Shown: piece after piece, positions 1 through 64,000 of the stretch | How the letters are laid out: every line of letters begins with the position of its first letter | Numbering within the stretch: the stretch's first letter is position 1 | Translations under genes and position numbers: made by a program | NCBI RefSeq assembly: GCF_001189515.2 | Contig: NZ_CP012069.2 | Location: 2,728,001-2,792,000, forward strand | Length of the DNA: 64,000 bases | Direction: 5' to 3' | Origin: Olsenella sp. oral taxon 807 | GTDB lineage: Bacteria; Actinomycetota; Coriobacteriia; Coriobacteriales; Atopobiaceae | Notes under the pieces: model-generated | What the model was told of the DNA's origin: nothing | Databases searched by the model: none | What the model saw: the letters and a program-made list of their open reading frames with translations, nothing else

Positions 1-46
1 GAGCTCGCCCCTGGAGGCCGGCGCGAGCGGCACAGCGTACCACGTC

Positions 47-116
47 GCAACAGTGTACACAAATGACCAAAAACGACGCCGAGAGGCCCTTTTCGCCAAT
101 TTGTGTACACTGTTGC
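47..116. repeat. GTGTACAC palindromic repeat, copy 1
   Basis: An imperfect inverted repeat of about 70 bp. The left arm GCAACAGTGTACACAAAT is matched by the right arm ATTTGTGTACACTGTTGC, and the centre (AAAACG ... TTTTCG) is also partly self-complementary, so the whole unit can form a cruciform or long hairpin. Further copies lie at 139-210, 17009-17078, 20276-20345, 20380-20449 and 20482-20551. The function is unknown. Confidence 0.85.
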
Positions 117-138
117 ATCCCCGCGTCTATCCACAACG

Positions 139-210
139 GCACAATAGTGTACACAAATGCCCCAAAACGGCTTTGAGAGGCCCTTTTCGCCAATTTGTGT
201 ACACTCCTGC
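139..210. repeat. GTGTACAC palindromic repeat, copy 2
   Basis: Second copy, 22 bases after the first, with the same GTGTACAC ends (147-154 and 197-204) and a nearly identical central block. It ends only a few bases before the likely bioY promoter, so it could affect transcription of that gene or simply be a tolerated insertion. Confidence 0.85.
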
Positions 211-212
211 CC

Positions 213-240
213 TTGGCCCCCCAGACAGCCGTGCTATAGT
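213..240 (+). promoter_or_regulatory. Predicted bioY promoter
   Basis: TTGGCC (213-218) and TATAGT (235-240) are separated by 16 bases, about 50 bases before the bioY start. The -10 is good and the -35 only partial. No BirA-type operator was recognised. Confidence 0.45.
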
Positions 241-291
241 AGAAGACGCACGTTGACAGGTGGCAAAAACAACGGACGAGGGGAACGTGAC

Positions 292-870
292 ATGAGCGAC
301 AAGATAGGCGGCATCACAGTTCAGAAAACCACGACCGTACCCGCAAGCATTGGCCGTATCGCCATCGCGACAGCGGCGCTGGCGATCTGCGCAAACGTTC
401 AAGTTCCCCTGCAGCCGGTCCCGTTCACCCTACAGATCCTGGCGCTGGGCCTCATCGTCGCCACGCTCAACACGAAGGAGGCCCTCTCCTCCACGCTTGC
501 GTATCTTGTCATCGGCGCTCTTGGCGCCCCGGTATTCGCAGGCGCCATGGGCGGCCTTACCAGGCTTGTCGGTCCCACCGGGGGATTCATCTTGGGGTTT
601 GTGCCTGCCGCTGGCGTTGGGTCTTGGCTATGCGCACGACTCGCCCGCACGAGGCTTCCCCAGGCTACCTCTACGTTTTTCGCCATCGTCGCTGCGATCA
701 CCATCGCTTATCTCTTTGGGTGGGCGCAGCTCATGGTAGTCAGGCAGCTCTCGCCTGCTGCTGCCTTCGCAGCGGGGATCGCGCCGTTCGCCGTGATGGA
801 CTTGCTCAAGGCCGTCATCGCCACGAGCGTCGTCTCGGCTGGCAGGATTGCCCTCCGCGCACGCAAGTAG
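292..870 (+). CDS. bioY: Biotin transporter BioY
   Basis: A 192-residue BioY protein, the substrate-binding membrane (S) component of the energy-coupling-factor biotin importer. The N-terminal half has the family hallmarks: IAIATAALAICANVQVP, then PVPFTLQILAL, then a GxxGxPVFAG-like segment (GALGAPVFAGAMGG) and GPTGGFILGF, followed by hydrophobic membrane helices to the end. Length is normal. The start at 292 is chosen because it follows GAGGGGAAC and gives the family-typical N-terminus; an open frame continues further upstream through a repeat and is not used. No ATPase or T component lies nearby, so it probably uses a shared ECF module or works alone. Confidence 0.93.
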   Translation: MSDKIGGITVQKTTTVPASIGRIAIATAALAICANVQVPLQPVPFTLQILALGLIVATLNTKEALSSTLAYLVIGALGAPVFAGAMGGLTRLVGPTGGFILGFVPAAGVGSWLCARLARTRLPQATSTFFAIVAAITIAYLFGWAQLMVVRQLSPAAAFAAGIAPFAVMDLLKAVIATSVVSAGRIALRARK

Positions 871-908
871 CCTTCCACGGAGGTACACCTTTCGGGCCGA
901 GCGACGTC

Positions 909-1538
909 ATGCAGCGTGGGCGATTTGTGCCTGCGACGCACGGCAACATGCGCTGGAACCACAACTCTGTGTATTATCACGAGCTGGTCGCGGATGCCGC
1001 AGAGAGGGGAGGGTCAGCCCTCGACGTGGGCTGTGGGGACGGCGAGCTCCTGGAGCTGCTTGCAGGGGTGTGCGAGCGCGTCGTCGGGGTGGAGAAGGAC
1101 CCCGCTGCCGCGCGTGCCGCAGCCGACAGGGCCGCAGGCAATGGCACCGTCATCTGCGGTGACTTCATGGCAGCAAAGAGTCTCCCTTTGGCAGGCTTTG
1201 ACACGATCACCTGTGTCGCATGCTTGCAGCACCTGCCACTCGAGGCGGCGCTCGCACAGATGGCGGAGTTGCTGCGGCCTGGCGGCAGGTTGCTCGTCAT
1301 CGGCCTCTCTGCGAACAAGTCGTTGGTGGACTGGCTGCTCTCCGCCCTCATGATCGTGCCTGGGAGGGTGTCTGGCTGGATCCATCGCGAGAGCACCTTC
1401 CCTGGCATGAAGGTCGCTTGGCCCTGTGAGTCCTTGGACGAGATCAGGTCCGTTGCCAACATCCTGCTCCCCGGAGCACGGATCAGGAGACGTCTCTACT
1501 GGCGCTATTCGCTTATGTGGACGAAGCCCGCTACCTGA
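909..1538 (+). CDS. Class I SAM-dependent methyltransferase
   Basis: A 209-residue methyltransferase. Motif I (ALDVGCGDGELLELL, about residues 37-51), an acidic end of strand 2 (VVGVEKD), the motif around CGDFMA and the post-strand-4 motif LRPGGRLLVIGL are all visible, so the Rossmann fold and SAM binding are clear. The substrate is not. It lies 38 bases after bioY on the same strand, so cotranscription is likely, but it does not look specifically like BioC. The start is uncertain: GGAGG lies about 25 bases before 909, and ATG 948 (MRWNHNS) is an alternative that matches how many relatives begin. Confidence 0.8.
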   Translation: MQRGRFVPATHGNMRWNHNSVYYHELVADAAERGGSALDVGCGDGELLELLAGVCERVVGVEKDPAAARAAADRAAGNGTVICGDFMAAKSLPLAGFDTITCVACLQHLPLEAALAQMAELLRPGGRLLVIGLSANKSLVDWLLSALMIVPGRVSGWIHRESTFPGMKVAWPCESLDEIRSVANILLPGARIRRRLYWRYSLMWTKPAT

Positions 1539-1559
1539 GTGGACCGCGACGTTCCGTCG

Positions 1560-1585
1560 CAGGCACCCGCCCGTGAGGGTGCCTG
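1560..1585. terminator. Hairpin between convergent genes
   Basis: CAGGCACCC pairs perfectly with GGGTGCCTG around an 8-base loop. It sits between the methyltransferase and the convergent lipoprotein gene and could act in both directions. There is no U-tract, so intrinsic termination is not certain. Confidence 0.5.
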
Positions 1586-1620
1586 GCCTTGGGTCAAAGC
1601 CCGGTTACCCCTGCTGAGGC

Positions 1621-2721
1621 TCACCCCTTAGCCGAGACCATGCCGGAGATGTAGCTGAACCGACTGTCTATGTGGCTGATCTCGGCGCTCGCTTGGACCT
1701 CCCAGCCCCGCGTCAGGTCGTAGGTCCGCAGCGTGCGGTCGGACTGGGTGTAGAGCGTGTCGCCCCTGACAACGGCGTGGTCGAGCGCGTACCCGAGGTC
1801 AACGACCTCGCCGGGGCGCCAGCGCTCCGCCGCCTCGCAGACGGCGGCGGAGGTCGTCTTGCCGTTCGCGTCGTCGTGGACGTCCCCGAACAGGGCGACG
1901 AGGCGCTCTCCCCAGGGGACCACCTCGAGGACCTGCCTCCCGAGGTCGAAGGCCTCCGTCGCGCCCGTGGCGGGGTCATACGACCCGAGCACCTGCGACT
2001 CCGCGTCCTCGCTGGTGCCCGACCAGCTCGGGAAGTACACCCTGCCCCCCCAGGGAAGCGGGCGGTACTGAGACTTCCCGAAGGCGCTCAGGTCGATTCT
2101 CTCGACGAGGGAGAGGTCTAGGTCGTAGGCGTAGAGCCAGGGCCTGTCGTCGGGCGCGGCGATGTCGATGGCGAAGGCGCAGAGCCTGTCCTTGCAGAGC
2201 GCGATGGAGTCCACACACACGCCCCGCTCCTCGGCCTCGACGACCTCGCCTCCCGACCTGGAGCAGCGGCTTACGTAGGAGCTGCCGTTGAGGTTGCTGC
2301 AGGCGTAGACGTAGTCATCGTTGGCCGCGATCCCGTACATACCCACGCGGTCTATGCGGTGGACCCTCACGCCGAGCGTCGAGAGGTCGATCTCGAGGGC
2401 CTTCCTCTCGTCCTTCCTCCCCTGGTACCCCCCGGGAATGACGAAGAGCGCCCCGCCGTGGACGACGGGCAGCTCCCAGCTCTCGCCGAGGCCCGCGTAG
2501 GGCAGACGCAGCTCCCCCAGCTCCGCGAGGGCGCCGTCGTAGAAGATGACCCTGCTCGCCGCGATGTTCTCCCGCGTCTCGAGCACGCAGAGGGCAGTCC
2601 TGCTGGTGTCGAAGCCTGGGCCGCCGGAGGGACCCCCTTCGCTTGGGGCGGGCGTGCAGCCCGCCCCCGCGAGGCAGGCGCCCAGGGCCGCAGCCAGGCC
2701 GAGGAACGTCCGTCGTCTCAC
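1621..2721 (-). CDS. Secreted lipoprotein, possible beta-propeller
   Basis: A 366-residue predicted lipoprotein. The GTG start follows AGGAGAGG. The N-terminus MRRRTFLGLAAALG ends in a lipobox (LAGAGC, Cys about 22) and has a twin-arginine-like RRRTFLG, so Tat export is possible. The mature part repeats short patterns such as YDLDLSLVERIDL, SYDPATGATEAFDL and YTQSDRTLRTYDLT at regular spacing, which looks like beta-propeller blades, but I do not recognise a family. It probably sits on the outer face of the membrane. No neighbour suggests a ligand. Confidence 0.75.
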   Translation of the reverse strand: MRRRTFLGLAAALGACLAGAGCTPAPSEGGPSGGPGFDTSRTALCVLETRENIAASRVIFYDGALAELGELRLPYAGLGESWELPVVHGGALFVIPGGYQGRKDERKALEIDLSTLGVRVHRIDRVGMYGIAANDDYVYACSNLNGSSYVSRCSRSGGEVVEAEERGVCVDSIALCKDRLCAFAIDIAAPDDRPWLYAYDLDLSLVERIDLSAFGKSQYRPLPWGGRVYFPSWSGTSEDAESQVLGSYDPATGATEAFDLGRQVLEVVPWGERLVALFGDVHDDANGKTTSAAVCEAAERWRPGEVVDLGYALDHAVVRGDTLYTQSDRTLRTYDLTRGWEVQASAEISHIDSRFSYISGMVSAKG

Positions 2722-2776
2722 CTTCGCCTCTCCTTCGCTATGATCGCATCAGCGTAGCTCCCACCTGAAAGGAGCG

Positions 2777-3463
2777 CTACCGCGCATGAGTGTACACCGT
2801 TCTGGTTTGATCGGACAAGACCAGCTCGGCGGGGTGTATCGCCTGCCCAAAGACCCACGTGTTGAGGTCGATGCCGTACAGGTCGTGGAATGAGGCCCAT
2901 ACCAGCTGGGAGCAGTAGAACCTGTCGCGCGTCTCGACGTCGAAGAAGTTGTAGTTGTACGGCTTACCGCGCTGTCCGGCGCACCACTCTGCGGCAGCGG
3001 CGTCCTGGGCCAAAGTGGTTGAGTTGACGGTTAGGCCAATGGTCAAGGTATACTTGTCATCCCAGTGATTTGTCCCAAACTGTACCCCATCCTGGAGGGA
3101 CTCGACCACCTGCTCCCTGTCGTAGACGATCGCGGCGTGACCTGATGGAACCGACCCCATGTATGGGTCGGTCGTAACAAGGATCTCGCCCTTTCTTGTG
3201 GGATAGACACCGCTAGTCGTTGAGTTGATCGAATTGGTTGATTCGGTTGAATTGACGGTCATCCGCAGATCATTGACACTCCCCTTATCGGGAACCACAT
3301 CCTGCTGCAATGCACTATCCCAGAGGTCCGTGACTTCCTCTTCGGGAAACACGTCCTCAGGGGCAGGGCTAGGGCTGGCAAGCACGGGCGTAGCCATGCC
3401 AAACACACATGTCGCCGCCAGAAAGACCGCCACAAGGAGCTTGTAGATTCTCTTACTCTTCAC
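2777..3463 (-). CDS. Secreted permuted papain-fold (YiiX/NlpC-like) protein
   Basis: A 228-residue exported protein with a signal peptide (hydrophobic stretch about 8-25, cleavage near VLAS). The mature domain carries the circularly permuted papain order: a His in SGHAAIVYD (about residue 108) before a Cys in FYCSQLVWASF (about residue 186), as in the YiiX/YebB and YycO-like peptidase or amidase group. The segment PYNYNFFD before the Cys is also typical. The likely target is a peptide or acyl-amide bond at the cell surface, but the substrate is unknown. The GTG start is supported by AAAGGAGG nine bases upstream. Confidence 0.78.
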   Translation of the reverse strand: MKSKRIYKLLVAVFLAATCVFGMATPVLASPSPAPEDVFPEEEVTDLWDSALQQDVVPDKGSVNDLRMTVNSTESTNSINSTTSGVYPTRKGEILVTTDPYMGSVPSGHAAIVYDREQVVESLQDGVQFGTNHWDDKYTLTIGLTVNSTTLAQDAAAAEWCAGQRGKPYNYNFFDVETRDRFYCSQLVWASFHDLYGIDLNTWVFGQAIHPAELVLSDQTRTVYTHAR

Positions 3464-3702
3464 TTCTTAGGCCTCCTTTTTGAGAGGTTTTGGAAGCGAG
3501 AAACATAACGACTTGAAACCCTTTGGTCTATCTCGAAAGCTGCTTATCTCAACATCCCAACGTAATCACGCCGTCGTGCAGTGAGGGCCACCTTGGAAGA
3601 GCGCGACGGCACCCTAAACTGTTTTGTCATTGAACCCTAGTTCTTTCTGATTGTAGAACTACCGCCTGATCAAACCAAAGAAAATCGAGAAAATCGCAGG
3701 TC

Positions 3703-3720
3703 GAGGCCCCAAGGGGCCTC
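3703..3720. terminator. Hairpin inside IS left end
   Basis: GAGGCCCCAAGGGGCCTC is a perfect 8-bp stem with a 2-base centre, just inside the left inverted repeat and ahead of an AT-rich -10-like TATTAT. Insertion sequences often carry such a stem to block read-through into the transposase; that role is inferred. Confidence 0.5.
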
Positions 3721-3783
3721 TCTTGTGCTATATTATATGTAGTGCTACTTACTACTTCCTGTGTGGCACGGGAGGCGACCGGG

Positions 3784-5400
3784 ATGCCGTTCATAAAGGT
3801 GCAGAAGCTGGTCAGGGACGAGTCCGGCGCAATCAGGAGCGGGTCCGCCGCCGTGGTCGACACGTCGTACGTGCGCGGCGCCAAGTACCACTCGGCGCAG
3901 GCGGTGCGCGAGAGGCTGGGCAAGGTCGTCTGGCTCGCGGACGACAGGCGCTCGGGCGTGTTCGCGTCACCGACGCGCGGCCTGGTGGAGTACGACGCGG
4001 ACGCCGACGGATTCGCGCCGGTGGCCAAGGGCGACGAGCGGCTGGCGAACACGGGCGCGTTCCCCGAGCCGCCGCGGCACCTGGAGCTCGGCCCCGAGCA
4101 CCTGCTGCTGTCGTTCCTGGGCGCCGATGGGGTCGCGGGGTGCCTCAGGGAGGCGCTCCCCGACGACCGGTCCTACCAGCGCGCCCTCGCCCACGTCACG
4201 CACGGCGTGGTGCGGGACGGGAGCCGCGAGACCTGCGACAACATGGTGGCCAGGTCCTTCGCGGCTCTGGCGCTGCCGGGCGTGCCGCCCGCGTCGCTGA
4301 GATCGGACACGGCGTTCTTCTCGGCGATGGGCGCCGACGGGGCGAAGGTCGCGTTCTTCAGGGCGTTCGCCAGGCTCATGAGGAGGACGAAGCCCGGCTT
4401 CGGCCGCGCATGCTACGTGGACTCCACCCCGCTCCCGAACGACGCGGTCGACAACCCGCTCAACGCCCTCTGCAGCCACGGGCTGAGGGGCGCGGCGGTC
4501 CAGATGCGCCTCGCGCTCGTGCTCGACGAGACGACGGGGCTGCCCGTCTGGTACGAGGTCGTGCCCGGCAACGTACTTGACCTCTCGACCATAAAGACCG
4601 TGATGGGCGACGTCCTCGCCACGCTCGGCATCGAGGTCGTAACCGCGGTCCTCGACGCGGGCTACGCGTCGCGCGAGCTGCTCGAGGCCTTCTCCGAGGG
4701 CGAGAGGGACGTGCTGGTCAGGATGCCGGCGAGGAGGGGGTACCCGTACCGCGAGCTCTGGCGGGGCGTCCGCTCTCTGATCGGCAAGGGCAAGTACGCG
4801 ATCACGCGCTCCGGCCACCTCTACTTCGCCAGGAGGCGCGACGTCGAGGTGCAGGGCGTGAGGCTGCACTGCTACGTCTACGTGGACCAGACCAACGCCA
4901 CGCCGCGCTTCGCCAGGTGGCTGGACAAGAACCAGGAGAGGTTCGACGGGATGTCGCTCGCCGAGAAGGACTGGGAGACCGTGCGGCAGGGCTACTTCGT
5001 GCTGATGTCCACCAAGGTCGCGACGCCCCGCGAGATCCTGGACGAGTACTTCTGCCGCACCGAGATCGAGGGCGTCTTCAAGACCAGCAAGGACTACCTG
5101 GGCCTGCTGCCGCTGCGCAAGTGGAGCGACCTCACCGTGCGCGGCAAGATCCTCGCCGACATCATCGGCACCATCGTGGTGCTCAGGATGCGCAAGGCGC
5201 TCGCCGGGGCCGACGTCTCCCTCACCGAGGTATGGGGCAAGGCCAGGTCGCTGTCCTGCTACACCAACGCCGACGGCAGGGTCGTGGTCGAGACGCCGTC
5301 GAGGCAGGTCCGCGAGTACTACAAGGCGCTCGGGGTGAAGGTGCCCTCGTCAATCGACGTCAGGGAATTCGACCGTGACGTCCTCGGCCTGGAGCTGTAG
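3784..5400 (+). CDS. IS1634/IS4-superfamily DDE transposase
   Basis: A 538-residue DDE transposase that appears intact. The three acidic residues are in recognisable blocks: YVDSTPLPND (first Asp, about 223), VTAVLDAGYAS (second Asp, about 290) and CRTEIEGVFKTSKDYLGLLPLR (Glu, about 428, in the Y-x-R-E-like region). The stretch VRGKILADIIGTIVVLRMR after the Glu is typical of the IS1634 group. Start 3784 has GGGAGG eight bases upstream; an upstream in-frame ATG lies too close to the promoter. It catalyses excision and integration of its own element. It is full length, so the copy may be active. Confidence 0.92.
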   Translation: MPFIKVQKLVRDESGAIRSGSAAVVDTSYVRGAKYHSAQAVRERLGKVVWLADDRRSGVFASPTRGLVEYDADADGFAPVAKGDERLANTGAFPEPPRHLELGPEHLLLSFLGADGVAGCLREALPDDRSYQRALAHVTHGVVRDGSRETCDNMVARSFAALALPGVPPASLRSDTAFFSAMGADGAKVAFFRAFARLMRRTKPGFGRACYVDSTPLPNDAVDNPLNALCSHGLRGAAVQMRLALVLDETTGLPVWYEVVPGNVLDLSTIKTVMGDVLATLGIEVVTAVLDAGYASRELLEAFSEGERDVLVRMPARRGYPYRELWRGVRSLIGKGKYAITRSGHLYFARRRDVEVQGVRLHCYVYVDQTNATPRFARWLDKNQERFDGMSLAEKDWETVRQGYFVLMSTKVATPREILDEYFCRTEIEGVFKTSKDYLGLLPLRKWSDLTVRGKILADIIGTIVVLRMRKALAGADVSLTEVWGKARSLSCYTNADGRVVVETPSRQVREYYKALGVKVPSSIDVREFDRDVLGLEL

Positions 5401-5429
5401 TTCTACAATTAGCGTCATCTAGGGTTGAA

Positions 5430-5809
5430 GATTGCGGGCCTCATGGCTACGCCTCCTTCCACACAACAATTTGTGTTTGCCTTCGTAAATTGTAAAAGAT
5501 TTCAGTAATTTATCGTAGTTAATAAATTGTTTGTAACAAGCTAGAAATATCAGTTCCATTTCGAGACGTGACTCACCTTGGGTGTGCTCGACCTGTCACA
5601 GCTCTGGTAGTCGGAGTAATCCAGTCGGCAGCAGGGATAGATGCCCGCAAGGGGTCAATCGCTCTGGATTCGCCACTTCGATTTCGTTCAAAATGGGCTC
5701 CTCATAGTTTAGCAGGTAGCACAAGGGAGGGCCGTTGGGGGGGTGTAGCTTTCGTGGCGACCGGACGGTATCATTCCGCGCCAGGTCGGCGAGCATGCGA
5801 ACACACTCC
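5430..5809. other. Non-coding stretch after the IS
   Basis: About 380 bases. The first 120 are AT-rich (runs of AAATTGT and TTAATAAATTG), unlike the flanks. The rest is GC-neutral with no supported gene. A short minus-strand peptide frame with a hydrophilic C-terminus is open here but has no ribosome-binding site. Confidence 0.5.
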
Positions 5810-6568
5810 CTACCTTCCGAAGGCGACAAATCTCATCAGATCGACAAGCCCATGGGCGATCATGGCGGAGGCAACATCCCTTCTCCTCTGCAGAACGGCA
5901 AACGGCAGCCCAAAGAGCAGTGCCAGGACGGCAGACTCCACCAAACCGTATTGATGTGCCAGGGCATGGGGAACGACCATCATAAACCACATCGTGAGCG
6001 TCCGTGGCCTTGACCTATCCCTGCCATACGTAGCTAGACAGAAGACCATGAACGCAGCCCTGCAGACCACCTCCTCCATAATGGCAGGGCTAAGGCTTGC
6101 TATGAGCTTGTCCATCGAGAGCGACGGGACAATGGGAGCATTGCTCATGCCAAAAAGGCAGTTGACGACCCCGAGAGACACACCCACGACAACCCCCACG
6201 ACGATGCTAACCAGCACCGCCCCCTTGCCACCTTCCCTGATGATCGCAAAGCCGCCGACACTACCATGCACGCCAAACATTGCCATCGAGCAGACGAGCG
6301 TTGAGGCAAACACGAGCGCTGCCCCGGCAGAAAGACTGTGACTAGCTACCGATGTGGAGATTGCGGCAGCCAATGCCAGAGCAAGCGAAACCCCAACCTG
6401 CCTCGGCTGGGGCCTTTCATAGTTGAGCAGCATATACACGGACAAAGCTGATGCCCACACGAGCAGCACAGGCCAGAGCAGCACCGAAAAGCTGAGGTAG
6501 AGCACGAAAAAGATCGCGAAGACACCCCACAGCAGGATGGACGGAGCTATCGTCTTTCCCTTGTTCAC
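5810..6568 (-). CDS. CPBP-family intramembrane metalloprotease
   Basis: A 252-residue membrane protein with about seven hydrophobic segments. The CPBP (CAAX protease and bacteriocin-processing, formerly Abi) signature is present: EEVVCRAAF (Glu-Glu-x3-Arg, about residue 173), then a first His in VVPHALAHQ and a second in IAHGLVDLMRF. These residues place the active site within the membrane. The family includes type II CAAX prenyl endopeptidases and bacteriocin self-immunity proteins; which applies here is not shown. The GTG start is chosen because a perfect AAAGGAGGT lies eight bases upstream; a longer frame beginning at 6661 has no such site. Confidence 0.82.
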   Translation of the reverse strand: MNKGKTIAPSILLWGVFAIFFVLYLSFSVLLWPVLLVWASALSVYMLLNYERPQPRQVGVSLALALAAAISTSVASHSLSAGAALVFASTLVCSMAMFGVHGSVGGFAIIREGGKGAVLVSIVVGVVVGVSLGVVNCLFGMSNAPIVPSLSMDKLIASLSPAIMEEVVCRAAFMVFCLATYGRDRSRPRTLTMWFMMVVPHALAHQYGLVESAVLALLFGLPFAVLQRRRDVASAMIAHGLVDLMRFVAFGR

Positions 6569-6762
6569 CCTGCCGACCTCCTTTAGGATGCCAGCTCCTC
6601 CACGGCATCGCCGACTGTCCCCATCCGAGGTACCATGCGTATGCCTCGACCCATCGCTCACCGTAATGACTTGCCGGCGAGCTGGACGTTATGGTACATC
6701 TATGCTTGCAAAATGTGCAAGACATGTATAGGATAACTTACCACTTCTGAAAGGACACGGAC

Positions 6763-7785
6763 ATGGCGAAGAAGGTAGGGAAGGTACTGCTGAGGATCTT
6801 TGTGTCCCTCGTCTGCGTCATCGTGCTCATTGCCGTCACGATATTTGGCCTTCGTTGGTACAACGGCAGCAAGTACACGATCATGCAGCGGGCCTTGTCG
6901 GTGCGCGAGACCCAGTACGAGACGAACGACTCAATCCGAGCCATCAAGGGCGCCTACCTCAAGGGCTTTCACTTTATCCCGAAGGAGCGCACGCACCCGG
7001 GCACCGTTGTCGTCTACGGAGGCTCCGAGGGCTCGCCGGGATACGAGCAGGCAAAGGCGATCTCCGAGCAAGGCTATGAGGTTCTTGGCCTCTACTTCTG
7101 GGGACAGGAGGACCAGGCTCCCACCCTCGCAAACGTCCCGCTCGATCAGTTCGAGGAGGTTCAGACCTACATAAGGGACAACGTAGACCGGCCGTCCCCG
7201 ATCACCGTCATCGGCACGTCGAAGGGCGCCGAGTTCAGCGCCGAGCTTGCCGCACACGGCTTCGCCATCGATAACCTCGTGAACTTCACCCCGGCAGACC
7301 ACAGCTATGCCGGCCTCGACTACACAAGCCAAAACGAATTCCCAAGCTTCACCTACCAGGGTCAGGCCGTGCCCTTCGTGTCGCTTCGCAAGGCGGATCC
7401 CAGTGCCTCGGCAAAGCTCATGTGGGATCTCGCGACAAACTACCCGCCCTCGTTTCGCGCGTCCTATGAGTCCGCTGCCGCCAACGCCGACAACGACACG
7501 AGAATCGACCTGTCAGGCTTTAGGGGCAACGCCCTCTTCTTTGCGGGGGATCAGGATGCCATGTGGCAGGGCGACAGCTCGGCAAAGAACCTCGCCTCCC
7601 AGTCGGACTCTTTCGAGGCTCATATCTATTCCGGTGCTGGCCACGCATTCTCTGATCACCTTCCCGAGTATGGCAGCGGGTGGGAGATCATGCTCGGTGG
7701 CACGGCCAAGGCCGGAGCCAAGGCTCATGCAGACTCGATGAGAATCCTCCTTGACCGCCTGTCCCAGTGGCACGGCCAGATGTGA
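6763..7785 (+). CDS. Membrane-anchored alpha/beta hydrolase (BAAT-C-like)
   Basis: A 340-residue protein with one N-terminal membrane anchor (about 8-31) and an extracellular alpha/beta-hydrolase domain. The nucleophile elbow is GTSKGAE (Ser about 149), the acid probably lies in FFAGDQDAMW and the His is in YSGAGHAFSD. The arrangement resembles the C-terminal domain of acyl-CoA thioester hydrolases/BAAT and of dienelactone hydrolase relatives. The natural substrate is unknown. AAAGGA precedes the start by nine bases. It diverges from the CPBP gene, so the two have separate promoters. Confidence 0.8.
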   Translation: MAKKVGKVLLRIFVSLVCVIVLIAVTIFGLRWYNGSKYTIMQRALSVRETQYETNDSIRAIKGAYLKGFHFIPKERTHPGTVVVYGGSEGSPGYEQAKAISEQGYEVLGLYFWGQEDQAPTLANVPLDQFEEVQTYIRDNVDRPSPITVIGTSKGAEFSAELAAHGFAIDNLVNFTPADHSYAGLDYTSQNEFPSFTYQGQAVPFVSLRKADPSASAKLMWDLATNYPPSFRASYESAAANADNDTRIDLSGFRGNALFFAGDQDAMWQGDSSAKNLASQSDSFEAHIYSGAGHAFSDHLPEYGSGWEIMLGGTAKAGAKAHADSMRILLDRLSQWHGQM

Positions 7786-7932
7786 GGCGGGGTCTTGTGG
7801 ACCTCTGACGCATGCTGACCCTCTGTCTACGTCGCCATGCGGCAAAGCCGAGCGGGGGCGGATCCTCGCGCTCGGTGCCGCCGGTGCGCTTCTGTCAAAC
7901 CAGCTTGAGAGCGCGGGGCCTTTCGCGCTACC

Positions 7933-7979
7933 GCCACGCGGGGCTGCCGTCTTGGGGATGGGCGGCAGCCCCGCGTGGC
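7933..7979. terminator. Very stable 17-bp hairpin
   Basis: A perfect 17-bp stem (7933-7949 with 7963-7979, outer bases GCCACGCGGGG) and a 13-base loop. It lies between the hydrolase gene and the toxin-like gene. No T-run follows, so termination would depend on stem stability or Rho. Confidence 0.55.
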
Positions 7980-8004
7980 CGAACGCTCAGTCATGTGCTA
8001 TGAT
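7976..8004 (+). promoter_or_regulatory. Possible promoter of toxin-immunity locus
   Basis: TATGAT (7999-8004) with a 17-base spacer to a weak TGGCCG. It lies 33 bases before the toxin-like gene start and overlaps the base of the upstream hairpin. Confidence 0.35.
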
Positions 8005-8036
8005 GGCGACATCGTAGCCCACGAAAGGGAGGTCTT

Positions 8037-8531
8037 ATGGGTAAGAAGTTGTTCAGAAAGTTTATGTGCGTGCTCCTTGCCGCCGTCCTGGCGCTCAATC
8101 CCCTCGACACAAAGGCGATTGCCTCGGACTATGCGCCGACGTACACGGTAACGACAGAGGCAGCGCCCGCCCTCGGCGGTCTGGGGGTAAGCCTAGGGGG
8201 CATTTTCGGATCCATAGCAGTTGGAGTTGGCGTCGGAGGCGCCACAGTGGCGGCCGATGCGATGCACGACGCACAGCAGCAAGAGGTACGCAGGGACCCA
8301 GAGACTGGGAGGGAATACAAGAAGTCCAAGTCTGGAAGTCACAAAGAGAAGGCTGACGATCCCCCCTCGTGGGCATTAGGAGAGCGACCCTACGTCGGCG
8401 AGAACGGCAAGGAGTTTGCCAAGCGTGTGATGGACAAATATTTTGGCGAGGGGAATTGGGATCCCAAAGATAATGGGCCAACGAGTGATTATAACAGGAT
8501 AAAAAAGTGGGGTGACAGGGCCTTTGAGTAA
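8037..8531 (+). CDS. Small secreted polymorphic-toxin-like protein
   Basis: A 164-residue exported protein with AAAGGGAGG seven bases before the ATG. A signal peptide spans about 1-28 (FMCVLLAAVLALNPL, cleavage near KAIAS). A glycine-rich hydrophobic stretch, LGGLGVSLGGIFGSIAVGVG, follows at about 46-65 and may insert in a membrane. After a charged linker the last 55 residues (PSWALGERPYVGENG, FAKRVMDKYFGEGNW, NRIKKWGDRAFE) match a tail I know from C-termini of Rhs and other polymorphic toxins. Its stop codon overlaps the TTG start of the first of eight DUF7336-type genes. A toxin with its immunity genes is therefore the best reading. The activity of the tail is unknown to me. Confidence 0.7.
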   Translation: MGKKLFRKFMCVLLAAVLALNPLDTKAIASDYAPTYTVTTEAAPALGGLGVSLGGIFGSIAVGVGVGGATVAADAMHDAQQQEVRRDPETGREYKKSKSGSHKEKADDPPSWALGERPYVGENGKEFAKRVMDKYFGEGNWDPKDNGPTSDYNRIKKWGDRAFE

Positions 8532-8751
8532 GGTCTATCTCTTGCAGCACTACTACGACTATGGTAAGGAGAGCGAGCACGAGGAGGTGAAGGAACTCGG
8601 CGTGTACTCGACGAGGGAGCTCGCCGAGGAGGCGAGGGACAGGTACGCCGCGCTCCCGGGCTTCAGGGACTTCCCGCTTGACTGCTTCTTCATCGCGGAG
8701 CCGACCCTCGACAAGGACGCTGGGTGGGAGGAGGGCTTCGTCTCCTGCTGA
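8524..8751 (+). CDS. DUF7336-type predicted immunity protein A1
   Basis: A 75-residue protein beginning SKVYLLQHYYDYG and containing GVYSTRELAEEA, LPGFRDFPLDCF and a closing GWEEGFVSC, the pattern of small DUF7336 proteins. The TTG start overlaps the toxin stop (TTTGAGTAA read in two frames), a sign of translational coupling. A GTG at 8512 is possible but the TTG is what all sister copies share. It is the first A-type member of the array. Role as antitoxin is inferred from position behind the toxin-like gene. Confidence 0.72.
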   Translation: MSKVYLLQHYYDYGKESEHEEVKELGVYSTRELAEEARDRYAALPGFRDFPLDCFFIAEPTLDKDAGWEEGFVSC

Positions 8752-8760
8752 CGGCGGGGC

Positions 8761-8779
8761 GGCCCCCGCAGCGGGGGCC
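8761..8779. terminator. GC hairpin between A1 and B1
   Basis: GGCCCCCGCAGCGGGGGCC, a perfect palindrome between the A1 stop and the B1 start. An identical copy separates A4 and B4 (11055-11073). It may attenuate expression of the downstream gene or protect the mRNA; no U-tract follows. Confidence 0.5.
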
Positions 8780-8807
8780 CAAGATGGAGGGAAGGGGTGA
8801 GGGCGCC

Positions 8808-9083
8808 TTGGCCAGGAAAGTGTACTACTTAGTGCACCGCTACAGGTACGGCAAGGACGACGAGCACGTGGAGGGAAAGCGGATCGGCATGTACTCGACG
8901 AGGGAGCTCGCCGAGGAGGCGGCAGACAGGTACCTCCCGCTCCCGGGCTTTAGGGACTACCCACGCGAGTGCTTCCAGATAAGCGAGTTCGTCGTAGACA
9001 GGGACATGGCGTGGACGGAGGGGTTCTCCGTCCCGTCCTACCACGTCAACCCGCTCCCCGAGTCCGTGGCCTGGCCTGACTAG
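8808..9083 (+). CDS. DUF7336-type predicted immunity protein B1
   Basis: A 91-residue B-type paralogue of A1: ARKVYYLVHRYRYG, GMYSTRELAEEAADRY, LPGFRDYPRECFQ, then a longer tail WTEGFSVPSYHVNP ending VAWPD. The tail distinguishes the B type. The TTG start at 8808 lies behind GGAGGGAAGGGG; ATG 8784 is the only upstream alternative and would add eight residues not shared with the other B copies. Confidence 0.7.
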   Translation: MARKVYYLVHRYRYGKDDEHVEGKRIGMYSTRELAEEAADRYLPLPGFRDYPRECFQISEFVVDRDMAWTEGFSVPSYHVNPLPESVAWPD

Positions 9084-9270
9084 GGTTTAGCTGGGTTCCA
9101 GATGCAGCGGCGCATCCCCCGTGAGGCGTGTCGAGAGTCTCTGGGGCAGACATCTTCAGCCTATCCCGCGCCGTCGCTCTTGCGGTAAGCTGGTAGATAT
9201 GATGCGCGGTCAGAAGCCAGCTGGGCTCTCCCTTGGGCGAGAGTCCACGGTGATTGGGGTGACAGGGCCT
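9083..9270. repeat. Inter-pair spacer repeat, copy 1
   Basis: About 190 bases between B1 and A2, repeated with over 90% identity between B2 and A3 (9839-10025). The last 29 codons of one frame contain SWAL and end WGDRAFE then a stop, matching blocks of the toxin-like protein's tail, so the spacer seems to hold a decayed toxin end. Confidence 0.7.
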
Positions 9271-9498
9271 TTGAGTAAGGTCTATCTCTTGGAGCACTAC
9301 TACGACTACGGCGAGGAAAGCGAGCACCAAGAAGTAAGGGAGCTCGGCGTGTACTCGACGAGGGAGCTCGCCGAGGAGGCGAGGGTCAGGTACGCCACGC
9401 TCCCAGGATTCAAAGATTTCCCGCTGGATTGCTTCTATATCGGAGCGTATACCCTTGACGTGGATGCCGGGTGGTGGGAGGGCTTCGTCTCCTGTTGA
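9271..9498 (+). CDS. DUF7336-type predicted immunity protein A2
   Basis: A 75-residue A-type paralogue (SKVYLLEHYYDYGEE, LGVYSTRELAEEARVRY, LPGFKDFPLDCFYI, GWWEGFVSC). TTG start in the same context as A1, again overlapping a short frame that ends WGDRAFE and a stop, although the rest of the toxin is gone here. Differences from A1 cluster after the LDCF block (IGAYTLDVDA versus IAEPTLDKDA), where specificity may lie. Confidence 0.72.
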   Translation: MSKVYLLEHYYDYGEESEHQEVRELGVYSTRELAEEARVRYATLPGFKDFPLDCFYIGAYTLDVDAGWWEGFVSC

Positions 9499-9563
9499 CA
9501 GAGAGGAGGTGGCTCTGTGAGACCCGCCTGCGACGTGAACCTTAGAGTAGGAGAAGGTGCGTC

Positions 9564-9839
9564 TTGAACACTAAGATATATCATCTGGAGCATTGCTACA
9601 GGTATGGTAAGGACAACGAGCATGCCGAGCGAAAGATGATCGGCATGTACTCGACGAGGGAGCGCGCCGAGGAGGCGGCAGACAGGTACCTCCCGCTCCC
9701 GGGCTTCAGGGACTACCCGCGCGAGTGCTTCCAGATAAGCGAGTTCGTCGTGGACAGGGACACGGCGTGGACGGAGGGGTTCTCCGTCCCGTCCTACCAC
9801 GTCAACCCGCTCCCCGAGTCCGTGGCCTGGCCTGACTAG
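9564..9839 (+). CDS. DUF7336-type predicted immunity protein B2
   Basis: A 91-residue B-type paralogue starting NTKIYHLEHCYRYG. The C-terminal half is almost identical to B1, while the first 25 residues differ more. TTG start behind AGGAGAAGG. Sixty-five bases separate it from A2, without the GC hairpin found in pairs 1 and 4. Confidence 0.72.
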   Translation: MNTKIYHLEHCYRYGKDNEHAERKMIGMYSTRERAEEAADRYLPLPGFRDYPRECFQISEFVVDRDTAWTEGFSVPSYHVNPLPESVAWPD

Positions 9840-10025
9840 GGTTTGGCTGGGTTCCAGATGCAGTCGCACACCCCCGTGAGGCATGCCGAGAGTCCCTGGG
9901 ACAGACATCTTCAGCCTATCCCACGCCATCGCTCTTGCGGTAAGCTGGTAGATATGATACGCGGTCAGAAGCTAGCTGGGCTTTTCCTTGGGCGAGAGTC
10001 CACGGTGATTGGGGTGACGGGACCT
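9839..10025. repeat. Inter-pair spacer repeat, copy 2
   Basis: Second copy of the spacer at 9083-9270, showing that A2-B2 and A3 arose by duplication of a unit of about 750 bp. The toxin-tail remnant here reads WGDGTFE, two residues changed. Confidence 0.7.
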
Positions 10026-10259
10026 TTGAGTAAGGTCTATCTCTTGGAGCACTACTACGACTACGGCGAGGAGAGCGAGCACCAAGAAGTAAGGGAACTC
10101 GGTGTGTACTCGACGAGGGAGCTCGCCGAGGAGGCGAGGGACAGGTACGCCACGCTCCCGGGCTTCAGGGACTTCCCGCTTGACTGCTTCTACATCAGCC
10201 TATACACCCTCGACGAGGACGCTGGGTGGGAGGAGGGCTTTCATATCTTTTGGCGGTAA
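10026..10259 (+). CDS. DUF7336-type predicted immunity protein A3
   Basis: A 77-residue A-type paralogue with TTG start. The body matches A2; the end differs (LYTLDEDAGWEEGF then HIFWR instead of VSC), because the downstream sequence diverges abruptly at the junction with the B3 leader. The usual short intergenic segment is replaced by about 150 bases of unrelated sequence. Confidence 0.7.
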   Translation: MSKVYLLEHYYDYGEESEHQEVRELGVYSTRELAEEARDRYATLPGFRDFPLDCFYISLYTLDEDAGWEEGFHIFWR

Positions 10260-10413
10260 GGCAATTCACGCAAGCGCGGGGCCTGGGAAGGTTTTGCCAC
10301 TCGTTTGCAAGGGCCTAATCCCCGCCATCTGCTGATGACCTCAAAAATGGCCCTTGAGAAACACCAATGACATCGCGTGCGCATCGGAAGCTGATGAACG
10401 GAGTGAGGGAGTC

Positions 10414-10686
10414 TTGGATAAGGTCTACTATCTGGATCATAGCTATACCTATGGCAAACATGGACAGCACGCCAACACAAAGGGGCTTGGCATGTACTCG
10501 ACAAGGGAGCTCGCCGAGGAGGCAATAGGCAGGTTCTCCCCACAAGAAGGCTTCAGGGACTATCCACTTGACTGCTTTCGTATCAGCGAACTCGTCGTAG
10601 ACAGGGATGCAGCGTGGACGGAGGGGTTCTCCTTTCCTTCGCATCACATCAACCCTAAGTCCGAGTCTGAGGCTTGGCCAGACTAA
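10414..10686 (+). CDS. DUF7336-type predicted immunity protein B3
   Basis: A 90-residue B-type protein, the most divergent of the four: DKVYYLDHSYTYGKHGQH, PQEGFRDYPLDCFRI, SFPSHHINPKSE, ending EAWPD. The TTG start has GAGGGAG upstream; an ATG-headed extension from 10354 has no ribosome site and no match in sister copies. Confidence 0.7.
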   Translation: MDKVYYLDHSYTYGKHGQHANTKGLGMYSTRELAEEAIGRFSPQEGFRDYPLDCFRISELVVDRDAAWTEGFSFPSHHINPKSESEAWPD

Positions 10687-10814
10687 CATGGTCTTCATGT
10701 CCTTGGCAGGATCCAGCCACAGGCATGTCTTTGTCGCTGCATCTTGTTGGAAAATAAACGAAACCCTCCCAAAAACAAAACGAGCGGGACTCTTAGGATC
10801 TGGGGGAATGAGCT

Positions 10815-11045
10815 TTGAGTAAGGTCTATCTCTTGCAGCACTACTACGACTACGGAAAGGAGAGCGAGCACGAGGAGGTGAAGGAGCTCGGCGTGTACTC
10901 GACGAGGGAGCTCGCCGAGGAGGCGATAGACAGGTACGCCACGCTCCCGGGCTTCAGGGACTTCCCGCTTGACTGCTTCTTCATCGCGGAGCCGACCCTC
11001 GACAAGGACGCAGCTGGGTGGGAGGAGGGCTTCGTCTCCTGCTGA
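10815..11045 (+). CDS. DUF7336-type predicted immunity protein A4
   Basis: A 76-residue A-type protein nearly identical to A1, with one inserted alanine (DAAGWEEG). TTG start in the usual TTTGAGTAAGG context, but the upstream sequence is unlike the 190-base spacer. A4-B4 therefore looks like a copy of A1-B1 including their hairpin. Confidence 0.72.
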   Translation: MSKVYLLQHYYDYGKESEHEEVKELGVYSTRELAEEAIDRYATLPGFRDFPLDCFFIAEPTLDKDAAGWEEGFVSC

Positions 11046-11054
11046 CGGCGGGGC

Positions 11055-11073
11055 GGCCCCCGCAGCGGGGGCC
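11055..11073. terminator. GC hairpin between A4 and B4
   Basis: Same 19-base palindrome as at 8761-8779, in the same place between an A and a B gene. Confidence 0.5.
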
Positions 11074-11101
11074 CAGGATGGAGGGAAGGGGTGAGGGCGC
11101 C

Positions 11102-11377
11102 TTGGCCAGGAAAGTGTACTACTTAGAGCACTGCTACAGGTATGGCAGGAACAACGAGCACGTGGAGGGAAAGCGGATCGGCATGTACTCGACGAGGGAG
11201 CTCGCCGAGGAGGCGATAGACAGGTACCTCCCGCTCCCGGGCTTCAGGGACTACCCGCGCGAGTGCTTCCAGATCAGCGAGTTCGTCGTAGACAGGGACA
11301 CGGCGTGGACGGAGGGGTTCTCCGTCCCGTCCTACCACGTCAACCCCCTGCCCGAGTCTGTTGCCTGGCCGGACTAG
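11102..11377 (+). CDS. DUF7336-type predicted immunity protein B4
   Basis: A 91-residue B-type protein, last of the array: ARKVYYLEHCYRYGRNNEH, then the block from GMYSTRELAEEAIDRY to VAWPD shared with B1 and B2. TTG start behind GGAGGGAAGGGG as in B1. Confidence 0.72.
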   Translation: MARKVYYLEHCYRYGRNNEHVEGKRIGMYSTRELAEEAIDRYLPLPGFRDYPRECFQISEFVVDRDTAWTEGFSVPSYHVNPLPESVAWPD

Positions 11378-11739
11378 CCGGACTGGCGTGAGACCACGTC
11401 CTCAAGACCCGGAAACCTGTCAAGATCCTCGCCTAACCCATCCGCCCTGGTAGCAGGCTGGCGCATGTGACGTACGAACAAAGAGCTGATTTGGCAAGGC
11501 AGTCAAGGAGACTGCCTTGTCCTGTCGCTAGTGAAGCCAATTTATGGCCTTCTGGCATATGGGCTCATTTCTGCCTGCGTTCTATGGCCATGCAGACCTT
11601 GCACACTTGGAGGACCCCATTAAAGTGCACGTTTTCGTCACCTTAAAGAAGTACTAACTGGGCTTTTATCGATCGACCTGACGAGAACGTACACTTTTGA
11701 GAGTCCTTTATTTTGAGCTTCACAGCCCTTCCGTAAAAA
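11378..11739. other. Non-coding stretch after the immunity array
   Basis: About 360 bases with no supported gene and lower GC than the flanks. It includes AT-rich segments (around 11690-11715) but no promoter pair I would defend. Confidence 0.5.
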
Positions 11740-11801
11740 AGCCCCCGCCCGATGAAAGGCCGCGCCGGGCACATCGCAGTGGATGCGCCCGGCGCGGGCC
11801 T
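11736..11801 (-). terminator. Rho-independent terminator
   Basis: Read on the minus strand, GGCCCGCGCCGGGC pairs with GCCCGGCGCGGCC around a loop, and a TTTTTT run follows shortly after (complement of 11735-11741). It lies 49 bases beyond the stop of the minus-strand lipoprotein gene. Confidence 0.75.
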
Positions 11802-11849
11802 TAGGGATCTGTCACGGCAGGCAGGCGCCCGCCACGCGACCAGAATTCG

Positions 11850-12512
11850 TCACGCGATCATGTTGCCGTACTTGTTGATGCCCTGTATGGTCTTGAACGC
11901 CTGGTCCACGCTCACGGGAGCGACGGTTGCCTCGAAGTTCGTGGTCGTGCCATCGGTCGTCGCAATGCCGCCGCTCAGGCCGATGGTACCGTCTCCCTTG
12001 TTCGTAACGGCGATGGCCACGGCGTTGCCCGAGACCGCGTCCGTGACGGTGATGATATTACCCTCGTCCTCTGCCTTGCCCATGAAGCTAATGTAATCGC
12101 CAGAAGAGGCGAGGATGAACAGGCCGGCCTTGGACCCGTCGGCGTTGCAGATCCAGTAGACCCCCTCGTCGTCCGTATCGATCCCCATGTAGGCCTCAGT
12201 GATCTCGTCCTTGGAAATCGTGAAGTCACTTGCCTTGCTGGAGCTCGAATCCTTGGAGCTGGAGTCGCTAGAGCTGGAGCTCGAATCCTTGGAGCTGGAG
12301 TCGCTAGAGCTGGAGCTCGAATCCTTGGTTGAGGTGGAACTCTCCGAATCAGAACTCTTTGAGTTCGAGCTACCCGAGCTGGAACTACTTGTCGTGTTCT
12401 GCGAGCCGCCGCTCGAGTTGTTCTGCGAACCACCGCAGGCACTCAGGGGTATACAGGCTAGCGCAAGCGCAAGCCCGACGGCAATGATCTTGGCACGAAC
12501 TTCCTTCTTCAT
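11850..12512 (-). CDS. Serine-rich lipoprotein
   Basis: A 220-residue predicted lipoprotein. The signal peptide (about 1-25) ends in the lipobox IPLSACGG with Cys about 26. A very serine-rich, low-complexity linker follows (about 30-95), with near-perfect repeats of SSSSSDSSSKD. The C-terminal 125 residues form a small domain (ITEAYMGIDTDDEGVYWICN, GLFILASSGDYISFMGKA) without a family I recognise. GAAGGGAAG precedes the ATG. The linker probably spans the peptidoglycan and displays the domain. Confidence 0.75.
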   Translation of the reverse strand: MKKEVRAKIIAVGLALALACIPLSACGGSQNNSSGGSQNTTSSSSSGSSNSKSSDSESSTSTKDSSSSSSDSSSKDSSSSSSDSSSKDSSSSKASDFTISKDEITEAYMGIDTDDEGVYWICNADGSKAGLFILASSGDYISFMGKAEDEGNIITVTDAVSGNAVAIAVTNKGDGTIGLSGGIATTDGTTTNFEATVAPVSVDQAFKTIQGINKYGNMIA

Positions 12513-12707
12513 GGTGACTTCCCTTCTAGACGCACGCTTTTATCTTGCAGGCAAGGTCACTCTCCTCAAGTCAGCCCCGTCCAGACAAACGTGACAGGGC
12601 CTTGGTGGAGGCGCTTCCTTCCTCTGCGACCAAGAAGATAGTAAGCTCGCTTCGAGAAAGATGAGTCATACCAAAGTATCATGGGCCTCAGGCTGACGTC
12701 GCACACC

Positions 12708-15197
12708 CTACAGGATGCCCAGCTGCTGCGCCGCAGTCTTCGCCTTTGCGCGAGAGGTGACACCGAGTTTCTGCATGATGTGACTGACGTGCGACTTCAC
12801 CGTGGGGAGCCTGATCCCAAGAACCTCTCCTATTTTTGCGTTGGACATGTCCGAGGCAAGGAGCCTAAGGACCCTCTCCTCTGTGGGCGTGAGTGGTCTC
12901 GCAAGCCTCATGGGCTCCTGCAGGAAGCCTGGGTAGAAGGACGCCATGCGCCGCGTCGCGGCAAGCAGCCGACGCATGAACGTAGGATCCTTGTCCCACG
13001 TCATGGCCTGCAGCAGCGGAAGAACCGCGATGCCGAAGGTAGAGATAGGCTGCACGAAGGAATAAAGCTGGGCCGTGTCAAGCGCCTGTTCCAGCGAGTC
13101 TTGCCACTCTCCAACGTCGCCTGGCCCATCGGGCTCTTGACGCAGGCGCCACTGGGCGATCGCCTCGATCACGTGAAGTGTGATGCTGTCGATGGCCCGG
13201 TGCGTCTCGGATAGTATGCGACGCCATGGGGCAAGCACCAACAGAGCACGTTCGGCATCCCCTAGGGCAAGCTCGACTTGAGCAAGTGTCAGGTAGCGGT
13301 ACCGGTCCATAACGAAGGGGGTGAGCAGCTCTGTTGGTGCCTTGCTGCGATGCCAGCTCTCCCAGGCTGTCCTGTCGCCCCGCCTGAGATCGATGCGGGC
13401 AATCGCGGCGTCGATGTTGGGCAGGAAAAAGCTCTCCCCACGCTCCACAAAGCCGCGTCGCAGCACCGTTAGGGTCTGGCGGGCGTCATCGGCCGAGCCC
13501 GAATCGAGCTGAACGCGAGCTATGAGGCTTGTGGCGGCAAACTCTATGTCGGGTGTCCCATGAAGGCAGATCTCGGGAATCGTCGCGGCTAGTGTGAGCA
13601 CAGAGGCCCTGACATCCTCGCCACGCGTGAAACGGCTCTCGGTGATCGCGCACAGCGGAAGTCCCACACCGTCCCTGCCGAGCACACGCGCAACTGGCTT
13701 CGCAAGGGTCTTATAGAGCATCCAGTCATGCCGCGACCACTCGCTAAAGTCACGGCCCCCGTTCATGATAGACGGCAGGCCACTGGTAACGGAGAACGAG
13801 AAGACATCGCGATCCAGAGAACCGCTCCCCAGGGCGCGCGCCGCTGACACCAGGAGCTGAGACAAGGAGGAGTCTGGCCTAAAATTCAAGGCAACGTCCA
13901 GGTAGAGGAGGTCGGACTCTGCGGCACGACGTCGCCTTGCCGTCACGTCTTTCCCGCTCGCATAGGCCTTGAGCCTATCGTACCAGTACCGTGAGGCGGG
14001 ATAGTCCGCCAGGAGCAACATGAGCATGCTCATGCCCATCATAAGGTCCGGGGACGAGGCGATGTCGTCCTCAGGCAGCGCGAGGTAATATGGTGCCAGC
14101 TCACGGAAGTACCCCCTGCGGGGATTCAGGCGCGAGTGGCGCTCGAGGAGCTCTATGACCTTATGGCGCTCACCGCATAGGTCATGGCAGCGAATGGCCA
14201 AGACGTGATCGCCGCTCTGCTCAAAGTACATCGCCGCTCGCGCATAGAGCGCCTGACGCTCGGGCCTGCCCCACTCCTGTTCCATCTGCCAGATCAAAAA
14301 CGACTGCCAGAGGGGCCAGAACGTCAGCCTGCCAAAGGCATTCTGACTGAACATGCGCGTATCACGCTGGAGTCTCCCGATGATTGACTCCACGCGCGGG
14401 TTACTCGTAAGCACCTCGGCCAGACTCGCATCAAAGTACTCGAATGGCGACACGCTCAGCATGAGCGAGCGTTCCTCAAGTGAGAAGTCAGCATATATGA
14501 CCTTCTGCAGATAATTGAAGATTCGCGTCCTCACCGACTCGTAGACATCCTCGGAGAAGCGAGCCGCCCTCATGCCCCGAGCCGCGCGTCGACCGAGCTC
14601 GTCTAACACAAGCGTTGCCATGAGCGGATAGCCCTCGGTCAGCTGGATGATCTCGCTCAGCTCATCGCGGGAGAGCTCAAGCCCCCGCCCGCGACTGACC
14701 TCCTCAAGAGCCGTCGAGTCGAGCATCAGGTCTTCGGGCTCGATGGTCAGCTCCGTGCGCTCCGCCTCATACTGGACTAACCAGCCCGGCAGAGGACAGC
14801 GCCCACAGAGGATGAACCGTGAGAGGGGGTGCGTCCTTATCTGCTCGCTCAAGGCGTCTTCCCCCGCCTTGTCGATGCTCTGCAGATTGTCAACAAGCAG
14901 CACCCCGCCGCCGGGCGAGGAAACCGTCTTGCCGTCCGAGACCACAGGAGAAGCCGTTCCGAGAGGGATGGGTGCGCTTCGCTCATCGGGGAGAATGTCT
15001 GCGAGCCTGAGCGCAAAGTCAGGAGCGCCCGCATCGAGGCTCTTGTACTCGATGCCCCCACGCCTCAGCAGTTCGATTGCGCTTGAGGTCTTGCCGCACC
15101 CCGCCGGTGCGCTGAACAGGATGACGCGACAGCCTCCAATCGCATCAGAAAAAAGCTCGGAGAGGCTCTGGGTAATGGCGATGGGATTGTCAGCCAT
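12708..15197 (-). CDS. Large LuxR-family ATPase transcriptional regulator
   Basis: An 829-residue MalT-like (LAL/STAND) regulator. Near the N-terminus is a P-loop (FSAPAGCGKTSSA), and a Walker B-like LLVDNLQSID follows about 75 residues later. The centre is a long helical region with TPR-like periodicity. The last 65 residues are a LuxR helix-turn-helix: LTPTEERVLRLLASDMSNAK, then IGEVLGIRLPTVKSHVSHIM. Such proteins integrate a small-molecule signal with ATP binding and activate promoters. ATG 15197 is preferred because AGGAG lies seven bases upstream; ATG 15254 would add 19 residues. No target gene is evident beside it. Confidence 0.85.
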   Translation of the reverse strand: MADNPIAITQSLSELFSDAIGGCRVILFSAPAGCGKTSSAIELLRRGGIEYKSLDAGAPDFALRLADILPDERSAPIPLGTASPVVSDGKTVSSPGGGVLLVDNLQSIDKAGEDALSEQIRTHPLSRFILCGRCPLPGWLVQYEAERTELTIEPEDLMLDSTALEEVSRGRGLELSRDELSEIIQLTEGYPLMATLVLDELGRRAARGMRAARFSEDVYESVRTRIFNYLQKVIYADFSLEERSLMLSVSPFEYFDASLAEVLTSNPRVESIIGRLQRDTRMFSQNAFGRLTFWPLWQSFLIWQMEQEWGRPERQALYARAAMYFEQSGDHVLAIRCHDLCGERHKVIELLERHSRLNPRRGYFRELAPYYLALPEDDIASSPDLMMGMSMLMLLLADYPASRYWYDRLKAYASGKDVTARRRRAAESDLLYLDVALNFRPDSSLSQLLVSAARALGSGSLDRDVFSFSVTSGLPSIMNGGRDFSEWSRHDWMLYKTLAKPVARVLGRDGVGLPLCAITESRFTRGEDVRASVLTLAATIPEICLHGTPDIEFAATSLIARVQLDSGSADDARQTLTVLRRGFVERGESFFLPNIDAAIARIDLRRGDRTAWESWHRSKAPTELLTPFVMDRYRYLTLAQVELALGDAERALLVLAPWRRILSETHRAIDSITLHVIEAIAQWRLRQEPDGPGDVGEWQDSLEQALDTAQLYSFVQPISTFGIAVLPLLQAMTWDKDPTFMRRLLAATRRMASFYPGFLQEPMRLARPLTPTEERVLRLLASDMSNAKIGEVLGIRLPTVKSHVSHIMQKLGVTSRAKAKTAAQQLGIL

Positions 15198-15440
15198 CAT
15201 CGGACTCCTCGCATGCGAAGCGAGCGGCCCTACCGGGGCGTCAACCCCATCCATTGCCGCTTCTTTGCGTCACAACACTTTAACTCTAGCATCAAGGTCT
15301 TCATATACATCTGAATAGTACTATATCATGAGCGGGCAAGCACGCTGACACAAATCTGGAAATATATTGAAGCATATGGAGGGACCGGCGCGCCATAACC
15401 CCAGCCCTTCGACACTACCTGACACTACGGGAAGGGTCGC

Positions 15441-16787
15441 CTACGCGAGAACAGACATGATCAGAGGAACTGCCCGGTGCGCAAGGTAGAGCGGAATGTT
15501 CAGCATTGTGCCGTCACACGAGAGCTCCCTCATGGAAAACCGCACTCGCACAGGTGTGCCCTCCGGGTGCCTTTGGGCGTAGTGGCGCAGACTACGGGCC
15601 GTGACCGACGTACCCGACTTGACCTCCATAGGAACGATGGCATTGCCGATCTGCGCGATGAAGTCAACCTCGTGGCGCGGCTTGTTGCTCGTCCAATAGC
15701 GAGGTGTCACGTCCAGCTGGGGAAGGAGGGCCTGAAGCGCGTAGTTCTCTGCAAACGCTCCCTTGAACTCCAAGAAGAGGGCATCCTCTTGGGTAAACGC
15801 CGAGGCCGCAAGCCGGGAAAGTCGCCTCAGGAGCCCCACATCGAGGGCGTACAGCTTAAAGGAGGAGGGGTCATCATAGGCGGCAAGCGGGATGCCATGC
15901 GCGGCGTTGAGGCGAACCCGCGTGAGGAGGCCGGCGTCACAGAGCCACTCGACGGCATTCTCGTACTCGCGGGCACGTGCCCCATCCCGCGCCAAGCCCC
16001 ACATGAACTTCTTGTTTTCTCGTGCGAGCTGTGCCGGAAGGGAATTCCAGATCAGAGAGAGCTTAACAAACTGGCCGCGACCGCCGTGCTTTGCGAAGTC
16101 GCGCTCATAGGAGTCAAGAAGATCCGAGAGCAGCTTATCGACCTCAAGGATATCCTGATGTTCTGACCACCGTGCAACCACCTCAGGCATGCCACCCGTC
16201 ATGAAATAGCGACGCAGCTGCTCGACAAGCTGATTTGAGAAGACCTCGGGCAGCGGTGCCAGCTGATCGAGCTGATTGAGGTAGGTGTCGAGGTTGCCAT
16301 GCCCCACTCCGCGAAGAAACTCAGAGAACGTAAGCGGGTACATGTCGAGAAACTCCACCTTGCCGACCGGAAACGAGCTCGTCGATCGAGACAGCATGAC
16401 GCCGAGCAAAGAGCCGGCGCAAGCTACGTGGTACTCGGGAGCCATCTCGGCGAGCGGCTTGAGCGCTCCGATTGCCGCAGGACAGTCCTGGATCTCGTCG
16501 AGGATGAGGAGGGTGTGTTTTGCGTCGATGGGCTGACCCATCGCAAGGGAGATGTTCTGAAGCATGCGCCGCGGATCATGGGTACTTTGGAATAGCGGCG
16601 CGAACTCACTCGGTATGCCCGGGGCGATCTCCTCGAGGCTGAGGTAGACGCAGTTTTGGTAATGGGCTTTGCCAAACTCTCTGAGGGCCCATGTCTTGCC
16701 CACCTGACGAGCCCCTTTTAGGATGAGCGGCTTGCGATGGGGCGACGCCCGCCAGGTATCCAAGCTCCTTAGAACGTCTCTGTCCAT
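15441..16787 (-). CDS. AAA ATPase with DUF4143 domain
   Basis: A 448-residue ATPase of the common AAA_14/DUF4143 family. The P-loop is GARQVGKTWALREF (about 26-39), Walker B is LLILDEIQDCP, and the sensor-like ACAGSLLGV follows. The C-terminal DUF4143 region carries the nuclease-like motif KPRHEVDFIAQ ... VPMEVKSGT (D-ExK), typical of these proteins. Their cellular role is not established. The promoter region holds two operator-like palindromes. A degraded relative lies at 19906-20928. Confidence 0.88.
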   Translation of the reverse strand: MDRDVLRSLDTWRASPHRKPLILKGARQVGKTWALREFGKAHYQNCVYLSLEEIAPGIPSEFAPLFQSTHDPRRMLQNISLAMGQPIDAKHTLLILDEIQDCPAAIGALKPLAEMAPEYHVACAGSLLGVMLSRSTSSFPVGKVEFLDMYPLTFSEFLRGVGHGNLDTYLNQLDQLAPLPEVFSNQLVEQLRRYFMTGGMPEVVARWSEHQDILEVDKLLSDLLDSYERDFAKHGGRGQFVKLSLIWNSLPAQLARENKKFMWGLARDGARAREYENAVEWLCDAGLLTRVRLNAAHGIPLAAYDDPSSFKLYALDVGLLRRLSRLAASAFTQEDALFLEFKGAFAENYALQALLPQLDVTPRYWTSNKPRHEVDFIAQIGNAIVPMEVKSGTSVTARSLRHYAQRHPEGTPVRVRFSMRELSCDGTMLNIPLYLAHRAVPLIMSVLA

Positions 16788-16801
16788 TCCAACCTTTCCA
16801 A

Positions 16802-16853
16802 AATGTGATCTGTATCACATTATATAGGTAAAAAATGTGATGGCTACCACATT
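16802..16853 (-). promoter_or_regulatory. Paired TGTGA-N6-TCACA palindromes flanking a -10 box
   Basis: TGTGATCTGTATCACA (16804-16819) is a perfect TGTGA-N6-TCACA dyad; a second, TGTGATGGCTACCACA (16836-16851), has one mismatch. On the minus strand TATAAT (complement of 16819-16825) lies between them, about 30 bases before the ATPase gene. The layout suggests a dimeric repressor covering the promoter. CRP/FNR proteins bind this consensus, but no such gene is in the window. Confidence 0.6.
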
Positions 16854-16857
16854 TTGA

Positions 16858-17124
16858 GAGACTTCGTGAGTTCGTGTGGGTAGGTGGTTGCGTCACCGCC
16901 CCGATGGGGCGGGCCTCAGGTCCGAACACCTGAGTAGCACGGGGCCATGGGGCCCTCGGTGTCGTGGGACCCGTGGCCCCGCCCAGTCGCGCGAGCGGCC
17001 GTGGGGACGCAAGAGTGTACACAAATTGGCGAAAACGGCCTCTCGACGCTGGTTTGGGGCGTTCGTGTACACTGTTGCGACGCGATTCGCCAAAGCGTCG
17101 ACCCACACAACCCCCCGAAGAGCC
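16858..17124. mobile_element. Miniature inverted-repeat element, 267 bp
   Basis: Flanked by the 8-bp direct repeat CATTTTGA (16850-16857 and 17125-17132). The left end reads GAGACTTCGTGAGTTCGTG and the right end, complemented, GGCTCTTCGGGG then GTGTGGGT, so the ends form an inverted repeat of about 24 bases. Inside is one GTGTACAC palindrome (17009-17078). No gene is present, so it is non-autonomous. The 8-bp duplication and GGCTCTTC end fit an ISL3-type transposase acting in trans (inference). Confidence 0.75.
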
Positions 17125-17344
17125 CATTTTGAGAGGCATTTACTCATGGTTGCGGGGCTTGGGTCTGGACAGAATCGCCCTTCGAGGTAAGGTGCAGGCA
17201 AAAGTTGGAGCGAGCAGCCCTCCAGACAGGGGCTCCCCAACGGCAGCCGCCCACCACGGACGAGGGCGGCCAAGGCCCTGCCCAGCTGAGGTGTGCATGA
17301 CGGGACGAGGCGTTCGAGGCCCACGTGATGGGGGGCGGGTGCCC

Positions 17345-17719
17345 CTACAGCCCGAGCGCCTCGAGCTCCTTGGCGGTCTTCTCGACCTGTATCTCGATCT
17401 CCTTGGCGTTCTTGCCGATGATGGACTTGAGACCAAACAGCCCAGAGGTCACCGTGTTGATCGCCTCGTTCACGACGGCATTCGTGACGCCCGCCTCCTG
17501 GTTCTTCTGGACCTGGATTCTGTGCTTACCAAACATCGTGACCCACACCTGATTCTGGCTGTCGAGGGCAGGAAAGACGATAACGTCGGCAAAGCCGTTC
17601 TTTACAAGCTCCGGCTTACCCGCGTAGAAGCGCTCGTCCTTGATGCGCTCGTACAGAGCCTTGGTGTCAGCGAAGGGCTCTTTGGTCTTGACGTGCTTGA
17701 GCTTGAATCCGAATGCCAT
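17345..17719 (-). CDS. Hypothetical protein
   Basis: A 124-residue soluble protein of no family I recognise. The ATG is preceded by AAGGAGG. The N-terminal half (KLKHVKTKEPFADTKALYERI, FADVIVFPALDSQNQVWVTMFG) looks like a compact alpha/beta fold; the last 40 residues (IGKNAKEIEIQVEKTAKELEAL) are predicted helical and may form a coiled coil. No signal peptide or membrane segment. Confidence 0.65.
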   Translation of the reverse strand: MAFGFKLKHVKTKEPFADTKALYERIKDERFYAGKPELVKNGFADVIVFPALDSQNQVWVTMFGKHRIQVQKNQEAGVTNAVVNEAINTVTSGLFGLKSIIGKNAKEIEIQVEKTAKELEALGL

Positions 17720-18049
17720 GATGGCCTCCTTCTTCTCGTGATGACAGGTACCGCTGCGCCTCCTCTGCTGCGCAGAAACGAGTGTAGGCAGCCCCGCCCA
17801 CGGCTCCCTCATACCAAAGTATGGCCCCTCGCAGTTTTTGGCGGGGACGGCGGAAATGCGCGGGAAAGGTGGCCCTTGTGCCGATCAAGCGATATCATGC
17901 ATAGATAGAACTGCGAGCGTGCGGGAGCTGTCGTGGACGCAGGTGACGCGAGGGTCAGCGGCCGCACCAGGGAACCCGTTCTGGAATCAAGAAGAGACAG
18001 CAGCGTCCACGTACCGACGGGTCTATACGACGTGTAGGGGGCTGGTGGC

Positions 18050-18496
18050 ATGAGGCCGAGGGTGAGGGCATCTTTTGGCATCACGGGGGACGACTTGGAC
18101 CTGGGCGCGATAACCGAGTCACTGGGGATCGCACCGACGGAGGTCTACCGGAAGGAAGATGCCCGTGCGGTAATCAAGGAGATGGGCCTCGCAGCCGACA
18201 CGTGGGGGTACACCATCCCACGGGCGGAGTGCACGTCCGTCTCCGAGCGGATCGGGGCGCTGGAAGCCGTGTTCGGCGACAGGACAGGGCAGATCTCCGC
18301 CGTCCGGGAGAGGTACGCGGCCAACGTCAGCGTGGAGCTCTCCCTGCACGCGGTGATCGGCGACGAGCCGGACCTGACCCTCACGAGGGGCGACCTGGCG
18401 TTCCTGGGCGCGCTGGGCGCCGAGTTCGGGATAGACCCCTACCCCTACTACCCCGACGAGACGGACGACCTGCCCCCCGTCGGCGAGGGGGCCTGA
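18050..18496 (+). CDS. DUF4279-like protein C1
   Basis: A 148-residue soluble protein matching the DUF4279 pattern: ASFGITGDDLDLGAITESLG with IAPTEVYRKED, a central WGYTIPRAE block, and a C-terminal LTRGDLAFLGALGAEFGID. Function of the family is unknown; small proteins of this kind often lie in arrays near toxins, so an immunity role is possible but not shown. One base separates it from the next gene (TGAcGTG). C1 and the truncated D1 are duplicated as C2-D2 immediately downstream. Confidence 0.68.
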   Translation: MRPRVRASFGITGDDLDLGAITESLGIAPTEVYRKEDARAVIKEMGLAADTWGYTIPRAECTSVSERIGALEAVFGDRTGQISAVRERYAANVSVELSLHAVIGDEPDLTLTRGDLAFLGALGAEFGIDPYPYYPDETDDLPPVGEGA

Positions 18497-18497
18497 C

Positions 18498-18692
18498 GTG
18501 AGGCCGCGGGTCGAGACGACGCTCTGCGTCACCGGCGGGAGGCTGGACTTCGGGGCGATAGGCGCTGCCCTGGGCATCGGGCCAACGTCCGCCTGCCGCG
18601 CGGGAGAGCTGCCCGCCGCGGTCGCGCGGGCGGGCCTCGCCTGTAGCGACGAGTACCACCGCGCCTCCCTTGCTGCACAGGGGTGGGCATAG
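18498..18692 (+). pseudogene. Truncated DUF4279-like gene D1
   Basis: The first 50 codons match D2 (VETTLCVTGGRLDF, LPAAVARAGLAC) and then the sequence switches, at about 18645, to a copy of the segment found before C1. The remaining codons (SDEYHRASLAAQ) are junction sequence. This is the scar of the unequal exchange that produced the tandem duplication. The expected length is 170 residues, so the 64-residue product is probably inactive. Confidence 0.7.
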
Positions 18693-18902
18693 GTAGCCCC
18701 GCCTGTGGCTTTCGCACCAAAGCGTGGCTTTTGTGCCGAACAAACGATATCATATGCAGGTAGGGTTGCGAGTGTAGGGGAGCTGTCGTGGACGCAGATG
18801 ACGCGAGGGTCATCGGCCGCACCAGGGAACCCGTTCCGAAATCAAGAAGAGATAGCAGCATTCACATATCAACAGGCCTATAACGTGTAGGGGGCTGGTG
18901 GC

Positions 18903-19346
18903 ATGAGGCCGAGGGTGAGGGCATCTTTTGGCATCACGGGGAACGACTTGGACCTGGACGCGATAACCGAGTCACTGGGGGTCGCTCCAACGAGTACCCG
19001 GCTCAAGGAGGACTTCCCCGAAGTGAGCCAGAGAATGGGCCTCGCAGCCGACACGTGGGGGTACACCATCCCACGGGCGGAGTGCGCGTCCGTCTCCGAG
19101 CGGATCGGGGCGCTGGAGGCCGTGTTCGGCGACAAGGCAGGGCAGATCTCCGCCGTCCGGGAGAGGTACGCGGCCAACGTCAGCGTGGGGCTCTCCCTGC
19201 ACGCGGTGATCGGCGACGAGCCGGACCTGACCCTCACGAGGGGTGACCTGGCGTTTCTGGGCTCGATGGGCGCCGAGTTGGGGATAGACCCCTACCTCTA
19301 CTACCCCGACGAGGGCGACCTGCCCCCCGTCGGCGAGGGGGCCTGA
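18903..19346 (+). CDS. DUF4279-like protein C2
   Basis: A 147-residue paralogue of C1, about 88% identical by eye. The main differences fall at residues 20-45 (VAPTSTRLKEDFPEVSQR versus IAPTEVYRKEDARAVIKE), the rest being nearly the same. The 170 bases before both genes are also duplicated. The ATG is preceded by GGGGGCTGG. It ends one base before D2. Confidence 0.68.
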   Translation: MRPRVRASFGITGNDLDLDAITESLGVAPTSTRLKEDFPEVSQRMGLAADTWGYTIPRAECASVSERIGALEAVFGDKAGQISAVRERYAANVSVGLSLHAVIGDEPDLTLTRGDLAFLGSMGAELGIDPYLYYPDEGDLPPVGEGA

Positions 19347-19347
19347 C

Positions 19348-19860
19348 ATGGAGCCGCAGGTCGAGACGACGCTCTGCGTCACCGGCGGGAGGCTGGACTT
19401 CGAGGCGATAGGCGACGCCCTGGGCCTCGAGCCAACGTCCACCTGCCGCGCGGGAGAGCTGCCCGCCGCGGTCGCGCGGGCGGGCCTCGCTTGCGACGCG
19501 TGGCAGCACACCATAGCGAGGGAGGAGTGCAGGTGGCCCCCCACGCACATCGACAGGCTACAGGACGCCATCGGCGAGGGGGCCGCAAGACTGCGCGCCC
19601 TCCTGTCGGAGCACGTGGCTAAGGTCGCAGTCGTGATCGACATCCAGATGGAGGCCATGTGCAACCCCTTCCTGGGCCTCACCGCGCGCAACGTCGCCTT
19701 CCTCAACTCCGTCGACGCCGAGCTGAGGATGAGATTGGAGATCCACGAGCCCGATAATCCCGACGACTACGACGACCCCGAGGGAGTCATCCAGGACGTG
19801 CGCCGGCACCAGGAGCTGGGCGACGCCCTGTGGGCCTGGAGGCGCGCGGGCAACGCGTAG
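19348..19860 (+). CDS. DUF4279-like protein D2
   Basis: A 170-residue protein and the intact version of D1: TLCVTGGRLDFEAIGDALG, a central WQHTIAREECRWPP and TARNVAFLNSVDAELRM, then an acidic C-terminal extension (EPDNPDDYDDPEG). It shares the DUF4279 outline with C2 but low identity, so C and D are older paralogues that now travel as a pair. ATG follows the C2 stop by one base. Confidence 0.66.
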   Translation: MEPQVETTLCVTGGRLDFEAIGDALGLEPTSTCRAGELPAAVARAGLACDAWQHTIAREECRWPPTHIDRLQDAIGEGAARLRALLSEHVAKVAVVIDIQMEAMCNPFLGLTARNVAFLNSVDAELRMRLEIHEPDNPDDYDDPEGVIQDVRRHQELGDALWAWRRAGNA

Positions 19861-19905
19861 GCAGGCGGGTCCCTTCGCGATCTTCGATAGGTGGCACAGG
19901 TCCTC

Positions 19906-20175
19906 TTACGAAACGCGCGTCCCCAGAGACGGACCAGTCGAGCAACTGCAGAGCGGCAGCGGAGGCCCGCACGGGGTACTCAGGCTAAAAGGGGTCATGC
20001 CCCCCAAAAGAAAGCCCTCCACAGTGCATGCGGGCGAGCCGATGACGAGCGTGCGGGCACCTGGAAAGCGCAGCGAGAACGCGGTAAGTCCGCCGGTGGA
20101 GCGTACGCGGCCGCTCTTTACCTCTATGCCAATGACGTCCTCACCCCATCCCACAACGAAATCAACCTCATTGCT
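19906..20175 (-). pseudogene. 3' fragment of a DUF4143 ATPase gene
   Basis: Beginning at the 20168-20175 target duplication, the minus strand reads SNEVDFVVGWGEDVIGIEVKSG and LRFPGARTLVIGSP, the C-terminal nuclease-like motif of DUF4143 ATPases. It is separated from its 5' part by a 570-bp miniature element. The roughly 300 codons expected between the two pieces are missing, so the gene was already broken when the element landed. Confidence 0.7.
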
Positions 20176-20745
20176 GAGGCTTCGTGAGTTCGTGTGGGTG
20201 GGTGGTTGCGTCACCGCCCCGACGGCGTGGGCCTCACCGCCAGGGCGACGTGGGCCTCACCGCCAGGGCGACGACGCAGGAGTGTACACAAATCGGTGGA
20301 AATGGCCCCTTGGCGCCGTTTCGGGTCATTTGTGTACACTATTGGGCCGTGGGCTTGGGTTGTGGGTAGCCTTGGGATCGCAATAGTGTACACAAATGGG
20401 AGGATCGGGCCTTTCCGCGCCGGATTGGGGCGTTTGTGTACACTGTTGGGCTGTTGCGCTGTTGCGAGCAGCCGTAGGGACGCAGGAGTGTACACAGATC
20501 GGCCAAAATGGCCCCTCGGCGCCGTTTCGGGGCATTTGTGTACACTGTTGCGACGCGAGTTACGATACGAATCGCGACGCGAGCTGCGTCAGGTGGCGCG
20601 AGCGCCTCAGCCGCCATGGCGTGCCGGCGGCGCCCCCTCGCTGGCCCCCCTCGCTTGGTCGGGAAGACAGGCTCTGAGCGAGTGGCGCCGCTGCCAGGTT
20701 GGCATCTTCGCCGAGGCGTCAACCCACACGAACCCCCGAAGAGCC
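20176..20745. mobile_element. Miniature inverted-repeat element, 570 bp
   Basis: Flanked by the direct repeat TCATTGCT (20168-20175 and 20746-20753). Ends: GAGGCTTCGTGAGTTCGTG on the left, and ACCCACACGAACCCCCGAAG then AGCC on the right. The interior holds three GTGTACAC palindromes (20276-20345, 20380-20449, 20482-20551), so it is a larger relative of the 267-bp element. No transposase gene. Confidence 0.75.
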
Positions 20746-20928
20746 TCATTGCTCGCCTTGTTGCGGGACCTCGGAGTAGACGCACGGGATGCTCCCCTTT
20801 CTGAGCGCCTGCAGAACAGCGATTGACGTGCCCGTCTACCTTGGGCTCGGAAGGATCTGGATGAAGCTGCGCGGCTCTTCCATGCGGCTGACCAACGTGT
20901 TGACTATGTCTCGCTCATCCTGCTGCAT
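20746..20928 (-). pseudogene. 5' fragment of a DUF4143 ATPase gene
   Basis: From ATG 20928 (GAGAGGAG upstream) the frame reads RDIVNTLVSRMEEPRSFIQI then LPSPR, a TAG stop, and TGTSIAVLQALRKGSIPCVY. The family has PRQxGKST here, so CAG has become TAG and the P-loop Lys is lost. The reading frame also does not match that of the 3' fragment. Confidence 0.68.
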
Positions 20929-20977
20929 CTAAGCTCCTCTCCCCTTACAAGTCTATCTCGCAAATTTGGGAGGTAGA

Positions 20978-20993
20978 CTCACGAATTTGTGAG
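20978..20993. promoter_or_regulatory. Operator-like palindrome
   Basis: CTCACGAATTTGTGAG, a dyad with one mismatched pair, between the broken ATPase gene and the TetR gene. The nearby CTCGCAAATTTGGGAGG resembles it. Confidence 0.35.
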
Positions 20994-21155
20994 CTTGAAT
21001 GAGGAGAAAACAGGGCCGTGACCCACGGTTCCAGTAGAAGCACCAGATAACAGCGGGATCCCTACCCGCATCGGTAGCGACTCAAAGAACACACATCCCT
21101 TCCTTGAGGGGGCTTCACAATTCCAGTCAATGGCTCAGACTGGAGCAGCTGACAT

Positions 21156-21169
21156 TGACCGGCCGGTCA
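21156..21169. promoter_or_regulatory. Predicted TetR operator
   Basis: TGACCGGCCGGTCA, a perfect 14-base palindrome 25 bases before the TetR start. TetR-family repressors commonly bind TGACCG-CGGTCA dyads, so autoregulation of the TetR-ABC operon is likely. Confidence 0.6.
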
Positions 21170-21193
21170 GCAAACTTCGACGAGAGGACGTTC

Positions 21194-21919
21194 ATGAGTG
21201 AGCCAGACGTGCTGACCCTTTGCCAGAAACAAGATGCCTTTGGCCGCCTACCCAAGGAGCGGCGCGAGGCCATCGCCCAGGCGTCCATCGAGACGTTCGG
21301 ACGAAACGACTACAAGGGGGCATCCACAGATGACATCGCACGGGCAGCGGGCATCTCCAAGGGGCTCCTGTTCTTCTACTGCAAGAGCAAGCGCCAGCTA
21401 TACCTGCACACCCTGGAGTATCTCTACGACAAGGCCATAGAGATCGTCGCGGACGACGACTTCTGGGAGATAGACGACTTCTTTGAGCTGATGATCTATG
21501 CAGCCCAGAGGAAGATGGCCATGATGAGGCGCTTTCCCTGGGCGTTGTCGTTTTGCATCCGCGCCTTCTATCCCGAGCATCGAGACATCAAGGACAACGT
21601 GAGCAACTGGACGTGGCGGCAGACCGACGTGGTGTTCAAGCGCTTCTTCGCAAACGTGGACTGGGGGAAGTTTCGTGACGGCGTGGATGCCCGCCACGTG
21701 TTCGACATGCTCATCTGGCTGACCGACGGCTGGGTGCACCAGCGGCGAGCGACCCATGGGGTCGTGGACGTGGACGTGCTCATGAGGGAGTTCCTTACGT
21801 GGTGCGACATGCTGAGGGCCTGGGCCTATAAGCCAGAGTGCCTTGGAGAGGCACGAGGCGGGCCGAGGACCGTCGCAGGCGCACATGGAGGGACGGATGG
21901 GGAGGAGACATCATCATGA
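21194..21919 (+). CDS. TetR-family transcriptional regulator
   Basis: A 241-residue TetR regulator. The N-terminal DNA-binding domain is at about 21-68: RREAIAQASIETFGRNDYKG, DDIARAAGISKGLLFFYCKSK. The remaining helices form the ligand domain. The start at 21194 has GAGAGGA nine bases upstream. The stop overlaps the ABC ATPase start (ATGA), so regulator and exporter form one operon, and it probably represses that operon through the palindrome at 21156-21169. Confidence 0.9.
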   Translation: MSEPDVLTLCQKQDAFGRLPKERREAIAQASIETFGRNDYKGASTDDIARAAGISKGLLFFYCKSKRQLYLHTLEYLYDKAIEIVADDDFWEIDDFFELMIYAAQRKMAMMRRFPWALSFCIRAFYPEHRDIKDNVSNWTWRQTDVVFKRFFANVDWGKFRDGVDARHVFDMLIWLTDGWVHQRRATHGVVDVDVLMREFLTWCDMLRAWAYKPECLGEARGGPRTVAGAHGGTDGEETSS

Positions 21920-22875
21920 CTGGCAAACGCGTCATCATGGCACAGGGACTCACCAAGGACTACGGGCAGGGACGCGGCGTGTTCGACCTGTCGTTTGCCG
22001 TGAGGCAAGGGGAGGTCTTTGGCTTTCTGGGGAGCAACGGCGCGGGCAAGACCGTGACCATGCGCCATCTTATGGGATTCATCAGGCCGCAGTCAGGATC
22101 CGCACACATCTTTGGGCTTGACTGCTTTTCTGAGCGAGCAGTCATCCAGAGGCGTCTGGGCCACCTCCCAGGCGAGATGGCAACGCCCGAGGACATGAGC
22201 GGCTTGGCGTTCCTTGAGTTCATGGCACGGCTGAGAAAGCTGGATGACCGCACGCGTATGAACGAGCTCATGGAGCGCTTCGAGCTAGACCCGCGTCCCA
22301 AGATTCGCAAGATGTCAAAGGGCACCAAGCAGAAGGTAGGCCTGGTATGTGCGTTCATGAGTCGTCCCGACGTGTTGCTCCTTGATGAGCCCACGAGTGG
22401 CTTCGACCCCCTGATGCAGGGTCGTTTCGTGGAGCTGGTGCTTGAGGAGCGTGACAGGGGGGCGACCATCCTCCTGTCATCCCACATGTTCGAGGAGGTC
22501 GAGCGCAGCTGCGACAGGGTTGCCTTCATACGAGCGGGCCACCTGGTTGGCGTGGAGCGCATGGCAGACGTGCGCGCATCGCGGCGGCACGCATTTAGGG
22601 TGAGCTTCTCGTCCAAGGAGGAGCGAGAGCGCTACCTGCAGACCTGTGCGCGATCTGGTGCCCGGGCCCACGCGTTGGACGAGTGCGGCGTGGAGCTATG
22701 GGCAGATGGAGGCGTCGATGCGCTCATCAAGGGTCTGGCGAACTTTCATGTGGTGGGCCTGACCTCCCGAGAGCAGACGCTGGAGGAGCTGTTCTTGCAC
22801 TTCTATGGAGACGGCCCGTCTGAAGATGATCCGGTTGAGAAGCAACCGTCCACGACGAGGGAGGATATCCTATGA
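21916..22875 (+). CDS. ABC transporter ATP-binding protein
   Basis: A 319-residue ABC ATPase of the drug/antibiotic exporter (CcmA/DrrA) type. Walker A is FLGSNGAGKTVT, the signature MSKGTKQKVG and Walker B VLLLDEPTSGFDP, followed by the switch His in LLSSHMFEE. The C-terminal 90 residues are the accessory domain usual in this group. It overlaps the TetR gene by four bases and the permease gene by four bases, so all three are translated together. Substrate unknown. Confidence 0.92.
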   Translation: MTGKRVIMAQGLTKDYGQGRGVFDLSFAVRQGEVFGFLGSNGAGKTVTMRHLMGFIRPQSGSAHIFGLDCFSERAVIQRRLGHLPGEMATPEDMSGLAFLEFMARLRKLDDRTRMNELMERFELDPRPKIRKMSKGTKQKVGLVCAFMSRPDVLLLDEPTSGFDPLMQGRFVELVLEERDRGATILLSSHMFEEVERSCDRVAFIRAGHLVGVERMADVRASRRHAFRVSFSSKEERERYLQTCARSGARAHALDECGVELWADGGVDALIKGLANFHVVGLTSREQTLEELFLHFYGDGPSEDDPVEKQPSTTREDIL

Positions 22876-23669
22876 GCCTTACGCTCTATGCACGGGAGCT
22901 GCGCAGGGGCGTGCTTCCGTTTTTTGTGATTGCTGCCATACTCACGATGTACATCGTGTCTGTGGTCTACATGTACGATCCCAAGATCACGGAGAACCTC
23001 AGCCTCATCATGTCCACCATGCCGGATGCGTTCGCCGCTTTCGGGATGAGCCATGCGGCAACCACCATGACGGGATTCATGCTGAACTACCTGTACGGCT
23101 TCCTGTTCACCTGGGTGCCACTGCTGCTTATCATGATGACGGTCAACCGCATGGTCGTGCGGCCCATCGATCGCGGCTCCCTTGCCTGCGTGCTGTCCTC
23201 CCCCGTCAGCCGCCCGCGCATCGCCATCACGCTCGCGGCGGTCATGCTGACGGTGCTCGCGTCGATGTTGGCACTGATCATAGTCGCTCAGCTGGCCTGC
23301 GCCGAGGCCCTGTTTCCTGGAGAGCTGAATCGTGCGGAGCTGCTGCGCGCAAGTGTGGGCCTCTTCTGCCTCTGGACGTTCATGGCGGGCCTCTGCTTTG
23401 CCTCCGCCTGCACGTTTCGCGACGCCCGGGCGGCCCTATGGGTGGGCGGCGGCGCCTGCCTGCTAATGTTTCTTGCGAAGATGGCGGCGCAGGTGGGCAA
23501 GGGCCTGGAGTTTCTTCAGGATGCGAACCCCGTGACGCTCTTTGACCCCTATGGGCTCGCGGCAATGTCTGGGGACGCAGCTCTAGACGCCGCGATACTG
23601 GCTGCAGTGGGACTGGCCCTCCTCGCAGTGGGTGCGGCGGTATTCTGCAGAAGGGACTTTGACGTGTAA
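22872..23669 (+). CDS. ABC-2 type permease
   Basis: A 265-residue membrane protein with six predicted helices (about 15-35, 75-97, 116-140, 155-180, 188-205, 236-258), the usual topology of ABC-2 exporters. LTLYARELRRG at the N-terminus precedes the first helix, as in related permeases. Partner of the upstream ATPase. Confidence 0.88.
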   Translation: MSLTLYARELRRGVLPFFVIAAILTMYIVSVVYMYDPKITENLSLIMSTMPDAFAAFGMSHAATTMTGFMLNYLYGFLFTWVPLLLIMMTVNRMVVRPIDRGSLACVLSSPVSRPRIAITLAAVMLTVLASMLALIIVAQLACAEALFPGELNRAELLRASVGLFCLWTFMAGLCFASACTFRDARAALWVGGGACLLMFLAKMAAQVGKGLEFLQDANPVTLFDPYGLAAMSGDAALDAAILAAVGLALLAVGAAVFCRRDFDV

Positions 23670-23836
23670 GCCCTGAAGAATAGACTGGGACGGCAATCCC
23701 AAAGAGCGAGGCCTCGTGTCGCTTCGCTGCGGCCAGAAGGGGCGCAGGAAGGCTGGTCTCCCATCCCTTGACAGAATGGGGCGCATCGCGCATCGTCTGG
23801 GTAGGCACGCCAAGGCCAAGGGATGGGAGAGACGCC

Positions 23837-24430
23837 ATGTCTGAGAAGAAGCTGCTGTTCGTTAACGCCTGCGTCAACAAGTCCACATCAAGGACGCTGA
23901 GGATCGCGAGCAGGCTGCTCGAGCTGCTCAAGGAGAGCTATGTGATCGAGGAGCTCGACCTCGAGCATCTGGACATCCACCCTCTTGATTCCCAGCGACT
24001 GAACGAGCGCCTTGCCCTTCTCGCAAGAGGCGAGCTTCTCGACCCCAGCTTTATCCTCGCGCGACAATTCGCGAACGCCAACTGCGTCGTGGTCGCTGCC
24101 CCGTACTGGGACTTCGGCTTTCCCGCGATGCTGAAGGTCTACATCGAGAATATAAGCGTGACGGGCATCTCCTATAGGTATGGGGAGAGGGGCCAGACGG
24201 TCGGTCTGTGCAAGGCAGAGCGACTCTACTACGTAACCACCCGGGGAGGCCTCGTTACCGATGAGGATGACCTGGGCTACAGGACCCTTGAGGGCATGGG
24301 ACATATCTACGGTATCAAGGACATCAGATGTATGAGCGCTCGGGGGCTGGATATCGTCACTGTCGATGCCGACGCGGAGGTCAGCAGGGCCATCGACGAG
24401 AAGGTCAGCGCACCGGGAGCCCTTACATAA
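23837..24430 (+). CDS. Flavodoxin-fold NAD(P)H oxidoreductase (azoreductase-like)
   Basis: A 197-residue FMN-dependent NADH:azo/quinone oxidoreductase relative. KLLFVNACVNKSTSRT forms the phosphate-binding start of the flavodoxin fold, and APYWDFGFPAMLKVYIENI is the FMN and dimer-interface motif of AzoR and its kin. VTTRGG later contacts the isoalloxazine ring in known members. GGGAGA precedes the ATG. Physiological substrate is probably a quinone; not shown. Confidence 0.85.
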   Translation: MSEKKLLFVNACVNKSTSRTLRIASRLLELLKESYVIEELDLEHLDIHPLDSQRLNERLALLARGELLDPSFILARQFANANCVVVAAPYWDFGFPAMLKVYIENISVTGISYRYGERGQTVGLCKAERLYYVTTRGGLVTDEDDLGYRTLEGMGHIYGIKDIRCMSARGLDIVTVDADAEVSRAIDEKVSAPGALT

Positions 24431-24549
24431 AGGCATTGCGCCAAGGTGTGCCAGAAAACGTCAAGGCGCACCAAGGCACGCCAGTTTGATTCTCACGCAA
24501 CACCAGTTTGACTCTTGGCAACTCTATAATGGGCCTGGTATCAGCCCTA

Positions 24550-24589
24550 CAGTGGGCCGGGTATCGTCAGCTCGACACCCGACCCACTG
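24550..24589. terminator. Hairpin between convergent genes
   Basis: CAGTGGG ... CCCACTG as outer stem and CGGGT ... ACCCG inside, about 15 pairs with small bulges. It lies between the azoreductase-like gene and metY, which converge. No T-run. Confidence 0.45.
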
Positions 24590-24621
24590 AGTCACATCGC
24601 CGTACGGAGCGACGCGGCATA

Positions 24622-25941
24622 CTACAGCTTTGCCAAGGCCTGGTCAAGATCGGCAATGAGGTCATCCACGTCCTCGATGCCCACCGAGAGGCGCACGAGG
24701 TCCTCGCTGAGGTGCGCCGCCTCGAGCTGCTCGGCGCTCAGCTGCGAGTGCGTGGTCGACGTGGGGTGGATGATGAGCGACTTGGCGTCTCCCACGTTGG
24801 CGAGATGCGTGAAAAGCCTGACGTTGTCCACGACCTTAAGTCCTGCCTCGCGCCCACCTGCAACGCCAAAGACCAGCACACCCCCAAACCCGTGCCTGAG
24901 AAGGCGGCTCGCAAGATCATGACTCGGGTCATCCGCAAGGCCCGGGTAGCGCACCCACTTGACCTTGGGATGGTCTCGCAAGAACTGTGCCACGGCAAGC
25001 GCGTTCGCGCAGTGGCGCTCAACGCGTAGCGAGAGGGTCTCTAGGCCGATACCGATGAGCTGAGCCGCGTAGGGAGAGAGTGTGGGCCCAAAGTCGCGCA
25101 GCTTGTTGGCAAGCACGCGGGTTGAGAAGGGCGCCGCAGGAGCCGCATCGGCGAACACGGCGCCATGATAGGAGGGGTCTGGCTTGGCAATAGTGGGAAA
25201 CTTGTCAGCCTGGGCCTTCCAGTCGTACGTACCCGCATCGACGACGGCGCCTCCGAGCGCAACCCCATGACCACCAATCCACTTTGTGAGCGACTCGAGC
25301 ACGACTGCAGCACCATCTTGCGTAGGACGGTATAGATACGGAGTCGCGAAGGTGTTGTCAACGAAGACGGGCACGGGCTCAGAGAGCGAGCGTGCCGCCT
25401 CGACGAGTGCGGGAATGTTGGCTACGTCGACGAGCGGGTTGCCTATGGTCTCCACGTACCATAGCTTGGTGTTCTTTCTGGTCGCAGCAACGAAGGCATC
25501 AATGTCGTTGTTCTGGACGAAGGTGGTCTCTATACCGAGGTCAGCAAGGGTATGCAGAAGAATGTTCCAGGTACCTCCATAGAGGGAGTCGGATGCGACC
25601 ACATGGTCGCCAGCGCCTGCTATGTTGGTGATCGCGAGGATCTCGGCCGCATGCCCCGAGGCGACGGCAACGGCGCCCGCCGCGCCCTCGACGGCAGCCA
25701 CGCGCGCGGCCACGGCGTCTGCGGTCGTGTTGGTCAGACGACCATAGACGTTGCCCGGCCTGGCAAGCGCAAACTTTGCCGCCCCATCGGCTGCGTCCTC
25801 GAACTGAAATGCAGCTGAAGCATAGATGGGAAGGGCTGCAGAACCGGTAGTGGGATCGGGTGCATAGCCCGCATGCACCTGCAGGGTGTCGAAGTGTTTC
25901 TCGGGATCCTGTGCAAAGCTGGGGTCAAGCGCAAACGCCAT
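24622..25941 (-). CDS. metY: O-acetylhomoserine sulfhydrylase (MetY)
   Basis: A 439-residue PLP enzyme of the Cys/Met metabolism family. It makes homocysteine or methionine from O-acetylhomoserine and sulfide or methanethiol. The PLP lysine is Lys220 in ESLTKWIGGHG, and FDTLQVHAGYAPDP with PIYASAAFQF are the characteristic N-terminal motifs of MetY rather than MetB or MetC, which are about 50 residues shorter. AGGAGG lies before the ATG. A 12-base palindrome ATAGCTAGCTAT sits about 60 bases upstream (26000-26011). No SAM riboswitch was recognised. Confidence 0.92.
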   Translation of the reverse strand: MAFALDPSFAQDPEKHFDTLQVHAGYAPDPTTGSAALPIYASAAFQFEDAADGAAKFALARPGNVYGRLTNTTADAVAARVAAVEGAAGAVAVASGHAAEILAITNIAGAGDHVVASDSLYGGTWNILLHTLADLGIETTFVQNNDIDAFVAATRKNTKLWYVETIGNPLVDVANIPALVEAARSLSEPVPVFVDNTFATPYLYRPTQDGAAVVLESLTKWIGGHGVALGGAVVDAGTYDWKAQADKFPTIAKPDPSYHGAVFADAAPAAPFSTRVLANKLRDFGPTLSPYAAQLIGIGLETLSLRVERHCANALAVAQFLRDHPKVKWVRYPGLADDPSHDLASRLLRHGFGGVLVFGVAGGREAGLKVVDNVRLFTHLANVGDAKSLIIHPTSTTHSQLSAEQLEAAHLSEDLVRLSVGIEDVDDLIADLDQALAKL

Positions 25942-26107
25942 GGTACTACCTCCTAGACGATAACCAGTCTCTTAGAATTTACGTTGCTTCCGTACTTTCA
26001 TAGCTAGCTATCTTAGGAGTTGCTCTGAAAAATACCAGCTAGACTCCTATACGTAGTAATACGGCATGGTTATCGTTAAAACCGATATGCTGGTAGATCT
26101 TGGCGAA

Positions 26108-26452
26108 ACCGCCCCGCAGTCTGGCGGGTGGTTGCTTTGATAGTGCCCCGCAGGCTGGCGGGCGGTTTCCCGGACGCATTTGCCCAGTTGAGCCACTTTT
26201 GATAGTGTCCCGCAGGCTGGCGGGTGGTTGCTCCCCGCCTCCCGGCCGGCAGGACAGGCAGGTGGTTGCTTTGATAGTGCCCCGCAGGCTGGCGGGTGGT
26301 TTCCCGGACGCATTTGCCCAGTTGAGCCACTTCTGACAGTGCCCCGCAGCCTGGCGGGCGGTTTCCCGGACGCGCCTTGGAACCTGGCGGGCGGTTGCTC
26401 CCCGCCTCCCGGCCGCAGGACAGACAGGCGGTTTAGCCCAACATGCGCCGCT
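26108..26452. repeat. GCAGGCTGGCGGG repeat array
   Basis: About seven copies of a core GCCCCGCAGGCTGGCGGG plus GGTTTCCC or GGTTGCT, with intervening blocks CGGACGCATTTGCCCAGTTG and TCCCGGCCGGCAGGACAGGC also repeated. Frames open across it give only repetitive peptides. It fills the gap between metY and the mutY-like gene. Related units occur at 46974-47060. Confidence 0.8.
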
Positions 26453-26463
26453 CGTCCCCGATC

Positions 26464-27402
26464 CTAGACGTACCAGAGGCCGCCCTCCTGGTGGCAAAAG
26501 CCCTCTTCCCGCAGCTCCTCCAAGAGAGTCTCCACCTGGGAACATGACAGATCCTCCCTACCCGCTTGGCGCTCGACGCCCGACAGCTCCTCGGCAAGCG
26601 TGTCACAACTCACATGAGCCTCTCCGCAGGCACGGTGAGCCAAGAGCAGACGAACCAAGGAAGAGCGCTTCTGGCGATGCGAACCCTCGAACTGAGACTG
26701 TCGCGCGTGCGTGGCGGAGCGACGCGAGGGATTGGGCAGCGTCCTCTTGAGGTGGGCGCCGTAATCGAGCAAGGCATAGTACCAGTTGCGCGGATCGTCT
26801 GCAGGATCGCTCGCGTCGGGAGGGCAGGTCTGTGCCACCAGCGGTGCCAGCTCCCCATCACGTACTCCGCGCACCTCAGGAAAGAACTCGTGGAGAAAGA
26901 CCGAGCGCACGTTCGTCTCTAGATAGATGCCCGGGAGGTCGAAGGCGAAGGCACGGATACCCGCCGCCGTCGCAGGGCCGATGCCCGGAAGCCCAACCAG
27001 CGCATCGAGCTCATACGGGAGCACGCCATCGGTACGCACGAGCTGGTCCGCTGCCTGCCAGAGCTGGAGTGCCCGACGATTGTACCCCAGACCCTGCCAC
27101 TCGGCAAGCACGTCGGCACGCTCCGCACCCGCAAGCGCCTCAATCGTGGGAAAGCGCTCGAGCCAGCGCTGCCAGCGACCGTCGATACGTGAGGTCTGCG
27201 TCTGCTGCAGCATGACCTCACTGACCCAGATGGCGTAGGGGTCATGCGTCTGCCGCCAAGGCAGGTCTCGGTAGCAGTTGCGACCACGTTCCAGCACCAA
27301 ATCTCGGAAGCTGGCAAGCGTCGGACCAAGACTGTCGATCCACTCCTCATGCAAGGCAGACCCGTTGGGCATACAGGACCCTCTGCGACTGTCCTCTCGC
27401 AT
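26464..27402 (-). CDS. MutY-like adenine DNA glycosylase without Fe-S cluster
   Basis: A 312-residue HhH-GPD glycosylase. The MutY helix WVSEVMLQQTQTSRI (with its catalytic Glu), QGLGYNRRA and the hairpin LPGIGPATAAGI are all present, so removal of adenine opposite oxidised guanine is likely. Two departures stand out. The catalytic Asp of the LDGNV motif is Glu here (LETNVRSVF), and after LLDYGAHLK there are none of the four cysteines that hold the [4Fe-4S] cluster. The Nudix-like C-terminal domain is also absent. The start follows the Rrf2 stop by one base. Confidence 0.82.
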   Translation of the reverse strand: MREDSRRGSCMPNGSALHEEWIDSLGPTLASFRDLVLERGRNCYRDLPWRQTHDPYAIWVSEVMLQQTQTSRIDGRWQRWLERFPTIEALAGAERADVLAEWQGLGYNRRALQLWQAADQLVRTDGVLPYELDALVGLPGIGPATAAGIRAFAFDLPGIYLETNVRSVFLHEFFPEVRGVRDGELAPLVAQTCPPDASDPADDPRNWYYALLDYGAHLKRTLPNPSRRSATHARQSQFEGSHRQKRSSLVRLLLAHRACGEAHVSCDTLAEELSGVERQAGREDLSCSQVETLLEELREEGFCHQEGGLWYV

Positions 27403-27403
27403 G

Positions 27404-27871
27404 TTACTCGCTGTGCGGCTTCACAAGCTCGAACGTGTTGCCCTTAGAGAGCGCCGGATGCTTGCGCTCCACGACAACATCGTAGATCGTCATGGCGTCA
27501 AAGTAGTCGCGCAGGATGTTCTCGGCCTCGCACCACACGGGGTTAAAGTGACAGTCCGGCATGAAGGGACAGGGCCCTCCGTCCTCGCCAGAGTGGTCGC
27601 AAGCAGATATCCTGATGGGACCCTGCAGGGCCTCAACGACAGAGCGGACCGTCGTCTTCTTGGGATCCATGAGCAGTCGCATACCTCCGCGCGAGCCACG
27701 CGTACTCTCGATGATGCCCGCATGCGCAAGGTCACGCTGAATCGAACGGGCAAAGGAGTAGGGTACGCCGCGACGCTCCGCCGCCACACGCACCGATACG
27801 ATCTGCCCCTCATGTTCGACAAGCTCTGCAACCATGCGCAGGGCATAGTCGGTCTTCCTAGAGAGGTCCAT
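27404..27871 (-). CDS. Rrf2-family transcriptional regulator
   Basis: A 155-residue Rrf2 protein with an N-terminal winged helix (DLSRKTDYALRMVAELVEHE, SIQRDLAHAGIIESTRGSRGG). The C-terminal half has four cysteines in ACDHSGEDGGPCPFMPDC and PVWCEAE, consistent with Fe-S or redox sensing as in IscR and NsrR, though the spacing differs from the classical three-Cys set. AAAGGAG precedes the ATG. It is coupled to the downstream mutY-like gene (TAAcATG), which suggests joint redox control. Confidence 0.88.
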   Translation of the reverse strand: MDLSRKTDYALRMVAELVEHEGQIVSVRVAAERRGVPYSFARSIQRDLAHAGIIESTRGSRGGMRLLMDPKKTTVRSVVEALQGPIRISACDHSGEDGGPCPFMPDCHFNPVWCEAENILRDYFDAMTIYDVVVERKHPALSKGNTFELVKPHSE

Positions 27872-27896
27872 GTGTCTCCTTTCCGGCGGGTCTGAT

Positions 27897-28607
27897 CTAG
27901 CCCCAGTTCAGAACTTGCCAGTGCTGACGCTTCGCCTTGAGCCTGAGCGCCTTGCCCGGCGTGACGGCATAGGCCTTCTCGGACGCAGCGAGGAGGTCAG
28001 CGTCGCTGTGGTGATCGGCATACGAGTAGGCGATCGTCCATGCGTCCGTACCAATGTGTTCGTTGGCCCATCCTATGACTGCTTTGGTCTTCTCGGGACC
28101 CGCTATCACAACGCCGTCGACGTTGCCGGTATAGTTACCGTTGGCGTCGAGCTCCATGCCCGTCGCCACGAAGTCGTCCGCGCCCGTGACTCTGACCGCC
28201 CTTTGTGCGATGTCCTTGAACGTCGCCGAGACAAGCAGGATGGTGCAGCCCTCGCGCTTGCGCTTCCCAATCTCACGGATGGCCTCTTGGCGATAGCGCC
28301 TAAGCAGGACCTCATCATGAAAGTCCATCATGATGCGATGGACCTCCTCGGGCGTACGTTCGCTGAGGGCTGAAAAGACCTGCTCGCGCGCCTCCCCCTG
28401 TCGATAGGGCAGATGCAAGACATAGCGGACCCCCCACCAGCCTAGGCGCAAGGCCCGAGCGAGCCTCAGATAGCCATGAGCAAAGAGATAGCTGGCAAAG
28501 AGGGCGCCAGACTGACCACTGATGATCGTGCCATCGTAGTCAAAGGCTGCGATCCGAGTCCTCTTGTCGCAGGCCACCCCATCGCCCGACGTCTCGTTCT
28601 TGCCCAT
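27897..28607 (-). CDS. HAD-IB family phosphatase
   Basis: A 236-residue HAD hydrolase of the SerB-like IB subfamily. Motif I is FDYDGTI (nucleophile and acid Asp), motif II LLVSAT, motif III uses a Lys in KTKAVIGW, and motif IV is YSYADHHSDADLL. This architecture dephosphorylates small molecules such as phosphoserine or lysophospholipid-like substrates. ATG 28607 has GGAAGGA close upstream; the frame continues to an ATG at 28670 without a ribosome site. Confidence 0.85.
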   Translation of the reverse strand: MGKNETSGDGVACDKRTRIAAFDYDGTIISGQSGALFASYLFAHGYLRLARALRLGWWGVRYVLHLPYRQGEAREQVFSALSERTPEEVHRIMMDFHDEVLLRRYRQEAIREIGKRKREGCTILLVSATFKDIAQRAVRVTGADDFVATGMELDANGNYTGNVDGVVIAGPEKTKAVIGWANEHIGTDAWTIAYSYADHHSDADLLAASEKAYAVTPGKALRLKAKRQHWQVLNWG

Positions 28608-28856
28608 GTCCTTCCTCTCAGCGTTTGTCCATATCCAAACATAGTGTAAAGAGTATGGCACAAGTATCATTTGACAAAACCAAAATAAACTAGATAAAGC
28701 AATTCTACACTATTGCGTCATGTACACGCATAGCGTATTCTCACCGTCAAGACACCCCCTACGAGGCCGCTGATACCGTGCAGGCGTGTAGGCACCGCAT
28801 CGGACGCTTTGGTTCACGCCGACCATGCAAAAACTCGGCCACAAACTTAATAGAAC

Positions 28857-28890
28857 ATAAAAAGAGGACTCCATTGGTGGAGCCCTCTTG
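28857..28890 (-). terminator. Terminator of tRNA-Asp
   Basis: On the minus strand AGAGGGCTCCA pairs with TGGAGTCCTCT around CCAA, followed by TTTTT. It begins about ten bases after the tRNA 3' end. Confidence 0.85.
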
Positions 28891-28899
28891 TATGGACAA

Positions 28900-28976
28900 T
28901 GGCGGGATGTAAGGGACTTGAACCCTCGACCTCCGACGTGACAGGCCGGCGCTCTAACCAGCTGAGCTAACACCCC
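28900..28976 (-). tRNA. tRNA-Asp (GTC)
   Basis: 77 bases including an encoded CCA. The acceptor GGGGTGT pairs with ACATCCC (one G-U). D arm AGCTCAGCTGGTTAGAGC, anticodon loop CTGTCAC with anticodon GTC, and T arm GGTCGAGGGTTCAAGTCCC are all canonical. Discriminator base is G, as expected for tRNA-Asp. Confidence 0.95.
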
Positions 28977-29115
28977 TTTCGTATTTTGCAACAGCTATTC
29001 TAGCTAAAAGCCAGAACCCATGTCCAGACATCTCTTAAAATCAATTTCGTTCATCTACACTCCATAAGCTTGGCACACCCCCGCAGCCTCTCCTGCCGCC
29101 GCACGCGCCTCACCC

Positions 29116-30099
29116 TCACCCCATGTCTGACGAGACCCCGCAGATCGCGGAGATAAGCCCGAGAAAGGACGTCTCGACGTCTCGTCCGCTCTTGAGCTCG
29201 CACTCGCAGCGGGCACAGGCCACGAGCGAGCGCTCGAGCTCACCCGAGCCAAAGCGTCGCGACCACCCAAGATGACCTCTGACCGCCCAGGGGGGCCTGC
29301 CGAGCGTCTTTGCGAGCTGCAAGGCCTCCCCACGCAGCTCAAGAGACCTCGCGCAGGCGAGTTCCCTGATCCTTCCCTCAAGGAGAGAGACGAGCGCGAT
29401 CTGTGAGGGCTTCCTCATGAGTCCGTAGAGCTCGAGCGCTCGGGCAAACTCGCGTGCACTCACGGCGTCGAGAAAGTCCCACGGTTTGACCTCGGCGGTA
29501 CGCGCAATGTGGTTCCTCACATCTTGGAGGGTAATCTCACCTGCCGCCCCCTTGAGGGCGGCCAGACTCCTCACTTGGCTCTCGAGCATGATCGTCGACT
29601 CACCCACACGGCTCAAGAGCTCCTCAGCGGCCTCGCCGCACATACGCATCCGTTGGGCCTGGGCCATCTTCTGAATGACGGGCACGAGCCTCTTGCCCTT
29701 CTTGGGGGCACAGTCGATGACGGCGCGTGGTCCGACAGCCGCGACGGCCTTGTAGAGCCTCGTCGACTTGGCGAGCGTCGCCGCCACAAGACAGAGCACG
29801 CAGTCGGGGTTGGGATCCTTCAGATAGTCGATGATCGCCTCGGAGGTGGGCTTGGCAAGGTGCTCCGCCTCGACCACGAGGACGAGCCTGAGGCCGCCCC
29901 CCACGGGTAGGGTGTTGAGCGATGCCAGAAGCTCACCCGGCTCAAGCTCCTTGTTCGCCACACGCTCGTCCAGGTTGAATGCCTCGTATCCTTGCGCAAG
30001 CCGACCCTTCAGCCGCGTCTGGGCCGCTCGGCTCTTAAGCTCGTCGGTCCCCACAACAAGATAGGCTGATAGCAGTCCAGATCCAGCCCCCGCACCCAT
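29116..30099 (-). CDS. holA: DNA polymerase III subunit delta
   Basis: A 327-residue HolA protein, the clamp-loader delta subunit that opens the beta clamp. The pattern is typical: a short N-terminal VVGTDELKSRAAQTRL, LVLVVEAEHLAKPTSEAI in the degenerate AAA core, LESQVRSLAAL, IARTAEVKPWDFLDAV and a C-terminal helical collar ending in DVETSFLGLI. Length is normal. The gene lies between tRNA-Asp and an aminotransferase. The start at ATG 30099 is reasonable; no strong alternative. Confidence 0.85.
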   Translation of the reverse strand: MGAGAGSGLLSAYLVVGTDELKSRAAQTRLKGRLAQGYEAFNLDERVANKELEPGELLASLNTLPVGGGLRLVLVVEAEHLAKPTSEAIIDYLKDPNPDCVLCLVAATLAKSTRLYKAVAAVGPRAVIDCAPKKGKRLVPVIQKMAQAQRMRMCGEAAEELLSRVGESTIMLESQVRSLAALKGAAGEITLQDVRNHIARTAEVKPWDFLDAVSAREFARALELYGLMRKPSQIALVSLLEGRIRELACARSLELRGEALQLAKTLGRPPWAVRGHLGWSRRFGSGELERSLVACARCECELKSGRDVETSFLGLISAICGVSSDMG

Positions 30100-30169
30100 G
30101 CGACCCCCCCTCGCCCAAACCAGCCGCCGCCTGCTGCGGCGAACGGACACTACGGATTGCCGCCTGCGC

Positions 30170-31354
30170 TCACGGGCGATACGCTGCGGCGAGTCTCTCC
30201 CACGCGGGCATCGAGTCCACGATGGTCTTGTGGCCCACGCAGTAGCTGACGCGCACCCACCCGGCACAACCAAAGCTGTCAGACGGCACGGGCAACAACT
30301 CGAACGCCTTGGCTTTCTCGAAGAAGGACACAGAATCGGGCTCGAGCGACTTGAGCCACAGGTAGAAGGCACCTTGAGGCTCGATGAACTCGTATCCCAG
30401 CCTCAAGAGACCCTCGGTGAGAATGGCGCGATTTCTCTCATAGGCCCCCACGTCACAGGGCACGTCAACGCAGTCGGCCACCACTCGCTGGAAGAGCGCC
30501 GGCGCGCACACGAAGCCAAGCTTGCGGCCGGCACCTGCAACGGCAGCGAGCAACGACTCGTGATCAGGATTTGTGTTTGGCACCAAGATCCACCCGATGC
30601 GCTCGCCGGGCAGGCTGAGGCTCTTGGAATACGAGTAGCATACGATGGTCCGGTCATAGATCGAGGGTACCCACGGGACCTCAGCCCCATAGCTTATCTC
30701 GCGGTAGGGCTCGTCAGACAACAGGTAGATACTCGTACCCAGCTCGCGCTCGCACTCACGGATGACCGTCGCCGCCGCCTTGAGCCTCTCTCGCGAATAG
30801 ATCGAGCCCACGGGGTTGTTGGGTGAGTTGATGATGATGGCCTTGGTACGCTCGCTGAGCGCAGAATGAAGGCTGTCACTATCTATCTGGAAAGTTGTGG
30901 TATCGGCCAGCACCTCCACGCAGCTGGCACCAGCTGCCTCAATCCACACGCGGTACTCCGGAAAGTACGGCGCGATAACGATGACCTCATCACCAGGATT
31001 TACGATGGCATTGAGCGTGATCGAGAGAGACGCTGCAGCCCCACAGGTCATGTACACGTCGCCAGGATCGTACGACGTGTTAAAGCGACGATTGAGCGAG
31101 TCGGCCACGGCCTTGCGTGCGATGGGCAGTCCAGCTGCGGGAGTGTAGCCGTGTAGCTGCGTCGCAGGCAGAGACAGCGAGCGCTCTATGGACTCACGCA
31201 CGCTGTCCGGCGCGGGAACGGAGGGGTTGCCCAAGGAGAAGTCAAAGACGTTCTGGACGCCTATCTGGGCCTTGCGAGCGGCTCCATAAGCTGCGATCTC
31301 GCGAATCGACGACCTCGACGCACCGTAATCATAGCTTTTCTGGTTGATTGACAT
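30170..31354 (-). CDS. Class I/II PLP-dependent aminotransferase
   Basis: A 394-residue fold-type I aminotransferase. SLGNPSVPAP and YTPAAGLP are N-terminal motifs, INSPNNPVGSIYSR the Asn-Pro substrate and cofactor site, LLSDEPYREI supplies the ring-binding Asp, and the PLP lysine is in SYSKSLSLPGERIGW. The C-terminal Arg of WVRVSYCVG binds the substrate carboxylate. Closest in style to AspC/AlaA-like enzymes; the precise amino acid pair is not determined. GAGGGGAG lies before the ATG. Confidence 0.88.
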   Translation of the reverse strand: MSINQKSYDYGASRSSIREIAAYGAARKAQIGVQNVFDFSLGNPSVPAPDSVRESIERSLSLPATQLHGYTPAAGLPIARKAVADSLNRRFNTSYDPGDVYMTCGAAASLSITLNAIVNPGDEVIVIAPYFPEYRVWIEAAGASCVEVLADTTTFQIDSDSLHSALSERTKAIIINSPNNPVGSIYSRERLKAAATVIRECERELGTSIYLLSDEPYREISYGAEVPWVPSIYDRTIVCYSYSKSLSLPGERIGWILVPNTNPDHESLLAAVAGAGRKLGFVCAPALFQRVVADCVDVPCDVGAYERNRAILTEGLLRLGYEFIEPQGAFYLWLKSLEPDSVSFFEKAKAFELLPVPSDSFGCAGWVRVSYCVGHKTIVDSMPAWERLAAAYRP

Positions 31355-31393
31355 CACCTGTGCTCCCCTCTCGTGCGTGCGAGACACGTATCT

Positions 31394-33532
31394 TTAGCCC
31401 TCACCTGCAACCTTGCCCTTTGGCAGCCCACCTTCTCGCTCCCTGGCGGTCTGCCTGGCCGCACGCGCCCGCTCGGCGGCAACGAGGCCTGCGGTCACCT
31501 TATCGTCCTCGGGCACGACAACCGAGTCGTCAATGCCATCGTGGTTGAGGTCGACCCTCTCTGTAGGGTGCGTCTCGACGAACTCTGCCCAGCGGTCGTC
31601 AAGCAGCGCGTCCACGACCTCGCCCTCCACGGTCTCGCGGTCAAGCAACACACGGGCCATGGTCGCCATCTGGTTGCGACGGCTCTCGAGAACCCTGCGG
31701 GCGCGCAGGTGTGCCTCACGCATGATGCGCTCCACCTCATCATCGATGCGCTTCGCGGTCTCGGCGGCGTAGTCGTTGTGGTTGGCGTAGTCGCGACCCA
31801 GGAAGACCTCGTGCTGGGCTTCCCCGTAGACCTGGGTACCCAGATCCTCGCTCATGCCGTATTGCGTGACCATCTTGCGAGCCACCTTCGTGGCGCGCTC
31901 CAAGTCGTTGCTTGCCCCGGTCGTGATGTCCTCGCAGAAGAGCTCCTCTGCGGTGCGCCCGCCCAGAAGCACGGCGATCTCGTCGAGCATGCCGTCTCGC
32001 GTCTCGAGGAAGTGGTCCTCCTCCGGCAGCTGCAGCGTATAGCCCAGCGCGCGCCCCCTGCTGATGATCGAGATCTTGTGCACGGGATCGCTGTTTTCCA
32101 ATATGTGGCCCACGAGCGCGTGCCCGCTCTCGTGGAAGGCTATGGTGAGACGCTCCTTCTCGGTCATCACGCGGCCCTTCTTCTCGGGGCCGGCGATGAT
32201 GCGCTCCATCGACTCCTCGACTTCGTCCATGGAGATCTTGTCCTTGTGACGACGCGCAGCGAGAAGGGCAGCCTCATTCATGAGGTTCGCGAGCTCCGCA
32301 CCCGTGAAGCCCGGCGTAAGCTTGGCGATGCGCTCGTAATCGATGTCGTCGTCCTTAGGCTTGTTCTCGGCATGCACCGCCAAGATACGCTCGCGGCCCT
32401 TGACGTCAGGGCGGTCCACCATGACCTGGCGGTCGAAGCGCCCGGGGCGCAGGAGCGCCGGATCGAGGACGTCGGGACGGTTGGTCGCAGCGATGAGGAT
32501 GGCCGAGGAATTCTCGTCAAAGCCGTCCATCTCGACCAGAAGCTGGTTGAGGGTCTGCTCCCGCTCGTCGTGCCCACCACCAAGGCCTGTACCGCGCTGA
32601 CGGCCAACGGCGTCAAGCTCGTCGATGAAGATGATCGACGGAGCGGAGTCCTTTGCCTGCTTAAAGAGGTCACGCACGCGACTTGCGCCCACCCCCACGA
32701 ACATCTCCACGAAGTCGGAGCCAGATATCGAGAAGAACGGAACGCTCGCCTCGCCAGCAACGGCCTTGGCCAAAAGCGTCTTGCCCGTGCCTGGGGGACC
32801 CACCAGAAGGACGCCACGCGGGATCTTTGCACCCATCTTCTGGTAGCGTTCGGGTTCGCGCAGAAAGTCACGGACCTCCTTGAGCTCCTCCACCGCCTCG
32901 TCGACACCCGCGACGTCCTCGAACTTGACCTTAGGCCGCGACTTGTCGCTCGTGCGGGCCCTCGTCGCGCGTCCGAAGCTCATGGTGCGACCGTTTTGCG
33001 CCTGCACCTGCCGCACAAAGTAGACGAGCATACCGGCTATGAGCAAGGTCGGCAAGACCGTGGCAATCAGGCTCGCCCCAAAGCCATCGGAGGTCTCCAC
33101 CGTGAACGTGGTGTCAGGATGCTTGGCCATGAGCTCCTGCAGGCTATCGTTGCCAACGTAGGAGCTGGTAAAGTCAACCGGCCCGTTTCCCTCGTCCTTG
33201 TCTGACTTGCTCGGCCAGTAGCTGCCGCTTAGGCTACCGTCCGTCGCCTTATAGGTAACCGAGCTCACGCGGCCATCCCTGACTGCCGAGACGAACTCGT
33301 TGGTCGCGAGCTCGTCGACTCGCGCCCCGCCACCCAAAGCGCCTCTGCCGGGTGAGGAGAACAGATGGGCCGCCAACACGATCACGAAGATGAAGCCTAG
33401 AAGGGCGGCTCCCATGCCACCCGGGCCAAGAGGGCCCGGGCCACCGCCCAGCCCGTACCATCCGCCCGAGTCATCGCTGTCGTTCCTGTCATTGCTATCG
33501 TTGCTATCGTTGCGCCTGTCGCTCGTTGCCAC
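31394..33532 (-). CDS. ftsH: ATP-dependent zinc metalloprotease FtsH
   Basis: A 712-residue membrane AAA protease that degrades misfolded and regulatory membrane proteins. An Asp/Asn/Ser-rich start is followed by helix 1 (about 41-60), a periplasmic-side domain, helix 2 (about 155-174), Walker A GPPGTGKT (245-252), Walker B FIDELDA (302-308), the second region of homology (IAATNRPD) and the zinc site HESGH (467-471). The GTG start has AAGGAG eight bases upstream. It is downstream of hpt and tilS, the usual actinobacterial and firmicute order. Confidence 0.96.
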
Positions 33533-33606
33533 CTATGAAACTCCTTGCATCGATCTTCGCACGGCCAAGGGCTCGCTCTGCCATGCGCGGGTTGTCATCG
33601 TTGTGC

Positions 33607-34155
33607 CTACTTATACACCTCAGGCTTGAGGATGCCAATGTAGGGCAGGTTGCGGTATCTCTCCGCGTAGTCGAGGCCGTAGCCCACGATGAACTCGTTG
33701 GGAACATGGACGCCAACGTAACGTGGGTCGATGGCAGGCACCTTTCCCTCGATATCCTTGACGGCAAAGGTTGCCACGTGGACGGACGCGGGGCGGCGTG
33801 CCTGCAGGAGGTCGATGAGGTAGCTCAGGGTAAGGCCCGAGTCCAGGATGTCCTCGGCAATGAGTACGTGGCGCCCCTCGATCTTGGTGTCGAGGTCCTT
33901 GACGATGCGGACGACGCCTGAGCTCTTGACGCCGTCGCCGTAGCTGCTCACAGCCATGAAGTCCACCGAGCAGGGTACCGTGATCGCACGCATGAGGTCA
34001 GCCGTGAACACGAAGGCTCCGCGCAGCACCGCCACGATCAGCGGACTCTTGCCGACGTAGTCCCGTGATACCTCCCTGCCCAGTCGCTCGATGACCTTCC
34101 TGATATCATCCTCCCCCAGGATGATGCTCTGAATGTCCGGGTGCAGCCCCTCCAT
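33607..34155 (-). CDS. hpt: Hypoxanthine phosphoribosyltransferase
   Basis: A 182-residue purine-salvage enzyme converting hypoxanthine or guanine with PRPP to IMP or GMP. The PRPP loop is VLIAEDILDSGLTL, the N-terminal VAVLRGAFVFTADL binds pyrophosphate, and FIVGYGLDYAERYRNLPYIG contacts the base. AGGAGGGA precedes the ATG. Placed between tilS and ftsH. Confidence 0.95.
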   Translation of the reverse strand: MEGLHPDIQSIILGEDDIRKVIERLGREVSRDYVGKSPLIVAVLRGAFVFTADLMRAITVPCSVDFMAVSSYGDGVKSSGVVRIVKDLDTKIEGRHVLIAEDILDSGLTLSYLIDLLQARRPASVHVATFAVKDIEGKVPAIDPRYVGVHVPNEFIVGYGLDYAERYRNLPYIGILKPEVYK

Positions 34156-34190
34156 GGAAAAGGTCCCTCCTGACGCAGCTGTCGTACGCC

Positions 34191-35714
34191 CTAGTCCGGC
34201 CTGACGAGGCTCAATTCTAGCAGCAGTCTCGTGCTCTGTGTGCAGCGGGCGCGCTCGTCCGCACGAACACCAGCCACCCAGACGATCACACCCCGGGGGC
34301 CCGTCCTGACGATGGGCACGCTCGCTCGGTCTCGTGCGGGAATACGCGCTTCGTTGAGGAGGTCTGAGAGCTTCTTTGACTGTCCGTGCATGCCAAGCGG
34401 GCAGAGGAGATCACCGGCGACAGGACCGTCAACCCAAAGACAGGATCCCGGTGCCCTGCTGACACCACAGGCACCAGCATCGAGCATTACGGAGAGGCCC
34501 TCCCATTCCATGCCATGTGAGCGTGCCATGCCCACAGGGTCGCTGCCCATCGGGACGTCGGCGAGCCGGGCCATGAGCCTGCTGCCATCGAGAAGCGTAT
34601 GGTCGCCCGGAACGTGAAGCCAAAAGGGCTCGCCAGAGCGTTCGACGCTATGGGCGCGCATGAACAGGAGGCCGTACTCCACACGCACGTCGCAGCCCAT
34701 CGGGGTCGATATCGAGCCGTGCGTCGCAGCCACGAGCGAGAGGGTCGCATCGACGTGGCGGGCTTCGAGGCGGGCCTGAGGCGCCAGCTCCAGCATGGCC
34801 ATACGTACGACGCGCCGGGCTATGGCGACCTCACAGGCGCCGAGCTTAGCCGCATCGAGAGCAAGCATACCCTTTGACCTGCGGCGAACGAGATCACGAA
34901 AGGCCCTCGTCGCGACTCGCGTCAGGTAACTGTCCTCCTCCGAGAGGATGTCACAGGTGGTCGAGAGGCTCGAGACCACGCGCGGGCTCCTCTCCTTGAT
35001 GGGGGGCATGACCCTATGTCGAACGAAGGAGCGCAGGTAACGCGTGTCCGCATTGGTCGTATCCTCGCGCCACACGATACCGCGCATGCGCAGGAAGTCG
35101 CACAGGTCCTCATGCGTACGGTCCAGGAGCGGGCGCACGATGCGGTTGCGACGGCGCGGTATGGACGAGAGGCCCGCAACGCCGCTACCACGCATGGCAT
35201 TCATGAGGAAGGTCTCGGCACGGTCGTCTGCGGTGTGGGCCGTGAGTATGCGTGCCGCCGAGCGAGGCGTGCCAAACTCCGCAGAGAGCTGATTGGCCAG
35301 CTCGCGCGCCGCGGCATAGCGGACGTCTCGTCCGACACTCTCGACGTTGGCGTCTGGGAAGGAGGCGTCCCTTGCGCGTGCGGCAACATCGACACGCCTG
35401 ACGGTGCAGGGGATGCCATGGCGCCTTGCGAGCTCCCGGACAAACTCCTCGTCTCCCTCGGAGTCCTCGCCACGCAGCTGATGGTTGACATGCAGCACGT
35501 GCAGGCGCTCTCGCGCCATGTGGGCAAGGCCCCGCCCGTCATCGATATCGAGCTTGGACGTCACCGCTAGCAGCAGCAGCGCGGTCGAGTCTGCACCACC
35601 CGAGACCATGAGCACCACGGGAGCGCGCATCTCTCCGGCAGCTGCAGAAGACGGGCGCCCAAGGCGCTGTTCGCCCGTGGCGTACCTGCGCATGACGCTC
35701 GTCAACCCAATCAC
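34191..35714 (-). CDS. tilS: tRNA(Ile)-lysidine synthase
   Basis: A 507-residue TilS, which adds lysine to C34 of the CAU-anticodon isoleucine tRNA. The PP-loop VSGGADSTALLLL, HVNHQLRGEDSEGDEEFV and AHTADDRAETFLMNAMRGSG are diagnostic, and PLLDRTHEDL with the WREDTTN block follows. The C-terminal substrate-binding region (LCPLGMHGQSKKLSDLLNEA) is complete. GTG start with GAGAGGA; ATG 35693 is an alternative. Confidence 0.93.
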   Translation of the reverse strand: MIGLTSVMRRYATGEQRLGRPSSAAAGEMRAPVVLMVSGGADSTALLLLAVTSKLDIDDGRGLAHMARERLHVLHVNHQLRGEDSEGDEEFVRELARRHGIPCTVRRVDVAARARDASFPDANVESVGRDVRYAAARELANQLSAEFGTPRSAARILTAHTADDRAETFLMNAMRGSGVAGLSSIPRRRNRIVRPLLDRTHEDLCDFLRMRGIVWREDTTNADTRYLRSFVRHRVMPPIKERSPRVVSSLSTTCDILSEEDSYLTRVATRAFRDLVRRRSKGMLALDAAKLGACEVAIARRVVRMAMLELAPQARLEARHVDATLSLVAATHGSISTPMGCDVRVEYGLLFMRAHSVERSGEPFWLHVPGDHTLLDGSRLMARLADVPMGSDPVGMARSHGMEWEGLSVMLDAGACGVSRAPGSCLWVDGPVAGDLLCPLGMHGQSKKLSDLLNEARIPARDRASVPIVRTGPRGVIVWVAGVRADERARCTQSTRLLLELSLVRPD

Positions 35715-35771
35715 CCAGTCCTCTCTTGAATACCTCCCAGAGCATGGACGGCTGTGGCGCGGCCACGCTCC

Positions 35772-36992
35772 CTAGTTCTGAGCATAGACCTTCACGAGCT
35801 CGACCGCCATCGTGGTGGCAAGGTCCATGCCCTCAACTGTCGTGTGCTCGAAGGGGCCGTGGTAGCCATGCCCGCCCGTACCGAGATTGGGACAGGGGAG
35901 CCCCCTGAACGAGAGCTGGCTCCCATCGGTGCCGCCACGAATGGGAGAGACCTCTGCCCTGAGGCCCGCGCGCTCTGCGGCCTGCCGTGCATAGTCTATC
36001 AGATACATGCGACCCTCTATCACAGACTCCATGTTGCGGTACTCCTCCTCGATGGTGAGGGTTACCGTCCCCGCGCCCCAGAGCTCGTTCATGACCTTCT
36101 CGATGTGACGAAGCGTCGCCTTGCGGACCTCAAACGAGCACTCCCTATGGTCGCGCACGATGTAGGAGGACGTGGCCCTTGCCTCGTCCCCGTGGATGGA
36201 AAGCAGGTGGTAGAAGCCCTCGTAGCCCTCGGTGTAGCGCGGTGTCTCGAGGCCAGGAAGCATGTTGTTGGCCTCGAGGGCGAGCAAGACGGCATTGACC
36301 ATAACGTCCTTGGCGGAGCCGGGGTGAACGCTCACGCCCCTGAATTCGAAGGTGGCCTCGCAGGCATTGAAGTTCTGGTACTGGATCTCGCCCTCGGTAT
36401 CTCCGTCTAGGGTATAGGCGACCTCAGCGTCAAAGTGCTCGACATCGAAGTGGGAGGCTCCCGTGCCTGTCTCCTCATCTGGCGTAAAGGCGATGCGGAG
36501 CGGCCCGTGAGCGATCCTCTTGTCGCGAATGATCTCGAGCGTAGTCATGATCTCGGCGATGCCCGCCTTGTCATCGACCCCGAGGATCGTGGTGCCATCG
36601 GAGGTGATGAGCGTACGGCCCCTGAGCGAGGGCAGATGCGGGAAGTCCCTGACCGTAAGGGTGCGCCCGCTCGTGCCCAAGGAGAGGTCCTTGCCGTCGT
36701 AGTTGGGCGTGAGCTGGGGCCTGATGTCGTGGTCGCAGTACTGCGAGACCGTGTCCATGTGCGCAATGAGGCCAAGCCTCCTCTTGTCCTCCAAGCCTGG
36801 GGTCGCGGGCAGCTTGGCGTAGACGAAGCACTCGTCACTCAGCGTCACATCGTCGACGCCCAGCTCCTTGAGCTCTGCCACTAGCAGTCGTGCAAGATCA
36901 AACTGCTGTTTGGTAGTGGGGGTCGCGGCGCTCTTGCCGTCACTGGGGGTACGCATTACAGCGTATTTAAGCAGTCGCTCGTATGCCTTCAT
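35772..36992 (-). CDS. pepT: Peptidase T (tripeptide aminopeptidase)
   Basis: A 406-residue M20B zinc peptidase that removes N-terminal residues from tripeptides. Zinc ligands and catalytic residues are visible: GLIAHMDTVSQ (His and catalytic Asp), LGVDDKAGIAEI (bridging Asp), FTPDEETGTGA (general base Glu), YTLDGDTEGE, and the final His in HGYHGPFEH. Typical length. GTAAGGAGA precedes ATG 36992; an in-frame extension to 37232 has no support. Confidence 0.95.
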   Translation of the reverse strand: MKAYERLLKYAVMRTPSDGKSAATPTTKQQFDLARLLVAELKELGVDDVTLSDECFVYAKLPATPGLEDKRRLGLIAHMDTVSQYCDHDIRPQLTPNYDGKDLSLGTSGRTLTVRDFPHLPSLRGRTLITSDGTTILGVDDKAGIAEIMTTLEIIRDKRIAHGPLRIAFTPDEETGTGASHFDVEHFDAEVAYTLDGDTEGEIQYQNFNACEATFEFRGVSVHPGSAKDVMVNAVLLALEANNMLPGLETPRYTEGYEGFYHLLSIHGDEARATSSYIVRDHRECSFEVRKATLRHIEKVMNELWGAGTVTLTIEEEYRNMESVIEGRMYLIDYARQAAERAGLRAEVSPIRGGTDGSQLSFRGLPCPNLGTGGHGYHGPFEHTTVEGMDLATTMAVELVKVYAQN

Positions 36993-37201
36993 GGTCGGTC
37001 TCCTTACGTGCGTACGTGGGTCGTGGCTGTGGCGCTCGGGTGCGGGCAGCACTGCGCGCCGGCGGGCACTGGTGAGTGCGCAGGCCACATGGTAGCGCAG
37101 GCGACGGGCGGAGGTGGGCGGGGGGCACGGGACGGCGGTACGTAACGGGAGTGCGCGCGGAAGGACGCGGGGCCTGCCGCCGGGCTTGCAAAGCTCGACT
37201 A

Positions 37202-37230
37202 TGCCACTCGGTGACGTCGAGTACGCGGTC
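37202..37230. repeat. CACTCGGTGACG hairpin repeat
   Basis: GCCACTCGGTGACGTCGAGT followed by ACGCGGTC. It is the same unit found in two fuller copies at 41241-41285 and 41340-41400. The 190 bases before it hold no gene, but GCCGGGCTTGC just upstream is shared with 41221-41235. Confidence 0.65.
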
Positions 37231-37695
37231 ATATGCAGAATGCGCTTTTCCGTGAGGTGTGCTCTGCGGGCGCGGGCCAGAGTGCGCTTTTCCGTGAGGT
37301 AGCGGTTGCCAGAGTGCGCTTTTCCGTGAGGTGGTCTACCAGAATGCGCTTTTTCGTGAGGCGACGCCGCGTTTGCCCAGGTGAGGAAAAGCGCATTCTA
37401 CGGAAAAGCGCATTCTGGGGTTTGACGTCACGGAAAGACGCATTCTGCGAGCTCCGGAACCGCCAGAATGCGTCTTTTGGTGAGGTGCGCCCCGGGGGCG
37501 CGGCCAAAGTGCGCCTTTCCGTGAGGCCCGACGTGCAGGGTGCGCTTTTCCGTGAGGTGTGCTCTGCGGGCGCGGGCCAGACTGCGCTTTTCCGTGAGGC
37601 CCAACGTGCAGAATGCGCTTTTCCGTGAGCCGGCGCCACGTTTGCCCAGGTGAGGAAAGGCGCACTCTACGGAAAGGCGCATTCTGACATCATAC
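37231..37695. repeat. TGCGCTTTTCCGTGAGG repeat array
   Basis: About eleven copies of AGAATGCGCTTTTCCGTGAG (with AGAGTGCGC and one-base variants), in both orientations, meeting head-to-head around 37380-37400 and 37650-37680. Spacers of 8-30 bases vary. A second array of the same unit lies inside the miniature element at 51066-51410. No coding potential. Confidence 0.85.
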
Positions 37696-37923
37696 TCTCG
37701 CGAAAAAGTGCATTCCGTAACTACGGAGTCACGGAATCGAGGATGCCGAGCTCGTCGTCACCGCCGGGACAACCAGCGGATATAGAGCACTGGCTGAACT
37801 GCCCTTCTCGCTTGTAAATCACAACGACTCACTCAGCATGGCAGGCAGGCATGCATGCGGAACTCTTCCGCGCCTCACGCGACACCGCAGACTCTGTGGG
37901 AATGCGCCTCGTAGTTGCGGCGG

Positions 37924-38445
37924 TTACTTCACATACTGGCCTATGGCGCACTTCTCGCCGTTATGTCTATCCGGACGGGTCGCGATGACATCGATCTCCG
38001 AGACGCCCACCCAGTCCGGGTGGTCAACGCCCACGTCACAGTAGCAAATAACGACCTTGTACCTCCTGCCGGCATCGATGACGATGCCGGTGACGTGGGG
38101 GTCCACGGAGCGCTCCAGGACCCTGCCGCCCTCGGCGTACAGCCCGCCCCCCGACACGGTGCTCCAGCCGCCCTCGCGCCAGCCGGCGGAGAGGTCGACC
38201 CTGCCCTCGAAGAACCCCATGCCGCGCGCTATCTCGGCCCTGAGCTCCGGCCGGGCGCGGGAGGCCTCGCAGAACAGGGCCTCCAGGCCGTCGGCGTCGT
38301 CCTCGTTGAGGCAGGCGAGGACCCTCCTGGAGAGGTCGTGCTCTATCTCCCTGTCGGTGCGGTGGCCGAGGCAGCCCGGGAGGGTGGCGGTCGCCAGGGC
38401 GACGCCTGCGGCGAGGAGCCGCCTCCTGGTTACGGGGCCTGCCAT
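37924..38445 (-). CDS. DUF5104-like lipoprotein, copy 2
   Basis: A 173-residue predicted lipoprotein with twin-arginine-like start (TRRRLLAAGVALA) and lipobox LPGCLG (Cys about 25). The mature part (DLSRRVLACLNEDD, DGLEALFCEASRA, ARGMGFFEGRVDLSAGW) follows the DUF5104 pattern. It is about 85% identical to the gene just upstream (38494-39015). The two differ mostly in the last 25 residues (DRHNGEKCAIGQYVK versus GEEGEKRVMGKILR). Function unknown. Confidence 0.78.
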   Translation of the reverse strand: MAGPVTRRRLLAAGVALATATLPGCLGHRTDREIEHDLSRRVLACLNEDDADGLEALFCEASRARPELRAEIARGMGFFEGRVDLSAGWREGGWSTVSGGGLYAEGGRVLERSVDPHVTGIVIDAGRRYKVVICYCDVGVDHPDWVGVSEIDVIATRPDRHNGEKCAIGQYVK

Positions 38446-38493
38446 GCTACCCCCCCCGCCGGGCGGCGGACGGCAGGGGACGATGTCCGAGAA

Positions 38494-39015
38494 TCATCTC
38501 AGAATCTTCCCCATGACGCGTTTCTCCCCTTCCTCGCCATCCGGACGGGTCGCAATGACATCGATCTCCGAGACGCCCACCCAGTCCGGGTGGTCAACGC
38601 TCACGTCACAGTAGTAGATTCTCACCCCGTACCTTTTCCCCGCGTCGGTGACGATGCCGGTGACGTGGGGGTCCACGGAGCGCCCCAGGACCCTGCCGCC
38701 CTCCACGTCCAGCCCGCCCCCCGACACGGTGCTCCAGCCGCCCTCGCGCCAGCCGGCGGAGAGGTCGACCCTGCCCTCGAAGAACCCCATGCCGCGCGCT
38801 ATCTCGGCCCTGAGCTCCGGCCGGGCACGGGAGGCCTCGCAGAACAGGGCCTCCAGGCCGTCGACGTCGTCCTCGTTGAGGCAGGCGAGGACCCTCCTGG
38901 AGAGGTCGTACTCTATCTCACTGTCGGTGCGGTGGCCGAGGCAGCCCGGGAGGGTGGCGGTCGCCAGGGCGACGCCTGCAGCGAGGAGCCGCCTCCTGGT
39001 TATGGGGCCTGCCAT
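38494..39015 (-). CDS. DUF5104-like lipoprotein, copy 1
   Basis: Also 173 residues, same signal peptide and lipobox, tandem duplicate of the next gene with only 48 bases between them. The start at 39015 is set by the lipoprotein signal; an extension to 39060 lacks a ribosome site, while GGGGGAGG lies just before 39015. Both copies are intact, so the duplication is either recent or useful. Confidence 0.78.
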   Translation of the reverse strand: MAGPITRRRLLAAGVALATATLPGCLGHRTDSEIEYDLSRRVLACLNEDDVDGLEALFCEASRARPELRAEIARGMGFFEGRVDLSAGWREGGWSTVSGGGLDVEGGRVLGRSVDPHVTGIVTDAGKRYGVRIYYCDVSVDHPDWVGVSEIDVIATRPDGEEGEKRVMGKILR

Positions 39016-39464
39016 GCTACCTCCCCCTCCATACGAGCCAAGCCTTCTTTGCGCTGTCATCGAAGATCATCAGTTTGCCCCCATACTTCCCGTGAGCGAT
39101 ACCGTTGCAAGCAGACGCCCCAGACGAGTGGCCCCTACGTCCGTGCCAACCTCTTTCTATATGACAGTGTAGAAGATATGTGGGTGAGCTATGTTAGAAA
39201 GGTGCAGAAGTACGGCGATCCACCTTGCTGGCAAGTTAGGCTCACGCGGTTTTCCTGTAGATGAGCATCCGATGCACGAGGGGTGTGCCGCATGCTAGCG
39301 CCACTTGATGACTGAGCGACAATACTGCGACAGAGAGACGTCACATAAGCAGCTGGCGCGGGTGACACGCACCCATCGCGCATCACCCCACACGCATATC
39401 ACTCGACAGCACTGGCACGCACCGTCCAGCATGCCCGCCACGTGCCGTCGCGCCAGACACGAAA
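39016..39464. other. Non-coding stretch between lipoprotein and hsp20
   Basis: About 450 bases. I see no supported gene and no member of the repeat families. The promoter of the lipoprotein pair should lie in its first 100 bases. Confidence 0.4.
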
Positions 39465-39493
39465 GCGCCCGGCAGCACGTGGCTGTCGGGCGC
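39465..39493 (-). terminator. Terminator of hsp20
   Basis: GCGCCCGACAGCC pairs with GGCAGC-type arm ending CGGGCGC on the minus strand, followed by TTTC. It lies about 85 bases after the hsp20 stop. Confidence 0.55.
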
Positions 39494-39578
39494 TCGTAAG
39501 GAAAGCTCTTTGGAACCAACTGCGATGCCTGCTGCGGAGCCGACCGTCGGTCTCTCAAGCAAGCCCCAGCACCTGGCG

Positions 39579-40004
39579 CTAGTCGATGGAGACCTTCGTG
39601 ACGCTGGCCTTCTCCTCCTGCTTGGGAACATTGACGGTGAGCACACCACCATCAAGCTTGGCGGTAAGCCCGGACGTCGTGGCATCCTTGAGGTAAACCC
39701 CACGGCTCGCCTGCCACTCCGTGGTCTCCTTGTGCAGGTAGTTCTTGCCCTTGTCCTCCTCGCTCTCCTTCTTGTCTACCGAGATGGACAGGCGACCCTC
39801 GTTGAGCTCCACGTCGATCTCGTCACGGTTGACACCGGCCAGCTCTGCGGTCACGACGTACTTGTCACCCGCGTCCTCCACGTTCATCTTGAAGCTGCCC
39901 TCGTTGCTCAGCACCGAGAGCGGTGCGGAGAAGAACGAGTCAAACGGATCGAATGCCCTACGCAGTGCCCTCTCGTACCTGTCGTACGGAACCATGTTTG
40001 CCAT
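39579..40004 (-). CDS. Hsp20/alpha-crystallin small heat-shock protein
   Basis: A 141-residue ATP-independent holdase. The alpha-crystallin domain runs from about 40 to 130 (FKMNVEDAGDKYVVTAELAG, VELNEGRLSISV, the A-x-x-x-G-x-L motif as KLDGGVLTVNVPK). The N-terminal RALRRAFDPFDSFF is the usual oligomerisation arm. ATG 40004 has AAGGGAG nine bases upstream; a GTG three codons earlier is possible. No CIRCE or HspR (HAIR) element is visible upstream. Confidence 0.92.
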   Translation of the reverse strand: MANMVPYDRYERALRRAFDPFDSFFSAPLSVLSNEGSFKMNVEDAGDKYVVTAELAGVNRDEIDVELNEGRLSISVDKKESEEDKGKNYLHKETTEWQASRGVYLKDATTSGLTAKLDGGVLTVNVPKQEEKASVTKVSID

Positions 40005-40304
40005 ACGGATCACTCCCTTGTGGTATGTGGCGCCTCGTGCGTGCGCCTTTGTGTACGCTCATATATATTCCCCGTAGGCACAGTCCTATACCTATAAGAC
40101 AAAGATTTTCTTATTGATGCGTGCTTAGCTAAGTTAAGTCTGACTATAGCAGATATAGGATAGATCGAACTTGATAGACCAATGGTGCAAAAGTGCCCAT
40201 GCGTCCGCACGCACCTGACTACGCTGGTCTATGATAAGCTGCGTGAGCAGAGACTAGCTCGGGTGCCATGCGCGGCGGCATGGCATGTGCCCCGGAGGTG
40301 CGGT

Positions 40305-41066
40305 ATGGGCGTGAATAACTACGACGATAGGAACGAGGGTGCAGCCCGAGCGTCGCAACCTGCCCCTGCCCCCCCGCCGTCAAAGGACCATGCCCCCCTG
40401 CAAGCCGAGTCCGAGCGGGTGCGACCAGCGCGCCCGACGCCGCCCGCACAGAGCGCAATCGCCAAGGCGGACGCACGCGCATCCGAGGCTCTCGCATCTG
40501 AGGCTCTGGAAGATCCTGACGTACAGCTCAGATCTGAAGCAATGAGCGGGGAGGGCGTCGCGGCAAGTCACAGCGCGCCTTTGCCTCGCTCCGGCGGGGA
40601 GCGCCCCGTGTCGGAAACCCACAGCACGGCAACAGGCCACGTCACGGTCTCACCCCGCGCTGCTGCGGGACACACCCTCCACATCGAAGGCACTCCCTCT
40701 CGTGTACAGCCTGGCTTCATCCGTCGGCGCGCCCCGCACCATACCCAAGATGCCATCGATGACATAGCGCAGGACGGTAACTCGATCGGCGAGTACACGC
40801 ACGACTCAAACGTCTCGATTCGGGGAAATGTACGCGGTGGGGCGTTCTCGGGAATGCCTTACCGTAGGGCACGCAGTGGCATAGATCAGGTCAAGAGCGG
40901 AAAGTATGGGCGCTATCTTGAAATCCCCAAGGGTCGTCGATCCATTTTCGTATCCCAAGAGCAGCAGAAGCGCCGTCGGTCGGCCCTCTCGCTCGTCGCG
41001 ATCATAGTCTTTTTGGTCATCGCTTTCCTCATCGTCTGGAGGCTCATCGCGTCAGTCGCCCAATAA
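40305..41066 (+). CDS. C-terminally anchored low-complexity protein
   Basis: A 253-residue protein of no recognised family. The first 110 residues are Ala/Pro/Glu-rich and probably disordered. A more ordered stretch follows (IGEYTHDSNVSIRGNVRGG, SGKYGRYLEIPKGRRSIFVS), then a basic cluster QQKRRRS and one membrane helix (ALSLVAIIVFLVIAFLIVW) ending five residues before the C-terminus. This is a tail-anchored topology with the body in the cytoplasm. Start 40305 follows GGAGG; a longer frame from 40182 has no site. Confidence 0.7.
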   Translation: MGVNNYDDRNEGAARASQPAPAPPPSKDHAPLQAESERVRPARPTPPAQSAIAKADARASEALASEALEDPDVQLRSEAMSGEGVAASHSAPLPRSGGERPVSETHSTATGHVTVSPRAAAGHTLHIEGTPSRVQPGFIRRRAPHHTQDAIDDIAQDGNSIGEYTHDSNVSIRGNVRGGAFSGMPYRRARSGIDQVKSGKYGRYLEIPKGRRSIFVSQEQQKRRRSALSLVAIIVFLVIAFLIVWRLIASVAQ

Positions 41067-41240
41067 CCGGTCAAGGGCCTCTGAAGTCCGTGTCCCGCAG
41101 CTTGTGGAGCACGCAGAGATGGAGTCCACCTGGACAAAACGCTTGTACGTTAGCACCCCACAAACCTCAGCCCATCGCGCGCCCCTCCCAAGGCGCCTCG
41201 GAAAGGGGCGCGCGGTACGGGTGCCGGGCTTGCGGGGCTC

Positions 41241-41400
41241 GGCCGTACCACTCGGTGACGCCGAGTGCGCGGTCTTAGCGCCACTCGGTGGCGTCGAGTA
41301 GCACCACTTTTCCTGACAACTGCGCATATGTTGACTCCCATGCCACTCGGTGACGCCGAGTGTACGGTCTTAGCGCCACTCGCCACCACCGAGTGGCGCA
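41241..41400. repeat. CACTCGGTGACGCCGAGTG repeats
   Basis: Four hairpins of the type CACTCGG-TGACG-CCGAGTG or variants, linked by CGGTCTTAGCGC. Two units form a near-exact direct repeat (41241-41297, 41340-41398). They lie in a 680-base gene-free region (41067-41747) whose remainder shows nothing I can name apart from the response-regulator leader. Confidence 0.75.
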
Positions 41401-41747
41401 GCTAGGCCATGTACAGCGCGGTTCAAGAGTCATCAAAGAGGTGGGCGACGCCGGACGGTAGCAGGACAGTAGCACGATGGCCAAGGACATTTGACCTGCT
41501 CGTAGAGGGTAATCAGCAATACTCCATTGGCCGAATAGTGCGCGCAGTGATGCAGGGAGCTGAACTTCTTGGATAAAATTGAGGTATAGGGACAAATGCA
41601 GTTGCACCGTAGCCTGCCTCAGTAACGTGTCACGGATTGCGACACCGGTCAGAGCATGACCGGTGATTACCGTACGTTGCAAGACACTGCGGACAAGGCA
41701 GGAAGCGGGACAGATGCGCTCGGGAAGCGGGGGGTGTCATCGTAACG

Positions 41748-42365
41748 ATGAGGGTCATGGTAGTCGAGGACCAAGCCATGTTGCGCGAGTCCCTTGCCAT
41801 GGCTATCGATGCGCAGGAGGACATGCAGGTTGCGGGAATGCTTGCTGATGCCGCCGAGGCCCCTGATCTCGTGGAACGCATTCATCCCGATCTTGTTCTC
41901 ATGGACGTATGTACCGAGAATGACTCCAGCGGCATAGTTGCTGCCAAGCAGATAAAGGATCAGCACCCGGAGGTTTATGTCGTCATCATGACAGGCATGC
42001 CTGATATTACCTTCGTGCAGCAGACACGCGCCGCAGGTGCCGACAGCTTCGTGTACAAGAACGTCTCCACGACCGAGCTCCTCTCTGTGATTCGTTCCAC
42101 GATGGAGGGGTATTCCACCTTTCCCGCACGCCCTCGCTTGGCCACAACAGCGCTCAATCTTACCGACAGCGAAGTCGAGGTGCTGCGTCTGGTCTGCGAG
42201 GCAAAGTCGCGCAGGGAAATTGCCTCAGAGCTCTTCCTCTCGGAAGGTACCGTCAAGCGTCGTATCTCAGAGATCTTAGCGAAGACCGGCTATGACAGCA
42301 TCATGAAACTCGCTGTGAATGCGGTGGCCAAGGGCTACATCGTGCCTCGCCTAAGGGGAGTGTGA
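41748..42365 (+). CDS. NarL/FixJ-family response regulator
   Basis: A 205-residue two-domain response regulator. The receiver domain has acidic residues E7 and D8, phosphoacceptor D53 (DLVLMDV), the switch Thr in VVIMTGMPD and the conserved Lys in FVYKNV. The C-terminal LuxR helix-turn-helix is LTDSEVEVLRLVCEAKSRRE, IASELFLSEGTVKRRISEIL. The likely partner kinase is encoded at 45436-46893, 3 kb downstream in the same direction, with a lipoprotein and a second sensor between them. Confidence 0.92.
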   Translation: MRVMVVEDQAMLRESLAMAIDAQEDMQVAGMLADAAEAPDLVERIHPDLVLMDVCTENDSSGIVAAKQIKDQHPEVYVVIMTGMPDITFVQQTRAAGADSFVYKNVSTTELLSVIRSTMEGYSTFPARPRLATTALNLTDSEVEVLRLVCEAKSRREIASELFLSEGTVKRRISEILAKTGYDSIMKLAVNAVAKGYIVPRLRGV

Positions 42366-42667
42366 CGCACTCTCATCCTCGCCCATCATTCATCCTCGCC
42401 CATCATAACGGCGCAGTGGGCCAGATGTCCCAGAGGCCGCCCACAAATGAGCCATGGGGGGCTTCCATAGCTACAGGCAAACGCTGATGATTATCTCAAG
42501 GTGAATGTAAGGTAGATGGCTCTCTTTTAACGCTGCTAGCAAGATGGCCTGCAACAGGAGGGCCTGTCGAAGGAAGACGTGGGCAGATGGGAGGCTTCAC
42601 CTAGAGAACATACGAGATACGGCCGGTCAAGCAGGCTCCCAAAGAGGGAGCCAAGGAGTGGAAGGGA

Positions 42668-43540
42668 ATGGACATCATGAGAAAGGGAAGGGTCATACCC
42701 GCATTTTTCGCTGCGATCGCGGCGGTTGCGGTCTGTCTTTTCGCCTCGGGCTGCCTGGGCACCGGGCCTTCGGAGGCTACGAAGGCGCAGTGGAAGCCCA
42801 AATTCGTGGGTACCTGGGACCTGCAGGAGGCCAAGGGCGACAGTAGCTACTCTGCCGAGGACCTCCAATTGGTTCGCGAGATGGGCTATGACTTCTACCT
42901 GGAGCTCAAGGAAGATGGTACGGCCGCCCTCGTGATAGACGACGATAAGACGTCAGGCACCTGGGAGGTCAAGAGCGAAAACGTGGCGACGTTCAGCGCC
43001 GAGGGCGACACCATGGAGATGAAGCTTGCTGACGGCAAGCTCACCGCCGAAGAAGGTAACAAGAGCCTCACGTTCGTGAAATCCAACACAAACAAGGGGT
43101 CTTCGACAACGGGTACCACGACACCGGCGGCAGGTAACGCAAACGGGTCCTCCACCAGCAGAAGCGGTAGCGAGAACTCCACCACCAAGGTAGACCTTAC
43201 CCCCGTGACCATTGCCGATGATGAGGTGTGCAAGATCGTTGTCACAAGCAAGGGGGAGGACTTTACGGGAGATCCCGGCTACAGTCTTACCATCACCAAC
43301 AAGAGCGACAAATCCATCTTCGTCACAGACGCCACTGACAGCTTCTCTGTGAACGGGAAAATGGCTACTGCCTACCTAAACGTGAGCATCAAGGGCGGTA
43401 TGTATGCGGACAGCTTCATGTATTTCACGAGAGATGAACTGGGTGGTGGCCTCGACAGCCTTACGGCCGTCGAGGGCGAGATTGAGGTCTATAGTGACGG
43501 TGACTTCGAGGAGCTGGGTCACTATCCGTTCCGCATGTAG
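42668..43540 (+). CDS. Lipoprotein in two-component locus
   Basis: A 290-residue predicted lipoprotein: signal peptide about 1-28, lipobox FASGCLG. Mature residues 40-105 read FVGTWDLQEAKGDSSYSAED, LVIDDDKTSGTWEV and SENVATFSAEGD, a lipocalin-like or DUF-type beta pattern seen in other coriobacterial lipoproteins. A Ser/Thr/Gly linker (about 138-170) joins it to a second domain (VCKIVVTSKGEDFTGDPGYS). GGAAGGGA precedes the ATG. It may be a target of, or ligand-binding partner for, the neighbouring two-component system. Confidence 0.75.
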   Translation: MDIMRKGRVIPAFFAAIAAVAVCLFASGCLGTGPSEATKAQWKPKFVGTWDLQEAKGDSSYSAEDLQLVREMGYDFYLELKEDGTAALVIDDDKTSGTWEVKSENVATFSAEGDTMEMKLADGKLTAEEGNKSLTFVKSNTNKGSSTTGTTTPAAGNANGSSTSRSGSENSTTKVDLTPVTIADDEVCKIVVTSKGEDFTGDPGYSLTITNKSDKSIFVTDATDSFSVNGKMATAYLNVSIKGGMYADSFMYFTRDELGGGLDSLTAVEGEIEVYSDGDFEELGHYPFRM

Positions 43541-43675
43541 CGTGTCTTGTGGTCGACGTGGGGCGTGAGGCCCACCCACCCTGTCTGCCTGGACCTCTCG
43601 TCGGTCTGGCACCTATCACGGGACATGGGAACATGAGACCATAGGCCGCAAGGCAAAAAGAAGCCAGGAGGCACT

Positions 43676-45439
43676 ATGCGTTCAGGAGTGTCCCGCAAGA
43701 GCGTCCTTTGGGCAGCAGGCCTCGGCCTGCTGCTCCTTGTGCTCGAGCTTGCGCTTCCCTCGACGACGCGGGTGTGGCCCTACCCGCACGAGAGTGCCTA
43801 TGGTACCACCGGTCCCATGATACTGATGGTGCCACTGTTGGGGCTCTGGACGCTCTCGATATGGCAACGCTGCCCAGATGCACAGGTCAGGTGCTACCTC
43901 ATGCGCTGTGCCGCCATGCTTGCCCTCCTTCAGCTGGTCGCACTCGTCAAGTACACCGCACAGAGCGACGCTGCGGTTGCCCTCGGCTGGTACCTCTACT
44001 ACCCGACCATCGTTTATGTGCCGCTACTCGTGCTCTTCTGTGCGCTCAAGACGACGGGACTCGAGCGGCGCAGCTGGGTACGGAGGCTCAAGGTCTGTCT
44101 GCTTGTGGCGGGAGCAATCCTCTGTCTGCTCGTACTTACCAACGATTTGCATCAGCTCACCTTCCTGTTCGATCCCCTCGACCCACTCTGGGACGTTCGC
44201 TATAGCTATGGTCCGGTCTATGGTGCCGTCTATGCGTGGCTCGTGCTCGTGCTTGGAGCATTCTATACGCTGACTGCCGTCTATGCCCGGGGCATGCGCA
44301 GACGGCTTGTAGCACTCGTCTTCGTGATGACCCTGCTGGTCTTTGCCTACTCCATCTCGTACAACTTCCGTTTTGACCCTGCCCTCAACAGCAACTTTGC
44401 TCTCACGTTCACGGTAAGCTGCGTCGTGAACATCGAGGGTTGTTTGCAGCTGGGACTCTTTCCCGCCCACAAGAAGCTCACGCGACTTTTCGAGTCCATG
44501 CCCTTCGACGTCAGGCTCCTGACACACTCTGGCGAGACGGCCTTTGCATCCAAGGCGGCGGCTTCGGTGCCCGACAGCGTACGGGAGCGACTTACGCACT
44601 TCGAAATGCATCCCGGTGCACGGGTGACCTTGGAAGCTCCTGGCGAGAAAGACAGGCTCTATAGAGGCTTTGGCGTGAGCGGCGGGTACGTGCTCGTGAG
44701 CGAGGACATCAGCGAACTCAACGAACGGCGGCAAAGGCTCGCCGTGCAGCTGCTCCAACTGCGGCGGCGCAACCGCGTGCTGAGGCATGCGCATGCCGTT
44801 CGCGAAAGCCTATATCGCCAGCAATGCGAGGAAGAGCTTCTGGATGAGGTCGATGCCTCACTGAGAGAAACGGTCCAGGCCATCAGGAGGATACTCGCGT
44901 CGTTGCCCCCCACATCCGATGAACCCGCCCGTATCGAGCGGCGTCGCAAGCTGCTTCTTGTCAAGTTGTTGGTCTCATACTGCAAGCGCAAGGGTGCGCT
45001 CGTGCTTTTGGGAACGGATGACACGAGTTTTGATGCGCAGCACCTGAGACTTGTGATAAATGAGAGCATGGCAGATGCCCGCTCGTCGGAGCTTGACTGC
45101 GCTGCCTGGGTGGGCTTGGATCGTCCGCTACCCATCCAAACCGTGAACACCATCTATGACTGTATGTACGACGTTCTGACGGCGGCGTTCGTGCGTAAGG
45201 ACGCGACACTCATGGTCTTTGTCACCGAGAAGGAAGCGGACCTCGTGGAGTTGCGCTGCGCCCTCGAGACGACAAAGAGCGAGCAGAGCTGCCCCTATGC
45301 CTTGGGAGACGAGTTGCGTCGCCGCCTGGAGATACGTGACGTCCAATTTGGCCTTGAGGAAGATGAAGGCGTCCTGCACCTCAACGTCCTCATAGCAGCG
45401 CCTGCGGCCGAGCCCGCAGCTGCCCTGACGGGAACATGA
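43676..45439 (+). CDS. Seven-helix membrane sensor (HisKA_7TM-like)
   Basis: A 587-residue membrane sensor. About seven N-terminal helices (residues 10-260) resemble the histidine-kinase 7TM receptor domain, including the characteristic LTNDLHQLTF. A soluble region follows with a PAS-like segment (VRLLTHSGETAF), a long coiled-coil-like helix (LNERRQRLAVQLLQLRRRNR) and a C-terminal domain. I cannot find a standard phosphorylated His box or N/G1/G2 ATP-binding motifs, so it may not be a kinase itself. Its stop overlaps the start of the true kinase gene by four bases. Confidence 0.75.
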   Translation: MRSGVSRKSVLWAAGLGLLLLVLELALPSTTRVWPYPHESAYGTTGPMILMVPLLGLWTLSIWQRCPDAQVRCYLMRCAAMLALLQLVALVKYTAQSDAAVALGWYLYYPTIVYVPLLVLFCALKTTGLERRSWVRRLKVCLLVAGAILCLLVLTNDLHQLTFLFDPLDPLWDVRYSYGPVYGAVYAWLVLVLGAFYTLTAVYARGMRRRLVALVFVMTLLVFAYSISYNFRFDPALNSNFALTFTVSCVVNIEGCLQLGLFPAHKKLTRLFESMPFDVRLLTHSGETAFASKAAASVPDSVRERLTHFEMHPGARVTLEAPGEKDRLYRGFGVSGGYVLVSEDISELNERRQRLAVQLLQLRRRNRVLRHAHAVRESLYRQQCEEELLDEVDASLRETVQAIRRILASLPPTSDEPARIERRRKLLLVKLLVSYCKRKGALVLLGTDDTSFDAQHLRLVINESMADARSSELDCAAWVGLDRPLPIQTVNTIYDCMYDVLTAAFVRKDATLMVFVTEKEADLVELRCALETTKSEQSCPYALGDELRRRLEIRDVQFGLEEDEGVLHLNVLIAAPAAEPAAALTGT

Positions 45440-46893
45440 TCATGGCTTCGGGTCTCGTGTTTCCCAAGCACGTGGTGCTGGAGTTTATGATCGTGCTCCT
45501 TACGCTACTTGCCACGCTTCAGCTAACCTTTGCCCTCATGAGAGCCGCCTTTCTTGCCACGTCGGCGTCAGAGCGTCGTGGTCGCCTTCTTGGTGTGCTC
45601 TATGCCGTCTTTCTGTGCCTAGACTTTGTGGTGATGGCTGCGGTCTGCGTAAGCGGTGCCTATGGGGGCCCACTCCTTGTCCTTGAGTTCTTTAGTCTTC
45701 GGGCGCCGCTCATGGTACTGATGTGGGCGGTCGCGCCCTCCATGGCGGTGGCCTGTATGCAGGTGGCCCTCCTGCGGCGTCCTCTACTCCTGTGTGACGT
45801 GGTCGTGTTACTTGCGGTCCTGCCTCCTGTCGCCCAGGAGCTTGGCCCTCTCTGGCCCTTCGCCCTCATCCTTATGGTGGCCTACTTCGTTGGCAGGGGG
45901 GTAGGCGATGCAGGCGAGCTGCTGAGGCTGAGGAAGCTGGGTCTTACGCGCTTCTCGCCGGGAGAGGCGTTGAGCGTCGTAACCGAAGGCATGCTTTGTA
46001 CCAGAGACGATGGTCGCGTCCTTTTCATGAACGATGCCATGCGCTCCTGTCTGGGGGAGCTTGGCCTCCCGCTCGACCTGGGAGACTTTCGAGACCTTTG
46101 GGAGAGGATCGTGAGCCTTGCTGCGGGAGGCGCACGCTCGGCAGACGGGGCCAAGCGTGGGGTAAGGATACGCATTAGCGCAGACGAGACGCGCTACTTC
46201 ACCTGTGAGCCCCTCTCAACGAGACACAAGGGCAGGTGCATCATCGCCTATGACATAAGCGAGCGCGACCAGCTTGATCGCCGCCTTGAGCGAACGGGCA
46301 AGGGGCTCGAGCGTGCCGGGACGGAGCTTGCCGAGTCACTTCAACGCGTGCAGGAGGTGGCGCGCATACAGGCGAGCCTGCACATGCGCTCACGCGTGCA
46401 TGACGTCATCGGCCAGCGTGTCTCCATCCTGCACCGCTGTCTTGAGGACGACCGGTTGCCCGACGAGACGGTGGCGACACTTGAGCCGCTGCTGGTGGGT
46501 ATCCTAGACGACCTGCGCGTCCATGAGGCGGATGATCCCCAGGCCTCGCTCGCTGCCGTCATCGCCGCCTTCGAGCTGGTGGGTGTAAGGTTCTGCGTCA
46601 CGGGATCGCTTCCGGCCGACGATGAAGTGGCGGGGCTCTTCGTACGCGTGATTCGGGAGGCCTCGACCAATGCCCTGCACCATGGGCAGGCGCACACCAT
46701 CTGGCTTTCGATGGACCAGACGGCGCGCTCGGCACATCTCTCTGTGGAAAACGATGGTACGGTACCTGCCGCCGTGCGTGAGCGAGGGGGCATAGCCGGA
46801 ATACGGCGACGTGTGGCGAACGCAGGAGGTTCCCTCTCCATCAACAGGGAGCCACGCTTCTCGATACATGTAGAGGTACCTCTCGCACGGTAG
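45436..46893 (+). CDS. NarX-type sensor histidine kinase
   Basis: A 485-residue kinase. About five N-terminal membrane helices (residues 12-160), a PAS-like region (LSVVTEGMLCTRDDGRVLFM), a HisKA_3 phosphoacceptor box SRVHDVIGQRVSILHRC (His about 323), then the ATPase N box (VRVIREASTNALHHG) and G box (GGIAGIRRRVANAGGSL). The start ATG overlaps the previous stop (ATGA). With the upstream 7TM sensor it forms a two-subunit input module for the NarL-type regulator at 41748. Confidence 0.88.
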   Translation: MIMASGLVFPKHVVLEFMIVLLTLLATLQLTFALMRAAFLATSASERRGRLLGVLYAVFLCLDFVVMAAVCVSGAYGGPLLVLEFFSLRAPLMVLMWAVAPSMAVACMQVALLRRPLLLCDVVVLLAVLPPVAQELGPLWPFALILMVAYFVGRGVGDAGELLRLRKLGLTRFSPGEALSVVTEGMLCTRDDGRVLFMNDAMRSCLGELGLPLDLGDFRDLWERIVSLAAGGARSADGAKRGVRIRISADETRYFTCEPLSTRHKGRCIIAYDISERDQLDRRLERTGKGLERAGTELAESLQRVQEVARIQASLHMRSRVHDVIGQRVSILHRCLEDDRLPDETVATLEPLLVGILDDLRVHEADDPQASLAAVIAAFELVGVRFCVTGSLPADDEVAGLFVRVIREASTNALHHGQAHTIWLSMDQTARSAHLSVENDGTVPAAVRERGGIAGIRRRVANAGGSLSINREPRFSIHVEVPLAR

Positions 46894-46973
46894 AAGGATG
46901 CCCCTGTGGCGGGTACCCGCGGGGCGAGGGCGGGGCGGGATGGAGCGCCACCTGCCTCCTTCCCTCGCGCGAT

Positions 46974-47060
46974 AGTGCCCCGCAGATTCTGGGGCACTAA
47001 GGAGAGGAGCTCAACTGGGCAAACGTCCACAGGAAGGTACCCCGCAGATTCTGGGGCACT
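46974..47060. repeat. GTGCCCCGCAGATTC hairpin repeat pair
   Basis: Two copies of GCCCCGCAGATTCTGGGGC (46974-46997 and 47038-47060), each a hairpin with 7-bp stem, separated by AGCTCAACTGGGCAAACGTC. The core and the CAACTGGGCAAA block (in reverse) also occur in the array at 26108-26452, so they are one family. Confidence 0.7.
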
Positions 47061-47163
47061 AAGGAGGCGGGGAGCCGGGGTCCTTGAGACGCACCCGACA
47101 ATGCGCTCCGGTGATGCTTTGCGTCTCGACGCAAAAGTCCCACTCGTGGGACGGCGAGAACGA

Positions 47164-47505
47164 CTATTTCCAGGGGTCCCTCTCGAAGAGTGGTTCGGGC
47201 GCAGCCGGGCGATCCGAGAAGGGATCGTACCCATCGTCGTCCTCGTTCTCGGCCCGCAGAAAGGACGCGTCGAGGGCGTCGATAGGACCCCACCCATCCG
47301 CTAGCCTGTGCTCGCGCTCGACAGCGACTGTGGGCGTAGGTGCAGGGATGACACGGCCGCCAGATGACGCCTGCCGCCTCGCGAGACGTCCCTCGCGCCC
47401 GGCAGTCTTGCCCCGGCCCGATAGCTTGTCACCTGTGGCCGCACGGCCCACGTGCAACTCCGCTCGCATGGGCTCAGGCGATCCCTTGGCCTGCTCACTT
47501 CGCAT
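47164..47505 (-). CDS. Hypothetical protein downstream of PASTA gene
   Basis: A possible 113-residue protein, basic in its N-terminal half and acidic in its C-terminal half (GWGPIDALDASFLRAENEDD, DPFSDRPAAPEPLFERDPWK). No family recognised. ATG 47505 overlaps the end of the PASTA gene by 11 bases; ATG 47469 is an alternative. The acidic, aromatic C-terminus looks selected, the N-terminus less so. Confidence 0.45.
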   Translation of the reverse strand: MRSEQAKGSPEPMRAELHVGRAATGDKLSGRGKTAGREGRLARRQASSGGRVIPAPTPTVAVEREHRLADGWGPIDALDASFLRAENEDDDGYDPFSDRPAAPEPLFERDPWK

Positions 47506-49708
47506 AGATGTCGGAAAAGGCAACAAAGCTGCAGAGGCTGCCATCATACTGGGAGAGGTCGAGGCTGCTATAGAGCGACTTTGGGGCAGCCGTCGCAGTG
47601 GCTCGAGTCGTGCCACCCTCGTTGGCGATGAGAACGGTCCAGTAGTAATCATCCATTTCGCCGTAGGCGCAGATGAACGAGGCGCTGCCGGACTGGGTGG
47701 GGTGCGAGGTCTGGGTAGGCTGCTGAGTGGTCGGGGCGCTCTGGGTTGACTGGGCAGGTTGGGCGGTGTGGGCAGACTGCGGGAGCTTCGCTGAGTGCTG
47801 GTCTACGACCTGCTTCTTGCCGGTAAATCCACAGAGGTTCATGATGGCCTGCACCGCAGAGTCCGAAAGTGAGCTGGCACCCGACGGCAGTTCGGACGTG
47901 GGGATGTCAAGACGTATGCCGCTGAATTTGGTGCCCTCGGAGAGGAGCTCCGAATCGGTAGAACCCTTGCCCGCATCATAGGAGCGCGAGAAGGGCTGCG
48001 GACTGAAGGTGATCGTACCCTTGCGCTCGGAGTTGTAGAGGGCCTCAAGGGCGTTGTTCGGGTCGATATAGTTGCCCTCGAGTATGAACTTCTGCTGAGA
48101 CAAGAAGTTAGAGATGATCTTGGGATTGTAGGAGAAGTAATCCACCAAATGGTGGTAGTCGGCAGGCGACGACGCCGATATCTCGAGGTCAACCGTTGAG
48201 CCCGCCTTCACTTTGCTACCCGGCTCGGGGCTGCAGCTGACGACGACACCGAGGTCCTTATCAGACTTGACATACGTGACATTTGCCTTAAGCCCCGCTG
48301 CCTCGATGACCGAAAGCGCGCTCTTCTCCTTCTTACCAAGTACATAGGGAATGGTGTGAGACTGAGCGATGGTGAGCGTGATGGTGTCGTTCGAGCTAAA
48401 GTTGCTGCCGGCAGCAGGCTCCACGGCTATGACCGTGCCCGCAACCTCGCTTGAGGCCTGATAGGTGAGGGTGAAGTTCTGGGCTCCCACATCCTCTAGG
48501 GCGGCCTTTGCGTCATCGAGGGGCATGCCCGTCACGTCAGGAATCGTGCGAGCCACACCCACATGCAGCGTCACCTGGCTACCCACCGCAAGGCGGCTCC
48601 CGATGGCGGGATCGACGCTTATGACCTTGCCCACGCCATCATCGACACGCTCCTCAACGACGCTCACCGAAAAGCCCTTCTCCGTGAGCGTCGTGGTGGC
48701 CAGGCTCTGTGACTTGTTGACAACATCGGGAACGACCTTGCCACCCCAGAGCTCCGCGCCATAGGCCACGAATGCGCCAACGGCGATCATGGCTGCCGCC
48801 ATGAACAGAAAGACTATGAGCGTACGTGCCTTACTGCGACTCTTACCCTCTCCTGGCACAACCTTGGAGCGCATGACCCTGCGTCCATGCCTGCCGTTTC
48901 CCCTCTCATCAACGTCGCCGGCGTCAACCGCGCCGCTCAGAGGCTGCTGGACGACACCGCCCACAAATCTTCCGAACACGTCCGTCGACATGTCCCCACC
49001 TTGGTTGCGAAGCTCCTCCGTCGGTATGGGGAGCAAAACCGCGTTGCCATGCGGCGCATCCGACCCTGCCGCCGAATCTGCCGTGGCATCCAAGTCGAGC
49101 GAGGGCACGGTATCGGACGCGGTCCCGGAGGCCATCTCGGCTGTGGGCTCCTCGGCCGCCTCGACACGGTCCGCTTCAATAGTGTCCTTAGGCGCGGCGT
49201 GAGCGGGCGTATGCGTTAAGGTGACCTCAACGGCAGGCCCGGGAGCCGCGTGAGCGGGCGTGGGGGTGGCGTCAAACTCGGGCGCGGCATGAGCGGGCGC
49301 GGGAACGGCGGCGTCCTCGAACTCGACATCGGTGTCTGACTCAGCGTTAGTGTTGGACTCAGCGTTAGTATCGGACTCAGTTTCAGGTACCGCAGCATGG
49401 GCGGGGCGATGCTTGGCTGACTCGGGCGCTTCTATGGGTTCTGCCTCCGCCACGGACTCGGGCGCGACATGAGCAGCATGGGCTGCGTGCGCGGGCGCGG
49501 CAATATCCTCGACCTCAGGCGCAGCCGCGAAATCAAGCGGAGCCGCATGTGCGGGAGTAGCAACAGACTCGGACTCCGGAGCGGGTCCGCCCGCATGTTT
49601 GGGTGCATGTGTGCCCTCTACCTCGTGCTCGACTCCTGGCACAGGATTCACCTGCCCCTCGGATGCCTCAGACGACTCGACCACGTCGTCGCGCTCCTCT
49701 GCTGCCAT
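47495..49708 (-). CDS. PASTA-domain membrane protein
   Basis: A 737-residue single-pass protein. Residues 1-240 are a low-complexity cytoplasmic region with many PAHAAP-like repeats. A helix (ARTLIVFLFMAAAMIAVGAF, about 296-315) is followed by three or four PASTA repeats: VVPDVVNKSQSLATTTL, TIPDVTGMPLDDAKAALED, TIPYVLGKKEKSALSVIEAA. PASTA domains bind muropeptides and beta-lactams. The last 200 residues form a separate extracellular domain with a Gln/Thr/Ser linker. Unlike PknB-type kinases there is no kinase domain. AGAAGGGAC precedes ATG 49708. Confidence 0.85.
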   Translation of the reverse strand: MAAEERDDVVESSEASEGQVNPVPGVEHEVEGTHAPKHAGGPAPESESVATPAHAAPLDFAAAPEVEDIAAPAHAAHAAHVAPESVAEAEPIEAPESAKHRPAHAAVPETESDTNAESNTNAESDTDVEFEDAAVPAPAHAAPEFDATPTPAHAAPGPAVEVTLTHTPAHAAPKDTIEADRVEAAEEPTAEMASGTASDTVPSLDLDATADSAAGSDAPHGNAVLLPIPTEELRNQGGDMSTDVFGRFVGGVVQQPLSGAVDAGDVDERGNGRHGRRVMRSKVVPGEGKSRSKARTLIVFLFMAAAMIAVGAFVAYGAELWGGKVVPDVVNKSQSLATTTLTEKGFSVSVVEERVDDGVGKVISVDPAIGSRLAVGSQVTLHVGVARTIPDVTGMPLDDAKAALEDVGAQNFTLTYQASSEVAGTVIAVEPAAGSNFSSNDTITLTIAQSHTIPYVLGKKEKSALSVIEAAGLKANVTYVKSDKDLGVVVSCSPEPGSKVKAGSTVDLEISASSPADYHHLVDYFSYNPKIISNFLSQQKFILEGNYIDPNNALEALYNSERKGTITFSPQPFSRSYDAGKGSTDSELLSEGTKFSGIRLDIPTSELPSGASSLSDSAVQAIMNLCGFTGKKQVVDQHSAKLPQSAHTAQPAQSTQSAPTTQQPTQTSHPTQSGSASFICAYGEMDDYYWTVLIANEGGTTRATATAAPKSLYSSLDLSQYDGSLCSFVAFSDIYAK

Positions 49709-50046
49709 CAGAGTCCCTTCTGCCTGCGAGCTATATTGGATCACATGGCGTATGAACGAACGCCGCGCCATATCGTTCTCGCTGCTTCTTGGTCACAGAA
49801 TGCAAGTTAGGATAGCATGCCTTGCCCCGTGGCGGGGCGCAGAGCCGCGAATGCCAAGAAAGACCGTCAAACCAACGGCACGGTTTCCGTGATCGCCATG
49901 TCGTACCCGACGGCCTTCTGGTACCCAAGCTGGCCCCCGTCGCTGGAAAACAGGCCGATGGCGATCGGAGCCACGAGTAGGCTGATCTTTGCGCTTTCGC
50001 CTAACCGTTAGCCCTGTGGTCATGCCATTAAGCGAAATAGGTGTAG
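49709..50046. other. Non-coding stretch
   Basis: About 340 bases between the divergent PASTA and HicB-like genes. AT-richer promoter-like sequence lies at 50025-50047 (TAGTAT). No repeat family member and no supported gene. Confidence 0.4.
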
Positions 50047-50694
50047 TATCAGAGGGCGGGCCCACAGCCTGCGGAGAGGATAACCGTCACCTCTGGTCTC
50101 AAGCGTGAGCGAACAACCGAGCTTAGGCAGGCAACAATTATTCCGTTTGAGCAGCTACGTCCTATCGAAGAGGGATACTTTGACGCTGAAGTTATCGGTA
50201 AGGTTGCCCTTGTTGACTTTGAGCGCAAGAAGCTGCAACTACGTCCGAATGGTTCTACGAGACGCTTCCCAATTCAATACGACCCCGAAATCGAAGACCG
50301 TCTCATGGAGACTCGATATAAGCTCATGAGGGTTACATGCAAGGTTAAGTATAACGTCAATGGTGACATTGCTGAAATAGTCGATGCGGATGGCATTGAG
50401 GAACTCGAGCTAAGGCCGGTAGAAATCGAGTCGTTTATAGCCGATGGTGTAGAACATGTATTTCGGCATCCTATAACCGTAACGGTCGAGCTTGACGAGA
50501 CCGGCCAAGTCTATCTGGGTCTTTTTGAGCTGCTTGATCTCTGCGTCTATGCTGAGCATCAAGACGAGTTGAGGAGAGAGATTCTTGATGACCTCGCATG
50601 GAGGTGGTCGGCTATAGCGATGGCATCCGAAGACGAACTTGCACCTGATGCCATCGCGGTTCGTAACGCCTTCCTCGACCTGGTAGTTGAGTAA
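50047..50694 (+). CDS. HicB-like antitoxin partner, start unclear
   Basis: The frame is open from 50047 and has clear coding character from about 50089 on (RTTELRQATIIPFEQLRP, KKLQLRPNGSTRRFPIQYDP), yet no ATG, GTG or TTG occurs before ATG 50305. Either translation starts at 50305 (129 residues), a rare start is used, or the 5' end was lost. The last 70 residues (PITVTVELDETGQVYLGLFE, HQDELRREILDDLAWRW) resemble a HicB-type partial RNase-H fold. One base separates the stop from the HicA-like gene, typical of toxin-antitoxin pairs. Confidence 0.55.
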   Translation, partial: YQRAGPQPAERITVTSGLKRERTTELRQATIIPFEQLRPIEEGYFDAEVIGKVALVDFERKKLQLRPNGSTRRFPIQYDPEIEDRLMETRYKLMRVTCKVKYNVNGDIAEIVDADGIEELELRPVEIESFIADGVEHVFRHPITVTVELDETGQVYLGLFELLDLCVYAEHQDELRREILDDLAWRWSAIAMASEDELAPDAIAVRNAFLDLVVE

Positions 50695-50695
50695 C

Positions 50696-51073
50696 ATGCC
50701 ATCGCTTAAGAAGGACATGGTGGTCCGTAACCTCATCAAAAAGGGTTTTGAACAGGATGAGAGAGACCACCTCTATCTTTGCTACGTTCGGTCCGACGGC
50801 CTAAGAACGTCCATCAGGACAAAGGTAAGTCACGGCTCCAAGAGCGATATCACGACTGGTTTGGTTTCTGCAATGGCCAGACAATGTCATATCACTACAC
50901 AGCAGTTTAAGCAGCTTGCTGAATGCACGCTCGATCGCCAGCAATACGAGCAACTTCTCACGATTGGTGGACAGTTTTCGGCTCTTCGGGGGTTCGTGTG
51001 GGTTGACGCCTCGGCGAATCGCGTCGCAACAGCGTACACAAGTGCCCCACTCTGCAACCGGCGACTCACGTAA
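50696..51073 (+). CDS. HicA-like toxin, C-terminus altered by mobile element
   Basis: A 125-residue frame. Residues 1-95 (KKDMVVRNLIKKGFEQDERD, TKVSHGSKSDITTGLVSAMA, FKQLAECTLDRQQYEQLL) match small HicA-related RNA-binding toxins, with the His in KVSHGSK as the candidate catalytic residue. The last 30 residues are encoded by the inverted end of a 632-bp miniature element that begins at 50980, so the natural C-terminus, if longer, has been replaced. The fold core should be intact. Confidence 0.6.
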   Translation: MPSLKKDMVVRNLIKKGFEQDERDHLYLCYVRSDGLRTSIRTKVSHGSKSDITTGLVSAMARQCHITTQQFKQLAECTLDRQQYEQLLTIGGQFSALRGFVWVDASANRVATAYTSAPLCNRRLT

Positions 51074-51611
51074 AGACGCACTCTGGGGTCTCGCTCTCAC
51101 GTAAAAGCGCATTCTGCATGCGGGTGGTCGCGCAGAGTGCGCCTTTCCGTGAGGGTTCGCGCGCAGAGTGCGCTTTTCCGTGACGTCGCCCGTCCAAAAT
51201 GCGCTTTTCCGTAGAGTGCGCTTTTCCTCACCTGCGCAAACGTGGAGCCACCTCACGCAAAGGCGCATTCTGCACAGACGGTCTCACGTAAAAGCGCAGT
51301 CTGCACCCGCCGCCTCACGGAAAAGCGCAGTCTGCACCGGCGACGCCACCGCGACGTGACCGAAGGGCGCACTCTGGGCGGGCGACGTCACGAAAGGCGC
51401 GTTCTGCATGCGAGTGGTGGTTGCGTCGAGAGGCCATTTTCGCCGATCTGTGTACACTCCTGCATACCCACGGCCGCTCTCGCGACAGGGCGGGTCCACG
51501 GGCCCCACGACATCGAAGGCCCCATGGCCCCCGTGATGCTCAGGTGCCCGGACCTGAGGTCCATGCCACCGGGGCGGTGACGCAACCACCCACGCGAGCT
51601 CACGAAGCCTC
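50980..51611. mobile_element. Miniature inverted-repeat element, 632 bp, with nested repeats
   Basis: Opposite orientation to the other two: it starts GGCTCTTCGGGGGTTCGTG and ends GAGCTCACGAAGCCTC. Flanks CAGTTTTC (50972-50979) and CATTTTTC (51612-51619) agree at 7 of 8 positions, consistent with an old target duplication. Half GTGTACAC palindromes near both ends (51032, 51449) surround an array of CGCTTTTCCGTGAG-type repeats (51066-51410), which seems to have expanded inside the palindrome. Confidence 0.72.
51066..51410. repeat. TGCGCTTTTCCGTGAGG repeat array, nested
   Basis: About ten copies of the unit, in both orientations (CTCACGTAAAAGCGCATTCT and its complement), meeting around 51205-51240. 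Same family as 37231-37695. Confidence 0.8.
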
Positions 51612-51735
51612 CATTTTTCACGCAGAAAAAGCAGGCCAGGCAGTTCATGCTCTGGCCTGCATATACTTTGGTAACCTGTACGAGGTTTAAATTCGTGGCC
51701 TTCGCCTCAAGAGGGGCACGTGCCTTGGCTTGTTC

Positions 51736-54405
<2,670 letters not shown>

Positions 54406-54583
54406 ACATGCATCACCTCTCCTGTAGGGCGATCCGCACGACACGCCACCTGCATCTCTGCGTGGCGGCCGAGACGTACAGAGCAGCCCCTGTCTTTTCA
54501 GGAGATAGTATTCCCGATCTCCGTCATACTATGCATGATCTAAGTGTCTAAATATAAGATTTTCTAAGCTCTCTCTGCATATC

Positions 54584-56146
54584 CTAGGTATTACAGGGCG
54601 TCTGGTCTGCAGCAGCGAGCTCGCACTCAGTCTCATCGGGGTCACAGTTCACGTAAAAGCTGATGTTGGCAAGGATCTTCGTGTAGGGACCGGCGTGCTC
54701 ATTTCTCACGTAGACGTCGTAGCTGCAGTCGTCAAAGGGGTTGAGGTCGGGTGCACGCAGCCTCTGTTCATCGGCCACCTCGTCGTGAAAGACGTCCGTC
54801 GCGCTGGCAAGGACGCACACCGTCTCAAAGAGGAGGTCGAGCATCTCCCCGTATGCACCCTCGCCCAACGCCCCGCCGTAGACGATGTCATCTTGCAGGT
54901 CCTGGTAGGACAGACCGTCACGGTGCTCATCCATGACGAACCAGATGCGCTCCCCCTTGAGGCTGACCCAGCCAAGCGAGGAAGAGGCGTACACCCGAAA
55001 GTCACCCTCCCGCCCGTTGAGGTAGAGGGTGATGGCGTCGCCCCTGTCAGCCTCATCCCTCGGGTCGAGCTCAAAGGACAAGAACCGGGAGACCTCGCTT
55101 CGCTGAAGTCTTCGCACGAGGCCATAGACCCTCAAGCGCAGCGAGCCTGGCTCCCGCCCCTTTGAGTCCTCGTCCTGTGACCAAGCCAAAGATCTCGTAG
55201 CGTTCGCGCAAGGCGAGGCAGAGGGGGTGCCGTGCGCCCACACCCAAGTGCCCGAAAGGGCGGGGCCATAGCGAAGTGCGAGCTTACGTGCATCCAACTC
55301 GCAGGAGCCGTCCTCCCTCGCCCAGTTGCCGCTGTACGGGGGCGTCATGGGCGGATTGGGAGGGCTCGACTGCCGCGTGCGATAACCAGAGAAGGACACG
55401 CAGGGTCGAAAGGAGAACGCAGGACCAAGCCGCAGCTCCCGCAGACTCGAGCAGCCAAAGAGCATGTAGGCCAGATCCTCCGCCCTCGACGTGTCCCAAC
55501 CTGAAAGATCGAGCGAGGAGAGGGACGAGCAGCCAAAAAACGTATGGGACAGATCGGTCACCTTGGACGTGTCCCAACAAGAGACATCCAAGGCCAAGAG
55601 CGAGGAGCAGTTACAGAACGTCTCGTGCAGGTTTCTTAGCTTGGGCACGGTCCAGCCCGTGAGGTTAAGGGTGGAGAGCGAGTTGCAATCCTTGAACATG
55701 CTGGACATGTCCTCAACCCGTGACGTGTCCCAGCCCGAGAGGTCGAGCCGCTCGAGCGAGGAGCAGCCCTCGAACATGCTAGACATGTCCTCCACCTTAG
55801 ACACGTCGAGGCCTGCAAGATCCATGCTCACACAGCTGTCAGAGTTCCAGAACAGAGTTTCTGCCCTGCCAATCAAGTGCACTGTCCCGAGCACTCGGAC
55901 GGCATGGACCTTGTTCTGCGTGTGCCAAATGCCACGCGTAAACTGAGTAAAGACGCTTGTCCCACGCTTCTCTCCCTTTGCTGTTCCCTCCCTCTGTCCA
56001 GGGGCGGGAGCGATCCAGAAGGTACCATCCGCGTCGAGCCCACAGCGGCAGCTGTCCCATGCGGTCCACGTGGCGACGGCTGGCTCTTCGAGGGCTGCCG
56101 CGTCCGATCTCTTGGAAGACGCGCTCCCGCAGGGCATCTCGCACAT
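54584..56146 (-). CDS. DUF285 leucine-rich repeats fused to array domain (5 repeats)
   Basis: A 520-residue protein. An N-terminal WDSCRCGLDADGTFWIAP segment is followed by five DUF285/BspA repeats of 23 residues (LDLSGWDTSRVEDMSSMF type, about 105-240) and a C-terminal domain shared by all genes of this operon (LQRSEVSRFLSFEL, LYLNGREGDF, SYDVYVRNEHAGPY, NISFYVNCD). BspA repeats usually sit in secreted adhesins, but there is no signal peptide here. ATG 56146 follows the previous stop by one base and GGGAGG by eight; ATG 56179 would overlap it. Last gene of the operon. Confidence 0.75.
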   Translation of the reverse strand: MCEMPCGSASSKRSDAAALEEPAVATWTAWDSCRCGLDADGTFWIAPAPGQREGTAKGEKRGTSVFTQFTRGIWHTQNKVHAVRVLGTVHLIGRAETLFWNSDSCVSMDLAGLDVSKVEDMSSMFEGCSSLERLDLSGWDTSRVEDMSSMFKDCNSLSTLNLTGWTVPKLRNLHETFCNCSSLLALDVSCWDTSKVTDLSHTFFGCSSLSSLDLSGWDTSRAEDLAYMLFGCSSLRELRLGPAFSFRPCVSFSGYRTRQSSPPNPPMTPPYSGNWAREDGSCELDARKLALRYGPALSGTWVWAHGTPSASPCANATRSLAWSQDEDSKGREPGSLRLRVYGLVRRLQRSEVSRFLSFELDPRDEADRGDAITLYLNGREGDFRVYASSSLGWVSLKGERIWFVMDEHRDGLSYQDLQDDIVYGGALGEGAYGEMLDLLFETVCVLASATDVFHDEVADEQRLRAPDLNPFDDCSYDVYVRNEHAGPYTKILANISFYVNCDPDETECELAAADQTPCNT

Positions 56147-56147
56147 C

Positions 56148-58040
56148 TCAGGACCTCCCACTCTTGCTTGGACGGACATCGCAGTTCACGTGGAAGGTGA
56201 CGTTGGCGAGCGTCTTCGTGTAGGGCTCAGAATGGGTATTCCTCACGTAGACGTCGTAGCGGAAGTCATCAAAGGGGTTGAGGTCGCGGGCGTGCGCCCT
56301 CTTCTCGGCTACCGTCTCTGTATGGTAGACGTCAGTCGCACCAGCAAAGGAGCGCACCGTCTCAAAGAGGAGCGCAGCCACCTCAGAGGAGGTCACGCTC
56401 TCGATCGCACCCCCATAGACGATGCCACCTCGCAGATCCTGGTAGGTCAGCCTGTCCCTGAAGCTCTCCGTGACAAACCAGACGAGCTCATCTCTGCAAT
56501 GGACCTGAGAAAACGGGGAGGCAATGCTCAGCCAGAAGTCCCCATCCAGTCCATTGAGGTAGGGGGAGGGAACACCTGGCCTCCCGCACCCAATCCCCCG
56601 CTCGGACGAGAAGGTCAAAAAGTTAGAAAAGTCGCTACACTCAAGCCTTTCTTCGAAGAAGATGAATTCCTTGCTGGAGAGGTCGATACCGTAGGAGGGC
56701 GGACGTTCCGCCTCTGGCACCTGGAGAACACCGACGCTCACTCCATAGCACACGATTCTTTCCGCACCTTCGTCCCTCTCGGGTGGCTCACCAACAGCCT
56801 GGGTATCCGTCGTCCGCACCCACGTGCCCGCAGGGGAGACTTCGCGCCCCTCTGCCAACTCGGCTGCCTTTATCCTATCTGCTCCATCCTCACGGACCCA
56901 ATTGTTGTTATAGGAAATCCCCATTGAGGAGTCGGGAAGCTTGACCCAGGCGGTTTCCTCTTGAAGGAGGTAGGGCAGAAAGGGGCACCGGGGGCCAAGT
57001 CTCACCTCGCGCAGGCTCGAACACCCACGTAGCAGGTTGCCAAGATCCCTCTCGCCTGACATGTCCCAACCCGAGAGGTCAAGGGAGGTAAGGGACGCGC
57101 AGTCTGCGAACAGGCCGGACATCGTCCTTGCCCTGCGCACGTTCCAGCCCGAGACGTCAAGACACTTGAGGGAAGAACAGCTGCTAAACATGCTATACAT
57201 CTCCTCCACCCCGGACATGTCCCAACCCGAGACGTCGAGGGAGGCGAGCGAGAAACAGTTCGAGAACATACCGGAAGTAACTGCCACCTGCGACATGTCC
57301 CAACCCGAGACGTCGAGGGAGGCGAGCGAATTGCAGTCCGAGAACATGTAGTCGGTAAACTTCACCCGTGACATGTCCCAACCTGACATATCGACGGAGA
57401 CGAGCTTTCTGCAGGAGGAAAACATGCACGACATCCCCGCTACCCTCGATGTGTTCCAACCTGAGAGGTCAAGGGAGACGAGCGAGGAGCAGGTGCAGAA
57501 CATGCGCACTGTAGAATACACCTTTGAGGTGTCCCAACCCAAAAGGTCGAGGTTCACAAGTCCCCTGCAGTCATTGAACACAGCCTCCATGGACCTCACC
57601 CCCGAGGTATCCCAACCCGAAAGATCAAGGGAGGTAAGGGATAGGCAGCGATAGAACATCCGGGTCATGTCCTGCAGCCCGGACGTGTCGAGTCCAGTAA
57701 GATCCATGTCCTTGCAGTGCGTAAGGCCCGCGAACATGCGGTTGGCATAGCCGACAAGGTGGACGGTGCCGAGCGCCTTTACGGATCGTATGTCCTTGGA
57801 CCGGGATCGCCACGGAGCTCCATTGCCGTAGCTGGACTCTATCCATGTCTCGCCCTTTGGCAGGCTCTGCGCCGTTCCCTCCGTCCGACCTGCGGCAGGG
57901 GTGATCCAAAGCGTGCCTCCCGCGTCGATCCCCCAGCGGCAGCTGCCCCACGAGTGCCACCCGCCTACGATGGTGTCATTGATGGGCGCGGCGTCCTCTG
58001 AGGTGCGGGGGGCACCCTCGCACTGGCCCGTCTTGTCCAT
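56148..58040 (-). CDS. DUF285 leucine-rich repeats fused to array domain (9 repeats)
   Basis: A 630-residue protein with the same plan as its neighbour: WGSCRWGIDAGGTLWITP, nine 23-residue DUF285 repeats (about 111-325, e.g. LDVSGWDMSGVEEMYSMF), a 120-residue joining region, and the operon's shared domain (LECSDFSNFLTF, YLNGLDGDFWLS, FRYDVYVRNTHSEPY, NVTFHVNCD). No signal peptide or anchor. The difference in repeat number from the neighbour shows expansion or loss of units. ATG is one base after the previous stop (TAGcATG). Confidence 0.75.
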   Translation of the reverse strand: MDKTGQCEGAPRTSEDAAPINDTIVGGWHSWGSCRWGIDAGGTLWITPAAGRTEGTAQSLPKGETWIESSYGNGAPWRSRSKDIRSVKALGTVHLVGYANRMFAGLTHCKDMDLTGLDTSGLQDMTRMFYRCLSLTSLDLSGWDTSGVRSMEAVFNDCRGLVNLDLLGWDTSKVYSTVRMFCTCSSLVSLDLSGWNTSRVAGMSCMFSSCRKLVSVDMSGWDMSRVKFTDYMFSDCNSLASLDVSGWDMSQVAVTSGMFSNCFSLASLDVSGWDMSGVEEMYSMFSSCSSLKCLDVSGWNVRRARTMSGLFADCASLTSLDLSGWDMSGERDLGNLLRGCSSLREVRLGPRCPFLPYLLQEETAWVKLPDSSMGISYNNNWVREDGADRIKAAELAEGREVSPAGTWVRTTDTQAVGEPPERDEGAERIVCYGVSVGVLQVPEAERPPSYGIDLSSKEFIFFEERLECSDFSNFLTFSSERGIGCGRPGVPSPYLNGLDGDFWLSIASPFSQVHCRDELVWFVTESFRDRLTYQDLRGGIVYGGAIESVTSSEVAALLFETVRSFAGATDVYHTETVAEKRAHARDLNPFDDFRYDVYVRNTHSEPYTKTLANVTFHVNCDVRPSKSGRS

Positions 58041-58041
58041 G

Positions 58042-58638
58042 CTAGTCCCTCTTGCCCGGAGCGTCGCAGTTCACGTGAAAGCTGATATTGGCGAGCGTCT
58101 TCCTGTAGGGAGCGGTGTGGGCGTTTTTTACATAGACGTCGTAGGAGCTATCCCTGATCTGATCGAAGCTCGGTGAATGCCACCTCTTTGCATCGGCCTC
58201 CTCATCGTGGGAGACGTCGGTCGCTCCCGCAAAGATACGCACCACCTCACAGGCGAGGTCGATCAGCTCGGCCCTAGGTCTGTCCAAAATCGGCCCATTG
58301 TAGATGATGTCCCCATAGACATCCTCGTAGCCATAGGTATCCCTGGCTGAATCCTCGATGAACCGCACGAGCTCGCCCCTGAAGCAGACGTCAAGAGTGT
58401 CGGAGCCAAAGCCAACGTAGAAATCACCGACCCTCCCATTAAGGTTCAGGCAAAACCCACCATCGCTCTCCTCCTGGAGGTCATAGGTCAAAAACCGCGA
58501 GACCTGGCTTCGCTGGAGCCTTCGCATGAACCAATCAACCTCGGCGCGGGTGAAGTCATCGCCCCTCTCGACGAGGCCAACCGGCCCGTCCCCAACCCAA
58601 TACGCGTGCCTCACCCTTCTGCGAATTATTCTGCCCAT
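58042..58638 (-). CDS. Array-domain protein A4 (predicted immunity)
   Basis: A 198-residue A-type member: LQRSQVSRFLTYDL, LNLNGRVGDFYVGF, EVVRIFAGATDVSHDE, SYDVYVKNAHTAPYRKTLAN, ending HVNCD-APGKRD. The family is unknown to me; it is soluble and acidic. GGGGGGAT precedes the ATG. Member of the operon headed by the deaminase-like secreted protein, which suggests an antitoxin role. Confidence 0.68.
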   Translation of the reverse strand: MGRIIRRRVRHAYWVGDGPVGLVERGDDFTRAEVDWFMRRLQRSQVSRFLTYDLQEESDGGFCLNLNGRVGDFYVGFGSDTLDVCFRGELVRFIEDSARDTYGYEDVYGDIIYNGPILDRPRAELIDLACEVVRIFAGATDVSHDEEADAKRWHSPSFDQIRDSSYDVYVKNAHTAPYRKTLANISFHVNCDAPGKRD

Positions 58639-58679
58639 GCGTATCCCCCCAACCGACTACCCCCAGATAGGCAGGCGAC

Positions 58680-59306
58680 TTAGCCGCCATCTGCCTCCAC
58701 GCTACACCTCCTCACCCAGTCTACTCCCGTGGCGTCACAGTTCACGTAGAGGGTGATGTTGGCGAAAGTCCTCGTGTGGGGGACCGCGTGGGCATTTCTC
58801 ACGTAGACGTCGTAGCGACAGTCGCGAAACTCACTGAAATTGTGCTCACGTCACCTCCACTCGGGAAGCGTCTCGTCATGGAAGATGCCCTCCGCGCCTG
58901 CGAAGATGCACACCACCTCAAAGAGAAGCCCGAGCACCTCCTCGTGGGACCCGCCCTCCATGGGGCCGCCGTAGACGACCTCACCCTGCACGTCCTGATG
59001 AGCGGTGAGACTCCTGAAGCGCTCGGGAACGAACCAGCCGGCCTCCCACATGCAGCAGACGTCTAGGTTGTAGGGATCAATGCCTGCGTTGAAGCCCCCC
59101 GTCTCCCAGTGAAAAGCAGGCTGAAGCCGTACTCCCTCTCGTCGATCTCGTCGGCGTCGTAGGAGAGGAAGCGCGAGACGTCGCTGCACTAGCCTGTCTA
59201 TGAGGTGGCGGCGGGCCTCTTCCCACGAGAATTCCATCCCCCTGGGTGGAGGGTCCAGCCAGCGTCCCCGCTCAACGTAGATCCGCACCTCGCCCTCGTC
59301 CGCCAT
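58680..59306 (-). pseudogene. Broken array-domain gene A3
   Basis: From ATG 59306 (GGAGGAGC upstream) the frame matches the family, then is shifted over about 59187-59100, where the true sequence DVSRFLSYDADEID is found in another frame. It returns to phase at NLDVCCMWEAGWF and meets an in-frame TGA at 58851-58853 (EWR-stop), after which REHNFSEFRDCRYDVYVRNA continues to a stop at 58680. Two compensating frameshifts plus one nonsense codon. Confidence 0.75.
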
Positions 59307-59387
59307 AGCCAAGCTCCTCCCGAAGACCTCCCGACGAGCCCGGGGTCTCACGGGCACGGCCCTGCGCAGCCGGGTCCCGGGCGGACC

Positions 59388-60035
59388 CTAGCCGAGCTCC
59401 ACCTCCCACGGTCCCTCCCACGGCCAGTCCTTCCACTCGGTGTCACAGTTCACGTGGAAGGTGATGTTGGCAAGCGTCCTCCTGTAGGGGCCGGTGTGGG
59501 CGTTTCGCACGTAGACGTCGTAGATGCAGTCGCCGAAGTCCCCGAAGTCCGACTCGCGCCACTTCCACGCCGGGCGGGTCTCCTCGTGGAAGGCGTCCGT
59601 CGCGCCGGCGAAGACGCGCACAACCTCGAAGACGAGGTCGAGGATCTCCTCGTGGGTCCTGCCCGAGATCGGCCCGGCGTAGACGACCTCCCCGTATGCG
59701 GCGTCGCGGGAGATCCCGACGCGGTAGGCCTCGTCGGCGAGGTGGACGCACTCCCCGAGGCAGCAGACCTCGCAGGACCGGGCGTCGAGGTGGGCGTAGA
59801 ACCCGCCGACCCACCCGTTCAGGTACAGGCTGTAGTCGTCGTTGCGCTCGTCGTGGAGCCGGTAGGAGAGGAAGCGCGAGGCGTCGCTTCGCTGGAGCCT
59901 CCCCATGAGCCAGTCGGCCTCCTCGCGCGAGAAGCCCGGGTCCCGCAGGCCCCGCCGCTCCCGCAGGGCCGCCGGGCCCGCCTCCGCCGACCACGCGCGG
60001 GCGAGGCGCCTGCGCTCCCCGGCCTCGGCGCCCAC
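59388..60035 (-). CDS. Array-domain protein A2 (predicted immunity)
   Basis: A 215-residue A-type member: REEADWLMGRLQRSDASRFL, LYLNGWVGGFYAHLD, VVYAGPISGRTHEEILDLVF, YDVYVRNAHTGPYRRTLANI. The GTG start follows the B2 stop by one base (TAGcGTG). The C-terminal 110 residues are almost identical to A1; the region after LNGWVG is variable, so that is where partner specificity might be. Confidence 0.7.
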   Translation of the reverse strand: MGAEAGERRRLARAWSAEAGPAALRERRGLRDPGFSREEADWLMGRLQRSDASRFLSYRLHDERNDDYSLYLNGWVGGFYAHLDARSCEVCCLGECVHLADEAYRVGISRDAAYGEVVYAGPISGRTHEEILDLVFEVVRVFAGATDAFHEETRPAWKWRESDFGDFGDCIYDVYVRNAHTGPYRRTLANITFHVNCDTEWKDWPWEGPWEVELG

Positions 60036-60036
60036 G

Positions 60037-60690
60037 CTAGACCCCCTCCCCCGCGGCCGGCGCGGGGAGGTCGCCGAACCCCTCCCAGTCTGCCGGCTCG
60101 GCGTCGCGGTTCACGTGGAGGGTGATGTTGTCGAGGGAGAGCAGGTAGGGCCCCGTGTGGTCGTTTCGCACGTAGACGTCGTAGGAGCGCCCCGAGAAGG
60201 GGTCGCCCGCCGGGCCGTCCCACCCGCCGGGCCGGCGCAGCTCGTCGTGGAAGACGCCCGTCGCCCCCGCGAGGGCGCGCACCAGGGCATAAAGGAGCGC
60301 GAGGACCTCCCTCTGGGTCCTGCCCGAGATGGGCCCGGCGTAGGCGACGTCGCCCTCCCCGACCCGGGGCGCCACCTCGGCCCTGACGCGCTCGTCGACG
60401 AGCCAGACGCGCTCCCCCATGATGCGGACCCTGGCGATGCCGGGCTCCGACTCCACCCTGAAGTCGCCGTCCGGCCCGTTGAGGCACAGCGCGTGCCCGC
60501 GCTCGCCCTCCTTCTTAGGATCGCAGGTCATGAAGCGCGAGACGTCGCTCATCGCGAGGGAGTCGGAGAGCTCCCAGGCCGCGTCGAGGTCCATGAGGCC
60601 CGTCCGCTCGACGAACCTCCGCAGTTGGGGCACCTCGGACCACTCCACCTCCACCGGGTAGTTGAACCTCCTGCGTACCGTCTCCCCCAC
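60037..60690 (-). CDS. Array-domain protein B2 (predicted immunity)
   Basis: A 217-residue B-type member: GETVRRRFNYPVEVEWSEV, SLAMSDVSRFMTCD, LCLNGPDGDFRVE, YAGPISGRTQREVLALLYAL, SYDVYVRNDHTGPYLLSLDN. It shares the core with the A type but has its own N-terminal 60 residues. GTG 60690 is chosen from GGGAGGCGAGG upstream and equal length with B1; the longer frame to 60867 crosses the leader. Confidence 0.7.
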   Translation of the reverse strand: MGETVRRRFNYPVEVEWSEVPQLRRFVERTGLMDLDAAWELSDSLAMSDVSRFMTCDPKKEGERGHALCLNGPDGDFRVESEPGIARVRIMGERVWLVDERVRAEVAPRVGEGDVAYAGPISGRTQREVLALLYALVRALAGATGVFHDELRRPGGWDGPAGDPFSGRSYDVYVRNDHTGPYLLSLDNITLHVNRDAEPADWEGFGDLPAPAAGEGV

Positions 60691-60800
60691 CCTCGCCTCC
60701 CTGTCCGTTGCGGCGCATCGCGCCAATTTACCGTTGTTGGCTCGCTCGCTACCGTTGGAAGCATATGTAGCACGAGTGGACGTTGGGTGGAGTGAAGTAG
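60691..60800 (-). promoter_or_regulatory. Internal leader/promoter region before B2
   Basis: Contains the block CCACTCGTGCTACATATGCT, which also lies before the toxin-like gene (63781-63800 region), and the hairpin GGCGCGATGCGCC, also found before B1 (62268-62280). Probably a secondary promoter carried along with the duplicated unit. Confidence 0.45.
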
Positions 60801-60948
60801 CCTGCGAGCGGCGCGGGAGGGTCGGCTGGAGACTCTTAGCCCCATACGCGCGTCCTGCGGCGCGCACCTCATGCAGGCGACTCAGCCGCCACCCGCCTCC
60901 ATGCTACGCCACGGGCACGGCCCCGCGCAGCCGGGTCCCGGGCGGACC

Positions 60949-61587
60949 TTAGCCGAGCTCCACCTCCCACGGCCCCTCCCACGGCTGGTCCCCCCACTCG
61001 GTGTCGCAGTTCACGTGGAAGGTGATGTTGGAAAGCGTCCTCCTGTAGGGGCCGGTGTGGTCGTTTCGCACGTAGACGTCGTAGATGCAGTCGCCGAAGT
61101 CCCCGAAGTCCGACTCGCGCCACTTCCACGCCGGGCGGGTCTCCTCGTGGAAGACGCCCGTCGCGCCGGCGAAGACGCGCACCACCTCGAAGACGAGGTC
61201 GAGGATCTCCTCGTGGGTCCTGCCCGAGATCGGCCCGGCGTAGACGACCTCCTCCCAGGCGGTGTCGCAGGAGATCCCGACGCGGTAGTCCTCGTCGGCG
61301 AGGTGGACGCACTCCCCGAGGCAGTAGACCTCGCAGGACAGGGCGTCAAGGCTGACGTAGAGCTCGCCGACCCATCCGTTCAGGTACAGGCTGTAGCCGT
61401 CGTCGTCCTCGCCAATGATCTGGTAGGAGAGGAAGCGCGAGACGTCGCTTCGCTGGAGCCTCCCCATGAGCCAGGCGGCCTCCTCGCGCGAGAAGCCCAG
61501 GCCCCGTCGAACCCGCAGGTCAGCCGGGCCCGCCTCCACAGGCCACGCGCGGGCGAAGCGCCTGCGCTCCCCCACCTCGGCGCCCAC
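60949..61587 (-). CDS. Array-domain protein A1 (predicted immunity)
   Basis: A 212-residue A-type member (REEAAWLMGRLQRSDVSRFL, LYLNGWVGELYVSLD, VVYAGPISGRTHEEILDLVF, YDVYVRNDHTGPYRRTLSNI). GTG one base after the B1 stop (TAGcGTG). B1-A1 and B2-A2 are a duplication with a period of about 1.55 kb. Confidence 0.7.
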   Translation of the reverse strand: MGAEVGERRRFARAWPVEAGPADLRVRRGLGFSREEAAWLMGRLQRSDVSRFLSYQIIGEDDDGYSLYLNGWVGELYVSLDALSCEVYCLGECVHLADEDYRVGISCDTAWEEVVYAGPISGRTHEEILDLVFEVVRVFAGATGVFHEETRPAWKWRESDFGDFGDCIYDVYVRNDHTGPYRRTLSNITFHVNCDTEWGDQPWEGPWEVELG

Positions 61588-61588
61588 G

Positions 61589-62242
61589 CTAGCCCCCCGC
61601 CCCCGCAGCCGGTGCGGGGAAGCTGCCGAACCCCTCCCAGTCTGCCGGCTCGGCGTCGCGGTTCACGTGGAGGGTGATGTTATCGAGGGAGAGCAGGTAG
61701 GGTCCGGTGTGGTCGTTTCGCACGTAGATGTCGTAGGAGCGCCCCGAGAAGGGGTCGCCCGCCGGGCCGTCCCACCCGCCCGGCCGGCGCAGCTCGTCGT
61801 GGAAGACGCCCGTCGCCCCCGCGAGGGCGCGCACCAGGGCGTGGAGGAGCATGAGGACCTCCCCCCGGGCCCTGCCCGAGATTGACCCGGCGTAGGCGAC
61901 GTCGCCCTCCCTGACCCGGGGGGCTGCCTCCCCCCTGGCGCGCTCGTCGACGAACCAGATGCACTCCCCCATGATGCGGACCTTGGCGAGGTCGTGCTCA
62001 ATCTCGACCCTGAAGTCGCCGTCCGGCCCGTTGAGGCACAGCGTGCGCCCGCGCTCGCCCTCCATCTTAAACTCGTAGGTCATGAAGCGCGAGACGTCGC
62101 TTCCCTGGAGGGTGCGCGAGAGGTCCCTCGCAGCGCCGAAGCCCACGAGGCCCAACCTCTCGCGCTCCCGCACCCAAGCGAGCACCCTAGGCCACTCCAC
62201 CCCCACCGGGTAGTTGAACCTCCTGCGTACCGTCTCCCCCAC
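61589..62242 (-). CDS. Array-domain protein B1 (predicted immunity)
   Basis: A 217-residue B-type member, first after the secreted deaminase-like gene: GETVRRRFNYPVGVEWPRV, LQGSDVSRFMTYEF, LCLNGPDGDFRVEIE, SYDIYVRNDHTGPYLLSLDN. GTG 62242 follows GGGGAGGCGAGG. A 100-base leader separates it from the toxin stop. The open frame reaching 62581 overlaps the toxin gene and is not used. Confidence 0.7.
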   Translation of the reverse strand: MGETVRRRFNYPVGVEWPRVLAWVRERERLGLVGFGAARDLSRTLQGSDVSRFMTYEFKMEGERGRTLCLNGPDGDFRVEIEHDLAKVRIMGECIWFVDERARGEAAPRVREGDVAYAGSISGRARGEVLMLLHALVRALAGATGVFHDELRRPGGWDGPAGDPFSGRSYDIYVRNDHTGPYLLSLDNITLHVNRDAEPADWEGFGSFPAPAAGAGG

Positions 62243-62342
62243 CCTCGCCTCCCCGCTCGTTGCGGCGCATCGCGCCGATTTGCCGTTGTTGGCTCGCTCA
62301 TTATCGCATATAGAGCGGACCTGCTTCTTACGAGAGCCGACC

Positions 62343-63713
62343 TCAGGCAGCAGACGGCATGTCCTTCCTGAGATCACCGCCCCTCCCATTGAGGGTGAGG
62401 ATCGGACACAGCTCGTGCTCGCAGGCCCATCGCACACGCAAACACGCCACCGAGCAATCCGCCTGCTGAGTGCCCCCGGATGACTCGACGTCAGACTTAA
62501 ATATGGTCCCCCTGACAAAGCGCTGCCTCCCAAACTGCCGCTCGCACTTCTCGCATACCGGCACGAGCTTAAAATCCCCATCTATGGGCCTAGGGCGGAA
62601 CGGTTGGATCATGACGATGTTCTCTATCTCGGGCCTTATCACCTGCCCTCTTCCACCGGGCTTGTCCATGTAGAGGCCACCCAACGCCCTCACGCAGGCG
62701 GTCTCCGCACAGCTTCTGTCCTCGTCATCCTTGCTGTCCTTGCCGATCTGCCACTCGATAGGCAGACCGCACGTATAATATGACCCCGACAGCTTTTGCA
62801 GGATCTTTATGGCCCCAGGCCTGCCCTCCGAAAGCTTCACCCCTATGGCGCTCTGCTTTGTCCTCCTATTGTGTCCCACCACCACGACGGAGGCATCGTT
62901 CCTATCCTTCTTCTCCAGACTTTTTGTCTCAACCAGCTCGTCGAGACGTTCGAGTAGCCTTGTCCTTGCGTCCACGAGGGTCTGTTGCACCCCTGGGTCA
63001 AGAGTCCCCCACGTCGTACTAGGCACGGTCACACTGATGCTGCTATAGTTATCGACTATGTAGGAGCTGATGTCCAGGCCGAGCCAGCTCGCGCCGATGA
63101 TAACCCCGTCGAGGGCCACCGTGCCGAGGACCGTCACGACGACGATGATGTCCCTGTCCACCCCCGGGATCGAGCCCGCGCATATCAGGAACGCCCCGGC
63201 GCCCCCGAGCGCGAGTATCCTCGCGATGTTCTCGCGCATCAGCAGCCTGATGAAGGTCATCTCGATGGCATGGCCGAGCTCCAGCACGGCGCCCTCCGCG
63301 GCCGCGCTCAGCGAGAGGAGGCGGGCGTACTCGGACATGGCGCCGGTCTCGGGGGTATCCTGGAGCCGCGCCATGCCGGGCAGGGCTGCGGCGCAGAACT
63401 GCGCCCGAGAGATCTCAACCCCGTCGATGGTCACGGCGGACTCAGAGAGCGTGACCGCGCCCTCGCCCAGGTACGGCTCCCCGGCGTCCCCGTCCTCGTC
63501 AGCATCTACATCGTCAGCATCGACCGAGGCCACCCGGACGCCCGGGGCACCTCCCGCAGCCCACGCCCCAAGGTCCGCGTCGGCGGGCGTACGTGCCTCG
63601 GCCCCCACGGTCGCGGCCCACCCCCTCGCGAGCACGCGGGTAGGCGGGAGCGTGGAGAAGCACAGCGACACGCTCAGGACGGCCACGAGGAGCCTTCTGC
63701 AGATCTGTCTCAT
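62343..63713 (-). CDS. Secreted protein with C-terminal deaminase-like toxin domain
   Basis: A 456-residue exported protein. Signal peptide about 1-30 (ICRRLLVAVLSVSLCFS, cut near VLARG), an acidic linker, a helical region with two hydrophobic segments (IARILALGGAGAFLICAGSI and IIVVVTVLGTVALDGVIIGA, about 155-205), and a C-terminal domain from about 270. That domain reads VVVGHNRRTKQSAIGVK, then SCAETACVRALGG and VCEKCERQF, the CAE ... CxxC zinc arrangement of YwqJ-like nucleic-acid deaminase toxins. AAGGGG precedes ATG 63713. It heads an operon of eight related small genes, consistent with toxin plus immunity. Deaminase activity is inferred from the motif only. Confidence 0.68.
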   Translation of the reverse strand: MRQICRRLLVAVLSVSLCFSTLPPTRVLARGWAATVGAEARTPADADLGAWAAGGAPGVRVASVDADDVDADEDGDAGEPYLGEGAVTLSESAVTIDGVEISRAQFCAAALPGMARLQDTPETGAMSEYARLLSLSAAAEGAVLELGHAIEMTFIRLLMRENIARILALGGAGAFLICAGSIPGVDRDIIVVVTVLGTVALDGVIIGASWLGLDISSYIVDNYSSISVTVPSTTWGTLDPGVQQTLVDARTRLLERLDELVETKSLEKKDRNDASVVVVGHNRRTKQSAIGVKLSEGRPGAIKILQKLSGSYYTCGLPIEWQIGKDSKDDEDRSCAETACVRALGGLYMDKPGGRGQVIRPEIENIVMIQPFRPRPIDGDFKLVPVCEKCERQFGRQRFVRGTIFKSDVESSGGTQQADCSVACLRVRWACEHELCPILTLNGRGGDLRKDMPSAA

Positions 63714-63754
63714 GGGAACACCCCTTCCCCTGCCGCGCGGCGCCGACCAAGGCG

Positions 63755-63812
63755 CCACGCTCGCTGTTGTTGGCAATATGTGTAGCACGAGTGGATGTTG
63801 GGTGGGGGAAAC
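63755..63812 (-). promoter_or_regulatory. Likely promoter region of deaminase-toxin operon
   Basis: CCACCCAACATCCACTCGTG followed by CTACACATATTGCCAACAA, about 50 bases before the start codon and duplicated before B2. TACACA/TATTG could be the -10; no good -35. Confidence 0.4.
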
Positions 63813-63901
63813 GGACCCGCGAGCGGTCTAAAGGGGGCGGCGAGAGGTATCCGGCCCTCGCCCCTCATCGGACGGGGAGCGTCAGGCCCGATCCTTTGAC
63901 C

Positions 63902-64000
63902 CTACAGAAACAGCTCCCTGTAGCGACCCTCGGCGCCCCCATCCCTGGGGTCGAAGTCATCAGCGATGTCCCCCTCGCGCAGGAACAGCATCCGATCGGA
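63902..64000 (-). CDS. C-terminal end of a protein, runs off the window
   Basis: The last 32 codons of a minus-strand gene: SDRMLFLREGDIADDFDPRD then GGAEGRYRELFL and a stop. The family cannot be named from this piece. It lies 190 bases upstream of the deaminase-toxin gene in the same direction. Confidence 0.6.
   Translation of the reverse strand, partial: SDRMLFLREGDIADDFDPRDGGAEGRYRELFL

Follow-up and report, generated by a model that had tools for sequence, protein, structure and literature searches.

A multi-copy orphan domain fused to DUF285 leucine-rich repeats in a candidate polyimmunity locus of Olsenella sp. oral taxon 807

Leucine-rich repeats (LRRs) of the DUF285/BspA type are normally displayed on the cell surface. 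Among PARCEL ORFs, those without membrane targeting have been grouped as category H, the nature of which was left open (Roeske et al. 2010, PMC2996958). Two arrangements reported by Zhang et al. 2012 (PMC3482391) are the homogeneous polyimmunity locus and the polyimmunity protein; the latter comprises at least two immunity domains per polypeptide, is encoded in operons that usually lack a toxin, and perhaps does not occur in the same bacteria as extended polyimmunity loci. The same study predicted so-called Imm-LRR immunity proteins (its Table 3), with actinobacteria and tenericutes among the hosts (PMC3482391).

An earlier sequence-only reading had proposed that LRRs joined to an immunity domain inside the cell would be a new use of the repeat. 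The repeats are real, leaderless and present at three loci, and the domain joined to them is not a cell-wall module; the claim of newness in kind gives way, Imm-LRR and polyimmunity proteins having been described in 2012 (PMC3482391) and untargeted PARCEL ORFs in 2010 (PMC2996958). Immunity proteins with LRRs are already known, as are PARCEL ORFs without a leader; their combination, in which DUF285 repeats are joined to an orphan domain that recurs throughout a candidate immunity operon, has no earlier report among the open-licence papers searched.

A tandem domain array behind a secreted candidate toxin

The window, a stretch of 64,000 nucleotides from Olsenella sp. oral taxon 807, contains eight copies of one domain of about 190 residues, all on the minus strand and in tandem (54584-62242), behind a candidate toxin gene. 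In the order of transcription the array comprises copies A, B, C, D, the frame-broken copy E, copy F, and the two LRR-bearing genes G and H, which share the domain with these six neighbouring copies. The first gene (62343..63713, minus strand) encodes a secreted candidate toxin of 456 residues that displays (i) a signal peptide, (ii) a hydrophobic hairpin at residues ~162-213, and (iii) a cysteine-rich C-terminal region with the deaminase-like motif CAE-x50-CxxC, a pattern picked after inspection that recurs in 0.2% of shuffles (probability 0.002). The protein matches nothing in Pfam, NCBIfam, PADLOC or the PDB, the YwqJ-deaminase profile PF14431 misses it at E values up to 10, and homologues are absent from 140 genomes of the family, from GTDB contigs and from plasmids. 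AlphaFold2 modelling of the C-terminal region from a single sequence reached a pLDDT of 32. Because family match, PF14431 hit and usable fold prediction are all missing, a deaminase toxin is retained as a lead only.

Copy A (61589..62242) is assigned a GTG start because it is homologous to copy C; the longer alternative given by the ORF list overlaps the toxin gene. Copy B (60949..61587) is coupled to A via TAGC-GTG. Copies C (60037..60690) and D (59388..60035) are duplicates of A and B, respectively, and are coupled to each other in the same manner. Copy E (58680..59357, ends approximate) is a pseudogene within the array, with an internal stop and two frames, of which the part at 58851-59357 is open; it is followed by the standalone copy F (58042..58638), of 198 residues. 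The starts of B, D and G lie one base past the preceding stop (TAGCGTG or TAGCATG) and are preceded by purine-rich sites, as expected for translational coupling. The array falls into two compositional classes, since third-position GC in copies A-D (0.93-0.97) lies above that in F, G and H (0.73-0.75); the value for ClpB is 0.85.

Tandem same-strand paralogues, short intergenic distances and the lack of a toxin gene in between correspond to the layout of a homogeneous polyimmunity locus. Two further features favour such an assignment: a toxin-like gene stands first, followed by tandem copies with stop/start coupling at three junctions, and the domain proteins are leaderless while the first gene encodes a signal peptide.

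DUF285 modules lacking an export signal

The adjacent ORFs of copies G (56148..58040, minus strand; 630 residues) and H (54584..56179, minus strand; 531 residues) are both real and intact. G starts 1 nt past the stop of F, and its last 32 nt are shared with the start of H. Both proteins match DUF285 (PF03382) well above its curated cut-off of 25 bits, with 8.5e-46 and 155 bits for G, and 1e-27 and 96.7 bits for H, and both match the NCBIfam PARCEL repeat TIGR02167 (E 1.7e-47 and 1e-28, respectively). Counted in the C..L register with a spacing of 26 residues, the LRR module comprises nine repeats in G, flanked by an N-cap and a C-cap, and five in H; in each protein it is followed by the shared domain, and the C-terminal ~150 residues of both proteins can be aligned with the other copies of the operon.

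Neither G nor H has a signal peptide, a lipobox, a transmembrane segment or an in-frame upstream extension, in agreement with the sequence-only reading, which had described both as devoid of an export signal. Hydropathy over 17 residues peaks at 1.28 in G and 1.41 in H, compared to 2.26-2.71 in seven control DUF285 proteins of the same genome, each with an N-terminal hydrophobic segment. A missed in-frame signal peptide, one of two findings that reading had named as fatal to it, was looked for and is absent from both genes, because stops precede the two ATGs by 10 and 2 codons; the intervening stretches, TATLRARGTS and TA, contain no signal peptide. The second such finding, a shared domain that is itself a cell-wall module, is contradicted by the standalone copies, which are likewise leaderless and predicted to be globular. 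Across the genome, the export signal is absent from all four LRR proteins that carry the shared domain and present in all seven checked DUF285 proteins that lack it.

Trichomonas has leaderless BspA-like proteins that might arrive at the surface by some unknown means (PMC2843621), so that the whole family could in principle be surface-displayed via a route without a classical signal peptide. We consider this very improbable here: standalone domain copies are leaderless too, none of the four DUF285-domain fusions has a transmembrane-like segment, and a signal segment is present in the genome's ordinary DUF285 proteins.

Matches to the LRR N-cap in other genomes, where the N-terminus is readable, mostly display a signal-like segment. 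The order nevertheless includes genomes with a few DUF285 proteins that lack a leader (L085 and L086, the former phage-related in appearance); these have other fused regions and no shared domain. A secreted DUF285 gene at L049:4468-6953 is split in two frames, the signal part at 6060-6953 and the repeat part at 4468-6063, and is likely a frameshifted copy of its neighbour L049:1758-3473. A pair of distant loci (L051:1263-7382 and L053:4087-9693) encode secreted DUF285 proteins, about 2000 and 1900 residues long, that share the same final 300 residues, which resemble S-layer-homology repeats. In addition, DUF285-like repeats are found in 90 phage records (Synechococcus, Prevotella, Listeria, Aeromonas, Butyrivibrio and others), and a congener (G041, contig C21, about 136389-141077) carries them within an open frame of 11160 residues.

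Recurrence at three loci and an orphan domain

The search for other DUF285 fusions to the shared domain, which the sequence-only reading had suggested, revealed two more loci in the same genome, bringing the total to three: (i) at 1119666-1122857, a single protein of 1063 residues comprising three domains followed by a DUF285 module, and (ii) at 2631199-2634511, a two-domain gene followed by a gene for a domain and a DUF285 module. A leaderless DUF285 fusion is thereby found at all three loci that carry the domain. In both other loci the domain comes first, separated from the LRR behind it by a linker of roughly 25-45 residues. The position of this linker is where the window has its F/G and G/H gene borders, and the module order across the borders reads domain-LRR-domain-LRR-domain. 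The earlier description of nine and five repeats fused ahead of the domain is thus accurate as to counts and fusion, whereas the order is a gene-border effect, because the borders fall at the linker position.

PARCELs reportedly move horizontally and also turn up in untargeted ORFs whose meaning was not understood (PMC2996958), and the LRR might accordingly be a passenger, a mobile module captured beside the domain that lost its signal peptide and contributes little. This appears quite unlikely, since complete modules with N-cap and C-cap are open at three loci and in frame with the domain, their four N-caps sharing 44-54% pairwise identity; for the same reason the fusions are taken to be old and maintained. 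Against their own profile the four N-caps score 199-219 bits, by construction, and the best match of that profile outside this genome, among the 298 further genomes sampled from the order, reaches 98 bits, in a frame of 964 residues.

The shared domain itself retains 33 invariant columns among the seven intact window copies and 10 among 13 copies. An AlphaFold2 model of copy F, built from an alignment of 13 paralogues, is confident and globular, displaying an α+β fold with a pLDDT of 83.5 and a pTM of 0.83. The domain has no match in Pfam, NCBIfam or PADLOC, and none of the known Imm families in Pfam recognises any of the 13 scanned copies at E values up to 10. Structural comparison of the model with the PDB (Foldseek) yielded a best E value of 0.13 and no convincing match, a viral structure search a best E value of 0.05 and VIA-align a best Z of 4.6 over 85 residues, neither of them a usable match. 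No homologue turned up in 140 genomes sampled from the family, 299 from the order or 396 from the phylum, nor in plasmids. GTDB and viral contigs likewise yielded none, in scans that relied on short peptide patterns and are blind to remote relatives. Weak matches appeared in the phylum sample (E 0.0003-0.05), of which the two best were inspected and judged chance, one lying inside a secreted coiled-coil-like protein and the other in an ORF that runs opposite a longer frame on the other strand; the remainder are shorter and weaker. Within the searched samples, the domain thus appears to be an orphan, with no homologue found beyond its own genome.

The copies seem to diverge fast, with a Ka/Ks of about 1.0 for two recent pairs, a value that may reflect relaxed constraint or the extreme third-position GC of 0.93-0.97, and not selection for diversity. 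Most forks in a tree of the 13 copies lack resolution.

No toxin candidate was seen among the flanking ORFs of either other locus, so two of the three loci lack one, and it is there that the two- and three-domain proteins occur. Together with the lack of a recognised family for the domain and the first gene, and with structure searches that gave no usable match, this lends some weight to a different explanation, in which the domain is not an immunity domain and forms with the LRR an intracellular protein-interaction family (e.g., a sensor or adaptor) that lies behind a secreted protein by chance. We regard it as somewhat unlikely, for tandem domain copies behind a secreted protein, accompanied by multi-domain versions, are the described polyimmunity layout.

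Proposed function and relation to known systems

The explanation we prefer, and judge to be about an even call, is a homogeneous polyimmunity locus accompanied by polyimmunity proteins, in which a cytoplasmic LRR serves as an extra binding module. The repeats, their fusion to the domain, the missing export signal, the recurrence at three loci, the confident globular model and the operon layout are established; that the secreted protein is a toxin, that the domain confers immunity and that the LRR binds toxins is what we infer. The secreted candidate toxin would head the operon, with the eight tightly coupled copies of the orphan domain downstream on the same strand; these would most likely reside in the cytoplasm and bind the toxin and its variants, and the DUF285 module would probably provide a second protein-binding surface, as an Imm-LRR unit within a polyimmunity protein. 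Besides the operon layout, arguments for the polyimmunity assignment are the leaderless DUF285 fusion at each of the three loci, the multi-domain proteins at the two toxin-less ones, the contrast in export signal between DUF285 proteins with and without the domain, the confident fold, the fast divergence of the copies, the earlier prediction of Imm-LRR and the low shuffle probability of the toxin motif. Points against it are the presence of a toxin candidate at only one of three loci, the lack of a family match, a PF14431 hit and a usable fold prediction for that candidate, whose motif was picked after inspection, a domain unlike any known immunity family by sequence, the failure of structure searches to return anything usable, a Ka/Ks that may have other causes, and the joint occurrence here of polyimmunity-type proteins and an extended array, two things that perhaps do not coexist in one bacterium (PMC3482391). 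A bolder version, which we hold to be unlikely, is that the DUF285 scaffold has moved inside the cell and, together with a new orphan immunity domain, forms a fast-changing platform that recognises a family of secreted bacterial toxins; this would constitute a prokaryotic parallel to LRR-based recognition.

DUF285/PARCEL proteins without a leader have stood unexplained since 2010, and the locus provides a specific example of what they may do; the orphan α+β domain, for its part, is a candidate for an additional immunity family. Should the fusions prove protective, an adhesin repeat would have been reused as an intracellular binding scaffold.

Compared to polyimmunity loci and proteins (PMC3482391), the present system shares tandem same-strand paralogues, small gaps, multi-domain polypeptides and extra loci without a toxin; on the other hand, its domain has no match in Pfam or NCBIfam, the array is preceded by a candidate toxin gene, and multi-domain proteins and an extended array occur together in one genome. 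The secreted first-gene protein resembles YwqJ-type and other polymorphic-toxin deaminases in the CAE ... CxxC arrangement of its C-terminal region, but it differs from YwqJ-type deaminases in having no Pfam match and in being missed by PF14431, leaving membership unsupported. With the DUF285/PARCEL (TIGR02167) surface proteins, copies G and H have in common the 26-residue repeat and caps like those of secreted Coriobacteriia proteins, from which they are distinguished by the absence of an export signal (PMC2996958). Finally, Imm-LRR systems display leucine-rich repeats in immunity loci, either in heterogeneous polyimmunity loci or beside T5SS toxins (PMC3482391); in the present candidate immunity operon, headed by a candidate toxin, the repeats are of the DUF285 type and are fused to a second, repeated domain.
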